From: Inhella inkyongensis
GTDB taxonomy: Bacteria > Pseudomonadota > Gammaproteobacteria > Burkholderiales > Burkholderiaceae_C
Length of the DNA: 64,000 nt
Reading direction: 5' to 3'
Assembly: GCF_005952805.1 (NCBI RefSeq)
Contig: NZ_CP040709.1
Location: 3,658,001-3,722,000, forward strand
The translations under genes and the position numbers were made by a program. The notes beneath the pieces were generated by a model. The model saw only the letters and a list, made by a program, of their open reading frames with translations, was not told the DNA's origin and did not search any database. Positions 1 to 64,000 of this stretch are shown one piece after another; positions within the stretch are counted from its first letter, which is position 1, and the number at the start of each line of letters is the position of its first letter.

Positions 1-600
1 CGTCGCACGCCGGCGCTGATCGACGACGCCAAGGACGTGCTGCTCAAGCTCTACGACGCCGACGCCGAGTTCAGCGCCGACGCGCTGGAAGGCATCTACG
101 ACGCGCTTAACGACATCAGCGCCCGGGTGCTGAAGGAGCAGGTGAACGACGAAGTGGCCGGCGAGGTGCTGACCGCCATCGCCCGCGAGGAAGACTTGAA
201 CGGCCGCATCCGCCGCAATGTGATGGACACGCGCCGCGCGCTGTCCTTCATGATGCGCAGCCGCATGCTCAGCGCCGAGCAGTTCGAGGACTCGCGCCAG
301 ATCTTGCGCGACATCGACTCGCTGGACAGCCACACCGCCTTCCTGTTCGACAAGATCAACTTCTTGATGGACGCCACGGTCGGTTTCATCAACATCAACC
401 AGAACAAGATCATCAAGATCTTCTCGGTGGCCTCGGTGGCCTTGCTGCCACCGACCTTGATCGCCAGCGTCTACGGCATGAACTTTGCGCACATGCCCGA
501 GTTGCAGCAGCCCTGGGGCTATCCCTTCGCGCTCGGCCTCATGGTCTTGTCCGTCGCGGCGCCCTTCATCTACTTCAAGCGCAAAGGTTGGTTGCGGTGA
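1..600 (+). CDS. corA: CorA-family Mg2+/Co2+ transporter, C-terminal part
   Basis: The reading frame is open from base 1, so the gene starts upstream of the window and only its last 199 residues are seen. The end has the CorA hallmark: a YGMNF motif at the end of the first of two C-terminal membrane helices, an acidic/Pro loop (MPELQQPWG), a second hydrophobic helix and a short basic tail (FKRKGWLR). The preceding part is the long alpha-helical cytoplasmic stalk. CorA forms a pentameric inner-membrane channel for Mg2+ or other divalent cations. The stop overlaps the next gene (GTGA at 597-600). Family assignment is firm; substrate is by family only. Confidence 0.93.
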   Translation, partial: RRTPALIDDAKDVLLKLYDADAEFSADALEGIYDALNDISARVLKEQVNDEVAGEVLTAIAREEDLNGRIRRNVMDTRRALSFMMRSRMLSAEQFEDSRQILRDIDSLDSHTAFLFDKINFLMDATVGFININQNKIIKIFSVASVALLPPTLIASVYGMNFAHMPELQQPWGYPFALGLMVLSVAAPFIYFKRKGWLR

Positions 601-1298
601 ATCCACCCATCCGGGCGCTGACCCTGGATCTGGACGAAACCCTGTGGGCCATCGGCCCCGTGATCGCGCGCGCCGAAGCGAAGCTACACCAGTGGCTACA
701 GCAGCACGCCCCAGCCACGGCGGCGGCCTTTGATGTGCCGGCCCTGCAGCGCGAACGCGATCGGGTGGCCGCCGAGTTCCCCGAGCGCGCGCACGATTTC
801 ACCTGGGTGCGCCTGCAATCCATCGCCCAGTGCCTGGCTCAAAGCGGCGAGGACTCCAGCCTGGCCCAGGCCGCCTTTGACGAGTTTCTGGTCTGGCGCC
901 ACCGGGTCGAACTCTTCCCCGACGCCCGCCTCGCATTGCAGCGCTTGGCCGCGCGCTACCCGCTCTTTGCCCTGACCAATGGCAATGCCGACCTGGGCCG
1001 AATCGGCATCGATGAGTTTTTCAGCGGCCGCCTGGCCGCGCGCGACTTCGGGCGCGGCAAGCCGCATGCCGACTTCTTCCACGCGGCCTGCGCACAACTG
1101 GGCCTACCTCCGGGCGAGGTGCTGCATGTGGGCGACGACTGGGCCCTGGACATCGAAGGCGCGCACGCGGCCGGCCAACCCTCGGCCTGGATCCACCGCC
1201 CGGGCCACCCGGCCCGCCCCAGCCACAGCACGGCGCAGCCGGCCTTTGTGGGCAGCGACTTGCTGCAGCTCCTCAGCTGGCTCGAAGCCGGCGCTTGA
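597..1298 (+). CDS. HAD-superfamily hydrolase
   Basis: A 233-residue HAD phosphatase. Motif I is LDLDETLWAIG (nucleophile and acid/base Asp), motif II is the TNGN segment, the motif III lysine is in GKPHADFF, and motif IV is HVGDDWALDIEGA. A helical cap lies between motifs I and II, as in the phosphoglycolate phosphatase/YjjG-like branch. I prefer GTG at 597, which overlaps the corA stop as GTGA and has AAAGG about 9 bases upstream. A TTG at 588 would put the ribosome site against the start. It is translationally coupled to corA. The end overlaps the convergent NTF2-like gene by 26 bp. The physiological substrate cannot be read from the sequence. Confidence 0.88.
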   Translation: MNPPIRALTLDLDETLWAIGPVIARAEAKLHQWLQQHAPATAAAFDVPALQRERDRVAAEFPERAHDFTWVRLQSIAQCLAQSGEDSSLAQAAFDEFLVWRHRVELFPDARLALQRLAARYPLFALTNGNADLGRIGIDEFFSGRLAARDFGRGKPHADFFHAACAQLGLPPGEVLHVGDDWALDIEGAHAAGQPSAWIHRPGHPARPSHSTAQPAFVGSDLLQLLSWLEAGA

Positions 1299-1701
1299 GC
1301 GCGCGCAGCAAGCCCCCCAGCAGCGGCAGCTTCTCCCATAGTTCCTCGGCCGCATCCCAGTAATCGCGGTGATAGGCCACGCGGCCACTGGCGTCAAAGC
1401 GCAGATGGCTGCTGCCGTGGATGCGTTGGGCCTGCCCGCCGCGCAGGAAGTGGAAGTCCCAGGTCAAGAAAGCTTGGTCCTGCGCCGCAAAGGCCTCCAG
1501 AACCTCAAAGCGCGGCGCCTCCAGCTGCTCAAACATGTGAGCAAAGATGCGCTGCACCGCCGCCAGACCGCGCACCTCGTTGAAGGGGTCGCGGAAGTAG
1601 GCCTGCTCGGTATAGAGCTCACCCAGTCGAAGCAGGTGCTCGGGCCGCAGCCCCTCGTAGAAAGCCACCACGGCACGCAGGCGGGGGTCCTCGGGCGTCA
1701 T
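1273..1701 (-). CDS. NTF2/SnoaL-like fold protein
   Basis: A 142-residue protein with the cone-shaped NTF2/SnoaL pattern: an N-terminal helix (RAVVAFYEGL), YFRDPFNEVRG, then strands with FLTWDFHF and ending HRDYWDAAEELWEKLPLLG. Members of this family bind or isomerise small hydrophobic ligands, and many are annotated only as nuclear transport factor 2 family proteins. It is the last gene of the nine-gene operon that begins at 8715; its ATG overlaps the SDR stop (ATGA at 1698-1701). A role on a lipid-like ligand is an inference from the operon only. Confidence 0.8.
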   Translation of the reverse strand: MTPEDPRLRAVVAFYEGLRPEHLLRLGELYTEQAYFRDPFNEVRGLAAVQRIFAHMFEQLEAPRFEVLEAFAAQDQAFLTWDFHFLRGGQAQRIHGSSHLRFDASGRVAYHRDYWDAAEELWEKLPLLGGLLRALKRRLRAS

Positions 1702-2483
1702 AGCCGGGTGCCCTTGCGCACCAGCCAGAAATAGGGCCGGGCCGGCAAATGACGCAGGAACTTCACGAAACGCGTGAAGCGCTTGGGGAAGTGGATCTCA
1801 AAGTCCCCATCGGCCCAGCCCTCCAGGATGGCCTCGGCGGCCTGCTCGGGGGTCTGTAGGGCCGGCATCGGAAAGTCGTTCTGCGCCGTCATGGGCGTGG
1901 CCACGAATCCCGGGTTGACGATAGACACGCCCAAGCCCTTGGGGGCCAGGTCCAGGTACAAGGTCTCGGCCAGATGGATCAGCGCCGCCTTGGCCGGCCC
2001 ATAGCCCAGCGCCTTGGGCAGGCCGCGGTAGCCCGCCACACTGCTGACCAGGCTGATGTGCCCGCCCTGCCCGCGCTCCGCCTGGCCCAGCAGCTGCGGC
2101 AGCAGCACGTCCAGCCAATTGAGCGCGCCTTGGTAATTGGTTTGCAACTGCTGGGTGGCACTGGCCAGATCGAATTGATCGGCGCGCAGCGGCGTGTAGG
2201 CACCGGCGCAAAACAGCGCCAGATCCACCCGCCCGGTGCGCGCCACCAGGGTGCGCAGGGCACTGGCGAGGCTGTCGCGATCCAACACATCAGCAGGCAA
2301 GGCCAGTGCCCCCGGATGGGTTTGGGCGAAGGCCTCCAGTTTGTCGGCGCCGCGCGCACTCACGGCCACCGTGGCCCCGCGGGCATGCAGGGCATGGGCC
2401 AGGGCGGCACCGATGCCGGTGGAGGCCCCCACCAGCCAAACCGTCTTGCCGTGCCAGTCTTTGAACTTGGGATTGAGGCTCAT
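1698..2483 (-). CDS. Short-chain dehydrogenase/reductase (SDR)
   Basis: A 261-residue classical SDR. The dinucleotide-binding motif is VGASTGIGAALA near residues 16-27, the catalytic Ser is in SLVSSVAGYRG, and the YxxxK pair is YGPAK. The C-terminus (HFPKRFTRFVKFLRHLPARPYFWLV) is basic and aromatic, typical of SDRs in this cluster type. The start at 2483 (MSLNPKFKDW) is chosen because it overlaps the DUF3833 stop as ATGA; upstream in-frame starts would run through that gene. NAD(P)-dependent oxidoreduction of an alcohol or ketone is known for the family; the substrate is unknown. Confidence 0.9.
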   Translation of the reverse strand: MSLNPKFKDWHGKTVWLVGASTGIGAALAHALHARGATVAVSARGADKLEAFAQTHPGALALPADVLDRDSLASALRTLVARTGRVDLALFCAGAYTPLRADQFDLASATQQLQTNYQGALNWLDVLLPQLLGQAERGQGGHISLVSSVAGYRGLPKALGYGPAKAALIHLAETLYLDLAPKGLGVSIVNPGFVATPMTAQNDFPMPALQTPEQAAEAILEGWADGDFEIHFPKRFTRFVKFLRHLPARPYFWLVRKGTRL

Positions 2484-3004
2484 AGCTTCTGGAAACTCAG
2501 GGTGACTTCGCCGAGGTCGAGGCCGAATTTGCTCATACGGGCTTTGTTGATCATCACGCGCTCGTCCACCAGCCACATCCAGTCATCGAACTGCACCTCG
2601 TAGACCTTGTCATCCACCGGCAGTTTGAGGGTGTAGGCCCATTGCAGCGCATTGCCCGCGGAGCGCCCGCGCGCTTCACCCACCACGTCATCGGCCTGGC
2701 CGCTGTAGCGGCCATCGCCCAGATGGCGCAGTCGCCAGACCCGGCGCTCCTTGCGGCCATCGCTGTACTCGAAGTCCTCCTCCAACACCCCCTGCTCGCC
2801 CTGCCAGCGGCCCTGCATGCGCACCACAAAGCGTGCCTTCACGCGCCCCTGGCGGTCGGTGAACAAGCCATGCCCCAGCAGGGGACCGTTGAAGTACTGA
2901 CGCAGGTCCAGGCGCGGCTGCTCGGCCGCATAACTCTGTAGATCGGGGCCTGCACAGGCACTCAAGAGCAAGGCGGGGGCCAGCAGCGCGAGTCGACGTT
3001 TCAT
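2480..3004 (-). CDS. DUF3833 family lipoprotein
   Basis: A 174-residue exported protein. The N-terminus MKRRLALLAPALLLSACAG is a lipoprotein signal peptide with lipobox LSAC, so the mature protein starts at Cys17. The body matches the DUF3833 pattern, with FNGPLLGHGLFTDRQGRVKARF, then DGRKERRVWRLR and a final DDWMWLVDERVMINKARMSKFG. DUF3833 proteins occur in the same gene set as Cfa-like, DUF1365 and SDR proteins in many proteobacteria but have no assigned activity. Start and stop both overlap neighbours by 4 bp (ATGA), showing translational coupling with the MFS and SDR genes. Confidence 0.88.
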   Translation of the reverse strand: MKRRLALLAPALLLSACAGPDLQSYAAEQPRLDLRQYFNGPLLGHGLFTDRQGRVKARFVVRMQGRWQGEQGVLEEDFEYSDGRKERRVWRLRHLGDGRYSGQADDVVGEARGRSAGNALQWAYTLKLPVDDKVYEVQFDDWMWLVDERVMINKARMSKFGLDLGEVTLSFQKL

Positions 3005-4215
3005 AGCGAATCCTTGTGGCGCCACAGCAGGCCCAAGGCCAGGGCCTTGAGCAGGCAGGGCAAGACGGCATAACAAAGCGAGAGCGCCTGTAGCGAGGCT
3101 GCATCGCGCGCCCCTTCGCGGTAGCCCAGGGCCTGCAACAGCGGCAGGGCCAGACCGGCGGCCAGGGCCAGATTGAGCTTGGTGGTGGCCGTCCACCAAC
3201 CCAGGAAACTGCCCTCGGCTTGGCCGGAAAGACCGGCGCGCTGCACCACCCGCGTGAGCATGGCGCCCGGCAGCGCCAGGTCCGCGCCAGCGGCCACGCC
3301 GGTCAGCGCGCAGATCAGCAGGAAGGCCGCCACATCGCCCTCGCCCAAACCCGCTGCCGCCACGAACACCGCGATGGCCAGGGCCATGCCCAGCGCCCAG
3401 CTGCGCGCCTGGCCCCAACGTGCCACCGCCCGCAGCCACAGCGGCAGGGACAGGGCCGCGCAGGCGAAGTAGCTCAGCAGAAAGGCCGCCTCCCATTGCG
3501 GCGCCTGCAGGCGATCGCGCACGAAGAACAGCAGCAAGGTGGCCGGAATCGCCGCGGCGGTGCCGTTGATGGCATAGATCAGCAACAGGCGCCGGAACGC
3601 CGGCTGGCGCCAAGCCAGGCGCCAGGGACGATGAAAACCCAGGGGCGGTGCGGGCAGCGCCAGACCGAACAACGCCAGTAGGCCGAAGACCAGAGCCAGC
3701 GCCAGCAGCGCGCTGGTCCAGCCCCAGCCGGCCTGGCTCATCAACAACGTGGCAGCCAGCACGCCCAGCAGCCCCAGGCCCTCGCGCCAGGCCACCAGCC
3801 GGGTCTGCTGCACCACATTGCCACCCAGGCGTGCACCCCAGGCCTGGTGGCTGACGGCCAGCACGCTGTAGGCCAGATAGCCCAGCACCAACCACACCCC
3901 GGCCCACAACAGCAGCCCGGGCAGCGGCAGGCGCGGCGCCATGAAAAGGCCGGCGAAGCTGGCCGCCATCACGCAGGCCGCCGGCACCATCACCCGCGCC
4001 CAGGCGCCGGGTCGCAGCCAGCGATCAGCTTGCCGGCCGATCCAAGGGTCGGCCAGGGCATCCACGCAGCGCGCTCCCAGAAGCAAGGCGCCCAACAGGG
4101 CCAAGGGCACGCCGTGCTCGCGCGCGTAGTGCGCGGGCAGGCTGACGTAGAGCGGCAGCGCCACGAAGGCCAGCGGCAAGCCCAGCAGGCCGTAGCGCCA
4201 GGGCACCGTGTTCAT
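3001..4215 (-). CDS. MFS transporter (MFS_2, sugar:cation symporter-like)
   Basis: A 404-residue membrane protein with about 12 hydrophobic segments. The N-terminus (WRYGLLGLPLAFVALPLYVSLPAHYA) and the loop RCVDALADPWIGRQADRW match the MFS_2 branch that includes glycoside-pentoside-hexuronide:cation symporters; the D-P-IG-ADR loop is the branch hallmark. In this operon such proteins more likely move a lipid or small hydrophobic compound than a sugar, but that is inference from neighbours. It overlaps the gene on each side by 4 bp. Confidence 0.87.
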   Translation of the reverse strand: MNTVPWRYGLLGLPLAFVALPLYVSLPAHYAREHGVPLALLGALLLGARCVDALADPWIGRQADRWLRPGAWARVMVPAACVMAASFAGLFMAPRLPLPGLLLWAGVWLVLGYLAYSVLAVSHQAWGARLGGNVVQQTRLVAWREGLGLLGVLAATLLMSQAGWGWTSALLALALVFGLLALFGLALPAPPLGFHRPWRLAWRQPAFRRLLLIYAINGTAAAIPATLLLFFVRDRLQAPQWEAAFLLSYFACAALSLPLWLRAVARWGQARSWALGMALAIAVFVAAAGLGEGDVAAFLLICALTGVAAGADLALPGAMLTRVVQRAGLSGQAEGSFLGWWTATTKLNLALAAGLALPLLQALGYREGARDAASLQALSLCYAVLPCLLKALALGLLWRHKDSL

Positions 4216-4751
4216 AGGCCGAGCAGGCGGCGCCGCAGGTCGCTGGCCGAGGTGGCGGGGTGCAGCCAGATGCCAAAGAAGCGCCGGCTGAAGTCCGCCG
4301 CCAGCGGCTCACCGCGCGGCTTGCCGTTGAACCAGAAGCGCGCCCCGCGCTCGGGCTCGTGCACGCCGCGCAGGCGGTCGCCGGCCCGCACATCGGGGAA
4401 AGTCGCGCGCATGGCGGCCAGCCAGGCCTGGGCCTGTGCAGCCGGCAGTTCGCCTTGACGCTGCATCTCCTCCAAGGACCGATCCGCGATGCGCTCGCCC
4501 TTCAGATCGCGGGCGTACTCCAACTCCAAGGCAAAGGGCTGTTCGGGCCAGCGTTGGGCGTCCAGGGCCTGGGGCGCGTAGAGCCGGGCGTCATACACGT
4601 GCAGGCCAAAGACACGGAAGCGAGCCTGCGCGCGCAACGGCCACTCCGGCAGGGGCTCCAAAGCAGGTTGCGACCTGACCGCCGGGCTCAACGCCGCCAG
4701 CAACACGGCGCCCAGGGCCTCACGCCTTGACCAGGGTGATTTGCACGACAT
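4212..4751 (-). CDS. Chalcone isomerase-like domain protein, exported
   Basis: About 179 residues. The N-terminus has a twin-arginine-like stretch (SRREALGAVLLAAL) followed by a likely cleavage region (AVRSQP). The mature part has the chalcone-isomerase-like pattern: RFRVFGLHVYDARLYAP early and a C-terminal FFGIWLHPATSASDLRRRLLG. This bacterial branch usually lacks chalcone isomerase activity and may bind fatty acids. The start at 4751 overlaps the Cfa-like gene by 32 bp; a later start would shorten the signal peptide, so the exact start is uncertain. Confidence 0.78.
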   Translation of the reverse strand: MSCKSPWSRREALGAVLLAALSPAVRSQPALEPLPEWPLRAQARFRVFGLHVYDARLYAPQALDAQRWPEQPFALELEYARDLKGERIADRSLEEMQRQGELPAAQAQAWLAAMRATFPDVRAGDRLRGVHEPERGARFWFNGKPRGEPLAADFSRRFFGIWLHPATSASDLRRRLLGL

Positions 4752-5940
4752 CGGTGTTGCCGGTCTCGAAGGCAGCCTCGCAATAGGCCAGATAGAACTC
4801 CCACAGGCGCAGGAAACGCGGCTCAAAGCCCAGGCGCAGTACCTCGTCGGCGCGGGCCATGAAGTCGGCGCGCCAGCGGCGCAGGGTCTCGGCGTAATCG
4901 GGGCCGAAGCTGAACGAAGTTTCCAGCCTCAGGCCGGCGGCTTCGGCCTGCTCCCGCAAGGTCTTGGGGCAGGGCAGCATGCCGCCGGGGAAGATGTATT
5001 GCTGGATGAAGTCGGTGCCGCGGCGGTAGCGCTCGAACAGGTCATCTCGAATGACGATGCTTTGCACACAGGCCCGACCGCCGCTCTTGAGTTGGCGCGC
5101 CAGGGTCTGGAAATAGGTCGGCCAGTAGGCCTCGCCCACCGCTTCGATCATCTCGATGGAGACCACGGCGTCGTAGGGCGCATCAGCCAGGTCGCGGTAG
5201 TCCTGCAGGCGCAAATCGGCACTCAACCCGGCCTGCTGCAGACGCTGCCGCGCATAGGCCAGTTGTTCGTCCGACAGCGTGATGCCGGTGTGCTGCACCC
5301 CCAACTCGCGCACGGCCTTTTCGGCCACCGCACCCCAGCCGCAGCCAATCTCCAGCAGGCGCTGACCGGGCTGCAGATTCAGCTGCGCTAGCGCCCGCGC
5401 CATCTTGGCCTGCTGGGCTTGCTCCAGGCTTTGGCCCGGTGCGCTGAAGAGCGCGCTGGAGTAGTTCATGCTTGGGTCCAGCCACAAGCGATAGAACTCA
5501 TTGCCCAGGTCGTAGTGGGCCACGATGTTGCGCCGGCTACCGCTCTTGCTGTTGCGCCGCAGCGCGTGCTTGATGCGGTAGAGCAAGGCGCCCCACCAAC
5601 TGCCGTAGATGGCAGACTCCAGCGCCTCACGGTTGCGCAGGAACAGGGTCAGCAAGGCGGCCAGATCGGGGCTGCTCCAGTGGCCCTCGATATAGCTCTC
5701 GGCAAAGCCGATGTCGCCCCGGTTCAGCGTGGCCTGGGCCAGCGCCCAGTCATGAATGCCCATGGCGGCGCGCGGCTGCAGCGGCTGGCCCACATGCAGG
5801 GTCTGGCCGTCGGGCAGTTGCAGATCCAGGCTGCCATGCTGAAGGCGCTGCAGCAGCTTGAAGACGGTGCGCACCGCAAACGGGGCGTCGGCCGGTGCTG
5901 CCAGTTCGCGCCCCGGGTTCTTGCTGAGGGTCTGTTCCAT
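4720..5940 (-). CDS. cfa: Cyclopropane-fatty-acyl-phospholipid synthase-like methyltransferase
   Basis: A 406-residue SAM-dependent methyltransferase of the Cfa/UfaM family. Visible motifs are HYDLGNEFYRLWLD, MNYSSALF, the SAM-binding loop LLEIGCGWGAVAEKA, VSIEMIEAVGEAYWPTYF and FIQQYIFPGGMLPC. The N-terminal domain resembles the substrate-binding region of Cfa. It acts on unsaturated acyl chains in membrane phospholipids, forming either a cyclopropane or a methyl branch. The start at 5940 has AAGGAG about 6 bases upstream; the longer open frame lacks such a site. In alphaproteobacteria related genes sit in the singlet-oxygen sigma-E regulon, and here the operon is next to a predicted light sensor. 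Confidence 0.92.
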   Translation of the reverse strand: MEQTLSKNPGRELAAPADAPFAVRTVFKLLQRLQHGSLDLQLPDGQTLHVGQPLQPRAAMGIHDWALAQATLNRGDIGFAESYIEGHWSSPDLAALLTLFLRNREALESAIYGSWWGALLYRIKHALRRNSKSGSRRNIVAHYDLGNEFYRLWLDPSMNYSSALFSAPGQSLEQAQQAKMARALAQLNLQPGQRLLEIGCGWGAVAEKAVRELGVQHTGITLSDEQLAYARQRLQQAGLSADLRLQDYRDLADAPYDAVVSIEMIEAVGEAYWPTYFQTLARQLKSGGRACVQSIVIRDDLFERYRRGTDFIQQYIFPGGMLPCPKTLREQAEAAGLRLETSFSFGPDYAETLRRWRADFMARADEVLRLGFEPRFLRLWEFYLAYCEAAFETGNTDVVQITLVKA

Positions 5941-5957
5941 CTCGACTCCTTGCTTGT

Positions 5958-6731
5958 TCAACGACTCAGCGCCTGAGCCGGCGGGGCCGGCTTGCTGAAC
6001 CAGGGCACGCGCTTCAGCCAGAGCCGCAGCGCCTGCCAGTGAATGCGCGCCACCAAGGCCAGGCTGTGCAGCGGCTGCGCGCGGCAGGCCTGGCGCAACG
6101 CAGCGGGCGTCAGCGGCTGCAGCCGGCCGGACAGGCTGGTCTGCAGCAAGGGCTGGTCCTGCTCGGTCCACAGATCCACCCGCGCCAGCCACTGGGGCTG
6201 AGCGCCACCCCGGCGGTGAAAGCGAAAGCGGTACTGGCCGGTCACCTCGGCAAAGGGCGACACGTGGAAGACCTTGCGGGCGACTTGCTCGCCCCCGCTG
6301 TCCAGGCCCGGCCCCTGCAGCAGATAGACGTGACGCTCGCCAAAGGTGTTGTGCACCTCGGCCAGCACCACCACGCTCTGCCCATCACGGCGCTCGCAAA
6401 ACCAAAAGCTCACCGGCTTGAAGCTGTGGCCCAGCACACGCGGGAAACATTGCAGCCAGATCTCGCCGTCCACCTGCTCCGCCAGGCCCTCGCGCTGCAG
6501 CAGGGCCTCGACCCAGGCCAGCGCATCCGGGCCGCCGGCGCCATGGTCGGCGTCGTAGAAGCTGAACCAGGCCGGGCGATTGCGCGGCAGGGCCGGTTCC
6601 GGTTGCTCGCGCAGCCTTCGCAGCGGCAGCACGAAAAAAGTGCTGGCATAGCTGAAGGCGTGCGCACGCGGCGCCAGGCGGCGGTGCCGCACCGGGCCTT
6701 GGCCCAACCAAACCGGCGCGGTGACATTCAT
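5958..6731 (-). CDS. DUF1365 domain protein
   Basis: A 257-residue DUF1365 protein: opening RHRRLAPRAHAFSY, the WFSFYDADHG segment, PRVLGHSFKPVSFWFC, EVHNTFGERHVYLL, KVFHVSPF and QYRFRF are all family signatures. DUF1365 proteins are near-constant companions of the FAD amine-oxidase-like and Cfa-like genes and have been linked to modified fatty acids, but the reaction is not established. The start overlaps the upstream oxidoreductase by 4 bp; only 17 bp separate its stop from the Cfa-like start. Confidence 0.92.
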   Translation of the reverse strand: MNVTAPVWLGQGPVRHRRLAPRAHAFSYASTFFVLPLRRLREQPEPALPRNRPAWFSFYDADHGAGGPDALAWVEALLQREGLAEQVDGEIWLQCFPRVLGHSFKPVSFWFCERRDGQSVVVLAEVHNTFGERHVYLLQGPGLDSGGEQVARKVFHVSPFAEVTGQYRFRFHRRGGAQPQWLARVDLWTEQDQPLLQTSLSGRLQPLTPAALRQACRAQPLHSLALVARIHWQALRLWLKRVPWFSKPAPPAQALSR

Positions 6732-8146
6732 GGCCTGGCGTCCAGGGCCATGAGTTGCTCGGCACAGGCCCGCGCCGCCTGCAGGCCAGAGAGCAGCCCG
6801 TCTTCATGGAAGCCGTAGCGCGTCCAGGCCCCGGCAAAGAACAGGCCGCCCTGACCTTGGATCTCGGGCAGGCGCGCCTGGGCCCGCACCGCGCCGGCGT
6901 CCAACACCGGATGCGCGTACTCGAACTCGCGCCAGATGCCCTGCGGCTCCCGCAAGGGGTTGAGGCTGACCACCACCGGTCGCTGCCAGGGCAGGGGCTG
7001 CAGGCGATTGATGAGGTAGTGCAGGCAGACGGGCTGATCTGCAGAGTCAGTCACTGCGGCCTCGAAGTTCCAGGCCGCCCAGGCGCGCTGGCGTTGCGGC
7101 AGCACGGTCGCATCGCCGTGCAGCACGGCGCGATTGCTTTGATAACGAATGGCGCCCAACAGCGCCTGCTCGCTGGGGCGTGCTTGCTCCAGCAAGGCCA
7201 AGGCCTGGTCGCTGTGGCAGGCCAAGATGACCGCATCGAAAGCCTGCACACCCGCTGCCGTGCGCAGCAGCACGCCGCCCTCCGGCCGGCGCTGCAAGCC
7301 CAGGGCCGGCTGCGCCTGATGAACCTGCGGCAATTGGGCGGCGAGGCGCTGTACGTACTCGCGCGAACCGCCGCGCACCGTGAACCATTGCGGGCGCTGC
7401 GCCACCTGCAGCAGGCCGTGGTTGTGGCAGAAGCGAATCAGCGTGCCGATGGGGAACTGCAGCATTTGCTGCGTCGGGCAGGACCAGATGCAGGCCACCA
7501 TCGGCAGCAGATAGAGCTCGCGAAAAGCCGTGCCGAAGCGGCGCCGCGCCAGAAAGTCGCCCACGCTCTCAGCCAGTGCGGCGTCATCTCCGGCTTGGGC
7601 CAGCGCCGTGCATTCGCGGTTGAAGCGCAGCAGGTCGGCCAACATGCCCAAGAAGGCCGGGCGCAGCAGATTGCGGGCTTGCGCAAACACCGTGGCCAGC
7701 GAGCTGCCGCTCCACTCGATGCCTTGGGTGCGTTGCTGCACCGAGAAGCTCATGTCGCTGGCCGCCAGCGGCACCTCCAGCTGGCGGAACAGCTCGATCA
7801 GCAGGGGATAGGTGCGTTCGTTGAAAACCAGGAAGCCGGTATCCACGCCATGGCGCACGCCGTCCAGCTCCAGATCCACCGTGTGCGCGTGGCCGCCCAG
7901 GCGCGCGTCGGCCTCGAACAGGCTGACCTCGCAGCGATGGCGCAGCGCCCAGGCCGCGCCCAGGCCGGTGATACCGGCGCCCACCACGGCCACGCGACGA
8001 GGGCTGCGCCCATCACGGGGGCTGCCGCTGTCGCGCAGCCAGGGCAACAGCGGCGCGCCGTGGTCGGCGGGGCCACGCCCAGCCGCCGCAGGGGCAGCAC
8101 GCCAAAGCGCCAGGCCGGGGTCGGGAAGCGGCAGCGCGGTGCTCAT
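6728..8146 (-). CDS. FAD-dependent amine oxidase-like protein
   Basis: A 472-residue flavoprotein. After a poorly conserved 50-residue leader comes the Rossmann motif VAVVGAGITGLGAAWAL, then an acidic strand end (SLFEADARLGGHAHT) and VDTGFLVFNERTYP; the C-terminus has the second FAD contact (GGLFFAGAWTRYGFHEDGLLSGLQAA). This is the NAD(P)/FAD branch found with DUF1365 and Cfa-like genes. Related proteins have been implicated in oxidising or desaturating methylated acyl chains, including the furan-fatty-acid route; I recall that from the literature and cannot verify orthology here. The start overlaps the glutathione peroxidase stop (ATGA). Confidence 0.9.
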   Translation of the reverse strand: MSTALPLPDPGLALWRAAPAAAGRGPADHGAPLLPWLRDSGSPRDGRSPRRVAVVGAGITGLGAAWALRHRCEVSLFEADARLGGHAHTVDLELDGVRHGVDTGFLVFNERTYPLLIELFRQLEVPLAASDMSFSVQQRTQGIEWSGSSLATVFAQARNLLRPAFLGMLADLLRFNRECTALAQAGDDAALAESVGDFLARRRFGTAFRELYLLPMVACIWSCPTQQMLQFPIGTLIRFCHNHGLLQVAQRPQWFTVRGGSREYVQRLAAQLPQVHQAQPALGLQRRPEGGVLLRTAAGVQAFDAVILACHSDQALALLEQARPSEQALLGAIRYQSNRAVLHGDATVLPQRQRAWAAWNFEAAVTDSADQPVCLHYLINRLQPLPWQRPVVVSLNPLREPQGIWREFEYAHPVLDAGAVRAQARLPEIQGQGGLFFAGAWTRYGFHEDGLLSGLQAARACAEQLMALDARP

Positions 8147-8715
8147 GGTTGCTGGGCCAGCAGGCGTTCAATCAGACGCACCACCCGGTCGGCATCCGGC
8201 GACGTGACGGAGCTGAAGGCATCCACCGGTCGGCCTTGACGATCGACCACATATTTGTGGAAGTTCCAACGCGGCACGCTGTCGGTGGCGCGGGCCAGCT
8301 CCGCGAACAGCGGGTTGGTATCCGGCTGCCCGGGCTTGACCACCGACTTCGCGAACATCGGGAACTTCACGTTGAAGGTGTTCTCGCAGAAGGCGGCGAT
8401 CTCTTTGTTGCTGCCGGGCTCTTGGCTGTTGAAGTCGTTGGATGGGAAGCCCATCACGACCAAGCCGCGACCACCGTAGCGCGCATGCAAGGCCTCAAGC
8501 GCCTTGTACTGGGGCGTGAAACCGCAGTAGCTCGCCGTGTTGACGATCAGCAGCACCTTGCCCGCGTACTGGCAGAGGTCCTGCGGCGCCTCGTCCTGCA
8601 GCCGGGGTTGGGTGCGCTGCAACAGCGCTGGACAGGCAGGAGCAGCCGCTGACGCCACCCCGCTGGCCAGCAACACCAGGGTCAGGAGACCGGATTTCAA
8701 GAGCTTGTTGCGCAT
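8143..8715 (-). CDS. Periplasmic glutathione peroxidase (Cys type)
   Basis: A 190-residue GPx-family thiol peroxidase with a cleavable signal peptide (MRNKLLKSGLLTLVLLASGVASA). The catalytic Cys is in NTASYCGFTPQY, Gln in FNSQEPGSNKE, and Trp-Asn in PRWNFHKYVVD, so the full Cys/Gln/Trp/Asn tetrad is present. It reduces hydroperoxides, including lipid peroxides in related enzymes, and an exported form would protect the envelope. It is first in the nine-gene operon and starts only 43 bp from the divergent LitR-like regulator. Confidence 0.92.
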   Translation of the reverse strand: MRNKLLKSGLLTLVLLASGVASAAAPACPALLQRTQPRLQDEAPQDLCQYAGKVLLIVNTASYCGFTPQYKALEALHARYGGRGLVVMGFPSNDFNSQEPGSNKEIAAFCENTFNVKFPMFAKSVVKPGQPDTNPLFAELARATDSVPRWNFHKYVVDRQGRPVDAFSSVTSPDADRVVRLIERLLAQQP

Positions 8716-8758
8716 ATGTCCTAGTCAAATTGGCCGTCAGTGGGTAAATTAAAGCACG
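8716..8758. promoter_or_regulatory. Divergent control region, gpx operon / LitR-like gene
   Basis: Only 43 bases lie between the two divergent start codons, so both promoters and any regulator site must sit here or run into the coding ends. It is more AT-rich than its flanks. Read on the minus strand, two AATTT cores occur 19 bp apart (in AATTTAC and AATTTGAC). TTGACT on that strand (8728-8723) resembles a -35 box, but I see no well-spaced -10. By analogy with LitR/CarH systems the regulator is expected to bind here in the dark. That is inference. Confidence 0.45.
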
Positions 8759-9733
8759 ATGTCCGACCAAGAACAAGATTTGTCCAAGACAAAAATGCAA
8801 AACGTCGAGCCCGGCCTGGGCATCGCGGCGGTCGAGCGCGACACCGGCCTGTCCAAAGACCTGCTGCGGGTGTGGGAGCGCCGCTATGGCTTTCCGCAGC
8901 CCGCCCGCGACGCCCAGGGCGAGCGCCTCTATCCGGCCGAGCAGGTGCAGAGGCTGCGGTTGGTCAAGCGCTTGCTGGACGCCGGCCAGCGTCCGCATCG
9001 CGTGGTCGCCCTGCCCGAGTCCGAGCTGCAGGCACAACTGCAACTGCTGCAGGCGCCGGTGGCATCGAGCAAACAGCTACCCGGCGCCGACCTGTCCGTC
9101 CTGGATGCCCACCTCCAGCCCCTGAAGCAGCACCGCTCGCACGACTTGATGGAGGGGCTGCAGACCGAATTGCTGCGGCGCGGGCTCAAGGGCTTCGTCA
9201 TCGAGTTGCTGGCGCCCCTGGTCGGGCGGGTGGGCGAGCTATGGGCCCAGGGCGAGCTCCAGATCCACGAGGAGCATCTGTTTTCCGAATTGGTCAAGCA
9301 GCTGCTGCACCGCGCCATCGCCCAGTTGGGCGGCGCCCAAACTGCGGCTCCGCGCGTGCTGCTTTCCACCCTGCCGGGTGAGGAACATGGGTTGGGCCTG
9401 CTGATGGTGCAGGCCTTGCTCACCGCCGAAGGCTGCAACTGCATCTCGCTGGGCCTGCAAACCCCGGCCGCCGAACTGGCCCAGGCCTGCGCACGCCACC
9501 GCGCCGACGCCCTGGCCCTGAGCTTTTCTCGCTACGCCAGCGCCGCCTTGGTGGAAGACGGTTTGCAGGCCCTGCGCGCCGGCCTGCCCGCTGGCTGCGA
9601 ACTCTGGCTAGGCGGCAGCGCCGCCGTACTGCGCCGCCCTGCCCTGCAGCGCCAGGCCGATCTGCGCATCGGCACCGAACTGTCGGCCTTGGCCGTCTGG
9701 GTGCAGGACTGGCGTCAGCAGCGCAGCGCGTAA
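8759..9733 (+). CDS. litR: MerR-type cobalamin-binding photoreceptor regulator (LitR/CarH family)
   Basis: A 324-residue regulator. Residues ~20-90 are a MerR winged helix (GIAAVERDTGLSKDLLRVWERRYGFP, ERLYPAEQVQRLRLVKRLLDAG). A four-helix region follows and then a Rossmann-like B12-binding domain (~195-315). Both photoreceptor hallmarks are present: W162-x9-E172-H173 in the helical region and E208-x-H210-x-x-G213 at the start of the B12 domain. In CarH/LitR proteins these place adenosylcobalamin, and light breaks the Co-C bond and releases DNA. It is divergent from the gpx operon, its probable target. The start at 8759 has a weak ribosome site; ATG 8795 is an alternative. Confidence 0.88.
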   Translation: MSDQEQDLSKTKMQNVEPGLGIAAVERDTGLSKDLLRVWERRYGFPQPARDAQGERLYPAEQVQRLRLVKRLLDAGQRPHRVVALPESELQAQLQLLQAPVASSKQLPGADLSVLDAHLQPLKQHRSHDLMEGLQTELLRRGLKGFVIELLAPLVGRVGELWAQGELQIHEEHLFSELVKQLLHRAIAQLGGAQTAAPRVLLSTLPGEEHGLGLLMVQALLTAEGCNCISLGLQTPAAELAQACARHRADALALSFSRYASAALVEDGLQALRAGLPAGCELWLGGSAAVLRRPALQRQADLRIGTELSALAVWVQDWRQQRSA

Positions 9734-9786
9734 TGCTGCGCCGCAGCATCCCCTTCTAGAATGCCCGCTCTAAACCGAGGCCTGCC

Positions 9787-10641
9787 ATGCTGTATCCCGA
9801 ACTCTTCAAGCAACTCGAAGCCGTGCGCTGGAATATGGAGCGCGACATCCCCTGGGACCGCTTCGACCCCGCCCAGCTCAGCGACGAGCAGGCCCAGACC
9901 ATCAAGATGAACGCCATCACCGAGTGGGCGGCGCTGCCGGCCACCGAGATGTTCCTGCGCGACAACCGCGACGACAGCGACTTCTCCGCCTTCATGTCGG
10001 TCTGGTTCTTTGAAGAACAGAAGCACAGCCTGGTGCTGATGGAGTACCTGCGCCGCTTCCGCCCCGACCTGGTGCCCACCGAGCAAGAGTTGCACGAAGT
10101 GCGCTTCGAGTTCGACCCCGCGCCCGCGCTCGAAACCCTGATGCTGCACTTCTGCGGCGAAATCCGCCTGAACCACTGGTACCGCCGTGCCGCCGAGTGG
10201 CATACCGAGCCGGTCATCAAGGCCATCTACGAAACCCTGGCACGCGACGAAGCCCGCCACGGCGGCGCCTACCTGCGCTACATGAAGCAGGCCATGAGCC
10301 GCTTCGGCGACGAAGCCCGTGCGGCGTTTGCCAAGGTGGGCGTGCTGATGGCCAGCGCCCGCCGCACCGCGCAGGCCCTGCACCCCACCAATCTGCATGT
10401 GAACGCCAAGCTCTTCCCTCGCGACACCATCCAGAGCCGCCTGCCCGACCCGGCCTGGCTGGAAGCCTGGCTGGACAAGCAGATCCAGTTCGACGCCGTG
10501 TGGGAGAACAAGGTGGTGGAGCGCATCCTGCACAACATGAGCCTGCTGATGGAGCGCAGCTTCGCCTCGGTGCAGGAGCTCAACCGCTTCCGCAAGGAAA
10601 TGATGGCCAAGGTCGGCACGCCGCCGTTGGCCCCAGCCTGA
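9787..10641 (+). CDS. Ferritin-like di-iron protein
   Basis: A 284-residue, almost wholly helical protein with a four-helix di-iron pattern: ITEWAALPATEMFLRD, FEEQKHSLV (ExxxH-type ligand helix), then LHFCGEIRLNHWYRRA and LARDEARHGGAYL (DEARH ligand helix). This resembles acyl-ACP-desaturase-like or ferritin-like proteins of unknown substrate. It follows the LitR-like gene by 53 bp. A TAGAAT (9757-9762) may be a -10 box for its own promoter, and a strong terminator follows. A redox role on acyl chains would fit the adjoining lipid operon but is inference. Confidence 0.8.
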   Translation: MLYPELFKQLEAVRWNMERDIPWDRFDPAQLSDEQAQTIKMNAITEWAALPATEMFLRDNRDDSDFSAFMSVWFFEEQKHSLVLMEYLRRFRPDLVPTEQELHEVRFEFDPAPALETLMLHFCGEIRLNHWYRRAAEWHTEPVIKAIYETLARDEARHGGAYLRYMKQAMSRFGDEARAAFAKVGVLMASARRTAQALHPTNLHVNAKLFPRDTIQSRLPDPAWLEAWLDKQIQFDAVWENKVVERILHNMSLLMERSFASVQELNRFRKEMMAKVGTPPLAPA

Positions 10642-10657
10642 CCTATCGCACCGAAAA

Positions 10658-10684
10658 CAAACGCCCGGCAAGCCGGGCGTTTTC
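10658..10684 (+). terminator. Rho-independent terminator after the ferritin-like gene
   Basis: A perfect 9-bp GC-rich stem ACGCCCGGC / GCCGGGCGT (10661-10669 with 10672-10680), extendable by A-T pairs, flanked by an A-rich 5' side and a T-run. It lies 20 bases after the stop at 10641. The A/T flanks suit termination in both directions. Confidence 0.9.
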
Positions 10685-10717
10685 ATTGGTGCGCTGTCTC
10701 CTGAGCAAGCCGCCTTG

Positions 10718-10872
10718 ATCAAGCAGCCGCCGCGGAACCGGCTTTGCCGGGCCGCTGGCGGCGCCAAGGCACAGAGGCCTTGGCCTTCGTGAGGCTTGAG
10801 CAGTCCTCAGGACTGCCCAAGTCCGCACTCAGCTCCCTGGGGGAGGCGCCGCAGGCGCTTCGGGGGGGTTAA
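10718..10872. repeat. Dispersed GC-rich intergenic repeat, copy 1 (with 69-bp insert)
   Basis: This block matches 53144-53230. It opens ATCAAGC(A/G)GCCGCCGCGG, continues through AACCGGCTTTGCCGGGCCG and GGCGGCGCC, and ends GGAGGCGCCGCAGGCGCTTCGGGGGGGT. Copy 1 has about 69 extra bases in the middle, which hold a near-perfect palindrome: GCAGTCCT-C-AGGACTGC at 10800-10816 with flanking TTG/CAA. Several nested hairpins form. The unit abuts the stop codon of a minus-strand gene in both places. A REP-like or terminator role at gene ends is likely. Confidence 0.8.
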
Positions 10873-11810
10873 ATCATGTGCTTGCGCTTGTAGACCAGGG
10901 CGGCGAAGCACAGACCGGCGATCAGCAACCCGGACACGAACTGCGCGCTGGCCAGGGCCTGAAGCTGGTTGCCGATGTCAGCGCCGACGATCTGCCAGAT
11001 TTGGCCCAGGTCCATGCCGCGGATGCCCTTGCCGTCACCGCCTGCCGCCATCCATTGCTGGGGATGCGAGACGAAGAAGGCTTGGCTCATGCCTTCCGCG
11101 TGAGCCTTCAGCCAGGGCCGCACGAAGTCACGGGTGGCCGGCAGATTGCCCAGCACTACACCCGCCACCACCACCGCCGGCACACCCAAGCGCTTGAGCC
11201 AGGCGGAAGCCGCCATCAGCAGCAGCACCAGGGGCGAAAGCCACAGCATGAAGAGCGACAGACCCACCACCAGGCGTACCAAGCCCGGCAGTAGCAGGCC
11301 GGCCACGGTGATCCATTGCACCTGAGCCAACGCCCCGAAGCCCCAGACCTTGACGACCGCGCAAGCGGCGATGACCAGACCCGACGCGACCCCGACACCG
11401 ATGGCCGCCAGGGGCACCAACAGGCAGTGCGCCAGCAAGGTGGCACCAATGTGCTCGCTGTGCGAGCCCGGCAGCGAGGTCCAGAACTCCAGCGAGCGGT
11501 CCTGCGCATCACGGCGTGCCAGACCCGATACCTGCAGCATCATCGCCAGCAGGGTCAGCGACAGAACGGCCATGGTGCTGAAGCCCCAGACCGCAGCGGC
11601 CAGCTTGCTGCTGAGCGCCAGATTGAGAACACTCCCGACTTCCTTCAGTTCATCGTCAGGCCCGAACTGCCAGTTGCCACCAAAGGGCATGGACAGCAGC
11701 GCGATTACCAAGGGCAGCGCCATCACCGCCAACCAACCCCAACGGTGCTGCATCCACTCGCGCTGCAGCAGGGTCTTGAATCGCATCGTTGCCACGTTTG
11801 CATTCGACAT
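10869..11810 (-). CDS. ABC-2 type transporter permease
   Basis: A 313-residue membrane protein with about six hydrophobic helices (first WGWLAVMALPLVIALLSM near residue 24). A large hydrophilic loop lies between the last two, as in ABC-2 permeases of the YtrC/YtrD or NatB kind. It follows the ATPase gene by 13 bp and would form the membrane part of that transporter. The stop codon abuts the dispersed repeat. The substrate is unknown; regulation is by the GntR gene that starts the operon. Confidence 0.85.
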   Translation of the reverse strand: MSNANVATMRFKTLLQREWMQHRWGWLAVMALPLVIALLSMPFGGNWQFGPDDELKEVGSVLNLALSSKLAAAVWGFSTMAVLSLTLLAMMLQVSGLARRDAQDRSLEFWTSLPGSHSEHIGATLLAHCLLVPLAAIGVGVASGLVIAACAVVKVWGFGALAQVQWITVAGLLLPGLVRLVVGLSLFMLWLSPLVLLLMAASAWLKRLGVPAVVVAGVVLGNLPATRDFVRPWLKAHAEGMSQAFFVSHPQQWMAAGGDGKGIRGMDLGQIWQIVGADIGNQLQALASAQFVSGLLIAGLCFAALVYKRKHMI

Positions 11811-11823
11811 CTTGTTCTCCTTC

Positions 11824-12702
11824 TCAGGCGCGCGGCGCCAGTTCGGGCTTGCGGGTCAAGGCCACAAACAGATCCACCAGACTGGGGCGGAAGCGCTGGC
11901 CCAGTTGCTCCACATGGGGCGGCACAGCGCCGTCGAACAGGGCGGCCGGCTTGCCGCCCATCGAGCGGTAGCGCAGCAGCGGGTGGGCGGCGGCCACCGC
12001 ATCGGCCGCCTCGGGGTCGTGGGCCAGGGCGTAGAAGCGGCTTTCCATCGCCTCCAGGCTCAGGTTCAGCACCAGCTTGCCCTCGTCCATCATCAGCACA
12101 TCGGTCAGCAGGGCCTCGATCTCCTCGACCTGGTGGGTCGAGATCAGCACGCTGCGCTCGCCGTCGCACCATTCGTCGATCAGCATCTCGTAAAAGCCCT
12201 TGCGGCTGATCACATCCAGCCCCAGGGTGGGTTCGTCCAGGATCATCAGCTTGGCGTCGATGGAGGCGATCAGCGCCAGATGCACCTGCACCGTCATGCC
12301 CTTGGAGAGGTTCTTGACCTTGTCATTCAGGCCCACCGAGGTGCGGCGGATCAGCTGACGGGCACGCTCGGCGCTGAAGTTGGGTTGCAGACCCGTCATC
12401 AGCGTGATCAGCTCCGACACGCGCGCCCAGCGCGGCAGCACCGCCACATCGGGGATGTAGCTCAACTCGGTCAGCAACTGGCTGCGCTCGGCCATCGGGT
12501 CCCGGCCCAACACCTTGAGCTGGCCCTCCACGCCCTTAATGCCCACCAGGGCCTTCATCAGCGAGGTCTTGCCCGCGCCGTTGTGGCCCAAGAGGCCCAC
12601 CACCCGGCCCTTGGGCAGGGTGAAGGAGACGTTGTCCACGGCCGTCTTGGCGCGGCCATAGCGCAGCGTCACGCCGCTGGCTTCGATCAGGTTCGTGCTC
12701 AT
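11824..12702 (-). CDS. ABC transporter ATP-binding protein (YtrB-like)
   Basis: A 292-residue ABC ATPase. Walker A is GHNGAGKTS, the signature is a divergent LSKGMTVQ, Walker B is LMILDEPTLGLD, and the switch His is in LISTHQVEE. The C-terminal ~70 residues are an extension. The start at 12702 overlaps the GntR stop as ATGA. With the downstream ABC-2 permease it forms a full transporter of the type often paired with YtrA-like GntR repressors and often responding to cell-envelope stress or antibiotics; that role is by analogy. Confidence 0.92.
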   Translation of the reverse strand: MSTNLIEASGVTLRYGRAKTAVDNVSFTLPKGRVVGLLGHNGAGKTSLMKALVGIKGVEGQLKVLGRDPMAERSQLLTELSYIPDVAVLPRWARVSELITLMTGLQPNFSAERARQLIRRTSVGLNDKVKNLSKGMTVQVHLALIASIDAKLMILDEPTLGLDVISRKGFYEMLIDEWCDGERSVLISTHQVEEIEALLTDVLMMDEGKLVLNLSLEAMESRFYALAHDPEAADAVAAAHPLLRYRSMGGKPAALFDGAVPPHVEQLGQRFRPSLVDLFVALTRKPELAPRA

Positions 12703-13052
12703 GCTTGCTCCCAGTTCAGATCCTTGGCCGACAGGCCCAGGCGGCGCAGGCGTTCGCGCAGCACCGGCCACTCGTCCTTCAAGAAGGCATCGCGCTCGCT
12801 GTGCATCAGCCGCTTGCGCGCACCCTCGGTCACATACATCCCCAGGCCCCGGCGCGGCTCCAGAAAGCCCTCGTCCACCAAGGACTGCAAGGCCCGGCTC
12901 ACGGTCAGGGGATTGATCAGGTACTGCTGCGCCAGCTGGCGCACCGAGGGCATCGGTTGCCCTTCGGCCGGCTCGCCGTCCATCAGCTGGCCGGCCAATT
13001 GCTGGGCCAGCTGCCGGTAAATCGGCGCCGTGTCGTTCCAGGTGCTGAGCAT
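12699..13052 (-). CDS. GntR-family regulator, YtrA subfamily
   Basis: A short (117-residue) GntR protein with a winged helix at residues ~8-80 (PIYRQLAQQLAGQLMDGE, PMPSVRQLAQQYLINPLTVSRALQSL, EGFLEPRRGLGMYV). It has only a ~40-residue helical C-terminus, the layout of the YtrA subgroup, and these usually repress their own operon. The start at 13052 gives the canonical N-terminus. It leads a three-gene operon with the ABC ATPase and permease, overlapping the ATPase by 4 bp. Confidence 0.9.
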   Translation of the reverse strand: MLSTWNDTAPIYRQLAQQLAGQLMDGEPAEGQPMPSVRQLAQQYLINPLTVSRALQSLVDEGFLEPRRGLGMYVTEGARKRLMHSERDAFLKDEWPVLRERLRRLGLSAKDLNWEQA

Positions 13053-13064
13053 AGGGGCTGCTCC

Positions 13065-13089
13065 GGTGTGTTGGTGATGTAGCACACTA
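13065..13089 (-). promoter_or_regulatory. Possible GntR operator upstream of the ABC operon
   Basis: On the plus strand GTGTG (13066-13070) and CACAC (13083-13087) form an inverted repeat with a 12-base centre, 13 bases upstream of the GntR start. Its position and symmetry suit autoregulation by a YtrA-type dimer, but no experimentally known consensus is matched here. Confidence 0.35.
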
Positions 13090-13234
13090 TGCCGGCCAAC
13101 CTGGGAGCCCTCATCCGGCGCACGATGCAGCGGGGCTTGGCGGGGATGAAATGCAGGAAACGCGGACAAACGGTCGGTCGGCTCGGCGCCAACTGCTGAC
13201 GGCCCGCCCCCAAGGCCAACCGCCACACGCCACC

Positions 13235-14383
13235 TCACCCAGCGGCGAACAGACCCGCGCGAGCGCCTCTCAAGAGTGTGCAAACCCCTGGGCTGCACGC
13301 CTGTTGCGCAGGCAACCAGGCCACCCCGAAGTCACCAAAGCCAGCCACACTGGCCACCGCGCCCGAGACTTCAATCTGAGGTCCGGCGCTGAGCGTGCCG
13401 GTGCTGGCACCGCTCATCAGCCGCGCGCCGGCCTCGCCAAAGGCGACCAGCAGTCCGCCACCCAGGGGCGCGATGTGCTGGGCAGGTCCAGGCAAAGCCT
13501 GGCGCTCGGGCGCCAGATCGGCATGACGCAGATTCAGGCGAGTGAGACTGGCCTCACCCGACTTCAGCAGCCAGAGAAAGTCGCCGGTCTGCGCAGCGTG
13601 CGGGCCACTCGTTTGTTCAAGCCGAGTACCGAGCGGGTGCGACGCTGGCCCGAGAACTGGACGCGCCGCATCGATGAGATCGATCGTCTGCAAGCCCGAG
13701 CCCCCATCCGCCGTACCGTAGACCAGGTGGGCGCGGGTGCCTTGCACCCGCAGTCGACCCAAAGGCAAGCCCTCGATCTGACTGACGGGGGTCGGCGTGC
13801 CGTCTATGCCAATGTCCAACACGAGCAGCCGAGCACGTGGCGCGGAGAAGAACTCGTCGACCGGGGGGCCCTGCAGGAGCAGCAGACGATCGCCCATCCA
13901 GGCCAGATCGATGAGGTCGGTTCCGAAGCGCTTGAGCCATCTGGGTTGCGTTGGCTCGCTGAAGTCGGCCATCACCATCTCAAGGCCAGAGGGCCTGCAA
14001 GTGCCCGCGCAGCCAGGCACCACCAGCGCCGCGACGCGGTGCTGATGAGCCGCCAGGGCCTGAATGGAATCCCGCCCACCGTTGAAGGACTGCAGGGGCA
14101 GGCTCCCCAGCAACTTGGGCTGACTGAGATTTGTGGCGTCGAGCGCCTGCAGCCCCGCCGACTCACCGTCCAGATAAAGCCGCCGACCGTGGGCCGTCGT
14201 CGCCAAACTCGACGCGGCGGACTGCGTGGCGTACTCGCCGAGCACTTTGAATGCGGGCGGTGGCGGCGGAGCTGGGGCCGGCGTCGGCACAGAGGCCGAC
14301 CCGGCAGAGCCCCCACAGGCCGCCAGCAGCGCCGGTGCACCCAGCCATGCGCCGGCCCGCGCAATCACCTGTCTTCTTTTCAT
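13235..14383 (-). CDS. Secreted beta-propeller-like (LVIVD-type) lipoprotein
   Basis: A 382-residue protein with a Tat/lipoprotein-type leader (MKRRQVIARAGAWLGAPALLAACGG, lipobox Cys23) and a Pro-rich spacer (PTPAPAPPPPP). The rest is a run of repeats of the kind YLDGESAGLQALDATNLSQPKLLG and LVLDIGIDGTPTPVSQIEGLPLG. That pattern, residues for ...LYVADG..L.V.D.S.P..P..LG, matches LVIVD-like seven-bladed propellers. It also has three pairs of Cys (CAGTC, and CSPGVC near the end), perhaps disulfides. No catalytic residues can be named. The function is unknown. Confidence 0.7.
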   Translation of the reverse strand: MKRRQVIARAGAWLGAPALLAACGGSAGSASVPTPAPAPPPPPAFKVLGEYATQSAASSLATTAHGRRLYLDGESAGLQALDATNLSQPKLLGSLPLQSFNGGRDSIQALAAHQHRVAALVVPGCAGTCRPSGLEMVMADFSEPTQPRWLKRFGTDLIDLAWMGDRLLLLQGPPVDEFFSAPRARLLVLDIGIDGTPTPVSQIEGLPLGRLRVQGTRAHLVYGTADGGSGLQTIDLIDAARPVLGPASHPLGTRLEQTSGPHAAQTGDFLWLLKSGEASLTRLNLRHADLAPERQALPGPAQHIAPLGGGLLVAFGEAGARLMSGASTGTLSAGPQIEVSGAVASVAGFGDFGVAWLPAQQACSPGVCTLLRGARAGLFAAG

Positions 14384-14538
14384 TGGATCTCCCTAGAGTC
14401 GGCGGCATTGCAGCACGTCAGGCACCCAAGCTTGCACGCCACCTCCCCCCAACTTTGGGGCTCGCCCCCAGCCAAGAAGCTGACGCCGAGTGGGAAAACG
14501 CGCCAGCGGTTACAAACGCGGCCCCACGGGAGAAACCC

Positions 14539-15009
14539 ATGCGCAACTTTCTGCCTTTTGCCCTTGCCGCGCTGAGCCTGCCGCTGGCCGCCGAGCCGGT
14601 CGGCGAGGTCTCGACCGCCTTCAAGCTGATCGGCCCCAATCACAAAGTCGTCGTGGAGGCCTATGACGATCCGCGTGTGCAGGGCGTGTCCTGCTATGTC
14701 TCACGCGCCAAGACCGGAGGGCTGTCGGGCGCCTTCGGCCTGGCCGAGGACCGCGCCGAGGCATCGATCGCCTGCCGCCAGGTGGGCGACATTGCATTCC
14801 CCAAGGGCCCGCTACCCCAGCAGGAAGAGGTATTCAGCGAACGCGCTTCCATCCTCTTCAAACGCCTGCGCGTGGTGCGCATGGTGGATGCGACGCGCAA
14901 CACCCTGGTCTACCTGACCTACACCGACCGGCTGATCGATGGCTCGCCGCAAAACAGCGTGACGGCCGTGCCGGTGCCGCGCTCAACCCTGGTGCCGGTG
15001 CAACGCTGA
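14539..15009 (+). CDS. creA: CreA family protein
   Basis: A 156-residue exported protein with a short signal peptide (MRNFLPFALAALSLPLAAEP). The CreA body is present: GEVSTAFKLIGPNHKVVVEAYDDPRVQGVSCYVSRAKTGG, then AEASIACRQVG and the end part VRMVDATRNTLVYLTYTDRLIDGSPQNS. CreA is conserved in proteobacteria and its function is unknown. GGGAG lies 7 bases before the ATG at 14539. The 3' end overlaps the convergent rhombosortase gene by 27 bp. Confidence 0.93.
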   Translation: MRNFLPFALAALSLPLAAEPVGEVSTAFKLIGPNHKVVVEAYDDPRVQGVSCYVSRAKTGGLSGAFGLAEDRAEASIACRQVGDIAFPKGPLPQQEEVFSERASILFKRLRVVRMVDATRNTLVYLTYTDRLIDGSPQNSVTAVPVPRSTLVPVQR

Positions 15010-15570
15010 GAACAAGCCGGCGACTCCCAGTGCAACGGCCGCACCCAGCGCATGCGCCAAGGGCACCGTCGCCATGCCGCCCCAGAGCGGCTCGTAACGC
15101 AAGGCCGGCCCCCAGGGTTGCTCGGCCAACAGCTTGAGCGCCAGCACGGCCAAAAAGGCCCAGCCGATGCGGCGCTCATGCGCGTTGCCGCGCAGCAGGC
15201 CCAGGCCCACCAGGGTGGCCGCCCCATGCAACAGGCCCGAAGCCCCGAAGTAGGCCGGCAGATCGGCACGCAGCGCCAGCAGGGCATGCATCAGCGGCCA
15301 GGCCAGACCCAGAGCGCACAGATCGCGCGCTTTCAGGCGCGCGCGCCAGCCCAGCCAGGCCAGCAGCAGCGCACCCAGGGCATTGGCCCCGGCATGCAGG
15401 GGCGAGCCATGGACCAGCGCACAGGTCCACAAGCGCCAGGGCTCCTGCCACAAGGTGTGGGCCTGCCATTGCCAGCGGGGCACCTCCAAGCCCAGGCCGG
15501 CCAGCGCGGCCAAGGCCAGCACGACCAGCGCCAGCGCCCAGTTCAAACCGACGGGAAGACCGCGTGCCAC
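14983..15570 (-). CDS. rrtA: Rhombosortase (rhomboid-family intramembrane protease)
   Basis: A 195-residue protein with about six membrane helices. It shows the rhombosortase layout: HGSPLHAGANALGALLLA (His and Asn), catalytic Ser in YFGASGLLHGAATL, and late His in AHALGAAVALGVAGL. Rhombosortases process proteins that carry a GlyGly-CTERM sorting signal; no such substrate is in this window. The GTG start at 15570 overlaps the end of glnE by 28 bp, so it is probably read from the glnE transcript. A TTG just downstream is a possible alternative start. Confidence 0.85.
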   Translation of the reverse strand: MARGLPVGLNWALALVVLALAALAGLGLEVPRWQWQAHTLWQEPWRLWTCALVHGSPLHAGANALGALLLAWLGWRARLKARDLCALGLAWPLMHALLALRADLPAYFGASGLLHGAATLVGLGLLRGNAHERRIGWAFLAVLALKLLAEQPWGPALRYEPLWGGMATVPLAHALGAAVALGVAGLFSALHRHQG

Positions 15571-18311
15571 AGGGCCAGCACGGCATCGCGGTGGCCGGCC
15601 AATTCGCCCAGATCGCCCGCGTCCAGATGGGTGGCCTGCTCATCCAGGCGCAGCCGGTGCTGGGCGCGACGCAGCTCTCGGTAGGCATCGGAAGCGGCGC
15701 GGCCCACGCCCTGCGGCAGCAGGCCAGCGCTCTCCGCCCGCTGCAGCAGGGCGATCAGACCCAGATTGGGGATCAGCTCGGGATGCGCGGCGCTGTGCAG
15801 CAGCTGCAGGGCCTGCAGCGCGAACTCGGCGTCCAGCATGCCGCCGGGGCTGTGCTTGAGCTCGAAGCGACCGGCCCGCACCGGGTGCGCCTGACGCAGC
15901 TTGTCGCGCATGGACAGCACCTCAGCGCGCAGCGCCTCAGGGGCGCGCGGGGCGGTCATCACGGCCTGGCGCACGGCCTCAAAGGGCGCGGCCAGCTCGG
16001 GGTTGCCGGCACACCAGCGGGCCCGCGTGATGGCTTGGTGCTCCCAGGTCCAGGCGGTGTTGCTGCCGCGCCCTTCCTGGTAGGCCGCAAAGCTCTTGAG
16101 GCTGCTGACCAGCAGGCCGCTGTTGCCATTGGGGCGCAGCGCGGTGTCGATGTCGAACAGACCGCCGGCGCGCGTCTGCAGGGTCAGCCAGGGCACCAGC
16201 TTGCGCACGAAGGCGGCATAGACCTCGACCGCGTCCTCGTGCTCGTCGTCGAACAGGAAGACCACGTCCAGGTCCGAGCCATAGCCCAGCTCCTTACCGC
16301 CCAGCTTGCCGTAGGCGATGACCGCAAAGCGTGGCTCGGGGCGGTGCGCCTTGCCCAGGCGCAGCTGGCGCGCCCAGCACCACTGAATGGCCATTTGCAG
16401 CAGGGCGTCGGCCAGGGCGCTGAGGTCATCGGCCACCTGCTCCACGCTGATGCGACCCTCGACATCGCGCACCAAGGTGCGGAAGACCTCGGCGTGGTGG
16501 GCGCGACGCAGGGCGTCGAGCAGGCTTTCCTCGTCGTCCTCGCCAGAGCGAGCCCAGGCATCAAAGCGATCGGTCAGCTCCTGGCGGAAGGCAGCGGCGT
16601 CAAAGCGCTCGTGCAGCAGGCGGGCGTCGGCCAACTCGTCAATGACGCCCGGGTGCTGCATCAGATAGCGCATGGGCCAGCGCGCCAGGCCCAGCAGGCG
16701 CAGCAGCCTTGTGAGCACCGCCGGACGCTCGATCAGCAGCGCCAGATAGGCCTCGCGCCGCAGCAGGGGTTCGACCCAATCCACAAAGCGCGCCGCCGCA
16801 GCGGGTTCGCAATCGCCCTGCTCCACCTGGGTGGCCGCGCGCTGGAACAGGCGCGCCAGGCGCTCCTTGGCGGTTTCTTTCAGGCCCTGCACACGCGGCT
16901 GGGCTGCGAAGCCGCGCACCGCCGCCTGCAGCGGCTCGGGCAGTCCGGCCAAAAAACTCTCGCTGTCCAACGTCGGTGGCGGCCCGCCACAGTTCTTGCA
17001 GCCGCCGGACTGCGGCGCCTGGCCGTCATGCAGCAGGGCATCGAACTCGGCCGCCACGCGTTCGCGGGTCTCGCAAAGCCGCTCGAACAGCTGACAAGCC
17101 TCTCTTTCACAGCGCAACCCCAGGGTCTCGGCAATCCAGCGCAAGTCCGCATCACTCTCGGGCAGGCAATGGGTCTGCTGGTCGTCCAGGTACTGGATGC
17201 GATGCTCGATCTGACGCAACAGGGTGTAGTCACCGGCCAAGGCCTGCGCGGCTTCGGGCTTCATCAGGCCGGCGGCGGCCAAGCGCTCCAAGGCCTTGAG
17301 GGTGGAGCGGGTGCGGATCTCGGGAAATTGCCCGCCGCGCACCACCTGCAGCAACTGCACGATGAACTCGATCTCGCGGATGCCACCCCGGCTCAGCTTC
17401 ACATCGTTGGCGCGCTCGGGCCGGCCGGCGGCACGGCGCTGGGCTTCCTCACGGATCATGCGGTGGATCTGCCGCAGACCCTCGAACACGCTGTAGTCCA
17501 GGTAGCGCCGGTACACAAAGGGTGTGACCAACTGGCTGAGAGCCTGCGCGCGGCGCAGGGTCTCGGGGTCGCGCGGCGCCACCACCCGGCTCTTCAGCCA
17601 GGCCAGGCGCTCCCACTCGCGGCCCTGGGCGTAGAAATACGTTTCCAGGCTGGCCAGGCTGCAGGCCGGTGCGCCGCTCTTGCCGTTGGGGCGCAGGGCC
17701 AGGTCCATGCGGAACACCTGGCCGTCCTCGTCCACATCGCCCACCAGGGTCTGGATGCGTTTGGCCACACGGCCAAAGTACTCGGCCGCCGAAAGGCTCA
17801 CCGCACCATCGCTGTCGCCGTCTTCCTCATAGACATAGATCAGGTCGATGTCGGACGACACATTGAGCTCGCGCGCGCCGAGCTTGCCCATGCCCAGCAC
17901 CCAAAAGGCAATCTCCTGCCCCTGCGGGTTGCGCAAGGACCCATGGCGCTCGCTCAACTCAGCGCGCGCGGCTTGCACGGCCAGGTCCAGCGCCACTTCG
18001 GCCAGCGTGGTCATGGCCTGGGTCACGCCCGCCAGCGGCAGTTGCTGCGCGCAGTCCAGGCTGGCCAGGCGCTCCAGCCAGAGCTGACGGGCGATGCGCA
18101 GGGCCTGGCCCAGGGGGCGCCCCTGGGCCTGCAGGGCCGCAATCAGGCTGCGCAGCGCGGCTTCGTCCAGCGCGCCATGGGGCAGGAGCGCCAGCTGGTC
18201 GGCGTAGCGCCGCCGGATGCGTTGCACAAAGCGACTGTGCGCCGCCGGATCTGGCTCGATCTGACCGGCCAAGGCCTCTTTCAGCGGCGACACTTCGCAC
18301 CCTTCCGCCAT
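15543..18311 (-). CDS. glnE: Glutamine synthetase adenylyltransferase/deadenylase
   Basis: A 922-residue GlnE with both nucleotidyltransferase halves. The N-terminal deadenylase site is ...LGARELNVSSDIDLIYVYEE, and the C-terminal adenylylase site is LGGKELGYGSDLDVVFLFDD; each carries the DxD pair. GlnE adds or removes AMP on glutamine synthetase under PII control. An unusual short Cys-Gly stretch (SGGCKNCGG) lies in the linker between halves. I take ATG 18311 because AGGA sits just before it. ATG 18335 is possible and would overlap yhdP further. The start shares CATG with the divergent yhdP start. Confidence 0.95.
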   Translation of the reverse strand: MAEGCEVSPLKEALAGQIEPDPAAHSRFVQRIRRRYADQLALLPHGALDEAALRSLIAALQAQGRPLGQALRIARQLWLERLASLDCAQQLPLAGVTQAMTTLAEVALDLAVQAARAELSERHGSLRNPQGQEIAFWVLGMGKLGARELNVSSDIDLIYVYEEDGDSDGAVSLSAAEYFGRVAKRIQTLVGDVDEDGQVFRMDLALRPNGKSGAPACSLASLETYFYAQGREWERLAWLKSRVVAPRDPETLRRAQALSQLVTPFVYRRYLDYSVFEGLRQIHRMIREEAQRRAAGRPERANDVKLSRGGIREIEFIVQLLQVVRGGQFPEIRTRSTLKALERLAAAGLMKPEAAQALAGDYTLLRQIEHRIQYLDDQQTHCLPESDADLRWIAETLGLRCEREACQLFERLCETRERVAAEFDALLHDGQAPQSGGCKNCGGPPPTLDSESFLAGLPEPLQAAVRGFAAQPRVQGLKETAKERLARLFQRAATQVEQGDCEPAAAARFVDWVEPLLRREAYLALLIERPAVLTRLLRLLGLARWPMRYLMQHPGVIDELADARLLHERFDAAAFRQELTDRFDAWARSGEDDEESLLDALRRAHHAEVFRTLVRDVEGRISVEQVADDLSALADALLQMAIQWCWARQLRLGKAHRPEPRFAVIAYGKLGGKELGYGSDLDVVFLFDDEHEDAVEVYAAFVRKLVPWLTLQTRAGGLFDIDTALRPNGNSGLLVSSLKSFAAYQEGRGSNTAWTWEHQAITRARWCAGNPELAAPFEAVRQAVMTAPRAPEALRAEVLSMRDKLRQAHPVRAGRFELKHSPGGMLDAEFALQALQLLHSAAHPELIPNLGLIALLQRAESAGLLPQGVGRAASDAYRELRRAQHRLRLDEQATHLDAGDLGELAGHRDAVLALWHAVFPSV

Positions 18312-21300
18312 GTCCTCACTCGCTTCCAAGATCATTGCCGCCTGCCACCGCCCGGCACGCTGGCTGCGCCGCGGCCTGCGTTGGCTGCTGGTGGCCGTGC
18401 TGGGCCTGTGGTTTGTGGTTCTGGGCCTGTGGCTGGTGTTGCATTGGGCGATTCTGCCCAAGGTCGATCACTGGCGGCCCGAGCTGGAAGCCCGTGCCAC
18501 ACAGTGGCTGGGGTCTTCGGTGCGCATCGGCGCCATCCAGGTGCGCACCGGGGGCTGGATCCCGGCGCTGGACCTCAGCGAGGTGCGCCTGCTCGACGCC
18601 CAGGGCCGCGAGGCCCTGCGCTTGCCGCGCGTCACCGCCGCGCTGTCGGCACGCTCCCTGTTGACCCTCAGCCTGCGGCTGGAGCAGCTCTATGTGCACC
18701 AGCCCGAGCTGGCGCTGCGCCTGGACCGCGAGGGGCAGCTCTGGATTGCCGGCCAGAAGCTCAGCCATCAAGACGGCACGGACAGCCCTTTGCTCGACTG
18801 GGTGCTGCGCCAGCACGAGATCGCCATCCAGGGCGGCCGCCTGAGTTGGGTGGACGAGCGCACGGCCACGCCGCCCTTGACCCTGCAGGGCGTGGACCTG
18901 CTGCTTCGCAACAGCCTGCGCCGCCACGAACTGCGCCTGGACGCCCACCCACCCGCCGGCTGGGGCGAGCGCTTCAGCCTGCGCGCCCGCGTCAGCCAGC
19001 CGCTGCTGGCCCGGCCGAGTCAGTGGCAGCGCTGGAGCGGCCTGTTCTATGCCGAACTGCCGCGCGCCCAGGTGGCCGAGCTGCGTCGGCATCTGACCCT
19101 GCCTTTCGACCTCAGCGAGGGCGATGGCGCGCTACGCCTATGGGCCGGTCTGCGCAAGGGCGAACTCACCGAGCTGGACCTGGACCTGGCCCTGCGCGCC
19201 GTGCGCATGCGGCTGTCGCCGCGCGTCCAACCCCTGCAACTGGAGGACCTGCATGGCCGCCTGAGCTGGGCCGCGCTGGCCACCGGCTCTCGCTGGAGCG
19301 CCGAGGGCCTGCGCTTCACCCTGCTGGATGAGGCGGGACACGCGCGCCAGTGGCAGCCCAGCCGCCTGACCCTGAGCCTGGAGCACCCGCCCCAGGACGC
19401 CGCCTGGCAGTCACTGCGCAGCCGCAGCCTGTCCGGCGGCCGGCTGCAAACCACCCAGCTCGACCTGGGCCTGCTGGCGGAATTGGTGGAGCGCCTGCCC
19501 CTAGGCGCAGCCCTGCACCGCGAGCTGATTGAACGCGCACCGCAGGGCCTGGTTCAGCAACTGGATGCGCGCTGGCAAGGCAACCTGGACGCCCCAGCCC
19601 AATGGCAGGTGGATGCCAGCGCCAGCGGCCTGGCCTGGGCCGCTTTGGCGGCCAGTGATGCAGGGAAACTTGGCGACCCCGGCCTGCACGGCGCCGCGCT
19701 CACCGTCAATGCCAGCGAACGCGGCGGCCAGGCCAAGCTGCAGGTGCGCGACGGCGCCTTGGCCTGGCCCGGCCTGCTGGTGGATGAGGCCCTGCCGCTG
19801 CGCGAGGCCCAAGCCCAGCTGATCTGGCAGCGCCGCCCCGATCAGAGTTGGAGTCTGCAGCTGCGCCAGGCCCGTTTGCGCACCCCCGACGGCCTGGTGG
19901 AACTGGACGGCCAGTGGCGCGGCCCCAAGCCCGCCGATCCCTCGCCCTATGGCCATCTGGAGCTGAGCGGACGCCTACCCGAGCTGCAGGCCGCCGCGCT
20001 CAAGCGCTATCTGCCCCTGCCCTTGAATGCGGCGGTGCGCACCTACCTGGCCGACGCGCTGCAGGGCGGCCAGCTGCGTCATGTGCAGCTCACGCTCAAG
20101 GGTCCGCTGGATCAGTTCCCGTTCGAGAAGGGCGGCGGACAGTTCAAGGTCAGCGCCCGCGCCGCCGGCCTGCGCTTTGCCTTCCTGCCCAGCCATGCCG
20201 CCGATGAAACCCGGCCCGCCTACCAATCCCCCTGGCCGGCGCTGGAAGACTTGAACGGCGAACTCCTGTTCGAGGGGCCGAGCCTGAAGATCCGCAACGC
20301 CCGCACCCGCGTCGGTGCGCTGGAGGCCCAGGGCGTGCAGGCCGGCATCCAGCATCTGGCCAAAGACCCGCTGCTGCGCATCGACGCCGGCTGGCGCAGC
20401 CCGGCCCAGGACGCACTGCAATTCCTGCGCAACACCCCCATCGGCGGCTGGACTGCCCACGCGCTGGACGCCGCCCAGGCCAGTGGCGCGGTGAGCGGTC
20501 GCTTGAGCTTCCAGATCCCGCTGCTGCACGCCGACCAAACCAAGGTGCAAGGCCATGTGCTGCTGGCCGGCAATGAACTGCGTCTGCGCCCCGAACTGCC
20601 GTCCTTCCAAAACGTGCGCGCCCGCGCCGAATTCACCGAGCGCAGCCTCAGCATCCCGACGGCCCAGGCCCGCTGGCTGGGGGGCGAGCTCAAACTGGAC
20701 GGCGGCACCCAACGGGACGGCAGCCTGCGCCTGACGGCCCAGGGACAGGCCAGCGCCGAGGGCCTGCGCGCCGCCAGCGAATGGGGCGCGCTGGCGCAAC
20801 TGGCCCAGCAATGGCGCGGCAGCACCAGCTACCAATTCAGCGGCCAATGGTTCAACGACCACAGCGAGCTCAGCCTGCGCAGCAGCCTGACCGGCCTGGG
20901 TGCCGACCTGCCCGAACCCTTCAACAAGGCCGCCGAGGCCAACTGGCCGCTGAACGTCAGCTGGCTGACCGATGCCCAGCGCGTGGACCACCTGACCCTG
21001 CAGATGGGGCCCCTGGTGCGCGGGCGCCTGCAGCTCAGCCCCGGCCAGCGCCTGCGTGGCGGCCTGCGCATCGGACAAAACGCGAACAGCGCCAGCGAAC
21101 TCGCACTGCCCGAGCAGGGCTTTCATGTGCAGCTGGACCTGCCCCGCCTGGATCTGGACGCCTGGCGCGCCAGCACCCGCAACCTGGCCGGCGGCAGCAG
21201 CGCCCTGCTGCCCGACCGCATCGCCCTCAACACCCCGCAACTGATCTGGTCCGGCCGCAGCCTGCAGGGCTTGAGCGCCGGCGTCAGCCTGGATCGCAGC

Positions 21301-22314
21301 CGCGCCGCCCCCTTGTGGCGCGCCACCCTGCAATCCACCCAGGCCAGCGGCTATCTGGAATACCAAGAACCCAGCAGCCCGCAGCAACCGGCCCAGCTGC
21401 ACGCCCGCCTGGCGCGCCTGGCCCTGCCCAAGAGCGAGGTCGAGCACGTCGACCAGGCTCTGGACCGGGCCGTGGGCGCGCTGCCCGGGTTGGATGTGGT
21501 GGTCGATGACTTCGAACTGCGCGGCATGAAGCTCGGCCGACTGGAGCTCAAGGCCCAGGGCGCGGCCGCCGGCCAGGCCTGGGCTCTGTCGCGCCTTGCG
21601 CTCACCCACCCCGACGCCAGCCTGCAAGCCCAAGGCCAATGGAACCCGCAAAGCCACCGCAGCGAGTTCGACTGGCAACTGAGTCTGGCCAACAGTGGCA
21701 ACTACCTCACGGCCCTGGGCCTGCCCGACACCGTGCGCGGCGGCAAGGGCGAGATGAAGGGGCAGCTCGGCTGGCGCGGCTCGCCGCTCTCGCCCGACAT
21801 CGGCGGCCTGGACGGGCTCTTCAGCGTGCAACTGGGCGCCGGCCAGTTCCTCAAGGCCCAGCCGGGTGCGGCGCGCCTGCTGGGGGTGCTGAGCCTGCAA
21901 TCCCTGCCGCGCCGCCTGCTGTTCGATTGGCGCGATGTATTCGCCGACGGCTTTGCCTTTGACGACTTTGCCGGCGAGGTGAAGATCGCCCAGGGCGTGG
22001 CGCGCAGCAGCAATCTGCGCATGCGCGGCCCGCAGGCCAGCGTGCTGATGGACGGTAGCGCCGACCTGCAACGCGAAACCGCCGACTTCAAGGCCCTGGT
22101 GGTGCCTGATGTGAACGCCGGCGGCGCCTCACTCGCCTATGCCGCCATCAACCCCGCCATCGGTCTGACCACCTTCCTGGCCCAGCTGCTGCTGCGCAAA
22201 CCCCTGGCCGCGGCCAACACCCAGCAGTTCCACATCCACGGGCCCTGGGCGGACCCCAAGGTCGACAAGCTGGACAAGCCCGACCCCATCCCCCCCGCCG
22301 CCTCCGCGCCATGA
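18310..22314 (+). CDS. yhdP: YhdP family protein (AsmA-like envelope lipid transport)
   Basis: A 1334-residue protein with one N-terminal membrane helix (RWLLVAVLGLWFVVLGLWLVL) and a very long periplasmic region rich in beta-strand repeats, as in AsmA/TamB/YhdP proteins. The end contains the conserved YhdP block (FADGFAFDDFAGEVKIAQGVARSSNLRMRGP, then VDLQ...). In E. coli, YhdP together with TamB and YdbH carries phospholipid to the outer membrane. The length is typical. The ATG at 18310 overlaps the glnE ATG in CATG; the stop overlaps the nitrilase gene as ATGA. Confidence 0.93.
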   Translation: MSSLASKIIAACHRPARWLRRGLRWLLVAVLGLWFVVLGLWLVLHWAILPKVDHWRPELEARATQWLGSSVRIGAIQVRTGGWIPALDLSEVRLLDAQGREALRLPRVTAALSARSLLTLSLRLEQLYVHQPELALRLDREGQLWIAGQKLSHQDGTDSPLLDWVLRQHEIAIQGGRLSWVDERTATPPLTLQGVDLLLRNSLRRHELRLDAHPPAGWGERFSLRARVSQPLLARPSQWQRWSGLFYAELPRAQVAELRRHLTLPFDLSEGDGALRLWAGLRKGELTELDLDLALRAVRMRLSPRVQPLQLEDLHGRLSWAALATGSRWSAEGLRFTLLDEAGHARQWQPSRLTLSLEHPPQDAAWQSLRSRSLSGGRLQTTQLDLGLLAELVERLPLGAALHRELIERAPQGLVQQLDARWQGNLDAPAQWQVDASASGLAWAALAASDAGKLGDPGLHGAALTVNASERGGQAKLQVRDGALAWPGLLVDEALPLREAQAQLIWQRRPDQSWSLQLRQARLRTPDGLVELDGQWRGPKPADPSPYGHLELSGRLPELQAAALKRYLPLPLNAAVRTYLADALQGGQLRHVQLTLKGPLDQFPFEKGGGQFKVSARAAGLRFAFLPSHAADETRPAYQSPWPALEDLNGELLFEGPSLKIRNARTRVGALEAQGVQAGIQHLAKDPLLRIDAGWRSPAQDALQFLRNTPIGGWTAHALDAAQASGAVSGRLSFQIPLLHADQTKVQGHVLLAGNELRLRPELPSFQNVRARAEFTERSLSIPTAQARWLGGELKLDGGTQRDGSLRLTAQGQASAEGLRAASEWGALAQLAQQWRGSTSYQFSGQWFNDHSELSLRSSLTGLGADLPEPFNKAAEANWPLNVSWLTDAQRVDHLTLQMGPLVRGRLQLSPGQRLRGGLRIGQNANSASELALPEQGFHVQLDLPRLDLDAWRASTRNLAGGSSALLPDRIALNTPQLIWSGRSLQGLSAGVSLDRSRAAPLWRATLQSTQASGYLEYQEPSSPQQPAQLHARLARLALPKSEVEHVDQALDRAVGALPGLDVVVDDFELRGMKLGRLELKAQGAAAGQAWALSRLALTHPDASLQAQGQWNPQSHRSEFDWQLSLANSGNYLTALGLPDTVRGGKGEMKGQLGWRGSPLSPDIGGLDGLFSVQLGAGQFLKAQPGAARLLGVLSLQSLPRRLLFDWRDVFADGFAFDDFAGEVKIAQGVARSSNLRMRGPQASVLMDGSADLQRETADFKALVVPDVNAGGASLAYAAINPAIGLTTFLAQLLLRKPLAAANTQQFHIHGPWADPKVDKLDKPDPIPPAASAP

Positions 22315-23105
22315 GACTCGCCGCCATCCAACTCGTCTCCACCCCGCGCCTGTACGACAACCTCGAGCGCACCCGCCATTGGGTGAACGAGGCCGCCGCC
22401 CAAGGCGCCGAGTTCATCGCCCTGCCCGAGTACTTCTGCCTGATGGGCCAGAGCGACACGGACAAGCTGGGAGTGGCCGAAGCACTGGGCGAGGGGCCGA
22501 TTCAGGCCCTGCTCAGTGAGCTGGCGCGCCAGCATGGCGTGTGGCTGCTGGGCGGCACGCTGCCCCTGAAGTCTGAAGGCAGCGACAAGGTCAGCAACAC
22601 CAGCCTGGTGTTCGGGCCGGAAGGCCAGCTGCAAGCCCGCTACGACAAGATCCACCTCTTCAGCTTCCACAGCGGCCTGGGCGAAAGCTATGACGAGGGC
22701 CGCGTGCAGCAGGCCGGCAGCCAGCCCGTGGCCTTCGAGATGAAGGGCCTGCGCACGGCACTCTCCATTTGCTACGACCTGCGCTTCCCCGAGCTCTATC
22801 GCGCGCTCACGCCCGATCTGATCTGCGCTCCCAGCGCCTTCACCCACACCACGGGCAAGGCCCATTGGGAGCTGCTGCTGCGCGCCCGCGCGGTCGAGAA
22901 CCTGGCCTACCTGACCGCCCCGGCCCAGGGCGGCCTGCACGAGAACGGCCGCCGCACCTGGGGTCACACGATGATCGTCGACCCCTGGGGCGAGGTGCTG
23001 GCCTGCGTGCCCGAGGGGGAGGGCCTGGCCCTGGCCACCTTGGAGCTCCGCCGCCTAGAGGCCGTGCGCAAGGCCCTGCCCTGTTTGCAGCATCGGCGGC
23101 TGTGA
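22311..23105 (+). CDS. Carbon-nitrogen hydrolase (Nit1-type, deaminated glutathione amidase-like)
   Basis: A 264-residue nitrilase-superfamily enzyme. The catalytic triad is visible as Glu in FIALPEYFCLMG, Lys in YDKIHLFSF and Cys in ICYDLRFPELYR. The HLFSF and GLGESYDEGR segments are typical of the Nit1/NitFhit branch, which hydrolyses the amide of deaminated glutathione. The yhdP-nit order is common in betaproteobacteria. It overlaps yhdP by 4 bp and the following GNAT by 4 bp (GTGA), so the three are translationally coupled. Confidence 0.92.
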   Translation: MRLAAIQLVSTPRLYDNLERTRHWVNEAAAQGAEFIALPEYFCLMGQSDTDKLGVAEALGEGPIQALLSELARQHGVWLLGGTLPLKSEGSDKVSNTSLVFGPEGQLQARYDKIHLFSFHSGLGESYDEGRVQQAGSQPVAFEMKGLRTALSICYDLRFPELYRALTPDLICAPSAFTHTTGKAHWELLLRARAVENLAYLTAPAQGGLHENGRRTWGHTMIVDPWGEVLACVPEGEGLALATLELRRLEAVRKALPCLQHRRL

Positions 23106-23560
23106 GCCCGAGCGCCGCTGAACTGCTGGCGCTGGACGCCCTGACCCTGCGCGAGGCCGACGGCGGCGCGCTCGACCTTGCGGCCCAGGCCCGGCGCATC
23201 CAGGAGTCGCTGCACTGCGCCCACGCCCTGGGCGTGTGGCGCGAAGGGCAGTTGGTGGCCTACGTGCTGTTGCAGCCGCAAGAGCTTGGCCGCGCCTTTG
23301 TGCGGGGCTTTTGCCTGCACCCCGATTGGCGACAGGCCGGCGTGCTGCTAGACCTGCTGCGCGCGGTACTGGCTTGGGTGACTGAACACGGCGTGAGCGA
23401 GTTGCACAGCCATGTGCGCAAAGGCAATGCCGAGTCCCTGGCCTTGCATCGACAACTGGGCTTTGCGGTGGTGGCCGAGAACGAGTGGGCCTATGCCTTT
23501 GTGGCGCACGCCGAGGCGCTAACGCGGCACCCGGTGCTGCGGCGCGCGGCGCGGAACTGA
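23102..23560 (+). CDS. GNAT-family N-acetyltransferase
   Basis: A 152-residue GNAT protein. The acetyl-CoA core is VRGFCLHPDWRQAGVLLDLLRAVL (motif A, with a divergent GxGxxL-like loop) and the ending NAESLALHRQLGFAVVAENEWAYAFV is motif B. The GTG start at 23102 overlaps the nit stop. The substrate is unknown; it could acetylate a small molecule or a protein N-terminus. Confidence 0.82.
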   Translation: MSPSAAELLALDALTLREADGGALDLAAQARRIQESLHCAHALGVWREGQLVAYVLLQPQELGRAFVRGFCLHPDWRQAGVLLDLLRAVLAWVTEHGVSELHSHVRKGNAESLALHRQLGFAVVAENEWAYAFVAHAEALTRHPVLRRAARN

Positions 23561-23580
23561 GCCGCCAAGGGCGGGCTTTT
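23559..23580 (+). terminator. Probable terminator of the yhdP-nit-GNAT unit
   Basis: A stem CCGCC-AAG-GGCGG right at the GNAT stop is followed by GCTTTT. It is short but GC-rich with a T-run, in the expected place. Confidence 0.6.
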
Positions 23581-23621
23581 GTTCGCGCTGAAGTGCAGGG
23601 AGCCTACCTAGACTTCCCTCC

Positions 23622-24206
23622 ATGCTCGCCCGTCAGACCGCCCGTCGCACCGTTCTGCTCGCCCTGCCCGCCCTGCTGGCGGGCTGCAGCAGCGCCGTGC
23701 AGTCGCCGCCGCTGGCCATCAGCGCGCGCCAGGCGCTGCAGTGGCGCAGCTTTGTCGACGACCAACTCAAGGGCCAGATCGCGCTGGGCGAAGTGACGGG
23801 AGCCGATGCCCCGGCCGTCGGCTATCTGCGCAAGACCCTGGCCTGGCTGTGGGGCAGCCGCACCAGCCCCGACACGGTGGGCGACGCGCTGGAAGACCAG
23901 CTGCGCGCACTGCGTCTTCTCGCTCCCCTTCCCGGCACCGGGCGCTACCAACTCGACACCCAGCTCATGGCCCTGGAAGCCGAAGGCCTGCTGGGCCCTT
24001 CTGAGGCCCAGGCCCAGGTGGAGTACCGCCTGCGCGAAAAGGGCGAGGGCGGCCGCCTGATCTACCAGCGCCGCATCCGCAGCCAGGCCAAGGCCGGCTG
24101 GCTGGACCACGGCTTCGCCAGCGAACGCCAGCGCCTGGCCAAAGAGGCCGCGCTGCGCGCCTCGCTGATGATGCTGGCGCAGGACCTGGTGGCACTGCGG
24201 GTCTAG
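23622..24206 (+). CDS. Exported lipoprotein, unknown function
   Basis: A 194-residue protein whose first 23 residues (MLARQTARRTVLLALPALLAGCS) form a Tat-like lipoprotein leader with lipobox LAGC. The mature part is helical, with no motif I recognise; it has DDQLKGQIALGEV and repeated Arg/Glu-rich helices. It may be a small periplasmic assembly or substrate-binding lipoprotein. It lies alone between the GNAT terminator and the NYN gene 28 bp downstream, with which it may be co-transcribed. Confidence 0.6.
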   Translation: MLARQTARRTVLLALPALLAGCSSAVQSPPLAISARQALQWRSFVDDQLKGQIALGEVTGADAPAVGYLRKTLAWLWGSRTSPDTVGDALEDQLRALRLLAPLPGTGRYQLDTQLMALEAEGLLGPSEAQAQVEYRLREKGEGGRLIYQRRIRSQAKAGWLDHGFASERQRLAKEAALRASLMMLAQDLVALRV

Positions 24207-24234
24207 CATTCCTCCCACAACAAAGGGAGGGGCC

Positions 24235-25005
24235 ATGGGTCCGATGGAAGCGAACCGCGACGCCAAGGTCGCCGTGCTGGTGGATTGCGACAACACCACA
24301 CCGGAAATCCTGGAGTACGCGCTGCAAGTCGTTGCGCAATTCGGCCGCCTGGTGCTGCGGCGCGGCTACGGCAACCCCGGCACGCTGGCCAACCGCTGGC
24401 AGGAAGCCCTGGTGCGACTGGCCTTCAGCCCCTGCCTGCAGTACCAGTACGCGGCGGGCAAGAACACGGCCGACATCGCGCTGGCGCTGGACGCGCAGGA
24501 GGCGCTGTTCGATCAGCGCGCCGACACCTTTTGCCTCGTCACCAGCGACTCGGACTTCGCCTATCTGTGCCGCAAGCTGCGCGAGCGCGGTGCCACCGTC
24601 TACATCGTTGGCGAGGCCAAGTCACCCGACGCGCTGCGCAACGCCAGCGATCAGTTCTTTGAGTGGGCCGCGCCCGAAGTGGCGCCCGAAGCCGTCGAAT
24701 GCCCCGCCAAGGCCAGCGCCCCTGCAGCGCCTAAGCCACCGCCAAAGAAACGTCCCAAGGCCCTGCTGGACGCCGTGGCGCTGCTGGCGGCGGGCACGCC
24801 GGATGGCCGCGTGGGCCTGGGGGCACTCGGCCAGTACATGAAACGCACCAATCCGGCCTTCTCGCCCAAGCTGTATGGGCACGCCGCCTTGTCGGACATG
24901 GTCCGTTGCTACCCCGAGCTAAGCCTGAGCCAAGAAAACGGCTCAGGCCATTGGGTCAGGCTCAAGGCCAGGGTGCCGACCGCGCCGGCGCCCCAGCCCG
25001 CCTGA
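24235..25005 (+). CDS. NYN-domain RNase with C-terminal OST-HTH/LOTUS domain
   Basis: A 256-residue two-domain protein. Residues ~9-150 are a NYN (PIN-like) nuclease domain: VAVLVDCDNTTPEILE with the catalytic Asp pair, KNTADIALALDA, and CLVTSDSDFAYLCRKLRERGATVYIVG. Then comes a Pro/Lys linker (KPPPKKRPKA). Residues ~185-250 are an OST-HTH/LOTUS fold (LLDAVALLAAGTPDGRVGLGALGQYMKRTNPAFSPKLYGHAALSDMV). LOTUS domains bind RNA, and NYN domains cleave it. GGGAGG precedes the ATG by 4 bases. Confidence 0.88.
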   Translation: MGPMEANRDAKVAVLVDCDNTTPEILEYALQVVAQFGRLVLRRGYGNPGTLANRWQEALVRLAFSPCLQYQYAAGKNTADIALALDAQEALFDQRADTFCLVTSDSDFAYLCRKLRERGATVYIVGEAKSPDALRNASDQFFEWAAPEVAPEAVECPAKASAPAAPKPPPKKRPKALLDAVALLAAGTPDGRVGLGALGQYMKRTNPAFSPKLYGHAALSDMVRCYPELSLSQENGSGHWVRLKARVPTAPAPQPA

Positions 25006-25007
25006 GC

Positions 25008-26969
25008 TCACCAGGAACTGCTCACACTCAGGCTCACGAGCCGCCCCGGGCGCTCGGCAAAGCTGCCGCTGCCGCGCAGCTCGAAGCTGCGGTGGTCGGC
25101 CACATTGGTGACGGACAGGCGCGCACTCATCGGCCAGGGGGCGGCGTTGAAGGGTAGGCGAACGCCCAAATCCAACTCGGTGTTGGCAGGCAGTTCCACG
25201 CGGTTGTCGCGCGTGGCGGCCATCGCGCTCAGGTGGGATAGCGCCGCATCCAGGCTCACACCACCGAGGACCGGAGGCGTCCACACCGCATTGAGCTTGA
25301 GCGTGCGCTCGGGCTGGCCCACCGGACGTTCACCCACGCGGCCCAGGGACACGCCCTCGCCCAGCACGCGCGGCTGCATCAGCACCGCGCCGGCCAGCAG
25401 GCGCAGCTCCGGGCTGGGGTGGCCGCTGAACGAGATCTCGGCGCCCCGATGGCGCACCGTGCCCAGTTGGGTGAAGAGGTTGGCGGCGTCCAGATTGAAG
25501 TAGGGCTTGCGCACTTCAAAGAGGCCCGCCACCAGCTTCAGGCGCGGCCCCATCTGCCAGCGCAGGCCGGCGTCGTGCTGGCGCGTCAGGATGGCGGGCA
25601 GGGCCTGGTTGCGGTTGCTGGCATGGCCCGGGGCCACGCCGCTTTCTTCCAGGCCGCGGGTCCAGCCCGCATAGGCCGCCAGCGTGGGGCTCAGATGCCA
25701 GGCCCCGCCCAGGTTGGCGAGCCAGGGCGCAGCGCGGTCTTCCACCTTGGCTTGGCCGGGCCGCGCGAAGTCCTTGCGGTAGTGGCTCTTTTGCAAGCCT
25801 GCGCTGAACTCCAGGCTCTGCCGATGGCGCAGTTCATAGGCCAGGCCCAGCCAGTTCTGGTGCACGCGGTCGAGGGCCTGGGGGCCGAAGGCGAACGTGG
25901 GCTCGCTCAACTCGATGGCCTCGCCCAGACGGCGCGGGCCCAGATCCAGGGTGACGGAGCCGCCGCTTTGGCGCTGGCGCGCACGCCCGGCCAGTTGCAG
26001 GTGCAGGCGCTGCGGCCAGTCCTGCGGGCCGAAGCGGTGCGACAGCCGCAGTTCGCCGCTGTCCGAGGCGACACGAGCGCGCGGGTCGATGATCAGAAGC
26101 CTTCGCCCCTGGCCGTCGGGCTGCAGATCCAGGAAAAGGTTGGAGACGCTGCGCGCGTCGTCGAACTCGGAATGGAACAGACCCAGGCGCAGTTGCCAGT
26201 CGGGGGCCAACTGCTCGCTGAGCATCAGGCCGCGGTTCAGGCCCACGCCCCGGTAGGCGGCCCACTCAGGGCCGTCGAACTGCCGGCGTGGCCCCAGGGG
26301 CGGCAGGCTGTTGCTCCCGCTGCTAAACAGCGGACCGATCTGATCGTGCGTGGTGGCGTGGCGCGAGAAAAACACCAAGGCCTCGCGCCCGACCTGCGGG
26401 CGCCACCACAGGCCCAGGCTGGCGTTCCAGGCGTTGGAGTCCGTGCCATTGGGGAACTCAGCGTGCTGCAGCGAAACCCCGCCCGTCACACCCCAGTCGC
26501 TGTTCTTGAGCGGCTGGGCGAAGTCCAGATCCAGATAGCGGCTGCCCCAGTGGTCGGCGCTCAGCTCCAGCCGGCCCGAACCCTGCGAACCCGGGCGCCG
26601 CAGCTGGTGGTCCACGATGCCCGTGGGCGCCGGGAACACAAAGCCCTGGGCCGACAGGCCCACGCGAACCTGGCTGGCCGTGCGCAAGCGCGCCGAGACG
26701 CTCCAGACCTGGTCGAAGTACAGCCCGTCGATGCGCACATTGCCCGCCGCCGTGGGCGAGAAGCCGCGCACGCTGCTGGTGGTGTACAGACCGATCGACT
26801 CCCGCCCCACGCTGGTGCCAAAGGCATCGGTGGCGGCCTGCACGGCCTGGGTGTTGGCGTGGCTCTGAAGCGGCAACAAGACCGGAAGCAGTGCGAGGGC
26901 CCAAGGCGACAAGCTACGTTGGATGGCGGGTCGGAGAGGCGAAAAGGTCAACAGGGTCACCAGGGGCAT
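25008..26969 (-). CDS. TonB-dependent outer membrane receptor
   Basis: About 653 residues. After a signal peptide (SPWALALLPVLLPLQSHA) come plug-domain elements (GRESIGLYTTSSVRGFSPTAAGNVRIDGLYFDQ, then TGIVDHQLRRPGSQGSGRLEL) and a long beta-barrel with alternating strands, ending in aromatic SVSSSW as outer membrane barrels do. It resembles siderophore-type TonB receptors. No clear TonB box is seen before the plug. The start at 26969 is chosen because it gives a signal peptide; longer in-frame starts have no ribosome site. It faces the cytochrome gene across a 147-bp divergent gap. The ligand is unknown. Confidence 0.87.
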   Translation of the reverse strand: MPLVTLLTFSPLRPAIQRSLSPWALALLPVLLPLQSHANTQAVQAATDAFGTSVGRESIGLYTTSSVRGFSPTAAGNVRIDGLYFDQVWSVSARLRTASQVRVGLSAQGFVFPAPTGIVDHQLRRPGSQGSGRLELSADHWGSRYLDLDFAQPLKNSDWGVTGGVSLQHAEFPNGTDSNAWNASLGLWWRPQVGREALVFFSRHATTHDQIGPLFSSGSNSLPPLGPRRQFDGPEWAAYRGVGLNRGLMLSEQLAPDWQLRLGLFHSEFDDARSVSNLFLDLQPDGQGRRLLIIDPRARVASDSGELRLSHRFGPQDWPQRLHLQLAGRARQRQSGGSVTLDLGPRRLGEAIELSEPTFAFGPQALDRVHQNWLGLAYELRHRQSLEFSAGLQKSHYRKDFARPGQAKVEDRAAPWLANLGGAWHLSPTLAAYAGWTRGLEESGVAPGHASNRNQALPAILTRQHDAGLRWQMGPRLKLVAGLFEVRKPYFNLDAANLFTQLGTVRHRGAEISFSGHPSPELRLLAGAVLMQPRVLGEGVSLGRVGERPVGQPERTLKLNAVWTPPVLGGVSLDAALSHLSAMAATRDNRVELPANTELDLGVRLPFNAAPWPMSARLSVTNVADHRSFELRGSGSFAERPGRLVSLSVSSSW

Positions 26970-27116
26970 TGAAAGGGCGGCGCAGTGTAGGAAGGCCCCG
27001 TCCCACTGTCTTTCCTCATGCCCCCATGATTCACCTGCGGCTTGAATGCGCCAGATCAAAGTCCGACCCGGCGGCTTGGGACAAGCTGGGGCTGTTCACA
27101 CACCCTGGAGCCCTTC

Positions 27117-27572
27117 ATGACTTCGCAGCGCTGGCCGCTCTCTCTCACGTTGATGGTCCTTCTGGGGGCCTGCACCGCGCCCCGCATCACCAACCCCGAG
27201 CCCGCGCGCCAGCTGGCGCGCGAGACCCAGCTCGCCCCCGGCGCGCTTTACGCCGGCTGGCGCATCTATCAGCAGCGCTGCGCGCAGTGCCATGGCCAGA
27301 CCGCCGAAGGCCTGGGCGGCGCCGGCCCCAATCTGCTGCAGCGCGTGGGCGCCATGGGCCCGCAGCGCTTTGTCGAGCAGGTGCTGCGCCGCTACCCCGA
27401 AGGCCTGCCGGCCAGCGCGACTGCGGCCGAGGTACTGGCGCGCCGCCAGGGCCTGCTCACCATGCCCAGTTGGCAGGGCGACCCGGTGGTGGAGGCGCAT
27501 CTGATGGACCTTTACACCTACCTGGCCGGCCGCGCCGATGGCCGCATCGGGCCGCAGCCACCGGCGCGCTAG
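27117..27572 (+). CDS. c-type cytochrome, lipoprotein
   Basis: A 151-residue protein with a lipoprotein signal (SLTLMVLLGACTAP) and one haem c site, CAQCHG, in YQQRCAQCHGQTAEGLGGAGPNLLQR. A distal Met is probably in the LLTMPSWQG segment. It is a class I mono-haem cytochrome anchored in the periplasmic leaflet. GGAG lies 8 bases upstream of the ATG at 27117. It may pass electrons in respiration or to a periplasmic enzyme; the neighbours do not decide. Confidence 0.88.
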   Translation: MTSQRWPLSLTLMVLLGACTAPRITNPEPARQLARETQLAPGALYAGWRIYQQRCAQCHGQTAEGLGGAGPNLLQRVGAMGPQRFVEQVLRRYPEGLPASATAAEVLARRQGLLTMPSWQGDPVVEAHLMDLYTYLAGRADGRIGPQPPAR

Positions 27573-27652
27573 AACCTCGCTGGGTGCCCCCTTGAGTTCG
27601 CGCGGAAACCCCGCGCGGCGCCCGGGCAGCGCAAAACGGGCATGCTGCGCCC

Positions 27653-29101
27653 ATGCCCTTCGAACACTCCTTTGCCCGTGAACTCGCCGGCCTCTACCAG
27701 CCGGCCATGCCCGCTCCCGTGCCGGCGCCGCGTCTGCTGTTCCTGAACCAGGAACTCGCGCAGCAGCTCGCCTTCCCCCTGCCCGATGGCGAAGGCGCAA
27801 AGGCCGCACGGTTCACCGGCCAGACCCTGCCCGAGGGCGCCCAGCCCATTGCCCAGGCCTATGCCGGCCATCAGTTCGGCGGTTTTTCGCCCAGTCTGGG
27901 CGACGGCCGCGCTCTGCTGCTGGGCGAATGGCGCGCGCCCGATGGCGGCCTGCACGACATCGCCTTCAAGGGCTCGGGCCGCACCGCCTATTCACGCAGC
28001 GGCGACGGCCTGGCCGCCGTGGGCCCGATGCTGCGCGAGGTGCTGATCGGCGAGGCCCTGCATGCCATGGGTATTCCCAGCACCCGCGCGCTGGCCGTGG
28101 CCGCCACCGGGGAAGAGGTCTATCGCGACCGCACCCTGCCCGGCGCCGTGCTCACCCGCGTGGCCGCCAGCCATCTGCGCGTCGGCAGCTTCCAATACTT
28201 GGCCGCGCGCGGGCGCTTCGATGAACTGCGCCAGCTGCTGCGCTTCACGCTCCAGCGCCATTACCCCGCGCTGCAGGACCACCCCGAACCCGAGCTGGCC
28301 CTGCTGCGCGCCGTGAGCGAGGCCCAGGCGCGCTTGATGGCGCAATGGATGAATGTGGGCTTCATCCACGGCGTGATGAACACCGACAACATGGCCCTGA
28401 GCGGCCAGAGCATCGACTTCGGCCCCTGCGCCTTCCTGGAGGCCTACGACCCGGCCACGCACTTCAGCTCCATCGACCGCCACGGCCGCTACGCCTATGG
28501 CAATCAGCCCGGCATCGCGCAATGGAATCTGGCGCGCCTGGCCGAAACCCTGCTGCCCCTGCTGGCCGACCCCGAGGGCCCGCAAGGCGCGATGGACGCC
28601 GCCGTGGCCCAGGTCACCGCCGTACTGGACGAATTCCCCACCCACTTTGATGCCGCGCTGCGCCAGGGCCAGGCCGCCAAGCTGGGCCTGGCGCAGCCCG
28701 ACGCCGCCCTCGCAGACGCTTGGCTGGCCCTGCTGCAGCAGGGCGGCGCCGACTTCACGCGGGCCTGGCGCGAACTGGCCGCCGCGCGCGAAGGCAATGA
28801 GACGCCCTTGCGCGAACGCCTGGCCGGCACCCCCGGCCTGGACGACTGGCTGAGCCGCTGGCGCGCCGCCTGCAGCGCCAGCCCGGCCCAACTGCGCGCG
28901 GCGAACCCCGCCGTGATCCCCCGCAACCACCGCGTGGAAGAGGCCCTGGCCGCCGCCAGCGAGGGCGACGACCTGAGGCCCTTCAACGAACTGCTGGCCG
29001 CGCTGCGCCGCCCCTTCGACGAAGACCCGGCGCTGGCGCGCTACTGGGAGCCGGCGCCGGCGGCGCAGACCGCCTGCTACCGCACCTTCTGTGGAACCTG
29101 A
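27653..29101 (+). CDS. selO: Protein adenylyltransferase SelO (YdiU)
   Basis: A 482-residue pseudokinase-fold AMPylase. Typical parts are QPIAQAYAGHQFGGFSPSLGDGRALLLGE, DIAFKGSGRTAYSRSGDGLAAVGPMLREVLIGEALHAMGIPSTRALAV, QWMNVGFIHGVMNTDNMALSGQSIDFGPCAF with the metal-binding Asn/Asp, and a C-terminal FCGT with a penultimate-region Cys as in SelO. SelO transfers AMP to Ser/Thr/Tyr of target proteins and is linked to oxidative stress. The length is normal. It stands alone, with an 80-bp leader after the cytochrome gene. Confidence 0.95.
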   Translation: MPFEHSFARELAGLYQPAMPAPVPAPRLLFLNQELAQQLAFPLPDGEGAKAARFTGQTLPEGAQPIAQAYAGHQFGGFSPSLGDGRALLLGEWRAPDGGLHDIAFKGSGRTAYSRSGDGLAAVGPMLREVLIGEALHAMGIPSTRALAVAATGEEVYRDRTLPGAVLTRVAASHLRVGSFQYLAARGRFDELRQLLRFTLQRHYPALQDHPEPELALLRAVSEAQARLMAQWMNVGFIHGVMNTDNMALSGQSIDFGPCAFLEAYDPATHFSSIDRHGRYAYGNQPGIAQWNLARLAETLLPLLADPEGPQGAMDAAVAQVTAVLDEFPTHFDAALRQGQAAKLGLAQPDAALADAWLALLQQGGADFTRAWRELAAAREGNETPLRERLAGTPGLDDWLSRWRAACSASPAQLRAANPAVIPRNHRVEEALAAASEGDDLRPFNELLAALRRPFDEDPALARYWEPAPAAQTACYRTFCGT

Positions 29102-29189
29102 GTGCCGCACCTGCAGCACACCTGAATGCGCCACTGAAGCGCGCAGTCCTTCACGCCCCAAGGCCTGCTGCGTCTTCGCGGCTGGCAAT

Positions 29190-29209
29190 TCCAAGACGAC
29201 CGGTCATAT
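29190..29209 (+). promoter_or_regulatory. TetR operator/promoter upstream of the TetR gene
   Basis: TCCAAGACGACCGGTC at 29190-29205 is identical to the 16 bases in front of the OYE gene (29870-29885). The core AGACGACCGGTC holds the self-complementary GACCGGTC. It is followed by ATATA, which could be part of a -10 box, 11 bases before the TetR ATG. This is the expected place for autorepression. Confidence 0.75.
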
Positions 29210-29220
29210 ACTTCGCACCC

Positions 29221-29814
29221 ATGGCCCGACCCCGACGCACCGAACACAACCGCATCGCCCTGCTGGATGCCGGCATGCAGCAGCTCGCCACCCAGGGCTA
29301 TCACGGCACCGGCATCAAGCAGGTGCTGGACGCCGTGTCCGTGCCCAAGGGCTCGTTCTACAACTACTTCGACAGCAAGGAAGGTTTCGTCGCCGCGCTG
29401 ATCGATGAGTACGCCGAACGCCAGTTGGCGCTGTTCGAGCAGTTCGTGGCGCAAAGCAATCTCTCCGCCCTGGGCAAGCTGCGCGCGGTGAACGCGCACC
29501 TGCTGGCGCAGTTTGAAGAGAGCGACTGCCAGCGCGGCTGCCTGGTGGGCAGCCTGGCGGCCGAAATCGGCAGCTCCAGCGAGCGCTGCACCGCCGCGCT
29601 GGAGCGTGCCCGCAGCGCCTTCGAGCGTGGCGTGGCCGGCCTGATTACGGCGGCCCAGAGCGCGGGCGAGCTGCGCCAGGACCAGCCCGCCGATGCCCTG
29701 GCCGCGCTTTACTGGGCCACCTGGGAGGGCGCCCTGGTGCGCATGCGCCTGGAAGGCCGCACCGAGGCCGCGCGCCGCATCATCGACACGGCGCTGGACC
29801 TGATGAAACCCTGA
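29221..29814 (+). CDS. TetR-family regulator (NemR/AcrR-like)
   Basis: A 197-residue TetR protein. The N-terminal DNA-binding part has RIALLDAGMQQLATQGYHGTGIKQVLDAVSVPKGSFYNYFDSKEGF. The C-terminal ligand domain contains Cys residues (DCQRGCLVG and ERCTA) in the pattern of TetR_C_6 regulators such as NemR, which sense electrophiles through Cys. It is 82 bp upstream of an Old Yellow Enzyme gene, and an identical 16-bp site lies in front of both genes. So it most likely represses itself and the OYE until an electrophile arrives; the sensing chemistry is by analogy. Confidence 0.9.
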   Translation: MARPRRTEHNRIALLDAGMQQLATQGYHGTGIKQVLDAVSVPKGSFYNYFDSKEGFVAALIDEYAERQLALFEQFVAQSNLSALGKLRAVNAHLLAQFEESDCQRGCLVGSLAAEIGSSSERCTAALERARSAFERGVAGLITAAQSAGELRQDQPADALAALYWATWEGALVRMRLEGRTEAARRIIDTALDLMKP

Positions 29815-29837
29815 AACAGCACCCCTTTGCGCAAGCC

Positions 29838-29861
29838 GGCGATCCTGGATCGCCCTTTTTT
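29838..29861 (+). terminator. Rho-independent terminator after the TetR gene
   Basis: An 8-bp stem, GGCGATCC / GGATCGCC (29838-29845 with 29847-29854), is followed by C and six T (29856-29861). It separates TetR and OYE transcripts and lies directly against the OYE -35 box. Confidence 0.85.
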
Positions 29862-29889
29862 GAACCATTTCCAAGACGACCGGTCTAAT
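29860..29889 (+). promoter_or_regulatory. OYE promoter with overlapping TetR operator
   Basis: TTGAAC (29860-29865) and TCTAAT (29884-29889) fit sigma-70 -35 and -10 boxes with an 18-base spacer. The operator copy TCCAAGACGACCGGTC (29870-29885) fills the spacer and touches the -10 box, so a bound regulator would block polymerase. The start codon follows 8 bases after -10, so the transcript may be nearly leaderless or start further down. Confidence 0.75.
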
Positions 29890-29896
29890 AAACATC

Positions 29897-31159
29897 ATGC
29901 CGCACACCGCCAACGCCACCCCCACCCCACGCCTGTCCACCCCCCTGCGCCTGCGCCGCGGCAAGACCATCCGCAACCGCCTGTTCAAGTCCGCCATGAG
30001 CGAGCAGCTGGGCGACCGCCACCACAACCCCAAGCCCGGCCTGGCCACGCTCTATGGCCGCTGGGCCGAGGGCGGCGTGGGCCTGCAGATGTCGGGCAAT
30101 CTGATGATCTCGCGCAGCGCCCTGGGCGAGCCGGCCAATGTGGTGCTCGATGAAGCCAGCGATCTGGAAGCCTTCCGCCGCTGGACGGCCGCCGGCAGCG
30201 CCCACGGCACGCAGTTCTGGGCCCAGCTCAACCACCCCGGCAAGCAAAGCCCCAAGTTCCTCAGCCCGGAACCCGTGGCGCCCTCGGCCATCCCGCTGCA
30301 GGGCGGGCTGGAAAAGGGCTTCAACACACCACGCGCGCTGAGCGAGGCCGAGATCGAGGCCGTGATCCAACAGTTCGCCACCAGCGCCCGGCTGGCCAAG
30401 GAGGTGGGCTTCAGCGGCGTGCAGATCCACGGCGCGCACGGCTATCTGGTGAGCCAGTTCCTGTCGCCGCGTCACAACCAACGCCAGGACGGATGGGGCG
30501 GCACGGCCGAGAAGCGCCGCCGCTTTGTGCTGGCCGTTTACGCCGCCATCCGCAAGGCCGTGGGGCCGCATTACCCAGTGGGCATCAAGCTCAATTCGGC
30601 CGACTTCCAAAGGGGCGGCTTCACCGAAGAAGAGTCCATGGACGTGGTGGCCGCGCTGGCCGAGGCCGGCATCGACCTGATCGAGATCAGCGGCGGCACG
30701 TATGAAAGCCCGGCCATGGTGGGCCGCGCCAAGGGCGCGCCGCAAAAGGCCTCCACCCGCCAGCGCGAGGCCTACTTTCTGCAATACGCCGAGCAGGTGC
30801 GTGAGCGCGTCAGCACCCCGCTGGTGGTGACCGGGGGCTTCCGCACCGCCGCCGGCATGCAGGCCGCGCTGGACTCCGGCGCCTGCGACATGGTGGGCCT
30901 GGGCCGCCCCATGGCCCTGGAGCCCGACCTGCCCCAGCGCGCCATGACGGAGCCCGACTACGCCATCGCCCTGCGCCCCCTGACCACGGGCGTGCGCCTG
31001 GTGGACCGCATGGCCATGCTGGACATCACCTGGTACGAGCACCAACTGGCGCGCATGGCCCGCGGCCTGGACCCCCGCCCCGCGCTGAGCGAATGGTGGT
31101 CCTTCGCCGCTACGCTTGCCGGCTCGGGGCTGTATGCGCTGCGGCAGCGGCGCGCTTGA
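29897..31159 (+). CDS. NADH:flavin oxidoreductase, Old Yellow Enzyme family
   Basis: A 420-residue FMN protein. The barrel shows KTIRNRLFKSAMSEQLGD, AQLNHPGKQSP, GVQIHGAHGYLVSQFLSPRHNQRQDGWGG and ISGGTYESPAMV. Then comes TPLVVTGGFRTAAGMQAALDSGACDMVGLGRPMALEPDLP, which binds FMN phosphate. The usual His/His-type substrate site is represented by IHGAHG. OYE enzymes reduce activated C=C bonds, nitro compounds and electrophiles with NAD(P)H. Regulation by the TetR upstream is strongly suggested by the shared operator. There is a ~45-residue C-terminal extension ending LYALRQRRA. Confidence 0.92.
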   Translation: MPHTANATPTPRLSTPLRLRRGKTIRNRLFKSAMSEQLGDRHHNPKPGLATLYGRWAEGGVGLQMSGNLMISRSALGEPANVVLDEASDLEAFRRWTAAGSAHGTQFWAQLNHPGKQSPKFLSPEPVAPSAIPLQGGLEKGFNTPRALSEAEIEAVIQQFATSARLAKEVGFSGVQIHGAHGYLVSQFLSPRHNQRQDGWGGTAEKRRRFVLAVYAAIRKAVGPHYPVGIKLNSADFQRGGFTEEESMDVVAALAEAGIDLIEISGGTYESPAMVGRAKGAPQKASTRQREAYFLQYAEQVRERVSTPLVVTGGFRTAAGMQAALDSGACDMVGLGRPMALEPDLPQRAMTEPDYAIALRPLTTGVRLVDRMAMLDITWYEHQLARMARGLDPRPALSEWWSFAATLAGSGLYALRQRRA

Positions 31160-31286
31160 ACAATCTGCGGATCAGTACGCCAGGCTCCGCAGGCCAGCGA
31201 TGCGGCGCTGGAGACGGTCAGGTTGCGCGGGGTCTGCAGAGCCAGCCCGGCGCAACAGTACGCTGCCAGCTTCCGGGTTCTGCCGC

Positions 31287-31727
31287 TCAGACCTTGGCGA
31301 GGAACTCCGCAGCGTCACCCGCTTCGCATTTCCAGTCTGCGAAGACTCCGACCAGATTGCATTCCACGCAGTGGCAAGCGATGTAGTACCAGCGCACGTC
31401 ATGGGTGCCCTCGTGCACCGAGACTCCGGACATCAGCTCAAACACCTCGTTCTCGCACACGCACTCGTGCGTCTGGGGTGCAGCTTCTTCAACGTAGTCC
31501 GCGCTGTCGCCCATCAGGTGTTCCAGCCCGCAGTCGGTGCAAGTGCGGACTGCCACTCCGGCTTCTTCATCGGTCTGCAGCGCGAAGGTGCGGCACCCGC
31601 AAGTGCACTTGGACGCGGCAAATCGGACGGCCTCATAGCGATTCGCAAGGCTGTAGCTGCGCAACTCGGCTTGGGTGTCACCGGACGTCGTCCCATACCA
31701 GAACTCGCCCTTCTTCGTCAGTGCCAT
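31287..31727 (-). CDS. Cys-rich putative zinc-binding protein, unknown function
   Basis: A 146-residue protein with 12 Cys in metal-site spacing: CTCGC near residue 40, CTDC near 63, CVC near 92, CHCVEC near 121 and a late Cys. This suggests several zinc-ribbon-like or knuckle sites. Its start at 31727 has GGAG 8 bases upstream; an earlier in-frame ATG at 31868 gives a Pro/Arg leader and looks unused. I do not recognise the family. Base composition is lower in GC than its neighbours. It is alone; 296 bases upstream (31728-32023) hold no gene, hairpin or promoter I can defend. Confidence 0.55.
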   Translation of the reverse strand: MALTKKGEFWYGTTSGDTQAELRSYSLANRYEAVRFAASKCTCGCRTFALQTDEEAGVAVRTCTDCGLEHLMGDSADYVEEAAPQTHECVCENEVFELMSGVSVHEGTHDVRWYYIACHCVECNLVGVFADWKCEAGDAAEFLAKV

Positions 31728-32023
31728 TGATGCAGCTCCATTCTTCAAGCTGAGCTTCCCGGCACGCCTGACGCCAGGCTCGCCCCAGTCCTTTGGATTC
31801 TGCCTGGAGGACCGACAAATCGTCGTCATGGGCCTGGGGCGGGATAGATGCCGGAAAGGCTGAAACATCCCTAAATGCCGTTACTTGCGGACTGCAGCCA
31901 TCCGACGGCCTCTGCGGTTCGAACGGCCCCTTTGAGCCTTGAGCAGCCGATCCCGAATACGCCAGCAGCAGTGCGAATCGGGAGGCTCGATCACAAGCCC
32001 CCCGCCGCCCGATCCGTGCTGCC

Positions 32024-32389
32024 TTACTTGACGGTGAAGCGCACGCTCAGTGCCTTGCCATCCCGCATCAAGCTGGCCACCACCTTGGCCCCCTTGGCCA
32101 GCTGCACCTTGGCCACCAGGCGTTCGCCGTCCACGGTGATCGGGGCTTCGCTGCTGGTGCCGGCTTGCAGCACGGTGAGCTTGCCGCTGAAACCGGTGGC
32201 GGGCAGGGGCTTGCCGTGGTCCTCGATGTAGATCGCGGCCTGGTCGGCGGCCACCACCAGCTCGAAGCCGAGATCGTGCGCCATCTGCACCACGCCGCCG
32301 TGGCGGGCCTTGGCGCTGCCGTGGGCGTGGGCGGTCAGGGGGCTCTGGGTGGTCAGCGCCAGTACGGCGGCGAGAAGAATTTGCTTCAT
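32024..32389 (-). CDS. Small periplasmic protein of the metal-efflux operon
   Basis: A 121-residue exported protein. It has a signal peptide (MKQILLAAVLALTTQSPLTAHAHG), His/Gly just after it (HGSAKARHGGVV), and a beta-rich body (FELVVAADQAAIYIEDHGKPLPATGFSGKL). It is the last gene after the RND pump, 32 bp behind it, and such proteins are regular companions of these pumps. A metal-chaperone role like CusF is inferred only from context; CusF-type Met ligands are not seen. Confidence 0.65.
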   Translation of the reverse strand: MKQILLAAVLALTTQSPLTAHAHGSAKARHGGVVQMAHDLGFELVVAADQAAIYIEDHGKPLPATGFSGKLTVLQAGTSSEAPITVDGERLVAKVQLAKGAKVVASLMRDGKALSVRFTVK

Positions 32390-32421
32390 GGGGTCACTCC
32401 GTTTTCAGGGCTTGAGAAAGT

Positions 32422-35400
32422 TCAGAAGGCTTCGCGTTGGGCGCTGTGTTCCGCCAGCAGGGCCTCGGTGGGCTTGCGGCCAAAGCACCAGTAGAGCACC
32501 GGGGTCAGCAAGGTATCCAAGAGCGTGCTGCTGATCAGCCCGCCAAAGATCACCACCGCCACCGGGTGCAGGATTTCCTTGCCCGGGGCATCGGCGGCCA
32601 GCAGCAGGGGCGTGAGCGCAAAGGCCGCCACCAGGGCCGTCATCAGCACCGGGGTCAGGCGCTCCAGCGAGCCGCGCACGATCATGGGCTGGCCAAAGGC
32701 CTCGCCCTCCAACCGGCACAGATTGATGTAGTGGCTGATCTTCAGGATGCCGTTGCGCGTGGCGATGCCGGCCAGGGTGATGAAGCCCACCATTGACGCC
32801 ACCGACAGGCTCACGCCCGCTATCCACATGGCCAGCACCGCGCCGATGAGGGCCAGCGGGATGTTGGCCAGCACGATGGCCACCAGCACGCCCGAGCGGT
32901 AGCGCTGGTGCAGTACCAGCACCATCATCAGGAGCGAGATCAGCGACAGGCCGGCGATCAGGCGCATCGATTGCTCCTGCGCCTGGAACTGCCCCTCCAG
33001 GCTGATGAAGACGCCGGTGGGCAGCTGCTGTCGCGCAATGCGCTCGCGCACCTGGGCCACCACCTCGGTCATGTCGCGGCCGTCGGTATTGGCGTAGACA
33101 TTGATGCGGCGGCGGCCGTTCTCGCGCCCGATCTGGTTCGGGCCGTCGCTCTCCTCCACGGTGGCGATGCTGCTGAGCGGCAGGCGGCCGGCCGGGGTGT
33201 CGATCAGGGTGCGGGCCAGGTCCTGCGGGCTGCGGCGCTCGTCGGGCAACCTCAGAACCAGGTCAAAGCGGCGCCCCCCATCCACGATCTCGGCACCATG
33301 CGCGCCATCGGTCAGGGTCTGCAGCAGGCGGATGGCTTCGCCCGGCGCCAGGCCGGCCTGGGCCGCCTTGCGGGCGTCCAGGCGCACGGTGATCTGCGGG
33401 ATCAGCACCTGCTTTTCCACCGTCAGGTCCACCAGGCCGGGCACGGTGCTCAGCTCGGCGCGCAGGCCCTCGGCCAGGGCACGCAAGGTATCGAGGTCGT
33501 CGCCAAAGATCTTGATGGCGATCTGCGCGCGCACGCCCGAGAGCAAGTGATCCAGCCGGTGCGAGATGGGCTGACCGATGGCCACCTGCGCCGGCAGCAC
33601 GGCCAGCCGGGCGCGGATGTCGGCCATCACCGCCTCGCGATCGCGCGCGGATTTGCGCAGGTCCACATCGATCTCGGCCGAGTGCACCCCTTCCGCGTGT
33701 TCGTCCAGCTCGGCGCGGCCGGTGCGGCGGCCCACCTGCACCACCTCGGGCACCTCGGCGATCAACTGCTCGGCCAGGGCGCCCATGCGATTGGCCTCGG
33801 CCAGCGCGGTGCCCGGCTGCATCAACAGGCTGAGCACCAGCGAGCCCTCGTTGAAGGCCGGCAGGAAGGCGCGCGGGAAGAAGGGCAGGCTGGCCAGCGC
33901 CAGCGCCACCGCCAGCACAGTCCCCGCCATCAGACCCTTGGCGCGCGCAAAGCTCCAGCCCAGCAGGCGTTCGTCCTGGCGCTTGAGCCAGGCCACCAAC
34001 GGGCTGTCGCCATGGTCCAGCCTTTTCATCGTGGGTAGCCAGTAGCTGCACAGAACGGGCGTGACCGTCATGGACACCAGCATCGAGGCCAGGATGGACA
34101 CGATGTAGGCCACCCCGAGCGGCGAGAACAGCCGCCCCTCGATACCCGGCAGCGCGAACAACGGCACGAAGACCAGCACCACGATGACCGTGGCGTAGAC
34201 GATGCCGGAGCGCACCTCCACGCTGGCCTGACGCACCACTTCCAACAGTGGCAGTGGCTGCGCGGCGAGCCGGTTCTGTTTCAGCCGGCGCAGGATGTTC
34301 TCCACATCCACCACCGCGTCGTCCACCAGCTCGCCAATGGCGATGGCCAGACCGCCCAAAGTCATCACATTGATGGACTGCCCCAGCAGCTTGAAGACCA
34401 GGGCGGTGACGGCCAGCGAGAGCGGAATGGCGATCAGCGAGATGACCGTGGTGCGCGCCGACAGCAGGAAGGCGAACAACACGATGGCGACCATGATGGC
34501 GCCGTCGCGCAGCGCCTGCTGCACATTGGTGATGGAGGCCTGGATGAAGTCGGCCTGGCGGAACAGCACGCGCGGGGCGGCGATGTCTTTGGGCAAGCCT
34601 TGCTTCAACTCGACCAGGGCCTGGTCGATCTGTGCGCTCAGTTTGATGGTGTCAGCCGTGGGCTGCTTTTGCACGCTGAGCACCACGGCGGGCTGACCCT
34701 TGTAGCCGGCGTCGCCGCGCTTGAGGCCGGGGGCAAAGCCCACCGTCGCCACCTGTTCCAGCAGCAGGGCACGGCCGTCTTTCCAGGCTACGGCCACGCC
34801 GGCCAGTTCGGCGGCCAGGGCATCGCCGCGCGCCAGCCGGCCGATGTGGCGGATGAGGTATTCGCGCCGGTTCAGGTCAATGAAGCCGCCGCCGGCGTTG
34901 CTGGCGTAGCCCTGCAAGGCCTGCTCGATCTGGCCGAGCGTGACGCCGAACTGCGCCATGCGGGTGGGGTCGGGCGCCACGCGCAGGGTGCGTACCTCGC
35001 CGCCAATCGGGATCACTTGGGCCACGCCGGGGATGGAGAGCAGGCGCGGACGCAGCACGAAGTCGGCGTACTCGCGTGCGGCCATCGCCGAACCTACAAC
35101 CTCACCTTCGCCCTCGGCCTTGAGCGGCAGCGCGATCAGCATGATCTCGCCCATGATGGACGACACCGGCCCCATCTGCGGCGCCAGGCCGCCGGGCAGT
35201 TGCTCGCGCACCAGGGCCAGGCGCTCGGCCACGAGCTGCCGGTTGCGATAGGGCTCGGTGCCCCAGTCGAACTCGGCGTAGACGATGGACAGGCCCACGC
35301 CCGAGGTCGAGCGCACGCGGGTCACGCCCGGCATGCCATTGAGCGCGGTTTCCAGCGGGAAGCTGACCAGCTGCTCCACCTCCTGCGGCGCCATGCCGCC

Positions 35401-35559
35401 GGCCTCGGTGAGGACGGTGACGACGGGCTTGTTCAGGTCGGGGAAGACATCGACCGGGGTGTGCCAGGCGGTCAAGCCGCCGTAGCCCATCAACAGCGCG
35501 GCGAAGACCAGCACGAAGAGCCGGTTCTTCAGGCTGGTGTGAACGATCCAATTGAACAT
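32422..35559 (-). CDS. Heavy-metal RND efflux pump, CusA/CzcA family
   Basis: A 1045-residue HME-RND transporter with 12 membrane helices. It starts MFNWIVHTSLKNRLFVLVFAALLMGYGGLTA, then TPVDVFPDLNKPVVTVLTEAGGMAPQEVEQLVSFPLE. TM4 reads AIAIGELVDDAVVDVENI. That differs from CzcA (DFG...DGAVV.VEN) and from CusA (IGAMVDAAIVMIEN), so the metal cannot be named by motif. It exports a cation from the periplasm or cytoplasm through the fusion protein and outer membrane channel encoded upstream. The start is chosen at 35559 for the classical N-terminus; it is 16 bp after the fusion-protein gene. Confidence 0.93.
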   Translation of the reverse strand: MFNWIVHTSLKNRLFVLVFAALLMGYGGLTAWHTPVDVFPDLNKPVVTVLTEAGGMAPQEVEQLVSFPLETALNGMPGVTRVRSTSGVGLSIVYAEFDWGTEPYRNRQLVAERLALVREQLPGGLAPQMGPVSSIMGEIMLIALPLKAEGEGEVVGSAMAAREYADFVLRPRLLSIPGVAQVIPIGGEVRTLRVAPDPTRMAQFGVTLGQIEQALQGYASNAGGGFIDLNRREYLIRHIGRLARGDALAAELAGVAVAWKDGRALLLEQVATVGFAPGLKRGDAGYKGQPAVVLSVQKQPTADTIKLSAQIDQALVELKQGLPKDIAAPRVLFRQADFIQASITNVQQALRDGAIMVAIVLFAFLLSARTTVISLIAIPLSLAVTALVFKLLGQSINVMTLGGLAIAIGELVDDAVVDVENILRRLKQNRLAAQPLPLLEVVRQASVEVRSGIVYATVIVVLVFVPLFALPGIEGRLFSPLGVAYIVSILASMLVSMTVTPVLCSYWLPTMKRLDHGDSPLVAWLKRQDERLLGWSFARAKGLMAGTVLAVALALASLPFFPRAFLPAFNEGSLVLSLLMQPGTALAEANRMGALAEQLIAEVPEVVQVGRRTGRAELDEHAEGVHSAEIDVDLRKSARDREAVMADIRARLAVLPAQVAIGQPISHRLDHLLSGVRAQIAIKIFGDDLDTLRALAEGLRAELSTVPGLVDLTVEKQVLIPQITVRLDARKAAQAGLAPGEAIRLLQTLTDGAHGAEIVDGGRRFDLVLRLPDERRSPQDLARTLIDTPAGRLPLSSIATVEESDGPNQIGRENGRRRINVYANTDGRDMTEVVAQVRERIARQQLPTGVFISLEGQFQAQEQSMRLIAGLSLISLLMMVLVLHQRYRSGVLVAIVLANIPLALIGAVLAMWIAGVSLSVASMVGFITLAGIATRNGILKISHYINLCRLEGEAFGQPMIVRGSLERLTPVLMTALVAAFALTPLLLAADAPGKEILHPVAVVIFGGLISSTLLDTLLTPVLYWCFGRKPTEALLAEHSAQREAF

Positions 35560-35575
35560 GATGCGTTGATCCTGT

Positions 35576-36706
35576 TCAGCGAATCTGGTTGAGCAGGGCC
35601 GCGCCCTGCACCACCACGCGGTTGTCGGCCGCAAGGCCCTGCGTCACCAGCACGGTGCGGGCGTCCAGCGCGCGCGCCTGCACCGGCTGCGGCAGGAAGC
35701 GCTCGGCCCCGGTCTTGATCCAGACCACGGCCTCGCCATTGGCACTGCGCACCAGACTCTCGGCCGGCAGCACGATGCCCTTAGCGCTTTCGTTCAGGCG
35801 CACCAGCACGCTCACCGGCTGGCCCAGGGCCAGGCCGGCGTCCTGCGTCTGCAGCGCAAAGCTCAGCGGCAGCACGCCGTCGCGCAGCGCACGCGCCGCA
35901 CCGATCAGCTTCAGGTCGATGCCCGCGCCGCCCGCGTTCGCCAACACCAACTGCGCACCGGCAATGCGGGCGGCCAGGCTGGGGTCGGTGTGGGTGGCCT
36001 CGATCAGCAGGCGGCCCGGATCGACGATCTCCATCAGCAGCCCGCCGGCCTCCACCACCTGACCGACTGCCACATGGTTGCGCGCCACCACACCCGAGAG
36101 CGGGGCCAGCAGCACTTCGCGCTGGTTCAGGCTGGTGGCGATCAAGCGTTCGCGCTCGGTCAGGGCCTGGGCCTCGGAACGCGCGGCGTCAATCTCCTTG
36201 CGCGGCACGCTGCCGGCCAGCTCTTCCAGCCGGCGCAGACGCTGGGTGGCCAACTCCCGTTGGGCCCGCAGTTCAGCCAGTTGCGCCTGCTGTGCGCCCA
36301 CGGCATAGGGGTCGGCGTGGTGCTTCACATAAGCCAGCACCTCGCCCTTCTTGACCGGCTGGCCCGGCAACGGCAGGCCCTTGGGCCCGGCTTCCACGCG
36401 GCCCCCGTGCACCGATTGCACCTGCCCGCTGGCGTTCGGGTGCGCGATCACCCGGCCCGGCAGTTCCAGCGAGGCCGCGGCCTCGCTTTCCGGCGCCATC
36501 AGGGTGCGAACCCCTAAGCGCCGTTGCGCGCTCTTGGGCACGTTCAGGCTGCCGTCGGGCAGGCGCCCCAGGCCGCCTGCGGTGGCGCTGCCACTGGGGG
36601 CGTCCAGGTGCTCCCCATTGGGGCCATGGGCACCAGGGCCGGCCGCAGCGTTGAAGCAGACGCTGGCACTGGCCAAGCACAAGCTCATCAACAGGGCACG
36701 CATCAC
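35576..36706 (-). CDS. RND periplasmic adaptor (membrane fusion protein, CzcB/CusB-like)
   Basis: A 376-residue HlyD-family protein with a signal peptide (MMRALLMSLCLASASVCFNAAA), a His-containing start (GAHGPNGEH), and two lipoyl half-motifs (GQVQSVHGGRVEA...PGQPVKKGEVLAYV and LLAPLSGVVARNHVAVGQVVEAGGLLMEIVDPGRLLIEA). A coiled hairpin lies between them and a beta-barrel follows. It bridges the inner-membrane pump and outer channel. It overlaps the upstream gene by 4 bp (36703-36706). Confidence 0.9.
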   Translation of the reverse strand: MMRALLMSLCLASASVCFNAAAGPGAHGPNGEHLDAPSGSATAGGLGRLPDGSLNVPKSAQRRLGVRTLMAPESEAAASLELPGRVIAHPNASGQVQSVHGGRVEAGPKGLPLPGQPVKKGEVLAYVKHHADPYAVGAQQAQLAELRAQRELATQRLRRLEELAGSVPRKEIDAARSEAQALTERERLIATSLNQREVLLAPLSGVVARNHVAVGQVVEAGGLLMEIVDPGRLLIEATHTDPSLAARIAGAQLVLANAGGAGIDLKLIGAARALRDGVLPLSFALQTQDAGLALGQPVSVLVRLNESAKGIVLPAESLVRSANGEAVVWIKTGAERFLPQPVQARALDARTVLVTQGLAADNRVVVQGAALLNQIR

Positions 36707-37260
36707 AGACCTCCCTTCACAGCGCGGCGGCGCCAGACCCCAACCCCCACACTCACCCCCGCGCCCAGCAACAGCAGGGCGCCGGCGCCATAGGCACCCT
36801 GAACCCAGAGCGGGCGATGGGTGTGGGCGTCGTTGGCAGACGCCACGTTCAGTTGGGCATCCAGCAGATCACTCTCCTCGGCCGCCAGCAGCGTGAAGAC
36901 CAATGCGTGCTGGCCCGGCGTGCGCAGGCGCGCCAGCAACTCAGGCGAGCTGACGGCGTAGTCGCCATGCTCCGGATCGAAGCGGGCTTCGGCTTTGAGG
37001 CCACCGCTCTCCACGGTGAGCTTGGCCTGCAGCACCGGTTCGTTGGTGGCAAAGCGGTCGATCACGATGGCCAGGCGATGCGGTTCCAGCGTGGCCACCA
37101 GCTCGAAGGCCTCGGTGGCGGCTTCGGTACGCGGCAGCACGCTGGGGCCGGCGGCGGGGGTGGCCGGGCCGTGGTCATGGTCGCCCTCCGGGCCATGGGC
37201 CCGCGAGGCAAGGGGCAGCCCCGCCAGGATCAAGCAGAGCAAAACAGATGCGGCGTTCAA
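36703..37260 (-). CDS. His-rich membrane-anchored accessory protein of the metal pump
   Basis: A 185-residue protein. A signal peptide (ASVLLCLILAGLPLASRA) is followed by HGPEGDHDHGP, which could hold a divalent metal. A beta-domain (AFELVATLEPHRLAIVIDRFATNEPVLQAKLTV) follows, and one C-terminal helix (GAYGAGALLLLGAGVSVGVGVW) anchors it. Proteins of this shape recur in CzcABC-type operons. The metal role is inferred from the His content and the neighbours; it overlaps both neighbours by 4 bp. Confidence 0.75.
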   Translation of the reverse strand: MNAASVLLCLILAGLPLASRAHGPEGDHDHGPATPAAGPSVLPRTEAATEAFELVATLEPHRLAIVIDRFATNEPVLQAKLTVESGGLKAEARFDPEHGDYAVSSPELLARLRTPGQHALVFTLLAAEESDLLDAQLNVASANDAHTHRPLWVQGAYGAGALLLLGAGVSVGVGVWRRRAVKGGL

Positions 37261-38480
37261 GGCAGCACTCCCAAAGATTGATTCAGTCGCGCGCGGGCCA
37301 GGCCCAGCGCGGCGTCGGATTGCAGTTGGCCGGCTTCGGCCTCGGCGGCGCTGGCACGCGCGCGCAGCAGCTCGGGCAAGGCCAGCTCGCCGGCCCGGAA
37401 GGCCCGCTCCAACAGGGCCAGGCGCTCGCGCAGCAAAGCGGCCTGCGTGGCGCTGCTGTCGGCCTGGGCCTGGGCATTCGCCAGAGCTTCGGCCGCCAAC
37501 TGCTGCTCGGCCTGCAATTGCTCGCGCAGGCGGGCCAGCGTCAGCTCGGCCACGGCCAGGGCGGTCTCGGCCTCAACCAGCTTCACGCCGTTGCGGCGCT
37601 CGGCCTCCAAGGGGATGCGCAGACCAATCTGCAGCGCGCCCTCGCGCTCGGCGCCCCATGCTGACTGCTCCTGGCGCCAACCCAGTCGCAGCTCGGAGGC
37701 CTCGCGGCCCGAGCGCTGCTCCAGCTCGCGCTGCAAGCGCGCTTGCGCCAGCTGCGCCTCGGCGCGGCGCAGCACGGGGTGGGCGTCGATGGCGGCAGCC
37801 GGCGTTGCAGGCTCGGGGCTCAGATGCGGCTCCTGCGCCAGGCCGGTCAGCAGCCGCCATTGCTGGCGTGCTTGGCTCAGGGTTTGCAGGGCCTGCGCAG
37901 CCTGCGTGCGCGCGGCCAGGCTTTCGGCGCGGGCGGCCAGGCGGTCGGTTTCGGCCAGATCGCCGGCCTGCACCCGGCGCGCCACATCGGCGGCCAAGGC
38001 CTCCAAGCCCTGGGCCTGGGCCTGGGCCACACGCCACGCGGCCTGCAGGCTCAGCAGGGTCCAGGCCTGCTCGCGCAGTTGGCCGGCCAGTTCCAGGCGG
38101 GCGGCGGCCTGTTCAGCCTCGGCCAAGGCCATCAGGCCCTGCGCAGCAGCGCGCTGCGCCTGGCGCTGGCCCCAATGCCAGAGCGGCAGCCCGACGCTGA
38201 GCTCGGTTTCACGGGCGCCCTGGTTGCGATGCCAGCGATCGCTGCGCTGGCTGAGCTCCAGGCTGGGCGGGGCGGCCCAAGGCCGGCCGGCCACCGCCTG
38301 CTCGGCCAGGGCGCGCTGGCGCTGGCCCTGCGTGTGGGCGAAATCGGGGGCACGCTGCCAGGCCGCATCGAGTGCGGCGGCCAGACTGGGCGCGGGCGGG
38401 TTGGCCACCGTGGGTTCGGCCACGGCGGCATGCATCAGGCCTGCAAGACAGCAGGCCCGAAAGAGGGCATGGGACTTCAA
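37257..38480 (-). CDS. Outer membrane channel, TolC/CzcC family
   Basis: A 407-residue outer membrane factor with a signal peptide (ACCLAGLMHAAVA). Two long coiled-coil arms are seen (LAEAEQAAARLELAGQLREQAWTLLS and ALAVAELTLARLREQLQAEQQLAAEALANAQAQADSS), as in CzcC. It forms the exit duct for the HME pump. It is preceded by a His-rich gene 64 bp upstream and followed by the His-rich anchored protein in the same operon. Confidence 0.9.
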   Translation of the reverse strand: MKSHALFRACCLAGLMHAAVAEPTVANPPAPSLAAALDAAWQRAPDFAHTQGQRQRALAEQAVAGRPWAAPPSLELSQRSDRWHRNQGARETELSVGLPLWHWGQRQAQRAAAQGLMALAEAEQAAARLELAGQLREQAWTLLSLQAAWRVAQAQAQGLEALAADVARRVQAGDLAETDRLAARAESLAARTQAAQALQTLSQARQQWRLLTGLAQEPHLSPEPATPAAAIDAHPVLRRAEAQLAQARLQRELEQRSGREASELRLGWRQEQSAWGAEREGALQIGLRIPLEAERRNGVKLVEAETALAVAELTLARLREQLQAEQQLAAEALANAQAQADSSATQAALLRERLALLERAFRAGELALPELLRARASAAEAEAGQLQSDAALGLARARLNQSLGVLP

Positions 38481-38506
38481 GGGAACTCCTGAGATGGGCT
38501 CAGAAC

Positions 38507-38530
38507 CGCGCGGTCATCGACCGGCGCGGA
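38507..38530 (-). other. Strong hairpin between the CzcI-like gene and the OMF gene
   Basis: CCGCGCGGTC (38507-38516) pairs with GACC-G-GCGCGG (38520-38530) across ATC with one bulged base. It has no T-run on the minus strand, so it is not a classical terminator. It could protect the downstream RNA or pause polymerase, letting the first gene be made in excess. Confidence 0.4.
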
Positions 38531-38544
38531 CTGTGGAACTCAAC

Positions 38545-38886
38545 TCAGGCGCGCGGGGGGCGCAGCAGCCCGTCCAGATAGGGCGTGGGCGCGGCAGTGT
38601 GGGCGCTCAGCGGCAGTGCCTCGTGGGGCAGTTCGGCCGCAAACTCGAGCGGCTCGGCGGGCAGGGCCAGCGTGCAGCAGTGGTGCTCACCCATGTGCGC
38701 GGCCGAGGCCTCGGAGTCATCCAGTTGGATGTCGCCCGCATCGTGGTGATGGGCCTCACCGGCCCAATGCAGCATGGAATGCGCCAAGTCATCCGCCCCT
38801 TCCGGAACCAGCTTCGCATGCGCGAAGGCCAGCGGCTGGGCGATCAGGCTCAGCAGCAGGACGAGGAGGGTGAAGAGGCGGGGCAC
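38545..38886 (-). CDS. CzcI-like His-rich exported protein
   Basis: A 113-residue protein with a signal peptide (LFTLLVLLLSLIAQPLAFA) and clustered metal ligands (HWAGEAHHHDAGD, HMGEHHCC). It is the first gene of the metal efflux operon. CzcI-like or CopL-like small His-rich proteins occupy this place in related operons and are thought to buffer metal or tune expression. The GTG start at 38886 is the only one giving a full signal peptide. Confidence 0.65.
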   Translation of the reverse strand: MPRLFTLLVLLLSLIAQPLAFAHAKLVPEGADDLAHSMLHWAGEAHHHDAGDIQLDDSEASAAHMGEHHCCTLALPAEPLEFAAELPHEALPLSAHTAAPTPYLDGLLRPPRA

Positions 38887-38949
38887 GGTCGCGATCTTAA
38901 GGGGCGGGCGGATAGCCCTGAAACAGCAGAACCTGACTTCAAGGACGAA

Positions 38950-39543
38950 TCAGGGTTGCGGACGGGCCGATCGGAGCTGGGCCAGTGTGGCGAGTGCCTT
39001 GCGCGAGGACTCCTGCAGCGGCCCGCCCAAGGCTTCGCGAATGACCAGGGCCTGGCTGAAGCAGCGCTGGGCTTCCTCCATGCGGCCCTCCTCAACCAGA
39101 CTTCGCCCCCAATGATGGAGGGCCATGGCCTCGATTCGCTGCCAGCCTCCGTCCCGCGCCAGGGCCACGGCCTTCTCGAAATAGACATCCGCCTGCGCTC
39201 GCTCGCCAAGGTATTGCAGCGCGGTGGCCAAGGCGTTCCAGTACCAAGCCAGCAATTCGACCGGGGCCTGGGCCTCGGCCAGGGGCTGGTGCTCACGCAG
39301 CAGCGCCAGCGCCTCAGCCTCGCCCCGGGCCGTCGTCAACATGCCACCCAGGTCGGTCACGCTGTCCAGGATGGCGACCGCATCGCCCCGCACCTGCGCC
39401 TGCGCCTGCGCCAGGCGCTGCCTGGCTTCTTCAATGCGCTGCGCCAGTGCCGCCGGGTCGGGGGCTGTGAAGCGCATGAACTCGGCAACGGGGGCTGGGG
39501 GCATGGCGAAGGGGCCTTGGCCGGACGAGCACAGAGGCTGCAT
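38950..39543 (-). CDS. TPR-repeat protein, unknown function
   Basis: A helical protein of up to 197 residues. Tetratricopeptide repeats are seen around WYWNALATALQYLGERAQADVYFEKAVALARDGG and HHWGRSLVEEGRMEEAQRCFSQALVIREALGG. There is no signal peptide. TPR proteins hold partners together; the partner is unknown. ATG at 39504 or 39477 would give a shorter form, and none has a clear ribosome site. The next gene downstream (TAXI protein) is not on the same transcript start. Confidence 0.6.
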   Translation of the reverse strand: MQPLCSSGQGPFAMPPAPVAEFMRFTAPDPAALAQRIEEARQRLAQAQAQVRGDAVAILDSVTDLGGMLTTARGEAEALALLREHQPLAEAQAPVELLAWYWNALATALQYLGERAQADVYFEKAVALARDGGWQRIEAMALHHWGRSLVEEGRMEEAQRCFSQALVIREALGGPLQESSRKALATLAQLRSARPQP

Positions 39544-39569
39544 TCTGGGCGCAGCGCCGGGGCCGCTAT

Positions 39570-40967
39570 TCAGGGCGGCTCAGCACCACGGGGTCCACTC
39601 TCTGACCGCGGGCGCTGCTTCAGCAGGCGCCTGCGCACCGCATCGATGTTGTTGCGCAGCGCATAGAGCTCTTCGGCATAGGACAGCGGCACCGCGATGC
39701 GGTGCGTGACACGGTCCAACTCGCCCAGCTCATCGAGCAAGGCCTCGTGCTCGCCAGTGCCAGTTTCCAGCTTCGCTTCGACCTCACGCAATCGCGCATA
39801 CCAGCGGAACACGCGCGAGCGCACGCGGAAGTGGTAGAGCGGCGGCACCACGCGCGACAGAGGCAGCATCAGCACCAACAGGCCGCCCACCACCAGCCAC
39901 ATGCGCTCCAGCAGATTGCCGGCCCAGAAGGGCAGGTAGCGCGCCCAGGCCGGCGGTGTGCCGTTGATCGCGCGGTCCCCCTCGGGGCTGACCGGCAACT
40001 CACTGGTGCGGGTGTTGGGGAATTCGCGGGCGCCGTTGAACCAGCCGGCCTCGCTGTGCTGGCCCTGCGCCGCCTGCGCGAACAACTGGCGCAGGGCCGG
40101 GTGGGTCTGTTCGCGCGCGAGCAAGGCGGTGGTGGTGGCCAGCAGCGGCACATCGCGCGGCGGCAAATCGGCCGCCAGGTCCACTACACCGCGCGGCAGC
40201 ATCACGGTGGACAGGAAAGGCAGGTGGCGGGAATAGGCCTGGTTCTGCTCGAAAGGCATCAAGGCAATGGTCGGGTCGCGCAACAGCTCAGCGATGAGGC
40301 CGGCCTGCGGCGCCGAGATGAGCACCAAGGCGTCCAGCTTGCCCTTGCGCAGGGCGTTGGCGGCAGCCTCGGGCGCCAGCTCAGACAGACGCAGATCGCT
40401 CGGCCGCAGATGATTCAACGCCAGCAACCTTTCAACGATCTGCGGCACACCGCTGCCGTCCTGATCCACATTGACGCGCAGCCCGCGCAGCTGCGCCAAC
40501 TGCTGCAGTTCACCGTCGGGCTGGCGCCGCGCAATGCCCAGATTGCGACGATAGAAGATCCAGATCGGTTCGTAGAACAAGCTGCCCAAGGACACGATGC
40601 CGGCCTCGGTATCGGCCGCCGGATCGGCCATGCCGCCCCGCACAAAGCCCACATCGGCCGTCCCGGCGCGCAGCCGGGCCAGATCGTCCTGGGCGCCTTC
40701 GCTGGCAATCAGCTCCACCCGGATGCGCTCGCGCGCCAGCGCCTTGGCATAGCCCTCGCCGAATGCGGCGTAGGCGCTGCCGGCCGGGCCGGTGGCCAGC
40801 CGCACCTGGCGCGGGGGTTGTGGGTCCAGCCACCAGTAGGCAGCCACCAGCAGGCCCCCGCCTAGCAGCAGCAGGGGGCCAATCGAAATCAGGATGTCGC
40901 GCAGCGTCTGCAACAGCAGGCGCAGGCGCAGGCGGCGGGTGGCATGCCATTGCCGAATCGGAGTCAT
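39570..40967 (-). CDS. TAXI-family TRAP solute-binding protein with C-terminal membrane helix
   Basis: A 465-residue protein. After a basic start and a membrane helix (ILISIGPLLLLGGGLLVAAYWWL) comes a TAXI-type binding domain (VRLATGPAGSAYAAFGEGYAKALARERIRVELIASEGAQDDLARLRAGTADVGFVRGG). Past residue ~340 a second helix (MWLVVGGLLVLMLPLSRVVPP) leads to a cytoplasmic helical tail (REVEAKLETGTGEHEALL). This is longer than a free periplasmic binding protein, and no TRAP membrane subunits are nearby. It may act as a sensor or adaptor rather than as a transporter part. Confidence 0.78.
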   Translation of the reverse strand: MTPIRQWHATRRLRLRLLLQTLRDILISIGPLLLLGGGLLVAAYWWLDPQPPRQVRLATGPAGSAYAAFGEGYAKALARERIRVELIASEGAQDDLARLRAGTADVGFVRGGMADPAADTEAGIVSLGSLFYEPIWIFYRRNLGIARRQPDGELQQLAQLRGLRVNVDQDGSGVPQIVERLLALNHLRPSDLRLSELAPEAAANALRKGKLDALVLISAPQAGLIAELLRDPTIALMPFEQNQAYSRHLPFLSTVMLPRGVVDLAADLPPRDVPLLATTTALLAREQTHPALRQLFAQAAQGQHSEAGWFNGAREFPNTRTSELPVSPEGDRAINGTPPAWARYLPFWAGNLLERMWLVVGGLLVLMLPLSRVVPPLYHFRVRSRVFRWYARLREVEAKLETGTGEHEALLDELGELDRVTHRIAVPLSYAEELYALRNNIDAVRRRLLKQRPRSESGPRGAEPP

Positions 40968-41085
40968 GTTTCACCGTTCTGGGTGGGCCGGGGCGGGGCC
41001 CGGGGATCAACGCGCCGCATCGTAGGCGGGGAGGGTGAGGGGGCCTGGGGTGGTCTGTAGCAGCCTTCTTGCCAAAAGCTTGCGA

Positions 41086-41874
41086 TCAACCCGGCCCGGC
41101 TGGTTCCTCACCGGCCGGCGCGGTCAGCACCTCAAATCCGTCAGCCGTCACCGCCACCATGTGCTCCCACTGCGCCGACAGCGAGCGGTCCGCCGTCACC
41201 ACCGTCCAGCCATCAGCCAGTTCGCGTACCTTGCGGCCGCCGGCGTTCAGCATGGGCTCGATGGTGAAGAGCATGCCCGGCTGCAGGCGCACGCCCTGAC
41301 CGGGCTGGCCGTAGCTGGCGACGAAGAGGGCATCGTGGTAGATCTGCCCGATGCCATGGCCGCCGTATTCGTGCACCACCTGACAGCCGGCCTGCTGCGC
41401 CGCGCGCTGGATGGCATGGCCCACATCGCCCAGGGTGGCGCCGGGCCGCACCTGGCGGATGCCGGCCCACATGGCCTCAAAGGCGGCATCCACCACACGC
41501 TGCGCCTTTGGGCTCACGCTGCCGACGCAGAACATGCGGCTGGTGTCGCCGAACCAGCCCTCATGCACCACGGCCACGTCGAGGTTGACGATGTCACCGT
41601 CCTTCAGCACCGCTTTGGGCGACGGGATGCCGTGGCAGACCACCTCGTTGATGGAGGTGCACAGGGTCTTCGGATAGCCGTGATAGCCGACATTGGCCGG
41701 CACGCAGCGCAGCTCGTGGACGATGAAGTCGTGGCAGCGCTGGTCCAGCTCTTCCGTGCTGACGCCAGCGCGCACATGGGGCGTGATCATGTCCAGCACG
41801 GCCGCAGCGCGCTGAGCGGCTGCGCGGGCGCGAGCGATCTCGTCGGCCGTGTGCAGGCGAGGTGACTTGCTCAT
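41086..41874 (-). CDS. map: Type I methionine aminopeptidase
   Basis: A 262-residue MetAP. Metal ligands are visible: Asp in DIVNLDVAVVHEGWFGDTSRMF, His in EYGGHGIGQIYHDA, Glu in TIEPMLN and the C-terminal Glu in AQWEHMVAV; the early catalytic His is in CHGIPS. It removes the initiator Met from nascent proteins. The start overlaps the stop of a ParD-like gene as ATGA, so the two are translationally coupled. Because map usually sits near ribosomal genes, this copy may be a second one. Confidence 0.94.
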   Translation of the reverse strand: MSKSPRLHTADEIARARAAAQRAAAVLDMITPHVRAGVSTEELDQRCHDFIVHELRCVPANVGYHGYPKTLCTSINEVVCHGIPSPKAVLKDGDIVNLDVAVVHEGWFGDTSRMFCVGSVSPKAQRVVDAAFEAMWAGIRQVRPGATLGDVGHAIQRAAQQAGCQVVHEYGGHGIGQIYHDALFVASYGQPGQGVRLQPGMLFTIEPMLNAGGRKVRELADGWTVVTADRSLSAQWEHMVAVTADGFEVLTAPAGEEPAGPG

Positions 41875-42143
41875 GTGGGCCGCCGCGGGGGTTTGGCGCT
41901 GGACGGCGCAGCGCCGGAATCGACCCATGGCCCCGCCACCCATTGCGCCAAATCCAAGCCGCCTTGCAGTTCGGCCCGCACCAGCATTTGGCAGAGCTGG
42001 GCGTGGGGCAACTCGGGATGAAGCTCGGCCAGCATGCCGATGCGCATCCAGTGCTCGGCCTGCGCGTTGATGGAACGCGAGAGCGCCGCGCTGGCAATGC
42101 GCAGGTTCTCGTGCATGGGGTCTGAGAGTTTGATGATGCCCAT
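41871..42143 (-). CDS. ParD-like antitoxin family protein
   Basis: A 90-residue protein. The N-terminus MGIIKLSDPMHENLRIASAALSRSINAQAEHWMRIGMLAELHP is the ParD-like ribbon-helix-helix family signature; the C-terminus is longer and Pro-rich (PSSAKPPRRPT). Such proteins are linked to map genes but no toxin is encoded here, so a role as transcriptional repressor of the map operon is more likely. It is immediately upstream of map with a 4-bp overlap. The promoter has three AT-rich boxes. Confidence 0.85.
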   Translation of the reverse strand: MGIIKLSDPMHENLRIASAALSRSINAQAEHWMRIGMLAELHPELPHAQLCQMLVRAELQGGLDLAQWVAGPWVDSGAAPSSAKPPRRPT

Positions 42144-42150
42144 GGCCCAA

Positions 42151-42180
42151 GCATATACGCTTTATATGCATTTCATATAC
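42151..42180 (-). promoter_or_regulatory. Three-box operator of the ParD-like/map operon
   Basis: GCATATA (42151-42157) and TATATGC (42163-42169) form a perfect 7-bp inverted repeat with a 5-base spacer. On the minus strand three hexamers, GTATAT, GCATAT and GTATAT, recur every 11 bp, about one helical turn. It lies 8-37 bases before the start, on an AT-rich patch that could also hold the -10 box. This suits a ribbon-helix-helix dimer binding cooperatively. Confidence 0.7.
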
Positions 42181-42242
42181 TCCCCCACGCCACCCACTCT
42201 GGTGGCCGGCACCCAGGGCCACCTCGGTGGCCTGTCCCCTCC

Positions 42243-42265
42243 CCGGCCTAAAATTGCCGGTTTTT
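42243..42265 (+). promoter_or_regulatory. -10 box and short hairpin upstream of DUF3348
   Basis: TAAAAT at 42249-42254 resembles a -10 box, 31 bases before the DUF3348 ATG; no good -35 is seen. It lies in the loop of CCGGC/GCCGG (42243-42247, 42256-42260), which is followed by five T. If transcription starts further up, near the ParD-like operator, this could act as a weak attenuator; if it starts here, it is only the promoter. Confidence 0.4.
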
Positions 42266-42284
42266 CGCGCAGCAAGGGCAAGGC

Positions 42285-42935
42285 ATGGGGCAATCACGGG
42301 TGAGGCCGCCGGGCGGTCTGGCACCGGGCGCCTCGGCCCTGCAGGGCTTGCTGGCGCGCTGGGGCTTGAAGCCGGGTGCGGCCAGTGCAATGGGCATTGC
42401 AGAGCGCCTGGCGGCTTGGATGGATTGGCGCGACGCGATTGCGCTGGCCCAGGCCCTCCAGCCCGGCGCGGCGCAACCCACCCTGCTCCGCTGGGATGGG
42501 GCCGCCGCGCTGGAGCGCTTGCAGCGCGAGCTGCACCTGAGCTTTGCCGACCGCGCCTTGGTACACGACGCGGCGGATCCGGCCTCCTACCGCCTGCACC
42601 ACGCCAACCAGCAGCGCCTGATGGCCGCGCGCATCGCACCGCTGCGCGAACGCCTGCGCCAGCAGCTGCAGGGCTTCGGCCCGCAAGCCGCGCAGCTCGC
42701 CGCGCTGGACGCCGTGTTCGAGCAGGCCTTTGCCGCGCGCGAGCAGCAAGCCCTGGCCGCCCTGCCTTCGATGCTGGCACGCCGTGCCGCGCTCTTGCGC
42801 GCGCAAGAGATCGACTGGCAAACGCCGCTGTGGACCGAACTGCAGCAGGCCCTGAACGCCGAACTGGAATTGAGATTGCAAGCGCTGTGGGGCCTCTTGG
42901 AGGCCCTGCAAGCGCATTCGAAAGACGCCCCATGA
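42285..42935 (+). CDS. DUF3348 family protein
   Basis: A 216-residue, helix-rich soluble protein with no signal peptide. I recognise it as DUF3348 by PPGGLAPGASALQGLLARWG-like opening, ERLAAWMDWRDAIALAQAL and the Arg-rich HHANQQRLMAARIAPLRERLRQQL region. It is the first gene of a four-gene cassette with a channel-like DUF802 protein, an OmpA/MotB-like protein and a DUF2894 protein. It overlaps the DUF802 gene by 4 bp, so equal production is likely. No activity is known for the family. Confidence 0.85.
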   Translation: MGQSRVRPPGGLAPGASALQGLLARWGLKPGAASAMGIAERLAAWMDWRDAIALAQALQPGAAQPTLLRWDGAAALERLQRELHLSFADRALVHDAADPASYRLHHANQQRLMAARIAPLRERLRQQLQGFGPQAAQLAALDAVFEQAFAAREQQALAALPSMLARRAALLRAQEIDWQTPLWTELQQALNAELELRLQALWGLLEALQAHSKDAP

Positions 42936-45337
42936 ACCGACTGCTCCGCCCCCTCGCTCCCTTGGCCTTTGCCGCTGGCTTGGTGGCCATCGCCTGGGCC
43001 GGCCACAGCGCCTGGGCGCACCACCCCTTGGCCCTGCTGATGGTGGGACTGATCTCCGCCCTTTACGGTCTGGCCGCGCTGGAGCTGCGCCGCTTTGGCC
43101 AAGCCAGCGCCGAGCTGGAGGGCAGCCTGCAAAGCCTTGGTACCCCGGCGGACGAGCCCGCGCTGCAAGCCTGGCTGCAGGCGCAGCCGCAAGCAGTGCA
43201 GGCCCTGGTGCAGCAGCGCCTGGCCGGCGGCCGCGCCAACCTGGCGGGTCTGAGCCTGGCCCCGGCCCTGGCCGCTCTGCTGGTGCTGCTGGGCATGCTG
43301 GGCACCTTTGTGGGCCTGGTGCTGACGCTGGGCGGCACGGCCAACGCGCTGGGCGCCAGCGCGGACCTGAGCGCCATGCGCGCCGCCCTCACGGCACCCG
43401 TCAAGGGCCTGGGACTGGCCTTTGGCAGCTCGGTGGCCGGTGTGGCCGCCTCGGCCATGCTGGGCCTGATGGTGGCGCTGGCACGGCGTGAGCGCGCGGC
43501 CGTGCAACAGCGTCTGGAGCAGGCCCTGGCCGGCCCGCTGCGGCCCTTTAGCGCGGCCTTCCAGCGCCTGCGCAACGAGCAGGCCCAGGCCCAGGCGCAG
43601 AACCAAACCAACGCCGCGCTGGTGGGCGAGCTGCAAGCCTTTGCGCGCCAATTGAACGAGCAGCAGGTCCAGTTTCAACAGGGCTTCCGCAGCGATTGGC
43701 TGGCCGAGCAGGCGCGCTTCCATGCGCAGACGACGGAGCGCTTTGAGCAACTGGCCGGCGCCGTGCAGCGCAGCCTGCAGCAGGCCCTGCAGGACGGCAG
43801 CGAACGCGCCACCGCCACCCTGGAGCCCCTGGTGCGCGACACCCTGCAGGGCTTGAGCCGCGAAGCGCAAAACCTGCAGCGCCAGCTGGTGGACACCACC
43901 GGCACGCAGCTGCAGGCCGTGGCGCAGCGCTTCGAGGCCGGCACCGGGCAGATGAGCCAGCAATGGCAACAGGCCCTGCAGGCCCAAACCCTGGCCACCC
44001 AGACCCAGGCCGAGGCCCAGGCGCAGAGCTGGGCCCGCCACCTGGCCGAGGCCGCCACGCTGCTGCAACAAAGCGGCGAACAGACCCGCACCGGCCTGGC
44101 CCAGGCCCTGGACCAGAGCCGCCAGCTGATGGGGGAAGCGGCCAGCCAGAGCCAGGCACTGATGCAGGAGGCGGCCCAGCACAGCCGTGCGGCCCTGGTG
44201 CAGGCCGTGGAGCAGGCCCGCGAAGGCCTGAGCCAAAGCAGCACCCAGGCCACCGCGCTGATGCGCGAGGCCGCGACCCAGCTGGGCACCAGCCTGCAGG
44301 CCGGCAGCACCCAGGGCCAGGCCCTGCTGGAACACAGCGCACGCGCGGCCGCCACCCTGCTGCAGGACAGCAGCCAGCAGGTCGCCACCCAACTGGCCGC
44401 CCAGCAGGCCCAGGCCCAGGCCGCCCTGCAAGAGACCCTGGCCGCCACCCAGCAGGCCCTCCAGGCCATGCAAGCGCAGGCCCAGGCCGATCAACAGGCC
44501 CTGCGCAGCACCCTGGCCGAACAGGCCGCCGGCCTGCTGCAACAACTGGCCCAATCCCAGGCGGCCCAGCACGAGGTCACGGCGCGCACGGAGGCCCAAC
44601 GCTTCGCCGCCCTGCAAAGCGAATGGGCCGCCACCGGCAGCCGCCAACTGGCCGAGCAGCAGCGCCTGGCCGATGCCCTGGCCCACACGGCCCGCGAATT
44701 GGTGGCCCAGGCCGAGGCGCAATCGCGCCAGACCCTGGCCGAGGTGCAGACCCTGTTGCAGGCCGCCGCAGAAACCCCGCGGGCCGCCGCCGAAATGGCC
44801 GCCGCGCTGCGCCAGCAGCTCAGCCACAGCCTGGCGCAGGACAACGCCCTGCTGGCCGAACGCAACGAGCAAGCGCAGCGCCTGCAAGCCCTATTGAACG
44901 GCGCCGAGCAAGCCGCCAACCGCCAAGGCCAAGCCATCCAGGCCCTGCAGACCCAGGCCGCCGAGCAGCTGAACCAGGCCGGCGCGCAGTTCGGGCAGCA
45001 AGTGCAGGAACTGGCCACGCGCCTGAGCGAGCAGTTGCAAGCCAGCGGCGCGCAGTTGTCCGAGGCCGCCCTGCACCTGGCCGCCAGCAGCGCCGAGATG
45101 GGCAGCCTGGGCGAGGGCTTTGGTGCGGCGGTCGCGTCCTTCCAGCACAGCAACCAGGGCCTGCAGCAGCAGCTGGCGCAGATCCAGACCGCACTGGCCC
45201 ATAGCGGCGCGCGCAGCGAGGAGCAACTGGCCTACACCGTGGCCCAGGCGCGCGAGCTGATCGACCTCTGCCTGCTGGCACAAAAGCAGGCCGTGGATGC
45301 GCTGCGCCTGAGCCAAGCGGAGCCCGCCCATGGATGA
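42932..45337 (+). CDS. DUF802 protein: MotA/ExbB-like channel with ~600-residue coiled tail
   Basis: An 801-residue membrane protein. Helices lie at about 8-25, 32-50, 110-134 and 162-184. The last two (LAALLVLLGMLGTFVGLVLTLGG and VKGLGLAFGSSVAGVAASAMLGLMVALA) resemble the MotA/TolQ/ExbB channel pair, including GTFVGL and the small-residue GLAFGSS run. Residues 190-801 are a Gln/Ala-rich predicted coiled coil with many Q-A-Q repeats. This layout matches ZorA-like stators with a long intracellular tail. It is followed at once by a MotB/OmpA-type gene (8-bp overlap). Function unknown; the motor idea is inference from shape. Confidence 0.82.
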   Translation: MNRLLRPLAPLAFAAGLVAIAWAGHSAWAHHPLALLMVGLISALYGLAALELRRFGQASAELEGSLQSLGTPADEPALQAWLQAQPQAVQALVQQRLAGGRANLAGLSLAPALAALLVLLGMLGTFVGLVLTLGGTANALGASADLSAMRAALTAPVKGLGLAFGSSVAGVAASAMLGLMVALARRERAAVQQRLEQALAGPLRPFSAAFQRLRNEQAQAQAQNQTNAALVGELQAFARQLNEQQVQFQQGFRSDWLAEQARFHAQTTERFEQLAGAVQRSLQQALQDGSERATATLEPLVRDTLQGLSREAQNLQRQLVDTTGTQLQAVAQRFEAGTGQMSQQWQQALQAQTLATQTQAEAQAQSWARHLAEAATLLQQSGEQTRTGLAQALDQSRQLMGEAASQSQALMQEAAQHSRAALVQAVEQAREGLSQSSTQATALMREAATQLGTSLQAGSTQGQALLEHSARAAATLLQDSSQQVATQLAAQQAQAQAALQETLAATQQALQAMQAQAQADQQALRSTLAEQAAGLLQQLAQSQAAQHEVTARTEAQRFAALQSEWAATGSRQLAEQQRLADALAHTARELVAQAEAQSRQTLAEVQTLLQAAAETPRAAAEMAAALRQQLSHSLAQDNALLAERNEQAQRLQALLNGAEQAANRQGQAIQALQTQAAEQLNQAGAQFGQQVQELATRLSEQLQASGAQLSEAALHLAASSAEMGSLGEGFGAAVASFQHSNQGLQQQLAQIQTALAHSGARSEEQLAYTVAQARELIDLCLLAQKQAVDALRLSQAEPAHG

Positions 45338-45989
45338 GGTCGAGCTGGAGGAACAAGGACTGCTGGATGAGGCCCATGCCGGCGCCTCGGTCTGGGCCGC
45401 CTTTGGCGACCTGATGAGCGGGGTGCTGGGCGCCTTTGTGCTGATCCTGGCCGTGGCCCTGGTCAGCCAGCTGGACCTGGCCGAGAAGCTGCGCCAGGAG
45501 GTGGAACAGCGCGCCCAGGAAACCCAGCGCCGCGAAGCCCTGGAGCGCGCGCTCGCCGGGCCTCTTGCACAAAACATCGCCGCCGGCCGCGTGACCCTGA
45601 ACGAGGGCCGCATCGGCATCAGCGGCCAGGTGCTGTTCGCCCCCGGTTCAGACGCCCTGCACGCCGACGGCCGCGCCCTGCTGCAGAGCCTGGCCGAGCC
45701 CCTGCGCGCCTATCTGGCTGCGCGCGATGAGGTGCTGATGGTCAGCGGCTTCACCGACGACCGCCCGGTGCGTGGCGGCAACCGCGAGTTCCAGGACAAC
45801 TGGGAGCTCTCGGCCCTGCGGGCACTGACCGTGACGCGAGCGTTGATCCAGGACGGATTGCCTTCCAGCGCTGTGTTCGCCGCTGCCTTCGGGCCCGAGC
45901 AGCCGGTGGCCTCGAACGAGGCCGCCGAAGGCCGTGCGCTGAACCGCCGCGTGGAGCTCGCCCCCACGCCCCGGCGCAAGGCGCCCTGA
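45330..45989 (+). CDS. OmpA/MotB-like protein, partner of the DUF802 channel
   Basis: A 219-residue protein with an acidic start, one membrane helix (residues ~23-46, AAFGDLMSGVLGAFVLILAVALV) carrying Asp27 at its start as in MotB/ZorB/ExbD, a coiled linker (LAEKLRQEVEQRAQETQRRE), and an OmpA peptidoglycan-binding domain. That domain shows LFAPGSDALHADGRALL, VSGFTDDRPV, NWELSALRALTVTRAL and NRRVEL. This is what a proton-powered stator's peptidoglycan anchor looks like. It sits between the DUF802 and DUF2894 genes. Confidence 0.88.
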   Translation: MDEVELEEQGLLDEAHAGASVWAAFGDLMSGVLGAFVLILAVALVSQLDLAEKLRQEVEQRAQETQRREALERALAGPLAQNIAAGRVTLNEGRIGISGQVLFAPGSDALHADGRALLQSLAEPLRAYLAARDEVLMVSGFTDDRPVRGGNREFQDNWELSALRALTVTRALIQDGLPSSAVFAAAFGPEQPVASNEAAEGRALNRRVELAPTPRRKAP

Positions 45990-45996
45990 GCGACGC

Positions 45997-46575
45997 ATGG
46001 ATGAACTGCTGCACGTCGACCCGCTGGCCTGGTTGCTGAACCAGCCGGCCGCCGCATGCGGCGACCCCTTGCGCCAACAGACCCTGCAGGGCCTGGCCCG
46101 GCGCGCCGCGGCCTTGCCAGAAGGACCGCTACGCCGGCGCCTGTGTGAACGCTTGCTGGAGCGTCTGCAGGCGCCGCACAGTCCGCCCCCGGCGCAGGCC
46201 GTGGCCACCGCCCCCACCGAACACCCGCTGCGCGATTGGATGGCCGCGCTGCAGGCCCGCGCCGGCGGCCCCGGCGAGGACCTGCGCAGCCTGCAGCAGA
46301 ACCGCCGCAGCTTCGGCCGCCTGCGCCTGGCCCAGCGTCTGGCTCAAGCCCCGGCAAGCCCGGCAGCACCCACCCAGTCCCTCGGCCCGCTCAACACCCT
46401 GGCCCTGGTGCCCAAGGCCCTGGCCCTGCTGCAACAGACCTCGCCCGATTACCTGGAGCGCTTGGTGGGCTATCTGGACGCGCTGGCGGTGCTGGCGCCG
46501 GAGAGCGCCGCGCCCTTGGACAGCAGCAAGCCCGGCAAATCCAGCAAGCCGACCAAACGGCGCAGCAAGCCTTAA
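45997..46575 (+). CDS. DUF2894 family protein
   Basis: A 192-residue soluble protein. The central NRRSFGRLRLAQRLAQAP and LGPLNTLALVPKALALLQQTSPDYLERLVGYLDAL are the DUF2894 signature. The C-terminus is Lys/Ser-rich (SKPGKSSKPTKRRSKP), suggesting contact with nucleic acid or acidic protein. It ends the four-gene cassette, 7 bp after the OmpA-like gene and 22 bp before dinG. No function is known. Confidence 0.85.
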   Translation: MDELLHVDPLAWLLNQPAAACGDPLRQQTLQGLARRAAALPEGPLRRRLCERLLERLQAPHSPPPAQAVATAPTEHPLRDWMAALQARAGGPGEDLRSLQQNRRSFGRLRLAQRLAQAPASPAAPTQSLGPLNTLALVPKALALLQQTSPDYLERLVGYLDALAVLAPESAAPLDSSKPGKSSKPTKRRSKP

Positions 46576-46597
46576 GGCGCGGACAATCCGCGCCCCC

Positions 46598-48760
46598 ATG
46601 ACCCTGCCCGCCTCTGACGCTCACGCCGAGCTGCACGACCAGCTCGAAGCCCTCTACCAGGCCCTGCTGGAGTCCAGCCCGGGCTCGGTGGCGCGTGCCG
46701 GTCAGCGCGAGATGCTGCACGCCATCGCCGCCCAGCTGGCCGATGCGCGCTTCGAGCCCGATGGCGGCGCGCGCGTCTGCGTGGTGGAGGCCGGCACCGG
46801 CGTGGGCAAGACGCGCGCCTATCTGGCCGCCGCCATCACCCTGGCGCGCCGCGCCGGCGTGAAGGTGGTGGTCAGCACCTCCACCATCGCACTGCAAGAG
46901 CAGGTGATGGGCAAGGACCTGCCCGAACTGAGCGAAGCCATGGAGGTGCCGCCGGTGGTGGCCCTGCTCAAGGGGCGCGGGCGCTATCTGTGCCCGGTCA
47001 AGCTGGAGACGGCCTGCAATGGCGAGCAGACCCCGATGACCCTGGACGATGGCAGCGCCGTGCAGACGCCGCCGCTGGAGCGCTTCATTGCGCTCAAGAA
47101 GCGCTGGGATGGCGGCACTTGGGGCGGCGACCGCGACAGCCTGGGCCCCGAGGATCTGCAGCTCTGGGGCCATCTGGCCGCCGACCGCCACGCCTGCACC
47201 AGCCGGCATTGCCCACAGTTCCACCACTGCCCTTACTTCGATGCCAAGCGCGCCGCCAGCAAGGCGGACATCCTGGTGGCCAACCACGACCTGGTGCTGG
47301 CCAGCCTGCGCTCGGACGCCTCGGCCCTGCCGCATGGCGAGCGTGCGATCTACATCTTTGACGAGGGCCACCACCTGCCGGCCACCGCGCTCTCGCACTT
47401 CGACTGCGAGGCCAGCCTGACCGACCGCCGCTGGCTGCAGCGCCTGGACAAGGCCCTGGACCAGGCCGGCCGGGTGCTGCGCTACCCGCTGAATCTGGAG
47501 GGCTGCACCTCGCTCCTGAACCAGGCGCTGGACGATTTGCTGCGCGGCGTGATGCAGGGCGTGGGCAACGAGGCCCTGGGCCATCTGCACGAAGCCGCTG
47601 AGGCCAATCAGGCGGGGCAGAACCCCAGCACCCGCATCCGCTTCCCGCACGGCCTGCTGCCCGAGGAGCTACCGCCGCTGTGGCAGGCGATGCGCGAGCA
47701 GGCCCAGCGCCTGCACGACCGTGCCAGCGAATTCAGCGCCTGGATGAAGGAAGCGCGGCAGGACGACGAAACCCTGGCGCCCTTGATTGCCCAGCAGGTC
47801 AGCGAGATCGGCGGCCCCTTCAAGCGCCTCACCGACCTCTTGGAGACCGCTTCGCTGATGCTTGAAGACAGCGAACCGCCCGCCGCCAAATGGCTGGACT
47901 TCACGGTGGCCGGCGGCGGCATGAACGCCGGTTCGCTACGCGTGGTGGCCCATGCCTGCCCGCTGTTCGCCAGCGGCGTGCTGCGCCGCCATCTGTGGCC
48001 GCGCATGAGCGCGGTGGTCATCACCTCGGCCACGCTCAAGGCGCTGGGCAAGTTCGACTATTTCCTGAAGGACAGCGGCCTGGCCGGTGTGGACGGGGTA
48101 AGAGCCCTGGAAGTGGAGAGCCCCTTCGACTACGCGCGCCAAGGCCAGTTCACCGTGGTGCAAACCAAGGCCAGCCCCAAGGCCGCCACCGAACACACGG
48201 CCGAGGTGGCGCGCCTGTTGCAAAAGGACCTGCTGCAGGTCGAGCACGGCGGCCTGGTGCTGTGCTCCAGCTGGGTGCAGCTGCGCGCCATCACGGCGGC
48301 CCTACCGGCCAGCCTGCTGCGCCAATGCCGGGTGCAGGGTGAACTGGCGCGCGAGACCCTGCTGCGCGAACACCGCGCCGCCGTCGATCGCGGCGAGCGC
48401 AGCATCCTGATCGGCCTGCAAAGCTTTGGCGAGGGCCTGGACCTGCCGGGCCGCCAGTGCGAATGGGTTTTCATGCCCAAACTGCCCTTCATGACCCCCG
48501 ACGACCCGGTGCAGGAAGCGCGCGCCGAATGGCTGGACGGCAAGGGGCGCAGCAGCTTCACCGAACTGGTGGTGCCCGCCACCGGCGTGCGCCTGAACCA
48601 ATGGACCGGCCGCGGCATCCGCAGCGAGACCGACCACGCCCACATCGTCTGCTACGACCCACGATTGGCGATGACGCCGTTTGGCAAGCAGCTGCTGGCG
48701 GGGCTGCCGGGCTTTGCCAAGCGGCTGCGGCGGCTGGACGGCAGCGAGGCCAATTTGTAG
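46598..48760 (+). CDS. dinG: ATP-dependent DNA helicase DinG
   Basis: A 720-residue XPD/DinG-type SF2 helicase. Walker A is VEAGTGVGKTRAYL, motif Ia is VVVSTSTIALQEQVM, and DEAH is seen as YIFDEGHHLPATALSHF. The four Fe-S Cys are in YLCPVKLETAC and HACTSRHCPQFHHCPYF. The C-terminal motif VI is NQWTGRGIRSETD (a Q..GR.IR variant). DinG unwinds DNA and R-loops. ATG 46598 begins 22 bp after the DUF2894 stop with no terminator, so it may share a transcript with the cassette. Confidence 0.93.
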   Translation: MTLPASDAHAELHDQLEALYQALLESSPGSVARAGQREMLHAIAAQLADARFEPDGGARVCVVEAGTGVGKTRAYLAAAITLARRAGVKVVVSTSTIALQEQVMGKDLPELSEAMEVPPVVALLKGRGRYLCPVKLETACNGEQTPMTLDDGSAVQTPPLERFIALKKRWDGGTWGGDRDSLGPEDLQLWGHLAADRHACTSRHCPQFHHCPYFDAKRAASKADILVANHDLVLASLRSDASALPHGERAIYIFDEGHHLPATALSHFDCEASLTDRRWLQRLDKALDQAGRVLRYPLNLEGCTSLLNQALDDLLRGVMQGVGNEALGHLHEAAEANQAGQNPSTRIRFPHGLLPEELPPLWQAMREQAQRLHDRASEFSAWMKEARQDDETLAPLIAQQVSEIGGPFKRLTDLLETASLMLEDSEPPAAKWLDFTVAGGGMNAGSLRVVAHACPLFASGVLRRHLWPRMSAVVITSATLKALGKFDYFLKDSGLAGVDGVRALEVESPFDYARQGQFTVVQTKASPKAATEHTAEVARLLQKDLLQVEHGGLVLCSSWVQLRAITAALPASLLRQCRVQGELARETLLREHRAAVDRGERSILIGLQSFGEGLDLPGRQCEWVFMPKLPFMTPDDPVQEARAEWLDGKGRSSFTELVVPATGVRLNQWTGRGIRSETDHAHIVCYDPRLAMTPFGKQLLAGLPGFAKRLRRLDGSEANL

Positions 48761-48762
48761 TC

Positions 48763-48791
48763 TTGCAGTAAGCTCAAGCCATTGTTTTAAT
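48763..48791 (+). promoter_or_regulatory. Possible promoter in an AT-rich patch before the nucleotidyltransferase
   Basis: TTGCAG (48763-48768) and TTTAAT (48786-48791) with a 17-base spacer are weak sigma-70-like boxes; the 58-base gap is much richer in A+T than the rest of the window. A start here is reasonable since dinG has just stopped. Confidence 0.45.
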
Positions 48792-48818
48792 TATTGTTTC
48801 GGTACTTTTTCAAAAATC

Positions 48819-49787
48819 ATGAAAGAGACCGAACTCGAAGAACTCTCGCCTGCAGCCACACGCCAAGCCATTGATGCTGGCAAGGTGTTTGCGGCGCTGG
48901 AGGCGGCCCGCGCCGAGGCGGCGCAGGTGCGTGGCGGCATGTACTGGCACAAGGGATCCAAGGCCCGGCCGGACACGCCCTACTTGGTTCGCACCACCCC
49001 GGCTGGCGGCGAAACCAGCCTGGGCCTGGAGAGCGAGGAAACTCGCCTCATCTATGAGCGTTTCATGACGCGCAAGGCAGCGGCTGAGGCGCGGCTGCGG
49101 CAACTGCGCGAGGCCATGGAGCAGCATCGACGCATGAACCGTGCGCTCCGCATCGGCCATTGCGAGCCGCTGGTGGTGAAGCTCTTGAATCAATTGGCCC
49201 AGGCCGATTTAAGCGATCACTTCCGCGTGGTGAGCACCCACGCGCTCTATGCGTATGGGGCCGAAGCGGGCGTTCATCTGCAAGCTGGCGCCTTGGCCAC
49301 GCGCGATATCGATTTGCTCTGGGATGTGCAGCAGAGGCTGCGCTTTGCCACACAGTTGGCGCGCGTCGATCGTTCGATGCTGGGCCTGCTGCGCAAGGTC
49401 GATCCCAGCTTCAGGCTGCGCGACGATCAGCGCTACACCGCCGTCAACCAAGACGGCTTTGAAGTGGACATCCTGCGCCGCGAGCAAGCAGAGACGGACC
49501 CGCACCCCATCAAACTCAGCGAGGCTGACGAGGACTTCTGGGTGGTCCAGGCCCGCCACGCCCAACAGTTGCTGGATGCGCCGCCCTTCTCAGCCCTGAT
49601 CGTGGCCACCGACGGCACGATGGCGCGCATGCACACCCTGCATCCGCTCTCGTTCGTCCGCTTCAAGCGCTGGATGGCCGAACAGACGGACCGCGAGGCA
49701 CCGCGCCGACGTCGTGATCTGCTGCAAGCCGAGGTGGTCGAAGGCCTGGTGCGCGACTATCTGCCGCAGTGGGCCGAAGCCCGGTAG
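48819..49787 (+). CDS. GSU2403-type nucleotidyltransferase-fold protein
   Basis: A 322-residue protein of the NTP_transf_8/GSU2403 family. The N-terminal ~110 residues are helical (RLIYERFMTRKAAAEARLRQLREAM). Then comes the nucleotidyltransferase fold with STHALYAYGAEAGVHLQAGALATRDIDLLWDV, where DxD can bind metal, and the substrate region ALIVATDGTMARMHTLHPLSFVRFKRWMAEQ. These proteins are often found alone and resemble MNT/AbiEii-type toxins in fold. ATG 48819 is preceded by an AT-rich leader. The end abuts the duplicated GNAT fragment. Function unknown. Confidence 0.78.
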   Translation: MKETELEELSPAATRQAIDAGKVFAALEAARAEAAQVRGGMYWHKGSKARPDTPYLVRTTPAGGETSLGLESEETRLIYERFMTRKAAAEARLRQLREAMEQHRRMNRALRIGHCEPLVVKLLNQLAQADLSDHFRVVSTHALYAYGAEAGVHLQAGALATRDIDLLWDVQQRLRFATQLARVDRSMLGLLRKVDPSFRLRDDQRYTAVNQDGFEVDILRREQAETDPHPIKLSEADEDFWVVQARHAQQLLDAPPFSALIVATDGTMARMHTLHPLSFVRFKRWMAEQTDREAPRRRRDLLQAEVVEGLVRDYLPQWAEAR

Positions 49788-49890
49788 ATCGGACGCCGCC
49801 CCTCGCGCCCAGGCTTGGCGCTGAAGCCCGCCGCCTCAAAGCCCGCCGGCGTGCCTGCCAAAGGAAGACCGGTGCGGCCTGCGGGCTGAG
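49781..49890 (-). pseudogene. Truncated duplicate of the GNAT gene 3' end
   Basis: About 110 bases match 51251-51361, the end of the GNAT gene. On the minus strand the reading [20 protein letters not shown] parallels the gene's [21 protein letters not shown]. The stop codon is lost and the frame runs into the antisense of the nucleotidyltransferase gene. Only the last ~35 codons are present, with scattered changes. It is a dead fragment left by a duplication, and it marks the left edge of the inserted segment. Confidence 0.8.
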
Positions 49891-49917
49891 GACAAGGGGC
49901 GTGTTTGCCCCTTGCCT

Positions 49918-51147
49918 TCAAAGACCAGCCGTGACCATGAGGCCCGACCATGAGGCCTGCAGCTTCTGGGCCGGCTGCTTGGGCGCTGGTACCCGGCGCA
50001 CCTTGGCGTCGCAGCGCCGGCCGGCAATCTGGGACAGCTCCTCCTCGGACACCCCTTCAGTGACCGGCACATGGGCCAGGTAAAGGGTCACCACATACGT
50101 CTTGCCTTGGTTGATGACCTCGAAGACCACCTCATCCGGGCCCTCACGGTTAGGATCGATGGAGCGGTAGCGCCAGTTACTCATGGAATTGGAACCATTC
50201 TTCCGGGGCGGGTTGCTGACCACTCCGTGCTTGGGTTCCTTCAGCACTCGAATCCGCACATCGTCGGCGACCCGGTGCTCGGGCTGATCGCCCGGGAATC
50301 TCCTAAAGTAAATCGTGAGAGCACTGTCTGGCGAAAGATTTGCGCTGCCAAGCATAGGCCTCGATGAATCCACAGCGATGCACGACTCCAAGTAAATCGG
50401 TTCACTGGCCTTGGCACGCTCCTGCGCCAGTACGGCCATGAAGCCTTGCACCGACTCGGGGGAGGCAGCGGCCAGTTTTTTGGGTACACCCGCAAGGGTT
50501 TCCGAGAGAACGAAAGGGGTAATGGCGACAGGGGTGCGGCCACGGTACCCACCGTGGCCGGCGGCGTCCGGCGCCAGAGCGATGAAACGCCCGCTGGCCG
50601 TTGCATGACTCTGCCCAAGCATCCCGTCGCCCATTGGCATGAAGGCCACTCGGGTGCCAGGCAGCGCCAATTCAGCCGTAGACACCTTCTGAATACTACC
50701 CGTGGGGCAAAGTCCTTGGCCCTCATGTTCGTCGCGCAATTCGACGATTTTCAACTCCGACCTTACTCGGAAACTCTTCCCGCCCAGCGCCACCAAAAAC
50801 TCAACGCGATCAATGCCGATGAATCCGTCGTTGGGATCGTACCGATAGATTGGATGACTCACAGACTGAGTGACCAACACCAGCTTGCCATGTTTCGGCG
50901 GAACGATCACACTGACCGCAGCGCCCTTCAGCGACAGATTGGCGCCGAAATCCCGATACTCAATTTTAGCCCCCAGTATAGGGTCAAGAAGCCGTTCCGC
51001 AGAGTCGACCGAACTGGCGGTTTCAATCTCATAGCAGTCGTCAATAAGGTATTGCGGTTTCGCGATCCGCGAAATAGAAGAGTTCGCTGCGCGGCCGCCC
51101 GCAGCACTGGCAAGCATCCAATCGACCGAATCAAGGGTATATGGCAT
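49918..51147 (-). CDS. Protein with two Ig-like repeats, unknown function
   Basis: A 409-residue protein if started at ATG 51147 (MPYTLDSVDWML), which has GAGAAA upstream; ATG 51213 is possible. Two related blocks are present: PKHGKLVLVTQ...YRYDPNDGFIGIDRVEFLVALGGKSFRV and PKHGVVSNP...YRSIDPNREGPDEVVFEVINQGKTYVV. The PxHG...Y.Y.PN..F.G.D...F.V...GK frame resembles bacterial Ig/cadherin-like repeats of adhesins. No signal peptide is obvious at either start. GC content is lower than in neighbours. It lies between two copies of the GNAT 3' end, so it was probably acquired. Confidence 0.6.
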   Translation of the reverse strand: MPYTLDSVDWMLASAAGGRAANSSISRIAKPQYLIDDCYEIETASSVDSAERLLDPILGAKIEYRDFGANLSLKGAAVSVIVPPKHGKLVLVTQSVSHPIYRYDPNDGFIGIDRVEFLVALGGKSFRVRSELKIVELRDEHEGQGLCPTGSIQKVSTAELALPGTRVAFMPMGDGMLGQSHATASGRFIALAPDAAGHGGYRGRTPVAITPFVLSETLAGVPKKLAAASPESVQGFMAVLAQERAKASEPIYLESCIAVDSSRPMLGSANLSPDSALTIYFRRFPGDQPEHRVADDVRIRVLKEPKHGVVSNPPRKNGSNSMSNWRYRSIDPNREGPDEVVFEVINQGKTYVVTLYLAHVPVTEGVSEEELSQIAGRRCDAKVRRVPAPKQPAQKLQASWSGLMVTAGL

Positions 51148-51245
51148 TGGTTTCTCAGAATATTCACGGGGCGCAGAAAAAACTTGAGTGACTGCCACCC
51201 TTATCGAAAACATTGAACCACGTCGCCCAACCCGACTCGAATTCG

Positions 51246-51815
51246 TCAGCCTCGGTACACCGGCCGCTGCCCCTCGCGCCCAGGCTTGGCGCTGAACCCC
51301 GCCGCCTCAAACGCCGCCGCCGTACCAGTCCACAGGAATACCGGTGCGGCCTTGGCGGTGTGGGGCTGGGTTGGATAGCCCTCGACGATCTGCGCCCCTT
51401 GTGCCCGCGCCCAGTCGGCCGCCGCGCGCAGCACCTGGCTGGAAACGCCTTGGCGCCGCCAGGCCTTGGCCACGAACAGGCAGGTGATGGACCACACACC
51501 GGTCTCGGCCGGATCAGGCTTGAGCACACGGCTGCGGCGGAAGTAGTCGTAATGTTCACGCGGGGCCACGGCCACCCAGGCAATGGGTTCATCGGCCGCA
51601 TAGGCCAGCAGGCCAAGTGGCGCCTTGGCCTGCCACAGGCGCTGCAGCTCGGCGCGGTTGCCCGCCCCTGAGTTGTCCTTTTTCCCGGACTCAAACTCGG
51701 CCCGGGGCCGGCGCCAGACCTGGCACCAGCAGCCACCGCAGGCCCCGCGTGCGCCGAACAGGGCCTCAAGGTCGGCCCAAGGGCAGTCGGCGGCGGGGCG
51801 GACGTCCAGCTTCAC
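51246..51815 (-). CDS. GNAT-family N-acetyltransferase
   Basis: A 189-residue GNAT with an early Cys-rich stretch ([21 protein letters not shown]), the acetyl-CoA core ([35 protein letters not shown]), and the C-terminus [21 protein letters not shown]. The early GGCWC motif is seen in a GNAT subgroup of unknown substrate. The start overlaps the proA stop by 4 bp (ATGA), so it is coupled to proA. Its 3' end is duplicated at 49781-49890. Confidence 0.88.
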
Positions 51816-53077
51816 TGCCGCACCTGGCCCTCACCCAGCACCACCCATTTGTAGGTCGTCAGCCCCTCCAGACCGACCGGGCCGCGGGCATGCAGCTTGT
51901 CGGTGCTGATGCCGATCTCGGCGCCCAGGCCGTACTCGAAGCCGTCGGCAAAGCGGGTGCTGGCGTTGATCATGACCGAGGCCGAATCGACCTCGCGCAC
52001 AAAGCGCATCGCGTGGCCGTGGTGCTGGGTCAGGATGGCGTCGGTGTGGTGGCTGCCATAGCGGTTGATGTGCGCGATGGCTTCGTCCAGATCGCCCACC
52101 AGCTTGACGCTGATCTTGTAGTCCAGGTACTCCTCCGCCCAGTCGGCCTCGGTCGCGGACTCGGCCCCCGGCAAGAAAGGCAGGCTCTCCAGGCAGGCGC
52201 GGAACACGAGCTTTTTGGGGGCCCACAGCGCCGCCAGACGGGGCAGAAACGCCGCCGCCACCGTGCGGTGCACCAGCAGGCTCTCGGTGGCATTGCAGGG
52301 ACTGACCTTCTGGGTCTTGGCGTTGTCCACGACCTTGAGCGCCATCTCCAGATCGGCGAATTCGTCGACATAGCTGTGGCAGTTGCCGTCCAAGTGCTTG
52401 AGCACGGGCACCTTGGCCTCCAGCGCCACGCGCTCGATCAAGCTTTTCCCCCCGCGCGGGATCAAGAGGTCGATGTGCTCGGTGGCGCGGCACAGCCAGC
52501 CCACGGCGGCGCGGTCGGTGCTGGGGATGAGCTGCACGGCGGCGCGCGGCAGGCCGGCCTGTTCCAGGCTCTGCTGCACCAGGGCGATCAAGGCCTGGTT
52601 GCTGGCCAGGGCCTCGGAGCCGCCGCGCAGGATGCAGGCATTGCCGCTCTTGATGGCCAGACTGGCGGCCTCGATGCTGACGTTGGGGCGGCTCTCAAAC
52701 ACCATGCCGAAGCAGCCCAAGGGCACCCGCATCTGGCCGACCTGGATGCCGCTGGGGCGGCGCTGGAAGTTCGTCATCGCCCCCACCGGGTCTGGCAGCG
52801 CGGCAATCTGCTCGCAGCCCTGGGCCAGGGTGGCGAGGATGGCCGGCGTGAGGCGCAGGCGATCCACCAAGGGGGCATCCAGGCCGCGCGCCTGCGCAGC
52901 GGCCACATCGGCGGCATTGGCCTCGGCCAGGGTCGGCTGGGGTTGGCGCAGGGCAGCCGCCAGGAGCAGCAGGGCCTGGTTGCGGGCGGCGGTGCTGGAG
53001 GCGGCCAGGCGGGCGGCACTGGCGCGGGCGGCACGGCCCAGGGCCTCCAGTTCTTCGATCAATTCTTCGGCGGGCAT
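51812..53077 (-). CDS. proA: Glutamate-5-semialdehyde dehydrogenase (gamma-glutamyl phosphate reductase)
   Basis: A 421-residue ProA of the aldehyde dehydrogenase superfamily, second step of proline synthesis. The active-site Cys is in [19 protein letters not shown]-site and family parts include [38 protein letters not shown] and the C-terminal [17 protein letters not shown]. The length is normal. No proB is in the window. It stands downstream of the histidine kinase region, separated by the dispersed repeat. Confidence 0.96.
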
Positions 53078-53143
53078 GAGGCCATTCTCCCCGCCTCAAA
53101 CCCAGCGTCTCTGTACGCTGACTTCGCGCAGGGCGCAGGTCCA

Positions 53144-53230
53144 ATCAAGCGGCCGCCGCGGAACCGGCTTCGCCGGGCCGCCAGCGGCGCCCCCTGGGGG
53201 GAGGCGCCGAAGGCGCTTCGGGGGGGTCAA
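53144..53230. repeat. Dispersed GC-rich intergenic repeat, copy 2
   Basis: It aligns with 10718-10872 without the 69-bp insert: ATCAAGCGGCCGCCGCGG, AACCGGCTTCGCCGGGCCGC, GGCGCC, then GGAGGCGCCGAAGGCGCTTCGGGGGG. Read on the minus strand it starts right at the histidine kinase stop. It forms at least three hairpins (GGCGCCGAAGGCGC, CCGGCTTCGCCGG, CCCCCTGGGGGG). Confidence 0.8.
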
Positions 53231-55065
53231 ACAACCGGTAAGTCCAACTCGAAGAAGAACCGACTGCCCTGGTCGGGCACGCTCTCCACCCGGATCTCGC
53301 CGCCCATCAGCTTCACCAATTGCTGGCTGATGGACAGGCCCAGGCCGCTGCCCTCGCGGCGGCGCAAGCGGTCCGAGACCTGTTCGAAGGGCTGGAACAG
53401 GCGGCTGAGCTGGTCGGCGGTCAGGCCCACGCCGGTGTCCACCACTTGAATCAACAACCGGGCCCGGCCCAGGCCGGCGCTGAGCGACTGCACGTTCAGC
53501 AGCACATGGCCCCGGTCGGTGAACTTGACCGCATTGGCCAGCAGATTGAGGAGCACCTGGCGCAGCCGATGGCCGTCCACCAGCACGCGGTCGGGCAGGT
53601 ACTCGTCCAGCTCGACGCTGAAGCGCAGGCCCTTTTGCTCGGCGCGCAGGCGCAGGCTGTCGCAGCTCAGCTCCAACAGGGAGCGCAGCTGCACCGCCTG
53701 GGGGTGCAGCTGCACGCGGCCGGCCTCCACGGCGGCCATGTCCAGCAGGTCGCTGATCAGGGCCAACAAGTGCTCGCCGCTGTCCTGGATCAGACCGAGC
53801 TTGCGGCGCGTCTCGTCGCTGTGATCCGGGTTGAGCTGCAGCAGCTGCGAGAAGCCCAGGATGGCATTCAGCGGCGTGCGGAACTCGTGGCTCATGGTGG
53901 CCAGGAAGCGGCTCTTGGCCTGGCTGGCGGCCTCGGCGCGCTGCATGGTCTCGCTCAGTTCCGCCGTGCGCGCAGCCACCAGCTCTTCCAGGTGCTCGCG
54001 GTGCAAGGCCAGGTCTTGCTCGGCCATATGGCGTTCGGTGATGTCGCTGGCCATGCCTTCAAAGCGCAAGTGCTTGCCCTCGCGCACCTGATGCAACGAA
54101 AGCTCGATCCAGCGCGGCTCGCCGGCCAAGGTTTCGATCAGCAAGGGCAAGCGCTGCACGCCGCGCTGCTGCTGACTCAGCATGCTGAGCACGCGCTTGG
54201 TGTCGCGCGCCGGCACCCGCGCCAGTCGGCGCAGCGAGCGGCTGTGGCGCAGCGCCGCCTCGGGGCTGGAGAAACCCAGCATCTGCGCCAGGGCCCGGTT
54301 CAAGCCGATCAGGCGCCCACGGCGATCGGTCTGAAAAATGCCTTCGCTGGCGTTCTCGAACAGCGAGCGGTAGCGCGCCTCGCCTTGGCGCAGGTCGCGT
54401 GCCGCCGTGTTCAGGCGCTCGCTCATGCGGTTGAACTGCTCGGTCAGGCGCCCGAGTTCATCGTTGCGGCGCACCGGCTGCTGAGCCCCCAATTCGCCCC
54501 GGGCCACCCGCTGCGCCAGTTGCCCCAGGTCATGAACCGGCCGGCGCACCAGCGCATCCACCCACCAGTAGCAACCGGCCACCAGGGCCGCCAGCAGGGC
54601 CGCGAGCAGACCAATGATGAAGCGCTGGGTGGTGCGCAGCTCGGCCTCGATGCCGGCCGTACTGAGCACCAGCCGGCCCGTGCCCACCGGCGTGCGCTCG
54701 GCGCCGGCCTGGAACACGATGTCGAAACGACGCTCCAGGTGCTCGCCCCCCACGGCCTCAGGGCGCGCTCGGCGCAGATGCCCATTGCCCAGGCCCTGGC
54801 TCTGCACCTCGGCGGACACGACCTCGGGGTCGCTCATCAAGGTGTCCAGCAAGGCGCCCACGGCGGCGGTGTCCAGATTCCACATCGGCCCGGCCAAGCC
54901 GTTGGCCGCCAGCGCGGCCAGGCGCGCATGACGGGCCTCCAATCCCTGGCGCAGCTTGGCCGACTCCATCTGCGTCCACAGCCCGCCGCCCAGCACGCCG
55001 ATCAACAGCGCGGCCAGGCCCAGCCCCAGCATCAACCGACTGCGAAGACTGTGGAAGCCCAGCAC
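53227..55065 (-). CDS. Membrane sensor histidine kinase with HAMP and PAS domains
   Basis: A 612-residue kinase. TM1 is [21 protein letters not shown] and TM2 is [21 protein letters not shown], with a ~120-residue periplasmic sensor between. HAMP follows ([19 protein letters not shown]), then a PAS ([34 protein letters not shown]). HisKA carries the phospho-acceptor His in [23 protein letters not shown], and the ATPase has [21 protein letters not shown] and [13 protein letters not shown]. There is no response regulator next to it. The signal is unknown. Confidence 0.9.
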
Positions 55066-55069
55066 GGCG

Positions 55070-57604
55070 TCAGGCAGCTTTCTTGGCGGCCGTCTTGCGC
55101 GGCGCCTTGGGGGCGCGCGGCTCGAACTCGAAGTTCACCTTGCCCGCCTTGCCATCCCACACCAGCTTGGCCTTGAACTTGCGGCGCGTGCGGTTGGAGA
55201 CGAAGTTCTCCAGGAAGTCGGTGCCCCCCTCCGCCAGCAACTTCTGCATCTGGGCCGGCTCGATGACCTGGGTCAGGATGATCTTGCCGCTCTTGAAGTC
55301 GCAGGTCGGCGCGCTGCCCACCTGGTGCTCGCAGACGTAGTTGTTGCCATGCTCATAGACATGGCCCTTGCACTTGGGGCAGGCGCCCAGCGAGGTCTGC
55401 GCGCTGAAGTCCACCGGCTCGCCGTCGCCCTCGTCCTTGACGTCACCAAAGTCGAACTCGAGCTTCCAGTTCTTGATCTCGTCGTCGAACACCAGCTGCA
55501 GCTCGGCGGTGAAAGGGCGACCCATGCGCGAGCGGAAACCTTCCAGCGGGCCGATGCGCTTGTCGCGCAGGAATTGCTCGACCTCGGGCAGTTCAAAGCT
55601 GCGGCTGCCGGGGATCTTGGTGATCGAGAACTCGCACTTGGAACAGGCGAAGCGGCGGTAGTTTTCCTTGACCACGCCGCCGCAGTTCGGGCAGGGCGTG
55701 GCGAGCGTGGCGTAGTCGCCCGGGATGGTGTCGCGGTCGTAGCTCTTGGCCTTGGCCACCACGCGCTCGGCCATCTTGGCGATGGCCGCCATGAAGTCCT
55801 CGCGCGAGAGCTTGCCCTTCTCCATTTGCGCCAGCTGCGACTCCCACTGCCCGGTCAGCTCGGGCTGGGTCAGCTCCTCCACCTGCAGGCCGCGCAGCAG
55901 GGTCATCAGCTGGAAGGCCTTGGCGGTGGGGATGAGATCGCGCCCCTCGCGCAGCATGTACTTCTCGGTCAGCAGGCCTTCGATGATGGACGCGCGCGTG
56001 GCCGGGGTGCCCAGACCGCGTTCGGCCATGGCCTCGCGCAGTTCGTCGTCGTCCACCAGCTTGCCCGCGCCTTCCATCGCGCCCAGCAGGGTGGCTTCGT
56101 TGTAGCGCGCCGGCGGCTTGGTCTGCAGGCCTTTCACGTCGACCGATTCGGTGATGACCTTTTCGCCCTGGCGCACGGCCACCAGGGTGGCGTCGTCGTC
56201 CTGGGCTTCCTTGCCATACACCGCCAGCCAGCCCGGGTTGACCAACACCTTGCCATTGGTCTGGAAGCTGTGCAGCCCGACCTTGGAGATGCGCGTCGTC
56301 ACCTGGAACTCGGCCGCCGGGAAGAACACCGCCAGGAAGCGCTTGACCACCAGCTCATAGAGCTTGGCCTCGGCCTCGCTCAAGGAGCCCGGGGGCTGCA
56401 GCGTCGGAATGATGGCGAAGTGGTCGCTGACCTTGGTGTTGTCGAACACCTTCTTGGTGGGCTTGATGTAGCCGGCTTTCAAAGCCGTGGCCGCATGCGC
56501 ACCCAGGCCGGCCGGATTGGCATCCTGCAGCATCTCGGCGGTCTGCTTGGCCACGGCCAGATAGTCCTCGGGCAGATGGCGGCTGTCGGTACGCGGATAG
56601 GTCAGGGCCTTGTGCTTTTCGTACAGGGCCTGGGCCAGCGACAGCGTGGTCTTGGCCGAGAAGCCGAAACGCCCGTTGGCCTCGCGCTGCAGCGTGGTCA
56701 GGTCGAACAGACCGGGGCTGGCCTGGGTGCTGGGCTTGCTCTCTTCCGTCACCGTGGCCGGCTGGCCCTTGACGGCCGCGGCGATGGACTCCGCCTGGGC
56801 CTTGTTCCAGATGCGGTCGGCGCGCGCATCGCCGTCCTCACCCTTCTTGAAGTTCGGGTCGATCCACTTGCCCTCGTACTGACCGGCAATGGCATCGAAC
56901 TGCGCGCGCACCTCCCAGTAGTCGCGCGCCACATGCTTGCGGATCTTTTCCTCGCGCTCCACCACGATGGAGAGTGTGGGCGTCTGCACCCGGCCCACCG
57001 TGGTCAGGAAGAAGCCGCCATCGCGGCTGTTGAAGGCCGTCATGGCGCGCGTGCCATTGATGCCCACCAGCCAGTCGGCCTCGCTGCGGCAGCGCGCGGC
57101 GTCGGCCAGGGGCAGCAGGTCGGCATCGCTGCGCAGATTGGCAAAGCCGTCGCGGATGGCCTGCGGCGTCATGCTCTGCAGCCACAGGCGCTGCACGGTC
57201 TTGTCGAACTTGCCGCGCGCGGGTTGGGCGTACTGCAGGATCAGGCGAAAGATCAGCTCCCCCTCGCGGCCCGCGTCACAGGCGTTGATCAGATGGTCCA
57301 CATCCTTGCGGCGGATCAGTTTGACCAGGGCGTTCAAGCGGCCCTTGCTCTTGTCGATGGGCTGCAGATCGAAGTGCGGCGGAATCACCGGCAGGTTGGC
57401 GAAGCTCCATTTGCCGCGCTTGGGGTCCACCCCTTCCGGCGCGGCAATCTCCACCAGATGGCCGACCGCCGACGACACGATGTAGCGCTCGTTCTCGTGG
57501 AACTCGTCGTGCTTTTCGAACTTGCCGCTCTCGGGCGTCAAGGCGCGCACGATGTCCAGCGCAACGGATGGCTTCTCGGCAATGACCAGGGTCTTTTGGC
57601 TCAT
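55070..57604 (-). CDS. topB: DNA topoisomerase III
   Basis: An 844-residue type IA topoisomerase. The Toprim part shows LVIAEKPSVALDIVRAL and INACDAGREGELIF, and the catalytic Tyr is in ALTYPRTDSRHLPEDY. C-terminal zinc elements are seen (CPNCGGVVKENYRRFACSKC and CPKCKGHVYEHGNNYVCEHQ), followed by a Lys-rich end (RAPKAPRKTAAKKA). It relaxes or decatenates DNA, often with RecQ. The ORF-like frame on the other strand is only an antisense artefact. It is divergent from the SET gene across 111 bases. Confidence 0.95.
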   Translation of the reverse strand: MSQKTLVIAEKPSVALDIVRALTPESGKFEKHDEFHENERYIVSSAVGHLVEIAAPEGVDPKRGKWSFANLPVIPPHFDLQPIDKSKGRLNALVKLIRRKDVDHLINACDAGREGELIFRLILQYAQPARGKFDKTVQRLWLQSMTPQAIRDGFANLRSDADLLPLADAARCRSEADWLVGINGTRAMTAFNSRDGGFFLTTVGRVQTPTLSIVVEREEKIRKHVARDYWEVRAQFDAIAGQYEGKWIDPNFKKGEDGDARADRIWNKAQAESIAAAVKGQPATVTEESKPSTQASPGLFDLTTLQREANGRFGFSAKTTLSLAQALYEKHKALTYPRTDSRHLPEDYLAVAKQTAEMLQDANPAGLGAHAATALKAGYIKPTKKVFDNTKVSDHFAIIPTLQPPGSLSEAEAKLYELVVKRFLAVFFPAAEFQVTTRISKVGLHSFQTNGKVLVNPGWLAVYGKEAQDDDATLVAVRQGEKVITESVDVKGLQTKPPARYNEATLLGAMEGAGKLVDDDELREAMAERGLGTPATRASIIEGLLTEKYMLREGRDLIPTAKAFQLMTLLRGLQVEELTQPELTGQWESQLAQMEKGKLSREDFMAAIAKMAERVVAKAKSYDRDTIPGDYATLATPCPNCGGVVKENYRRFACSKCEFSITKIPGSRSFELPEVEQFLRDKRIGPLEGFRSRMGRPFTAELQLVFDDEIKNWKLEFDFGDVKDEGDGEPVDFSAQTSLGACPKCKGHVYEHGNNYVCEHQVGSAPTCDFKSGKIILTQVIEPAQMQKLLAEGGTDFLENFVSNRTRRKFKAKLVWDGKAGKVNFEFEPRAPKAPRKTAAKKAA

Positions 57605-57661
57605 GGGCTCTCAGATTTTGTTGAGGGGGCTCTGCTGCACAATCCGCGCCGCGAAAGCGCT

Positions 57662-57686
57662 CGTGTACACGCGCACACGCGCGCAC
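57662..57686. other. 25-base alternating purine-pyrimidine tract
   Basis: The bases from C57662 to C57686 alternate pyrimidine-purine without a break (CGTGTACACGCGCACACGCG then CGCAC), a sequence type that readily forms Z-DNA under negative supercoiling. It lies in the divergent gap between topB and the SET gene. Regulatory use is inference. Confidence 0.6.
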
Positions 57687-57715
57687 CCCTGTTATTCACT
57701 ATACGAACGGAATTG

Positions 57716-58177
57716 ATGAGCTCGACGCCGAATCGCCGCATCCAGGTCCGCCGCTCCGGCGTGCACGGTCGCGGTGTCTATGCCCTGGGGCCTTTTGCGG
57801 CGGGGGAACGCATCATCGAATACCGGGGCGAGCGCATCAGCGACGAAGAGGCAGCCGCCCGCCATCCGGCCGATCCAGCCGAGCCGAATCACACCTTTTA
57901 CTTCTCGCTCGAAGGCGGCGGCGTGATCGACGCGCGCTTCCAGGGCAATAGCGCGCGCTGGATCAACCACTCTTGCGCCCCCAACTGCGAAGCCGACGAG
58001 ATCAAGGGCCGGGTCTACATCCACGCCCTGCGCGACATCGAGGCCGGCGAGGAACTGTTTTACGACTACCACCTGACGGTGGAAGAGCGCTACACCGCCA
58101 AACTCAAGCGCGAGTACCAGTGCCTGTGCGGCGCCGCGCAGTGCCGCGGCACCCTGCTCTACCCCAAAGGAAAGTAG
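57716..58177 (+). CDS. SET-domain protein-lysine methyltransferase
   Basis: A 153-residue single-domain SET protein. It has VHGRGVYALGPFAAGERIIEYRGERIS, the SAM/pseudoknot motifs ARWINHSCAPNCEADEI and EELFYDYHLT, and a post-SET Cys cluster (CLCGAAQCRG) that with a Cys in NHSCAPNC can hold zinc. SET enzymes methylate lysine; in bacteria the targets are mostly unknown. The ATG at 57716 is chosen since it starts the domain; the frame upstream is antisense to topB. The stop is 2 bp before birA. Confidence 0.9.
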   Translation: MSSTPNRRIQVRRSGVHGRGVYALGPFAAGERIIEYRGERISDEEAAARHPADPAEPNHTFYFSLEGGGVIDARFQGNSARWINHSCAPNCEADEIKGRVYIHALRDIEAGEELFYDYHLTVEERYTAKLKREYQCLCGAAQCRGTLLYPKGK

Positions 58178-58179
58178 CC

Positions 58180-58959
58180 ATGGACAGCACGCTGCAGCTG
58201 GACTGGGGCACCGGCCCCCTGGCCCAAGCCCTGGGCCCCGGACTGCGCGTGGAAGTCCGGGCCTGCTGCGGCTCTACGAACACCGAACTGCTGGCGCTGT
58301 GCCGCGAGGGCCTGAGCCGCCCGCACCTTTTGGTGGCCGAGCAGCAAACCGCCGGCCGCGGCCGCCTGGGGCGGCAGTGGCAGTCCTGGCCCGGCGCCTC
58401 GCTGACCTTTTCGCTCGCCTGGCCCTGGGAGGGCGCGCCGCTCGATGGCCTGTCGCTGGCCGTGGGCGCCGCCCTGGCCGAGGCCCTGGACCCCGCCGGG
58501 CAGTTGCTGCAACTCAAATGGCCCAACGACCTGTGGCTGGCGCGGCGCAAGCTGGGCGGCATCCTGATCGAGACCGTCAGCCAAGGCGGCGGCAGCCCGC
58601 GCGCCGTGGTGGTGGGCGTGGGGCTCAACATCGAAGCCCGACCCGATGCGCCGGCCGAGCTGCGGCTGGCCGGGCTACGCGAATGCGATGCGCGCTGGAG
58701 TGCCCCGCTGGCCCTGGCCGCCGTAGCCCCCGCCCTGATGGATTTGTTGCAGCACTGGCCACGCCAGGGCTGGGCCCATTGGCAAGGCCGCTATGCCCCT
58801 CGTGACGGCCTGATCGGCCTGCCGCTGCAGATCGGCGGCAACAACGGCTTGGGCGCCGGCACCGGTCCCGGCGGAGAACTGCTGCTGGCGCAAGGCCAGG
58901 GCCGGCCTCTGGCCGTCAGCGCCGGCGAGGCCTCGGTGCAATGGGAGACACAGGAATGA
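58180..58959 (+). CDS. birA: Biotin-[acetyl-CoA-carboxylase] ligase, single-domain
   Basis: A 259-residue BirA. The catalytic parts are GSTNTELL, QTAGRGRLGRQWQSWPGASLTFSLAW, QLLQLKWPNDLWLARRKLGGILIE and VVVGVGLNI. The N-terminal winged helix of the E. coli type is missing, so it attaches biotin to carrier proteins but should not act as a repressor. AAAGGAAAG lies 6 bases before the ATG. The stop overlaps the next gene (ATGA). Confidence 0.95.
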   Translation: MDSTLQLDWGTGPLAQALGPGLRVEVRACCGSTNTELLALCREGLSRPHLLVAEQQTAGRGRLGRQWQSWPGASLTFSLAWPWEGAPLDGLSLAVGAALAEALDPAGQLLQLKWPNDLWLARRKLGGILIETVSQGGGSPRAVVVGVGLNIEARPDAPAELRLAGLRECDARWSAPLALAAVAPALMDLLQHWPRQGWAHWQGRYAPRDGLIGLPLQIGGNNGLGAGTGPGGELLLAQGQGRPLAVSAGEASVQWETQE

Positions 58960-59645
58960 TGAAGACGTTGCTGGCCCTGTTGCTGGCCGCCAATGCCCTG
59001 CTGTTTGCCTGGGGCCAGGGCTGGCTGGGCGGCAACCCGGGTTCCGAACAGCGCGAGCCCGAGCGCCTGGCCGCCCAACAGCGCCCCGAGCAGATGAAGC
59101 TACTGGACGCCGCCCAGGCGCAGCGCCTGCGCAGTGCCCCGCCGCTGTGCCGGCAACTTGGCCCCTTTGGCGATGAGGCCAGCCTGCTGGCCGCCGAAGC
59201 CGCCTTGCAGCCACTGCAACTGCCGCCCGGCCAGTGGCGGCGCGAAAGCCGCGAACTCAGCGCCCAATGGGGAGTCCTCTCCAGCGCTCCCGAGAACGCC
59301 GCCGATGCCGAACGCAAACGCCTGGCGCTGGAGCGCTTCGGCCTCAAGGCCCGCCCCCAGACCGTGCCGGGTGAAGCCCAGGCCAGCCTGCTGGTGGCGC
59401 GCTTCGACAACCCGGCCGCCGCCCGTGCCGAAGCCCAGAAGCTGCGCGAGGCCCACGGCCTCAAGGCCCTGCGGGTGCTGGAGCTGCGCCCGGCCCAGAC
59501 CCAACACTGGCTGCGCGTGCTGGCCTGGCCTGCGGCCCAGCTCAAGACCCAGAGCTCGGCCTGGCCGGGTGGCCCGCAGCCCTGCTCCGCCGCCCCGACG
59601 GCGCCAGCAGGCTCGGCCGCATCAACGGCCTCAGCCGCTATTTAG
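58956..59645 (+). CDS. SPOR-like exported protein
   Basis: A 229-residue protein with a membrane or signal helix (MMKTLLALLLAANALLFAWGQGWLGG) and a body whose repeats (LCRQLGPFGDEASLLAAEAALQPLQL and LLVARFDNPAAARAEAQKLREAHGLKALRVLEL) look like SPOR-type half-repeats. SPOR binds denuded peptidoglycan. The C-terminus is Ala/Ser/Pro-rich. It starts in the ATGA overlap with birA; the stop overlaps the convergent SRPBCC gene by 4 bp. The SPOR call is by pattern, not certain. Confidence 0.65.
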   Translation: MMKTLLALLLAANALLFAWGQGWLGGNPGSEQREPERLAAQQRPEQMKLLDAAQAQRLRSAPPLCRQLGPFGDEASLLAAEAALQPLQLPPGQWRRESRELSAQWGVLSSAPENAADAERKRLALERFGLKARPQTVPGEAQASLLVARFDNPAAARAEAQKLREAHGLKALRVLELRPAQTQHWLRVLAWPAAQLKTQSSAWPGGPQPCSAAPTAPAGSAASTASAAI

Positions 59646-60091
59646 GCGCCGTCCGGGATCTCCGGCTCCACCAGGCGCGCCAACTGATCCAGGGTCTCCT
59701 GCCAGCCCAGGCGACAGAAGGCCAGCGGGATGACGTCGGGGATGCCCGTCTGCGAGATGCACAGCTCGGTGCCGCAGACCACCTCAAAAAAGTCCAGGGT
59801 CACCAGCATGTCACCGGGCAAATTCGGGTCGTCAAAGCGGTCGGTATAGCGCAGGCGCTGGCCTGGGTTCACCTCCAGGTACTCACCGCCAAAAGAGTGG
59901 CTGCTGCCCGTGCCGAAGTTCGTGAAGCTGGCGCGATGGCGGCCGCCGACGCGGGCGTCGAGCTCGTGTACCTCAGCCGTGAAGCCATAGGGCGGCAAGA
60001 ATTTCTCCATCGCCTTGGGCGTGACGAAGGCCTTGTAGACCTTGGCCGGAGGGGCACGCAGGACGCGCTGCAGATGCAGGGTTTGGGGCAT
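59642..60091 (-). CDS. SRPBCC (AHSA1-like) domain protein
   Basis: A 149-residue START/Bet v1-fold protein: VLRAPPAKVYKAFVTPKAMEKFLPPYGFTAEVHELDARVGG, then GEYLEVNPGQRLRYTDRF and the helix GWQETLDQLARLVE. ATG 60091 has GAGGAGA just upstream. In ECF42-type gene sets such proteins accompany YCII and VOC proteins. A hydrophobic-ligand role is known only for the fold. Confidence 0.88.
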   Translation of the reverse strand: MPQTLHLQRVLRAPPAKVYKAFVTPKAMEKFLPPYGFTAEVHELDARVGGRHRASFTNFGTGSSHSFGGEYLEVNPGQRLRYTDRFDDPNLPGDMLVTLDFFEVVCGTELCISQTGIPDVIPLAFCRLGWQETLDQLARLVEPEIPDGA

Positions 60092-60101
60092 GGTGTTCTC
60101 C

Positions 60102-60560
60102 TCAGGGCTGCGGCGCCGGGTCCTTGGCGTGGTCCACATTGATCATCCAGCGCAGGCCAAAGCGGTCCTGCAACACGCCCCAGTAGGCGCCCCAGAACAT
60201 GTCGGCCATGGGGCAGTCGGCCTGGCCCCCTTCGCTCAGCGCCGCGTACAAGCGTTCGGCCTCAGCGCGGCTGTCAGGCTCCAGATTGAGCGTGACCTGA
60301 TTGCCGGGCTCGAACTTTCCGCAGCCCGCGCCCTCCAACACATCGGTGCCCATGATCACGTGCCCGCCCAGGATCGGCAGCGCCACGTGCAAGATCTTCT
60401 GCTGGTCGGCCGCCGACATTTCGGGTTGTCCTGGTTGCGCCGGCATGCTGTCAAAGCGCATCGGTGCTACCTCGTACTCGGTGCCGAAGACCTGCTGATA
60501 GAGCGCAAAGGCAGCTTCTGTAGTGCCTGGGAAGTTCAGGTAGGTGCTGACACGGGCCAT
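60102..60560 (-). CDS. VOC (glyoxalase/PhnB-like) protein
   Basis: A 152-residue VOC protein: STYLNFPGTTEAAFALYQQVFGTEYE, HVALPILGGHVIMGTDVLEG, and the ending DMFWGAYWGVLQDRFGLRWMINV. It matches the PhnB/DUF1428-like branch. It starts with AAGGAGAGGCCC-ATG and sits between the SRPBCC and sigma genes, all on the minus strand. Confidence 0.9.
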   Translation of the reverse strand: MARVSTYLNFPGTTEAAFALYQQVFGTEYEVAPMRFDSMPAQPGQPEMSAADQQKILHVALPILGGHVIMGTDVLEGAGCGKFEPGNQVTLNLEPDSRAEAERLYAALSEGGQADCPMADMFWGAYWGVLQDRFGLRWMINVDHAKDPAPQP

Positions 60561-60586
60561 GGGCCTCTCCTTGGGGTTTGGGGATC

Positions 60587-61873
60587 TCAGGACGACGAAG
60601 GAGCCGCTTCGTTTTCGACATCGGCCAGGCGCTGTCGCAGCAAGTTGCGCTCGGCCGCGTTCTCGGTCCAGGCCAGGGCCTGGTGCAAGGCCTGGCGGGC
60701 CTCGGCGTCGCGCCCCAGCTGCAGCAGCAGGTCGGCACGCACGCTGGGCAGCCAAGGGTAGCCCTGTAGGGCCGGGTGCTGACCCAGGGCCACCACCACG
60801 GGCAAGGCAGCGGCCGCGCCCTGGGCGCGGCTCAAGGCCACGGCCCGGTTCAGGGCCACCACTGGGTTGTCGGGCTGCAGGGCCTGCAGGGTTTCGTAGT
60901 CGGCCAGGATGGCGAGCCAGTCGGTGTCTTCGGCCCGGGCGGCGCGCGCATGGCCGGCGGCAATGGCGGCCTGCAGGGTGTACGGGCCGGGCCGGGGCAG
61001 GGCCTGGGCGCGGGCGAGTGCCGCCAGGCCGCGCTGGATCAGCAGGCGGTCCCAGCGGCGCCGGTCCTGGTCCATCAGCAGCACCGGCTGGCCCTGGGCA
61101 TCCAGGCGGGCGCCGAGGCGCGAGGCCTGGATCTCCATCAGCGCCAGCAGGCCCTGGGCCTCGGCCTCCTGCGGACACAGCGCCGCCAGGCTGCGGCACA
61201 AGCGCAGGGCTTCCTGGCAGAGCGCGGGGCGCATCCACTGCGGCCCGGCGGTGGCGGTGTAGCCCTCGTTGAACATCAGGTAGAGCACGGTCAGCACCTG
61301 GCCCAGGCGCGCCTGGCGTTCCTCGGCACCGGGCAGCTCGAAGCGTGCCTGCAGCTTCTGCAGCTGGGCCTTGGCGCGGCTGATGCGCTGCGCCACCGTG
61401 GCCTCCTTGGCGCGCAGCGCGCGGGCGATCTCGGCGGTGCTCAGGCCGCAGACCAGGCGCAGCGTCAGCGCCCACTGCGCCTCGCGCGCCAGGCCCGGGT
61501 GGCAGGCGATGAAGAGCAGGTTCAGCACATCGTCCCCCAGCGGGTTGGCCTCGTCGGACAACAGCAGGGCCAGCGGGTCGGGGCCGTAGGCGTCCTGTCT
61601 TGCATCGCTGTCCTGGCCCAGGGCCGCCAGCTCGCGCTCAGCCATCTGGCCATGGCGCAGACGGTCCAGGGCGCGGTGCTTGGCGCTGGTCATCAGCCAG
61701 GCGGCGGGGTTGCGCGGCAGGCCCTCGGCGGGCCAATGCTCCAGCGCGGCCAGCAGCGCGTCTTGCGCGCAGTCCTCGGCCAGGGCCAGGTCGCGCGTCA
61801 GGCGCATCAAGGCGCCGACGATCTTGCCGGCCTCCAGGCGCCAGACGGCCTGGATGGTGCGGGCGATGTCCAT
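60587..61873 (-). CDS. ECF-type RNA polymerase sigma factor, ECF42 group
   Basis: A 428-residue sigma factor. Sigma2 shows ALMRLTRDLALAEDCAQDALLAALEHWP and NPAAWLMTSAKHRALDRLRH; sigma4 shows LTLRLVCGLSTAEIARALRAKEATVAQRISRAKAQL. A ~230-residue C-terminal extension (LYLMFNEGYTATAGPQWMRPALCQEALRL, GLLALMEIQASRLGAR, then NPVVALNRAVALSRAQG) is the TPR-like DUF6596 part that marks ECF42. These have no anti-sigma factor; the extension controls activity. YCII (DGPF) genes next to it are the usual targets. Confidence 0.92.
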   Translation of the reverse strand: MDIARTIQAVWRLEAGKIVGALMRLTRDLALAEDCAQDALLAALEHWPAEGLPRNPAAWLMTSAKHRALDRLRHGQMAERELAALGQDSDARQDAYGPDPLALLLSDEANPLGDDVLNLLFIACHPGLAREAQWALTLRLVCGLSTAEIARALRAKEATVAQRISRAKAQLQKLQARFELPGAEERQARLGQVLTVLYLMFNEGYTATAGPQWMRPALCQEALRLCRSLAALCPQEAEAQGLLALMEIQASRLGARLDAQGQPVLLMDQDRRRWDRLLIQRGLAALARAQALPRPGPYTLQAAIAAGHARAARAEDTDWLAILADYETLQALQPDNPVVALNRAVALSRAQGAAAALPVVVALGQHPALQGYPWLPSVRADLLLQLGRDAEARQALHQALAWTENAAERNLLRQRLADVENEAAPSSS

Positions 61874-61895
61874 GAAACGGTGGGCGCGCGGCCTC

Positions 61896-62237
61896 TCAAA
61901 CGTCCGGGTCGACGAAGAAGACCCGCAGCTCCTGGGCACAGCGGCAGGCCGTGGCCAGTCGGGCGGCCCAGGCCTGGGCGGCCTCGGGCGAGGGCAGCTC
62001 GAACACCGCAAAGCCGCCATCCAGTTGCGGGCCGTCCGGGTAGCCGCCGGGGTGGACGCGGCCATCTGCGGCCACCCTCACGGGCGGCGTGCGCGTGTCG
62101 ATGCCGCCGGCAAAGACAAAGACGCCCGCCGCCTTGGCCTGGGCCACCACGGCGCGCGCGGCCTGGCCCATGGCCTCCAGTTCGGCCTCGGGCACCTGCA
62201 TGGCGGCGGCGGGGAAGGAGATCAGGTACTTGGGCAT
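61896..62237 (-). CDS. YCII-related protein
   Basis: A 113-residue YCII-fold protein: MPKYLISFPAAAMQVPEAELEAMG, AAGVFVFAGGIDTRTPPVRV and ELPSPEAAQAWAARLATACRCAQELRVFFV. It lacks the DGPF motif of its neighbour. It lies 22 bp upstream of the sigma gene and 5 bp after the next YCII gene, in one transcription unit. Confidence 0.88.
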   Translation of the reverse strand: MPKYLISFPAAAMQVPEAELEAMGQAARAVVAQAKAAGVFVFAGGIDTRTPPVRVAADGRVHPGGYPDGPQLDGGFAVFELPSPEAAQAWAARLATACRCAQELRVFFVDPDV

Positions 62238-62242
62238 GCGGC

Positions 62243-62674
62243 TCAGGCGCCGGCGCGCATCTGCGCCAGCTCGGCGCGCAGCCGGGCCTCGGCCTCTTCG
62301 GCGGTCTCGTCCAGCACATCGCAGAACAGCGGCCGCACCTCGATGCTGCAAGCCATGCCGGGGAAGGGCGAGGGGAAGCGGCGCGCCCAGGCCAGGGCCT
62401 CGGCGCGGTCGCGCACCTCGATCAGGGTGTAGCCGGCGATCAGCTCCTTGGCCTCGGCAAAGGGGCCGTCGATGACCGAGGGCTCACCCTGGGCCGTGTA
62501 CTGCACCCGAAAGCCCTGGCTGGACGGCTGCAGGCCGGCGCCGTCGAGCAGCACACCGGCCTGTGCCATCTCGTTTTGGAAGGCCATCATGCGTTCCACC
62601 AGGCCGGGGTCGTCGGGGAATTCGCCGGCCTCGCTCATGGCGGTGGCGCGGACTTGGATCATGAAACGGGGCAT
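62243..62674 (-). CDS. YCII/DGPF domain protein
   Basis: A 143-residue DGPF protein: MPRFMIQVRATAMSEAGEFPDD, VIDGPFAEAKELIAGYTLIEVRDRAEALAWARRFP. It carries the DGPF motif and is a standard partner of ECF42 sigma factors; function unknown. It is 10 bp from the VOC gene upstream. Confidence 0.92.
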   Translation of the reverse strand: MPRFMIQVRATAMSEAGEFPDDPGLVERMMAFQNEMAQAGVLLDGAGLQPSSQGFRVQYTAQGEPSVIDGPFAEAKELIAGYTLIEVRDRAEALAWARRFPSPFPGMACSIEVRPLFCDVLDETAEEAEARLRAELAQMRAGA

Positions 62675-62684
62675 GGGACTCTCC

Positions 62685-63161
62685 TTAGCTAGGGTTGCAG
62701 GCGGCCTCGACGGCAGCCAGATCGATCTTTTCCATCGTCATCAGAGCGCCGAAGGCCTGGGCGTGGGTGGAGGGGGTCTGCAGCAGCTGCATCACCCGGC
62801 GCGGCACCAGCTGCCAGGACAGGCCGTAGCGGTCGCGCAGCCAGCCGCAGGCCTCGGCTTGGCCGCCTTCGGTGAGCCGAGCGTACAGGGCGTCCAGCTC
62901 GGCTTGGGACTCGCAGTCCACCATCAGCGAGATGGCATGGGTGAAGGGCATGGGGGCGCCGCCATTGAAGGCGGCAAAGGCCTGGCCGTCGAGTTCGAAC
63001 TGCACCATCAGGCACTGGCCCACACGCTCGGGGAAAGGCGAGGTCTCGGGGTAGTCGGCGCGGTGGGTGATGCGGCTGTTGGGGAACAGGCTGCAATAGA
63101 AGGCCGCGGCCTCCTCGGCCTGGGTTTCGAACCAGAGGTAGGGGGTGATGCGTGGGGTCAC
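62685..63161 (-). CDS. VOC (3-demethylubiquinone-9 3-methyltransferase-like/PhnB) protein
   Basis: A 158-residue VOC protein: ITPYLWFETQAEEAAAFYCSLFPNSRI, MVQFELDGQAFAAFNGG, HAISLMVDCESQAELDALYARLTEGG and DRYGLSWQLVPRR. It is distinct from the VOC gene at 60102. It is probably co-transcribed with the YCII genes; 72 bases separate it from the next gene upstream. Confidence 0.92.
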   Translation of the reverse strand: MTPRITPYLWFETQAEEAAAFYCSLFPNSRITHRADYPETSPFPERVGQCLMVQFELDGQAFAAFNGGAPMPFTHAISLMVDCESQAELDALYARLTEGGQAEACGWLRDRYGLSWQLVPRRVMQLLQTPSTHAQAFGALMTMEKIDLAAVEAACNPS

Positions 63162-63233
63162 GTGGGGGCTCCTTTGCGGATACGACGATCCGCCCGCTGC
63201 CGTTTCGACAACGCGAAGAAAAAAGCTCGCGCT

Positions 63234-63581
63234 TCAGGTGAAGCAGGGCCCCAGCGCCCGCAGCTCCACCGTGGCCCAGGCGGCGGCCGGGCATTCGGCG
63301 GCGATCCGTAGGGCCTGGTCGCGATCCACGTTCTGCAGCACGAAGATGCCCCCCACCAGCTCCTTGGCTTCGGTGAAGGGGCCGTCCAGCACCTCCACGC
63401 CCTGGGCGCTGCGGCGCACCCGGGTCTGTTCGGTGGACAGGGCCTGGGTCATGACGAGCTGGCCACGCTCCTTCAGCTGCTGTGCAAAGGCCAGCATGGC
63501 GGCGTAGGCGGCCTGGCCGCCCTCCAGCCCACGGTCTGCACGGGCACCGTGCGCTTCCAAGATCACTAGGGCGTAACTCAC
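63234..63581 (-). CDS. YCII/DGPF domain protein
   Basis: A 115-residue DGPF protein: VEVLDGPFTEAKELVGGIFVLQNVDRDQALRIAAECP. It is the third YCII-fold gene in the cluster. The start overlaps the end of the Nudix gene by 4 bp. Confidence 0.9.
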   Translation of the reverse strand: MSYALVILEAHGARADRGLEGGQAAYAAMLAFAQQLKERGQLVMTQALSTEQTRVRRSAQGVEVLDGPFTEAKELVGGIFVLQNVDRDQALRIAAECPAAAWATVELRALGPCFT

Positions 63582-64000
63582 TCGGCGCTCCAGATCAGAT
63601 CCAGCGGGAAGCGCCGCCCGGCCTCATAGTCATCCAGGCCGCGCAGGATCAAGGGCGAGCGCAGCTCGGCGGCGCGCGCACGCAGCTCCTGCGGTGTCAG
63701 CCAGAGGGTCTCGATGATGGGCTCATCCAGTTGTTCGACCTCTCGTGGACCCACGGAGCCGACGAAGGCGATGCGCAGAAAGCGCACCACCTCACCGCCC
63801 TGGCGGCGGATGTCGCTCAAATAGAAACCCAGGATGGCCTGGGGCTCGAAGCGGTGGCCGGTTTCCTCCAGCACTTCGCGGCACACAGCTTCCAGTGGCG
63901 TTTCCTCGGCCTCCAGATGGCCGGCCGCGTTATTGATGCGAATGCCATCGCGGCTGGTGTGCTCGCGCACCATCAGCAGGCGGCCGTCCTGCTCGATGTA
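63578..64000 (-). CDS. Nudix hydrolase, 3' part
   Basis: 141 codons are in the window; the start lies beyond base 64000. The Nudix box is AGHLEAEETPLEAVCREVLEETGHRFE (G-x5-E-x7-REVxEEx-G, with A in place of the usual G in the first turn). The N-terminal YIEQDGRLLMVREH precedes it, and a downstream LDEPIIETLWLTPQEL fits the family. It hydrolyses a nucleoside diphosphate derivative. It is coupled to the YCII gene. Confidence 0.88.
   Translation of the reverse strand, partial: YIEQDGRLLMVREHTSRDGIRINNAAGHLEAEETPLEAVCREVLEETGHRFEPQAILGFYLSDIRRQGGEVVRFLRIAFVGSVGPREVEQLDEPIIETLWLTPQELRARAAELRSPLILRGLDDYEAGRRFPLDLIWSAE

Follow-up and report, generated by a model that had tools for sequence, protein, structure and literature searches.

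We analysed a 64,000-nucleotide stretch of the Inhella inkyongensis genome (contig NZ_CP040709.1, positions 3,658,001 to 3,722,000), which we refer to as the window. At positions 42285-46575 of the window lie four coupled genes, encoding a DUF3348 protein, ZorA, ZorB and a DUF2894 protein. Rechecking the coordinates upheld the initial annotation on this arrangement: the first junction is a 4-bp overlap and the second, between ZorA and ZorB, an 8-bp overlap, followed by a 7-bp gap before the last gene. The features of the cassette are as follows.

42285..42935, + strand: DUF3348 protein, 216 aa, predicted all-helical; ZorG3 in PADLOC-DB, ZorF in the 2021 paper (PF11828, PDLC00658, AF2 model)
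42932..45337, + strand: ZorA3, MotA/ExbB/TolQ-like stator subunit with a long cytoplasmic tail, 801 aa (PDLC00647)
43562..45334, + strand: ZorA tail, residues 211-801, Ala/Gln-rich with hendecad-like periodicity (composition and periodicity)
45330..45989, + strand: ZorB3, 219 aa, MotB-like, with a single hydrophobic stretch plus a peptidoglycan-binding OmpA domain (PDLC00651, PRK09040.1, OmpA)
45408..45410, + strand: codon of ZorB Asp27, presumed ion-binding residue (invariant in 31/31 aligned ZorB3)
45997..46575, + strand: DUF2894 protein, 192 aa; ZorF3 in PADLOC-DB, ZorG in the 2021 paper (PF11445, PDLC00652)
46498..46572, + strand: last 25 residues of the DUF2894 protein, a basic C-terminal tail with a net charge of +5 (charge count)

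All four genes match PADLOC models for Zorya type III, with E values of 9.8e-23 to 3.7e-168. The best of these is ZorA against ZorA3 (PDLC00647, 3.7e-168, residues 9-794), followed by ZorB against ZorB3 (PDLC00651, 5.9e-97), the DUF3348 protein (PDLC00658, 9e-40) and the DUF2894 protein (PDLC00652, 9.8e-23). In Pfam, DUF3348 (PF11828, E 3.4e-28) and DUF2894 (PF11445, E 3.9e-15) both score above cut-off and the OmpA domain of ZorB is recognised at E 1.3e-16; ZorB also reaches 314.6 bits against NCBIfam PRK09040.1, for which the cut-off is 194. Zorya type III, published in 2021, is defined by DUF3348 and DUF2894 as ZorF and ZorG (PMC8565338), and here the genes for these two proteins flank an adjoining ZorA3-ZorB3 pair. 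The cassette is almost certainly an anti-phage system of Zorya type III with its full gene set, already named rather than an unknown device, and we found no structural difference from the published four genes. On a plasmid in E. coli, the four-gene type III system of Stenotrophomonas nitritireducens significantly reduced plaquing (PMC8565338). The likeness to ZorA-ZorB proposed in the initial annotation therefore stands, by the PADLOC matches and by an alignment to type I ZorA described below. Its conclusion that a locus lacking ZorC, ZorD and ZorE is not Zorya was wrong, and the two partners that it called uncharacterised are the subunits that define type III.

ZorB carries Asp27 within the motif WAAFGDLM, at the start of its single hydrophobic stretch, as had been proposed, and this residue is invariant in all 31 aligned ZorB3 sequences, contrary to the refuting case of a non-conserved Asp that the annotation had set out. 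The window protein has a four-residue insertion absent from the other 30, and its OmpA domain is matched by MotB and PomB chains in the PDB. For ZorA, hydropathy delineates four hydrophobic stretches (3-23, 31-53, 101-137 and 159-185) where a helix pair had been expected. Thr125 and Ser167 are invariant in 30 of 30 aligned sequences and line up with the channel motif in 8vvn_C, a solved type I ZorA and the sole PDB sequence found by the ZorA3 N-terminal profile at E<=0.01 (E 2.3e-6). Judged by conservation and this alignment, the Asp in ZorB and the Ser/Thr residues in ZorA that are expected of Zorya appear to be in place. The predicted Gln/Ala-rich tail was borne out: after residue 210, ZorA is 22% Ala and 21% Gln, and its ~590 tail residues show a helical periodicity of about 3.67 residues (power 12.2 vs 7.1 for the 95th percentile of 200 shuffles). 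The label DUF802 was not, since window ZorA gave no match to PF05650 at E<=10. This 53-position family corresponds to a tail element at residues 320-372 in both homologues tested, which exceed its cut-off (L114, 59.9 bits; L081, 119 bits). Window ZorA thus differs from these homologues in having no detectable DUF802 element, and window ZorB from the other aligned sequences in its insertion.

Comparison with other stators places the pair within Zorya. Like the window, types I and II have an ion-channel ZorA/ZorB, an essential Asp, an OmpA domain and a long ZorA tail (PMC11890865; 8VVN, 8VVI). Window proteins match models of these types more weakly (ZorB1, E 1.9e-21; ZorA1, 2.5e-5; ZorA2, 6.8e-5), and PADLOC, searched to E<=1 with the four proteins, gave no match to a ZorC, ZorD or ZorE model. 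Where types I and II carry ZorC and ZorD or ZorE, the window has DUF3348 and DUF2894 instead. A flagellar MotAB stator was rejected: ZorB matches MotD, MotB and MotS models, all below their curated cut-offs (best, MotD, 100.2 bits vs 283). Window ZorA also differs from the MotAB/MotCD stators in its long tail and in giving no Pfam MotA match.

Others have reported a 5:2 ZorA:ZorB assembly for types I and II, in which peptidoglycan binding, the ZorA tail and ion flux are all required; these types recruit nucleases, and nuclease recruitment has been proposed for all subtypes (PMC11890865). On this explanation, types I and II are sensor motors to which a nuclease is recruited. Type III, too, is classed as a defence system, yet the portions of the literature that we searched contain no account of its effector step. 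None of the four cassette proteins resembles the DNA-cutting enzyme of other Zorya types. DUF3348 and DUF2894 are without a recognisable catalytic signature: neither alignment has any column in which His, Cys or Lys is conserved at >=70%, neither protein has an enzyme match in Pfam, and PDB comparisons of sequence and of fold gave nothing convincing for either, with the DUF2894 fold hardly tested by its weak model (pTM 0.44). The DUF3348 model is better (AF2, pLDDT 88.5, pTM 0.82). These negative results argue against DUF3348 or DUF2894 being a nuclease or other enzyme of unrecognised fold, with type III working as types I and II do, by a stator and a recruited DNA-cutting effector. We consider this unlikely, but it is the strongest of the alternatives. 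It draws on the precedent of the other types, on the weakness of the DUF2894 model and on the invariant or nearly invariant DUF3348 residues Gln110, Arg121, Asp142, Glu153, Glu193 and Arg197; the conserved acidic Asp142, Glu153 and Glu193 may conceivably belong to a metal-dependent enzyme of unrecognised fold. The last 25 residues of DUF2894 carry a net charge of at least +3 in 73 of 78 relatives. This basic end may have a compositional origin, the genome being ~69% G+C; the DUF3348 end is not basic, however (median charge -2).

The distribution of the cassette bears on its role. ZorB3, DUF3348 and DUF2894 occur in the identical 76 of 250 family genomes, so that the gene set is all-or-none. 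Hits to all four genes lie on one strand in 73 of 80 named relatives, and the order DUF3348-ZorA-ZorB-DUF2894 holds in every one of the 65 loci (of the 80) with all four frames delimited; given both observations, the arrangement is not due to chance. Of 81 loci, at most 9 have any one neighbouring gene family in common; beyond that number there is no shared fifth gene, nor did the loci share a housekeeping neighbour of the kind that the annotation had named as a refutation. The defence-island location that it wished to have checked drew no support, with no enrichment among the 80 of 251 flank proteins scanned.

One could instead regard the cassette as mainly an envelope-maintenance or stress stator of the host lineage, with phage protection in E. 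coli a side effect of plasmid expression. The ZorB tree mostly tracks host genera (24 label changes; minimum possible 21, shuffled mean 43.3), we found no phage record, and type III is reportedly a conserved feature of R. solanacearum, present in 90% or more of its genomes (PMC13064858). Together with the absence of island enrichment in the scanned flanks and the existence of a ZorAB3-like pair without partners, these points favour such a role. Against it stand the significantly lower plaquing in E. coli and the presence of the cassette in just 76 of 250 family genomes, often patchily within a genus, where by the listing some members have it and others do not (g105 and g177). One copy is eroded (L118), and settings vary within the window's own genus. 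Among the nearest three ORFs per side, a family is shared in 27 of 210 Variovorax pairs vs 27 of the 1935 remaining pairs, and in no pair with the window. By tblastn, however, the window and one other locus (L061) both have M24 peptidase and ParD-like genes upstream, which indicates that the ORF caller misses some flank sharing. As this comparison used a crude ORF caller and blastp clustering with no core-gene synteny control, the variation in the flanks does not prove mobility. Type III distribution is only partly defence-like, and we rate a primarily envelope-directed role as improbable, somewhat more so than a hidden enzyme. A DinG-like helicase gene 22 bp downstream on the same strand, with DEAD and Helicase_C_2 domains, could in principle replace ZorD as effector of the window copy, but this is very improbable, as no relative occurs in the 80 named loci (E<=1e-20) or in 18 loci tested (E<=1e-4), and published type III works with four genes only (PMC8565338).

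The ZorAB3-like pair with neither partner is found in two genomes of another order (L149 and L150). The L149 pair matches ZorA3 at E 3.6e-62 and ZorB3 at E 2.7e-77, and neither DUF3348 nor DUF2894 was found in either assembly. As in type III, the Asp is kept, within IADIM; the ZorB proteins are 49-51% identical to window ZorB and the pair forms a separate branch in the midpoint-rooted ZorB tree.

We favour, at a probability of roughly 60%, the explanation that the cassette is a type III Zorya with an envelope-sensing stator and two adaptors without a nuclease. We infer the stator cycle and the roles of both partners by analogy. On the pattern of types I and II, the inner membrane would hold an ion-driven stator made of five ZorA and two ZorB subunits. 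On disturbance of the envelope by a phage, the ZorB OmpA domain would grip peptidoglycan, an ion path would open at Asp27, and ZorA with its long helical tail would then move. This sensing half, modelled on the better-studied types, is probable. Movement of the tail would signal to the cytoplasmic DUF3348 and DUF2894 proteins, the putative stand-ins for ZorC, ZorD and ZorE. These may be helical adaptors on the ZorA tail, with the basic end of DUF2894 making contact with DNA or anionic membrane. Instead of cutting DNA themselves, they would then either obstruct the entering DNA or recruit a nuclease of the host. An adaptor role without a nuclease of their own is close to an even proposition, falling slightly short of it.

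With a gene set that is all-or-none and no signature of an enzyme, the question of the effector becomes a sharp one: is type III a stator defence without its own nuclease, or does a new enzyme hide in DUF3348 or DUF2894? Our tentative, broader proposal, which is less likely than not, is that type III defends by means of its stator and encodes no enzyme that cuts DNA. Its two partners, helical and quick to evolve, would act as adaptors linking movement of the ZorA tail to DNA, or else to some host nuclease that E. coli has in common with the native hosts. If this is true, the stand-alone pair would be the same stator before the gain or after the loss of its defence partners, and a plain envelope stator would have been recruited to immunity by the addition of two small proteins. 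By comparison with the stand-alone pair, the motor function can be told apart from the defence function.

We assign the cassette to Zorya type III on the strength of PADLOC-DB models, which match all four of its genes:

42285-42935, + strand: DUF3348 gene; Pfam DUF3348 match; PADLOC-DB ZorG3, E 9e-40
42932-45337, + strand: MotA/ExbB-like gene (ZorA3); PADLOC-DB ZorA3, E 3.7e-168
45330-45989, + strand: MotB/OmpA gene (ZorB3); Pfam OmpA match; PADLOC-DB ZorB3, E 5.9e-97
45997-46575, + strand: DUF2894 gene; Pfam DUF2894 match; PADLOC-DB ZorF3, E 9.8e-23

The initial annotation had positioned these genes correctly, all on the + strand, and had described their coupling (overlaps of 4 bp and 8 bp, then a 7-bp gap) accurately. 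Pfam backs its labels DUF3348, OmpA-type and DUF2894. Its DUF802 label for the long protein did not hold, as window ZorA lacks any Pfam match and DUF802 (PF05650) was undetectable in it by Pfam search. DUF802 is a 53-position element inside the ZorA3 tails of relatives, with one copy in the scanned piece of the tail at locus L114 and two copies at L081. Window ZorB additionally falls in NCBIfam PRK09040.1 (314.6 bits against a cut-off of 194). The surrounding genome is a single contig of 4.08 Mb; measured along the tree, two Inhella stand closest to its ZorB among named relatives, and the top tblastn identities (75-76%) belong to Inhella proteolytica and Piscinibacter. Upstream, M24 metallopeptidase (map-like) and ParD_like genes (41086-42143, - strand) diverge from the cassette, and this pair also lies upstream in I. 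proteolytica. A DinG-like helicase gene (46598-48760) starts 22 bp past the cassette and is followed by an NTP_transf_8 nucleotidyltransferase gene (48729-49787); none of the 80 named loci showed this helicase gene next to the cassette.

In the sections covered, the 2021 description of type III counts 6,401 pairs of genes, given in print as zorBC, that lie between DUF3348 and DUF2894 genes (PMC8565338). In E. coli, a cloned Stenotrophomonas nitritireducens system significantly reduced plaquing by one or more phages, as did the two other systems tested there. That paper calls DUF3348 ZorF and DUF2894 ZorG; the PADLOC-DB 2.0.0 models reverse these names (ZorG3, ZorF3). ZorA5B2 structures of types I and II have been solved in a study that names type III, with no type III experiments in the sections covered (PMC11890865). 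Zorya III is also recorded in a Variovorax strain (PMC11953036), and its first one or two genes change expression in Burkholderia cenocepacia under phage infection (PMC12584637). The portions of the literature searched yielded no mechanism for DUF3348 or DUF2894.

Across 250 genomes of the window's family (245 inside both quality limits), the type III genes form an obligate set. ZorB3 (E<=1e-40), DUF3348 and DUF2894 (both over cut-off) each occur in 76/250 genomes, and the 76 are identical; G325 and G280 add one genome per partner, with a match below cut-off only. Part of the set lies on a separate contig in two genomes (G270, G383). All four genes share one strand in 73 of the 80 named loci. 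Six of the remaining seven are interrupted by contig ends, and the seventh, L118 of Paucibacter sp. TC2R-5 (9460-11175), is an eroded cassette retaining only ZorB, DUF2894 and a piece of the ZorA tail, with DUF3348 and the ZorA channel domain missing.

Two genomes of another order, G421 and G550, carry a ZorA3-like and ZorB3-like pair (locus L149, 1549-4062; locus L150, 3560-6069) among unrelated neighbours. Neither DUF3348 nor DUF2894 was found in these assemblies, which are fragmented, 93% and 90% complete and the only genomes of that order in the set analysed; the same searches found both in each of the four other genomes covered. On the midpoint-rooted tree, the stand-alone pair may be either ancestral or reduced.

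The Asp noted in the MotB-like partner is conserved, with ZorB Asp27 invariant in 31/31 aligned ZorB3 sequences; ZorA Thr125 and Ser167 are likewise invariant (30/30). Searched against PDB sequences, the ZorA3 profile had a sole match at E<=0.01, type I ZorA 8vvn_C, whose alignment spans the Thr125/Ser167 motif; window ZorA as a single sequence had none. The window ZorA tail has a helical period of ~3.67 residues, exceeding shuffled sequences. Among 73 proteins including this one, the period peaks at 3.65-3.67 in 41 and at 3.56-3.58 in 26. Across the loci, ZorA is 595-946 aa long, with a single exception read as 277 aa.

Even sampling gave strong ZorB3 matches in 6/150 genomes of the order (E gap 2e-96 to 6e-26), 10/370 of the class (E<=1e-40) and 20/397 of the phylum (E<=1e-33). 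Within the window's genus, the cassette adjoins the M24 peptidase/ParD-like pair in the window and G281, and G168 and G359 share a different setting. No neighbour family recurs beyond 9/81 loci, using a crude ORF caller. ZorB matches were found in none of 50,697 phage records (E<=1e-20) and in 27/72,556 plasmid records (E<=1e-40), every replicon being at least 366 kb. The ZorB tree mostly tracks hosts, since it needs 24 genus-label changes against a minimum of 21 and a shuffled mean of 43.3. In Ralstonia solanacearum, type III Zorya is described as highly conserved in the part of the source covered (PMC13064858). By these data the cassette is patchy and variable in position, yet not freely exchanged, a pattern only partly that expected of a defence system.

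DUF3348 is predicted to be all-helical with good confidence (pLDDT 88.5, pTM 0.82) and DUF2894 helical with lower confidence (pLDDT 78.8, pTM 0.44); solved-structure searches with both gave no convincing match. Mean column identity is 34% for DUF3348, 32% for DUF2894 and 64% for ZorB. The DUF3348 alignment has conserved acidic residues, and the protein's C-terminal end has a median net charge of -2; the DUF2894 end is basic (net charge at least +3 over the last 25 residues in 73/78 relatives; median pI 9.9). In neither alignment does any His, Cys or Lys column reach 70% conservation, which counts against HNH, PD-(D/E)xK and Walker-type enzymes but not against an unknown fold.

According to the sections covered of PMC11890865, types I and II depend on peptidoglycan binding, on ion flux and on the ZorA tail, and they recruit nucleases. 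Conservation supports a corresponding sensing half in type III. The covered part of PMC8565338 indicates that the four type III genes are enough for phage protection in E. coli; with no shared fifth gene found across the 81 loci and no recognisable enzyme, the output half would depend on DUF3348 and DUF2894 working by physical contact, through a host factor or as a new enzyme in disguise. With moderate confidence we favour the view that the two would serve as adaptors.
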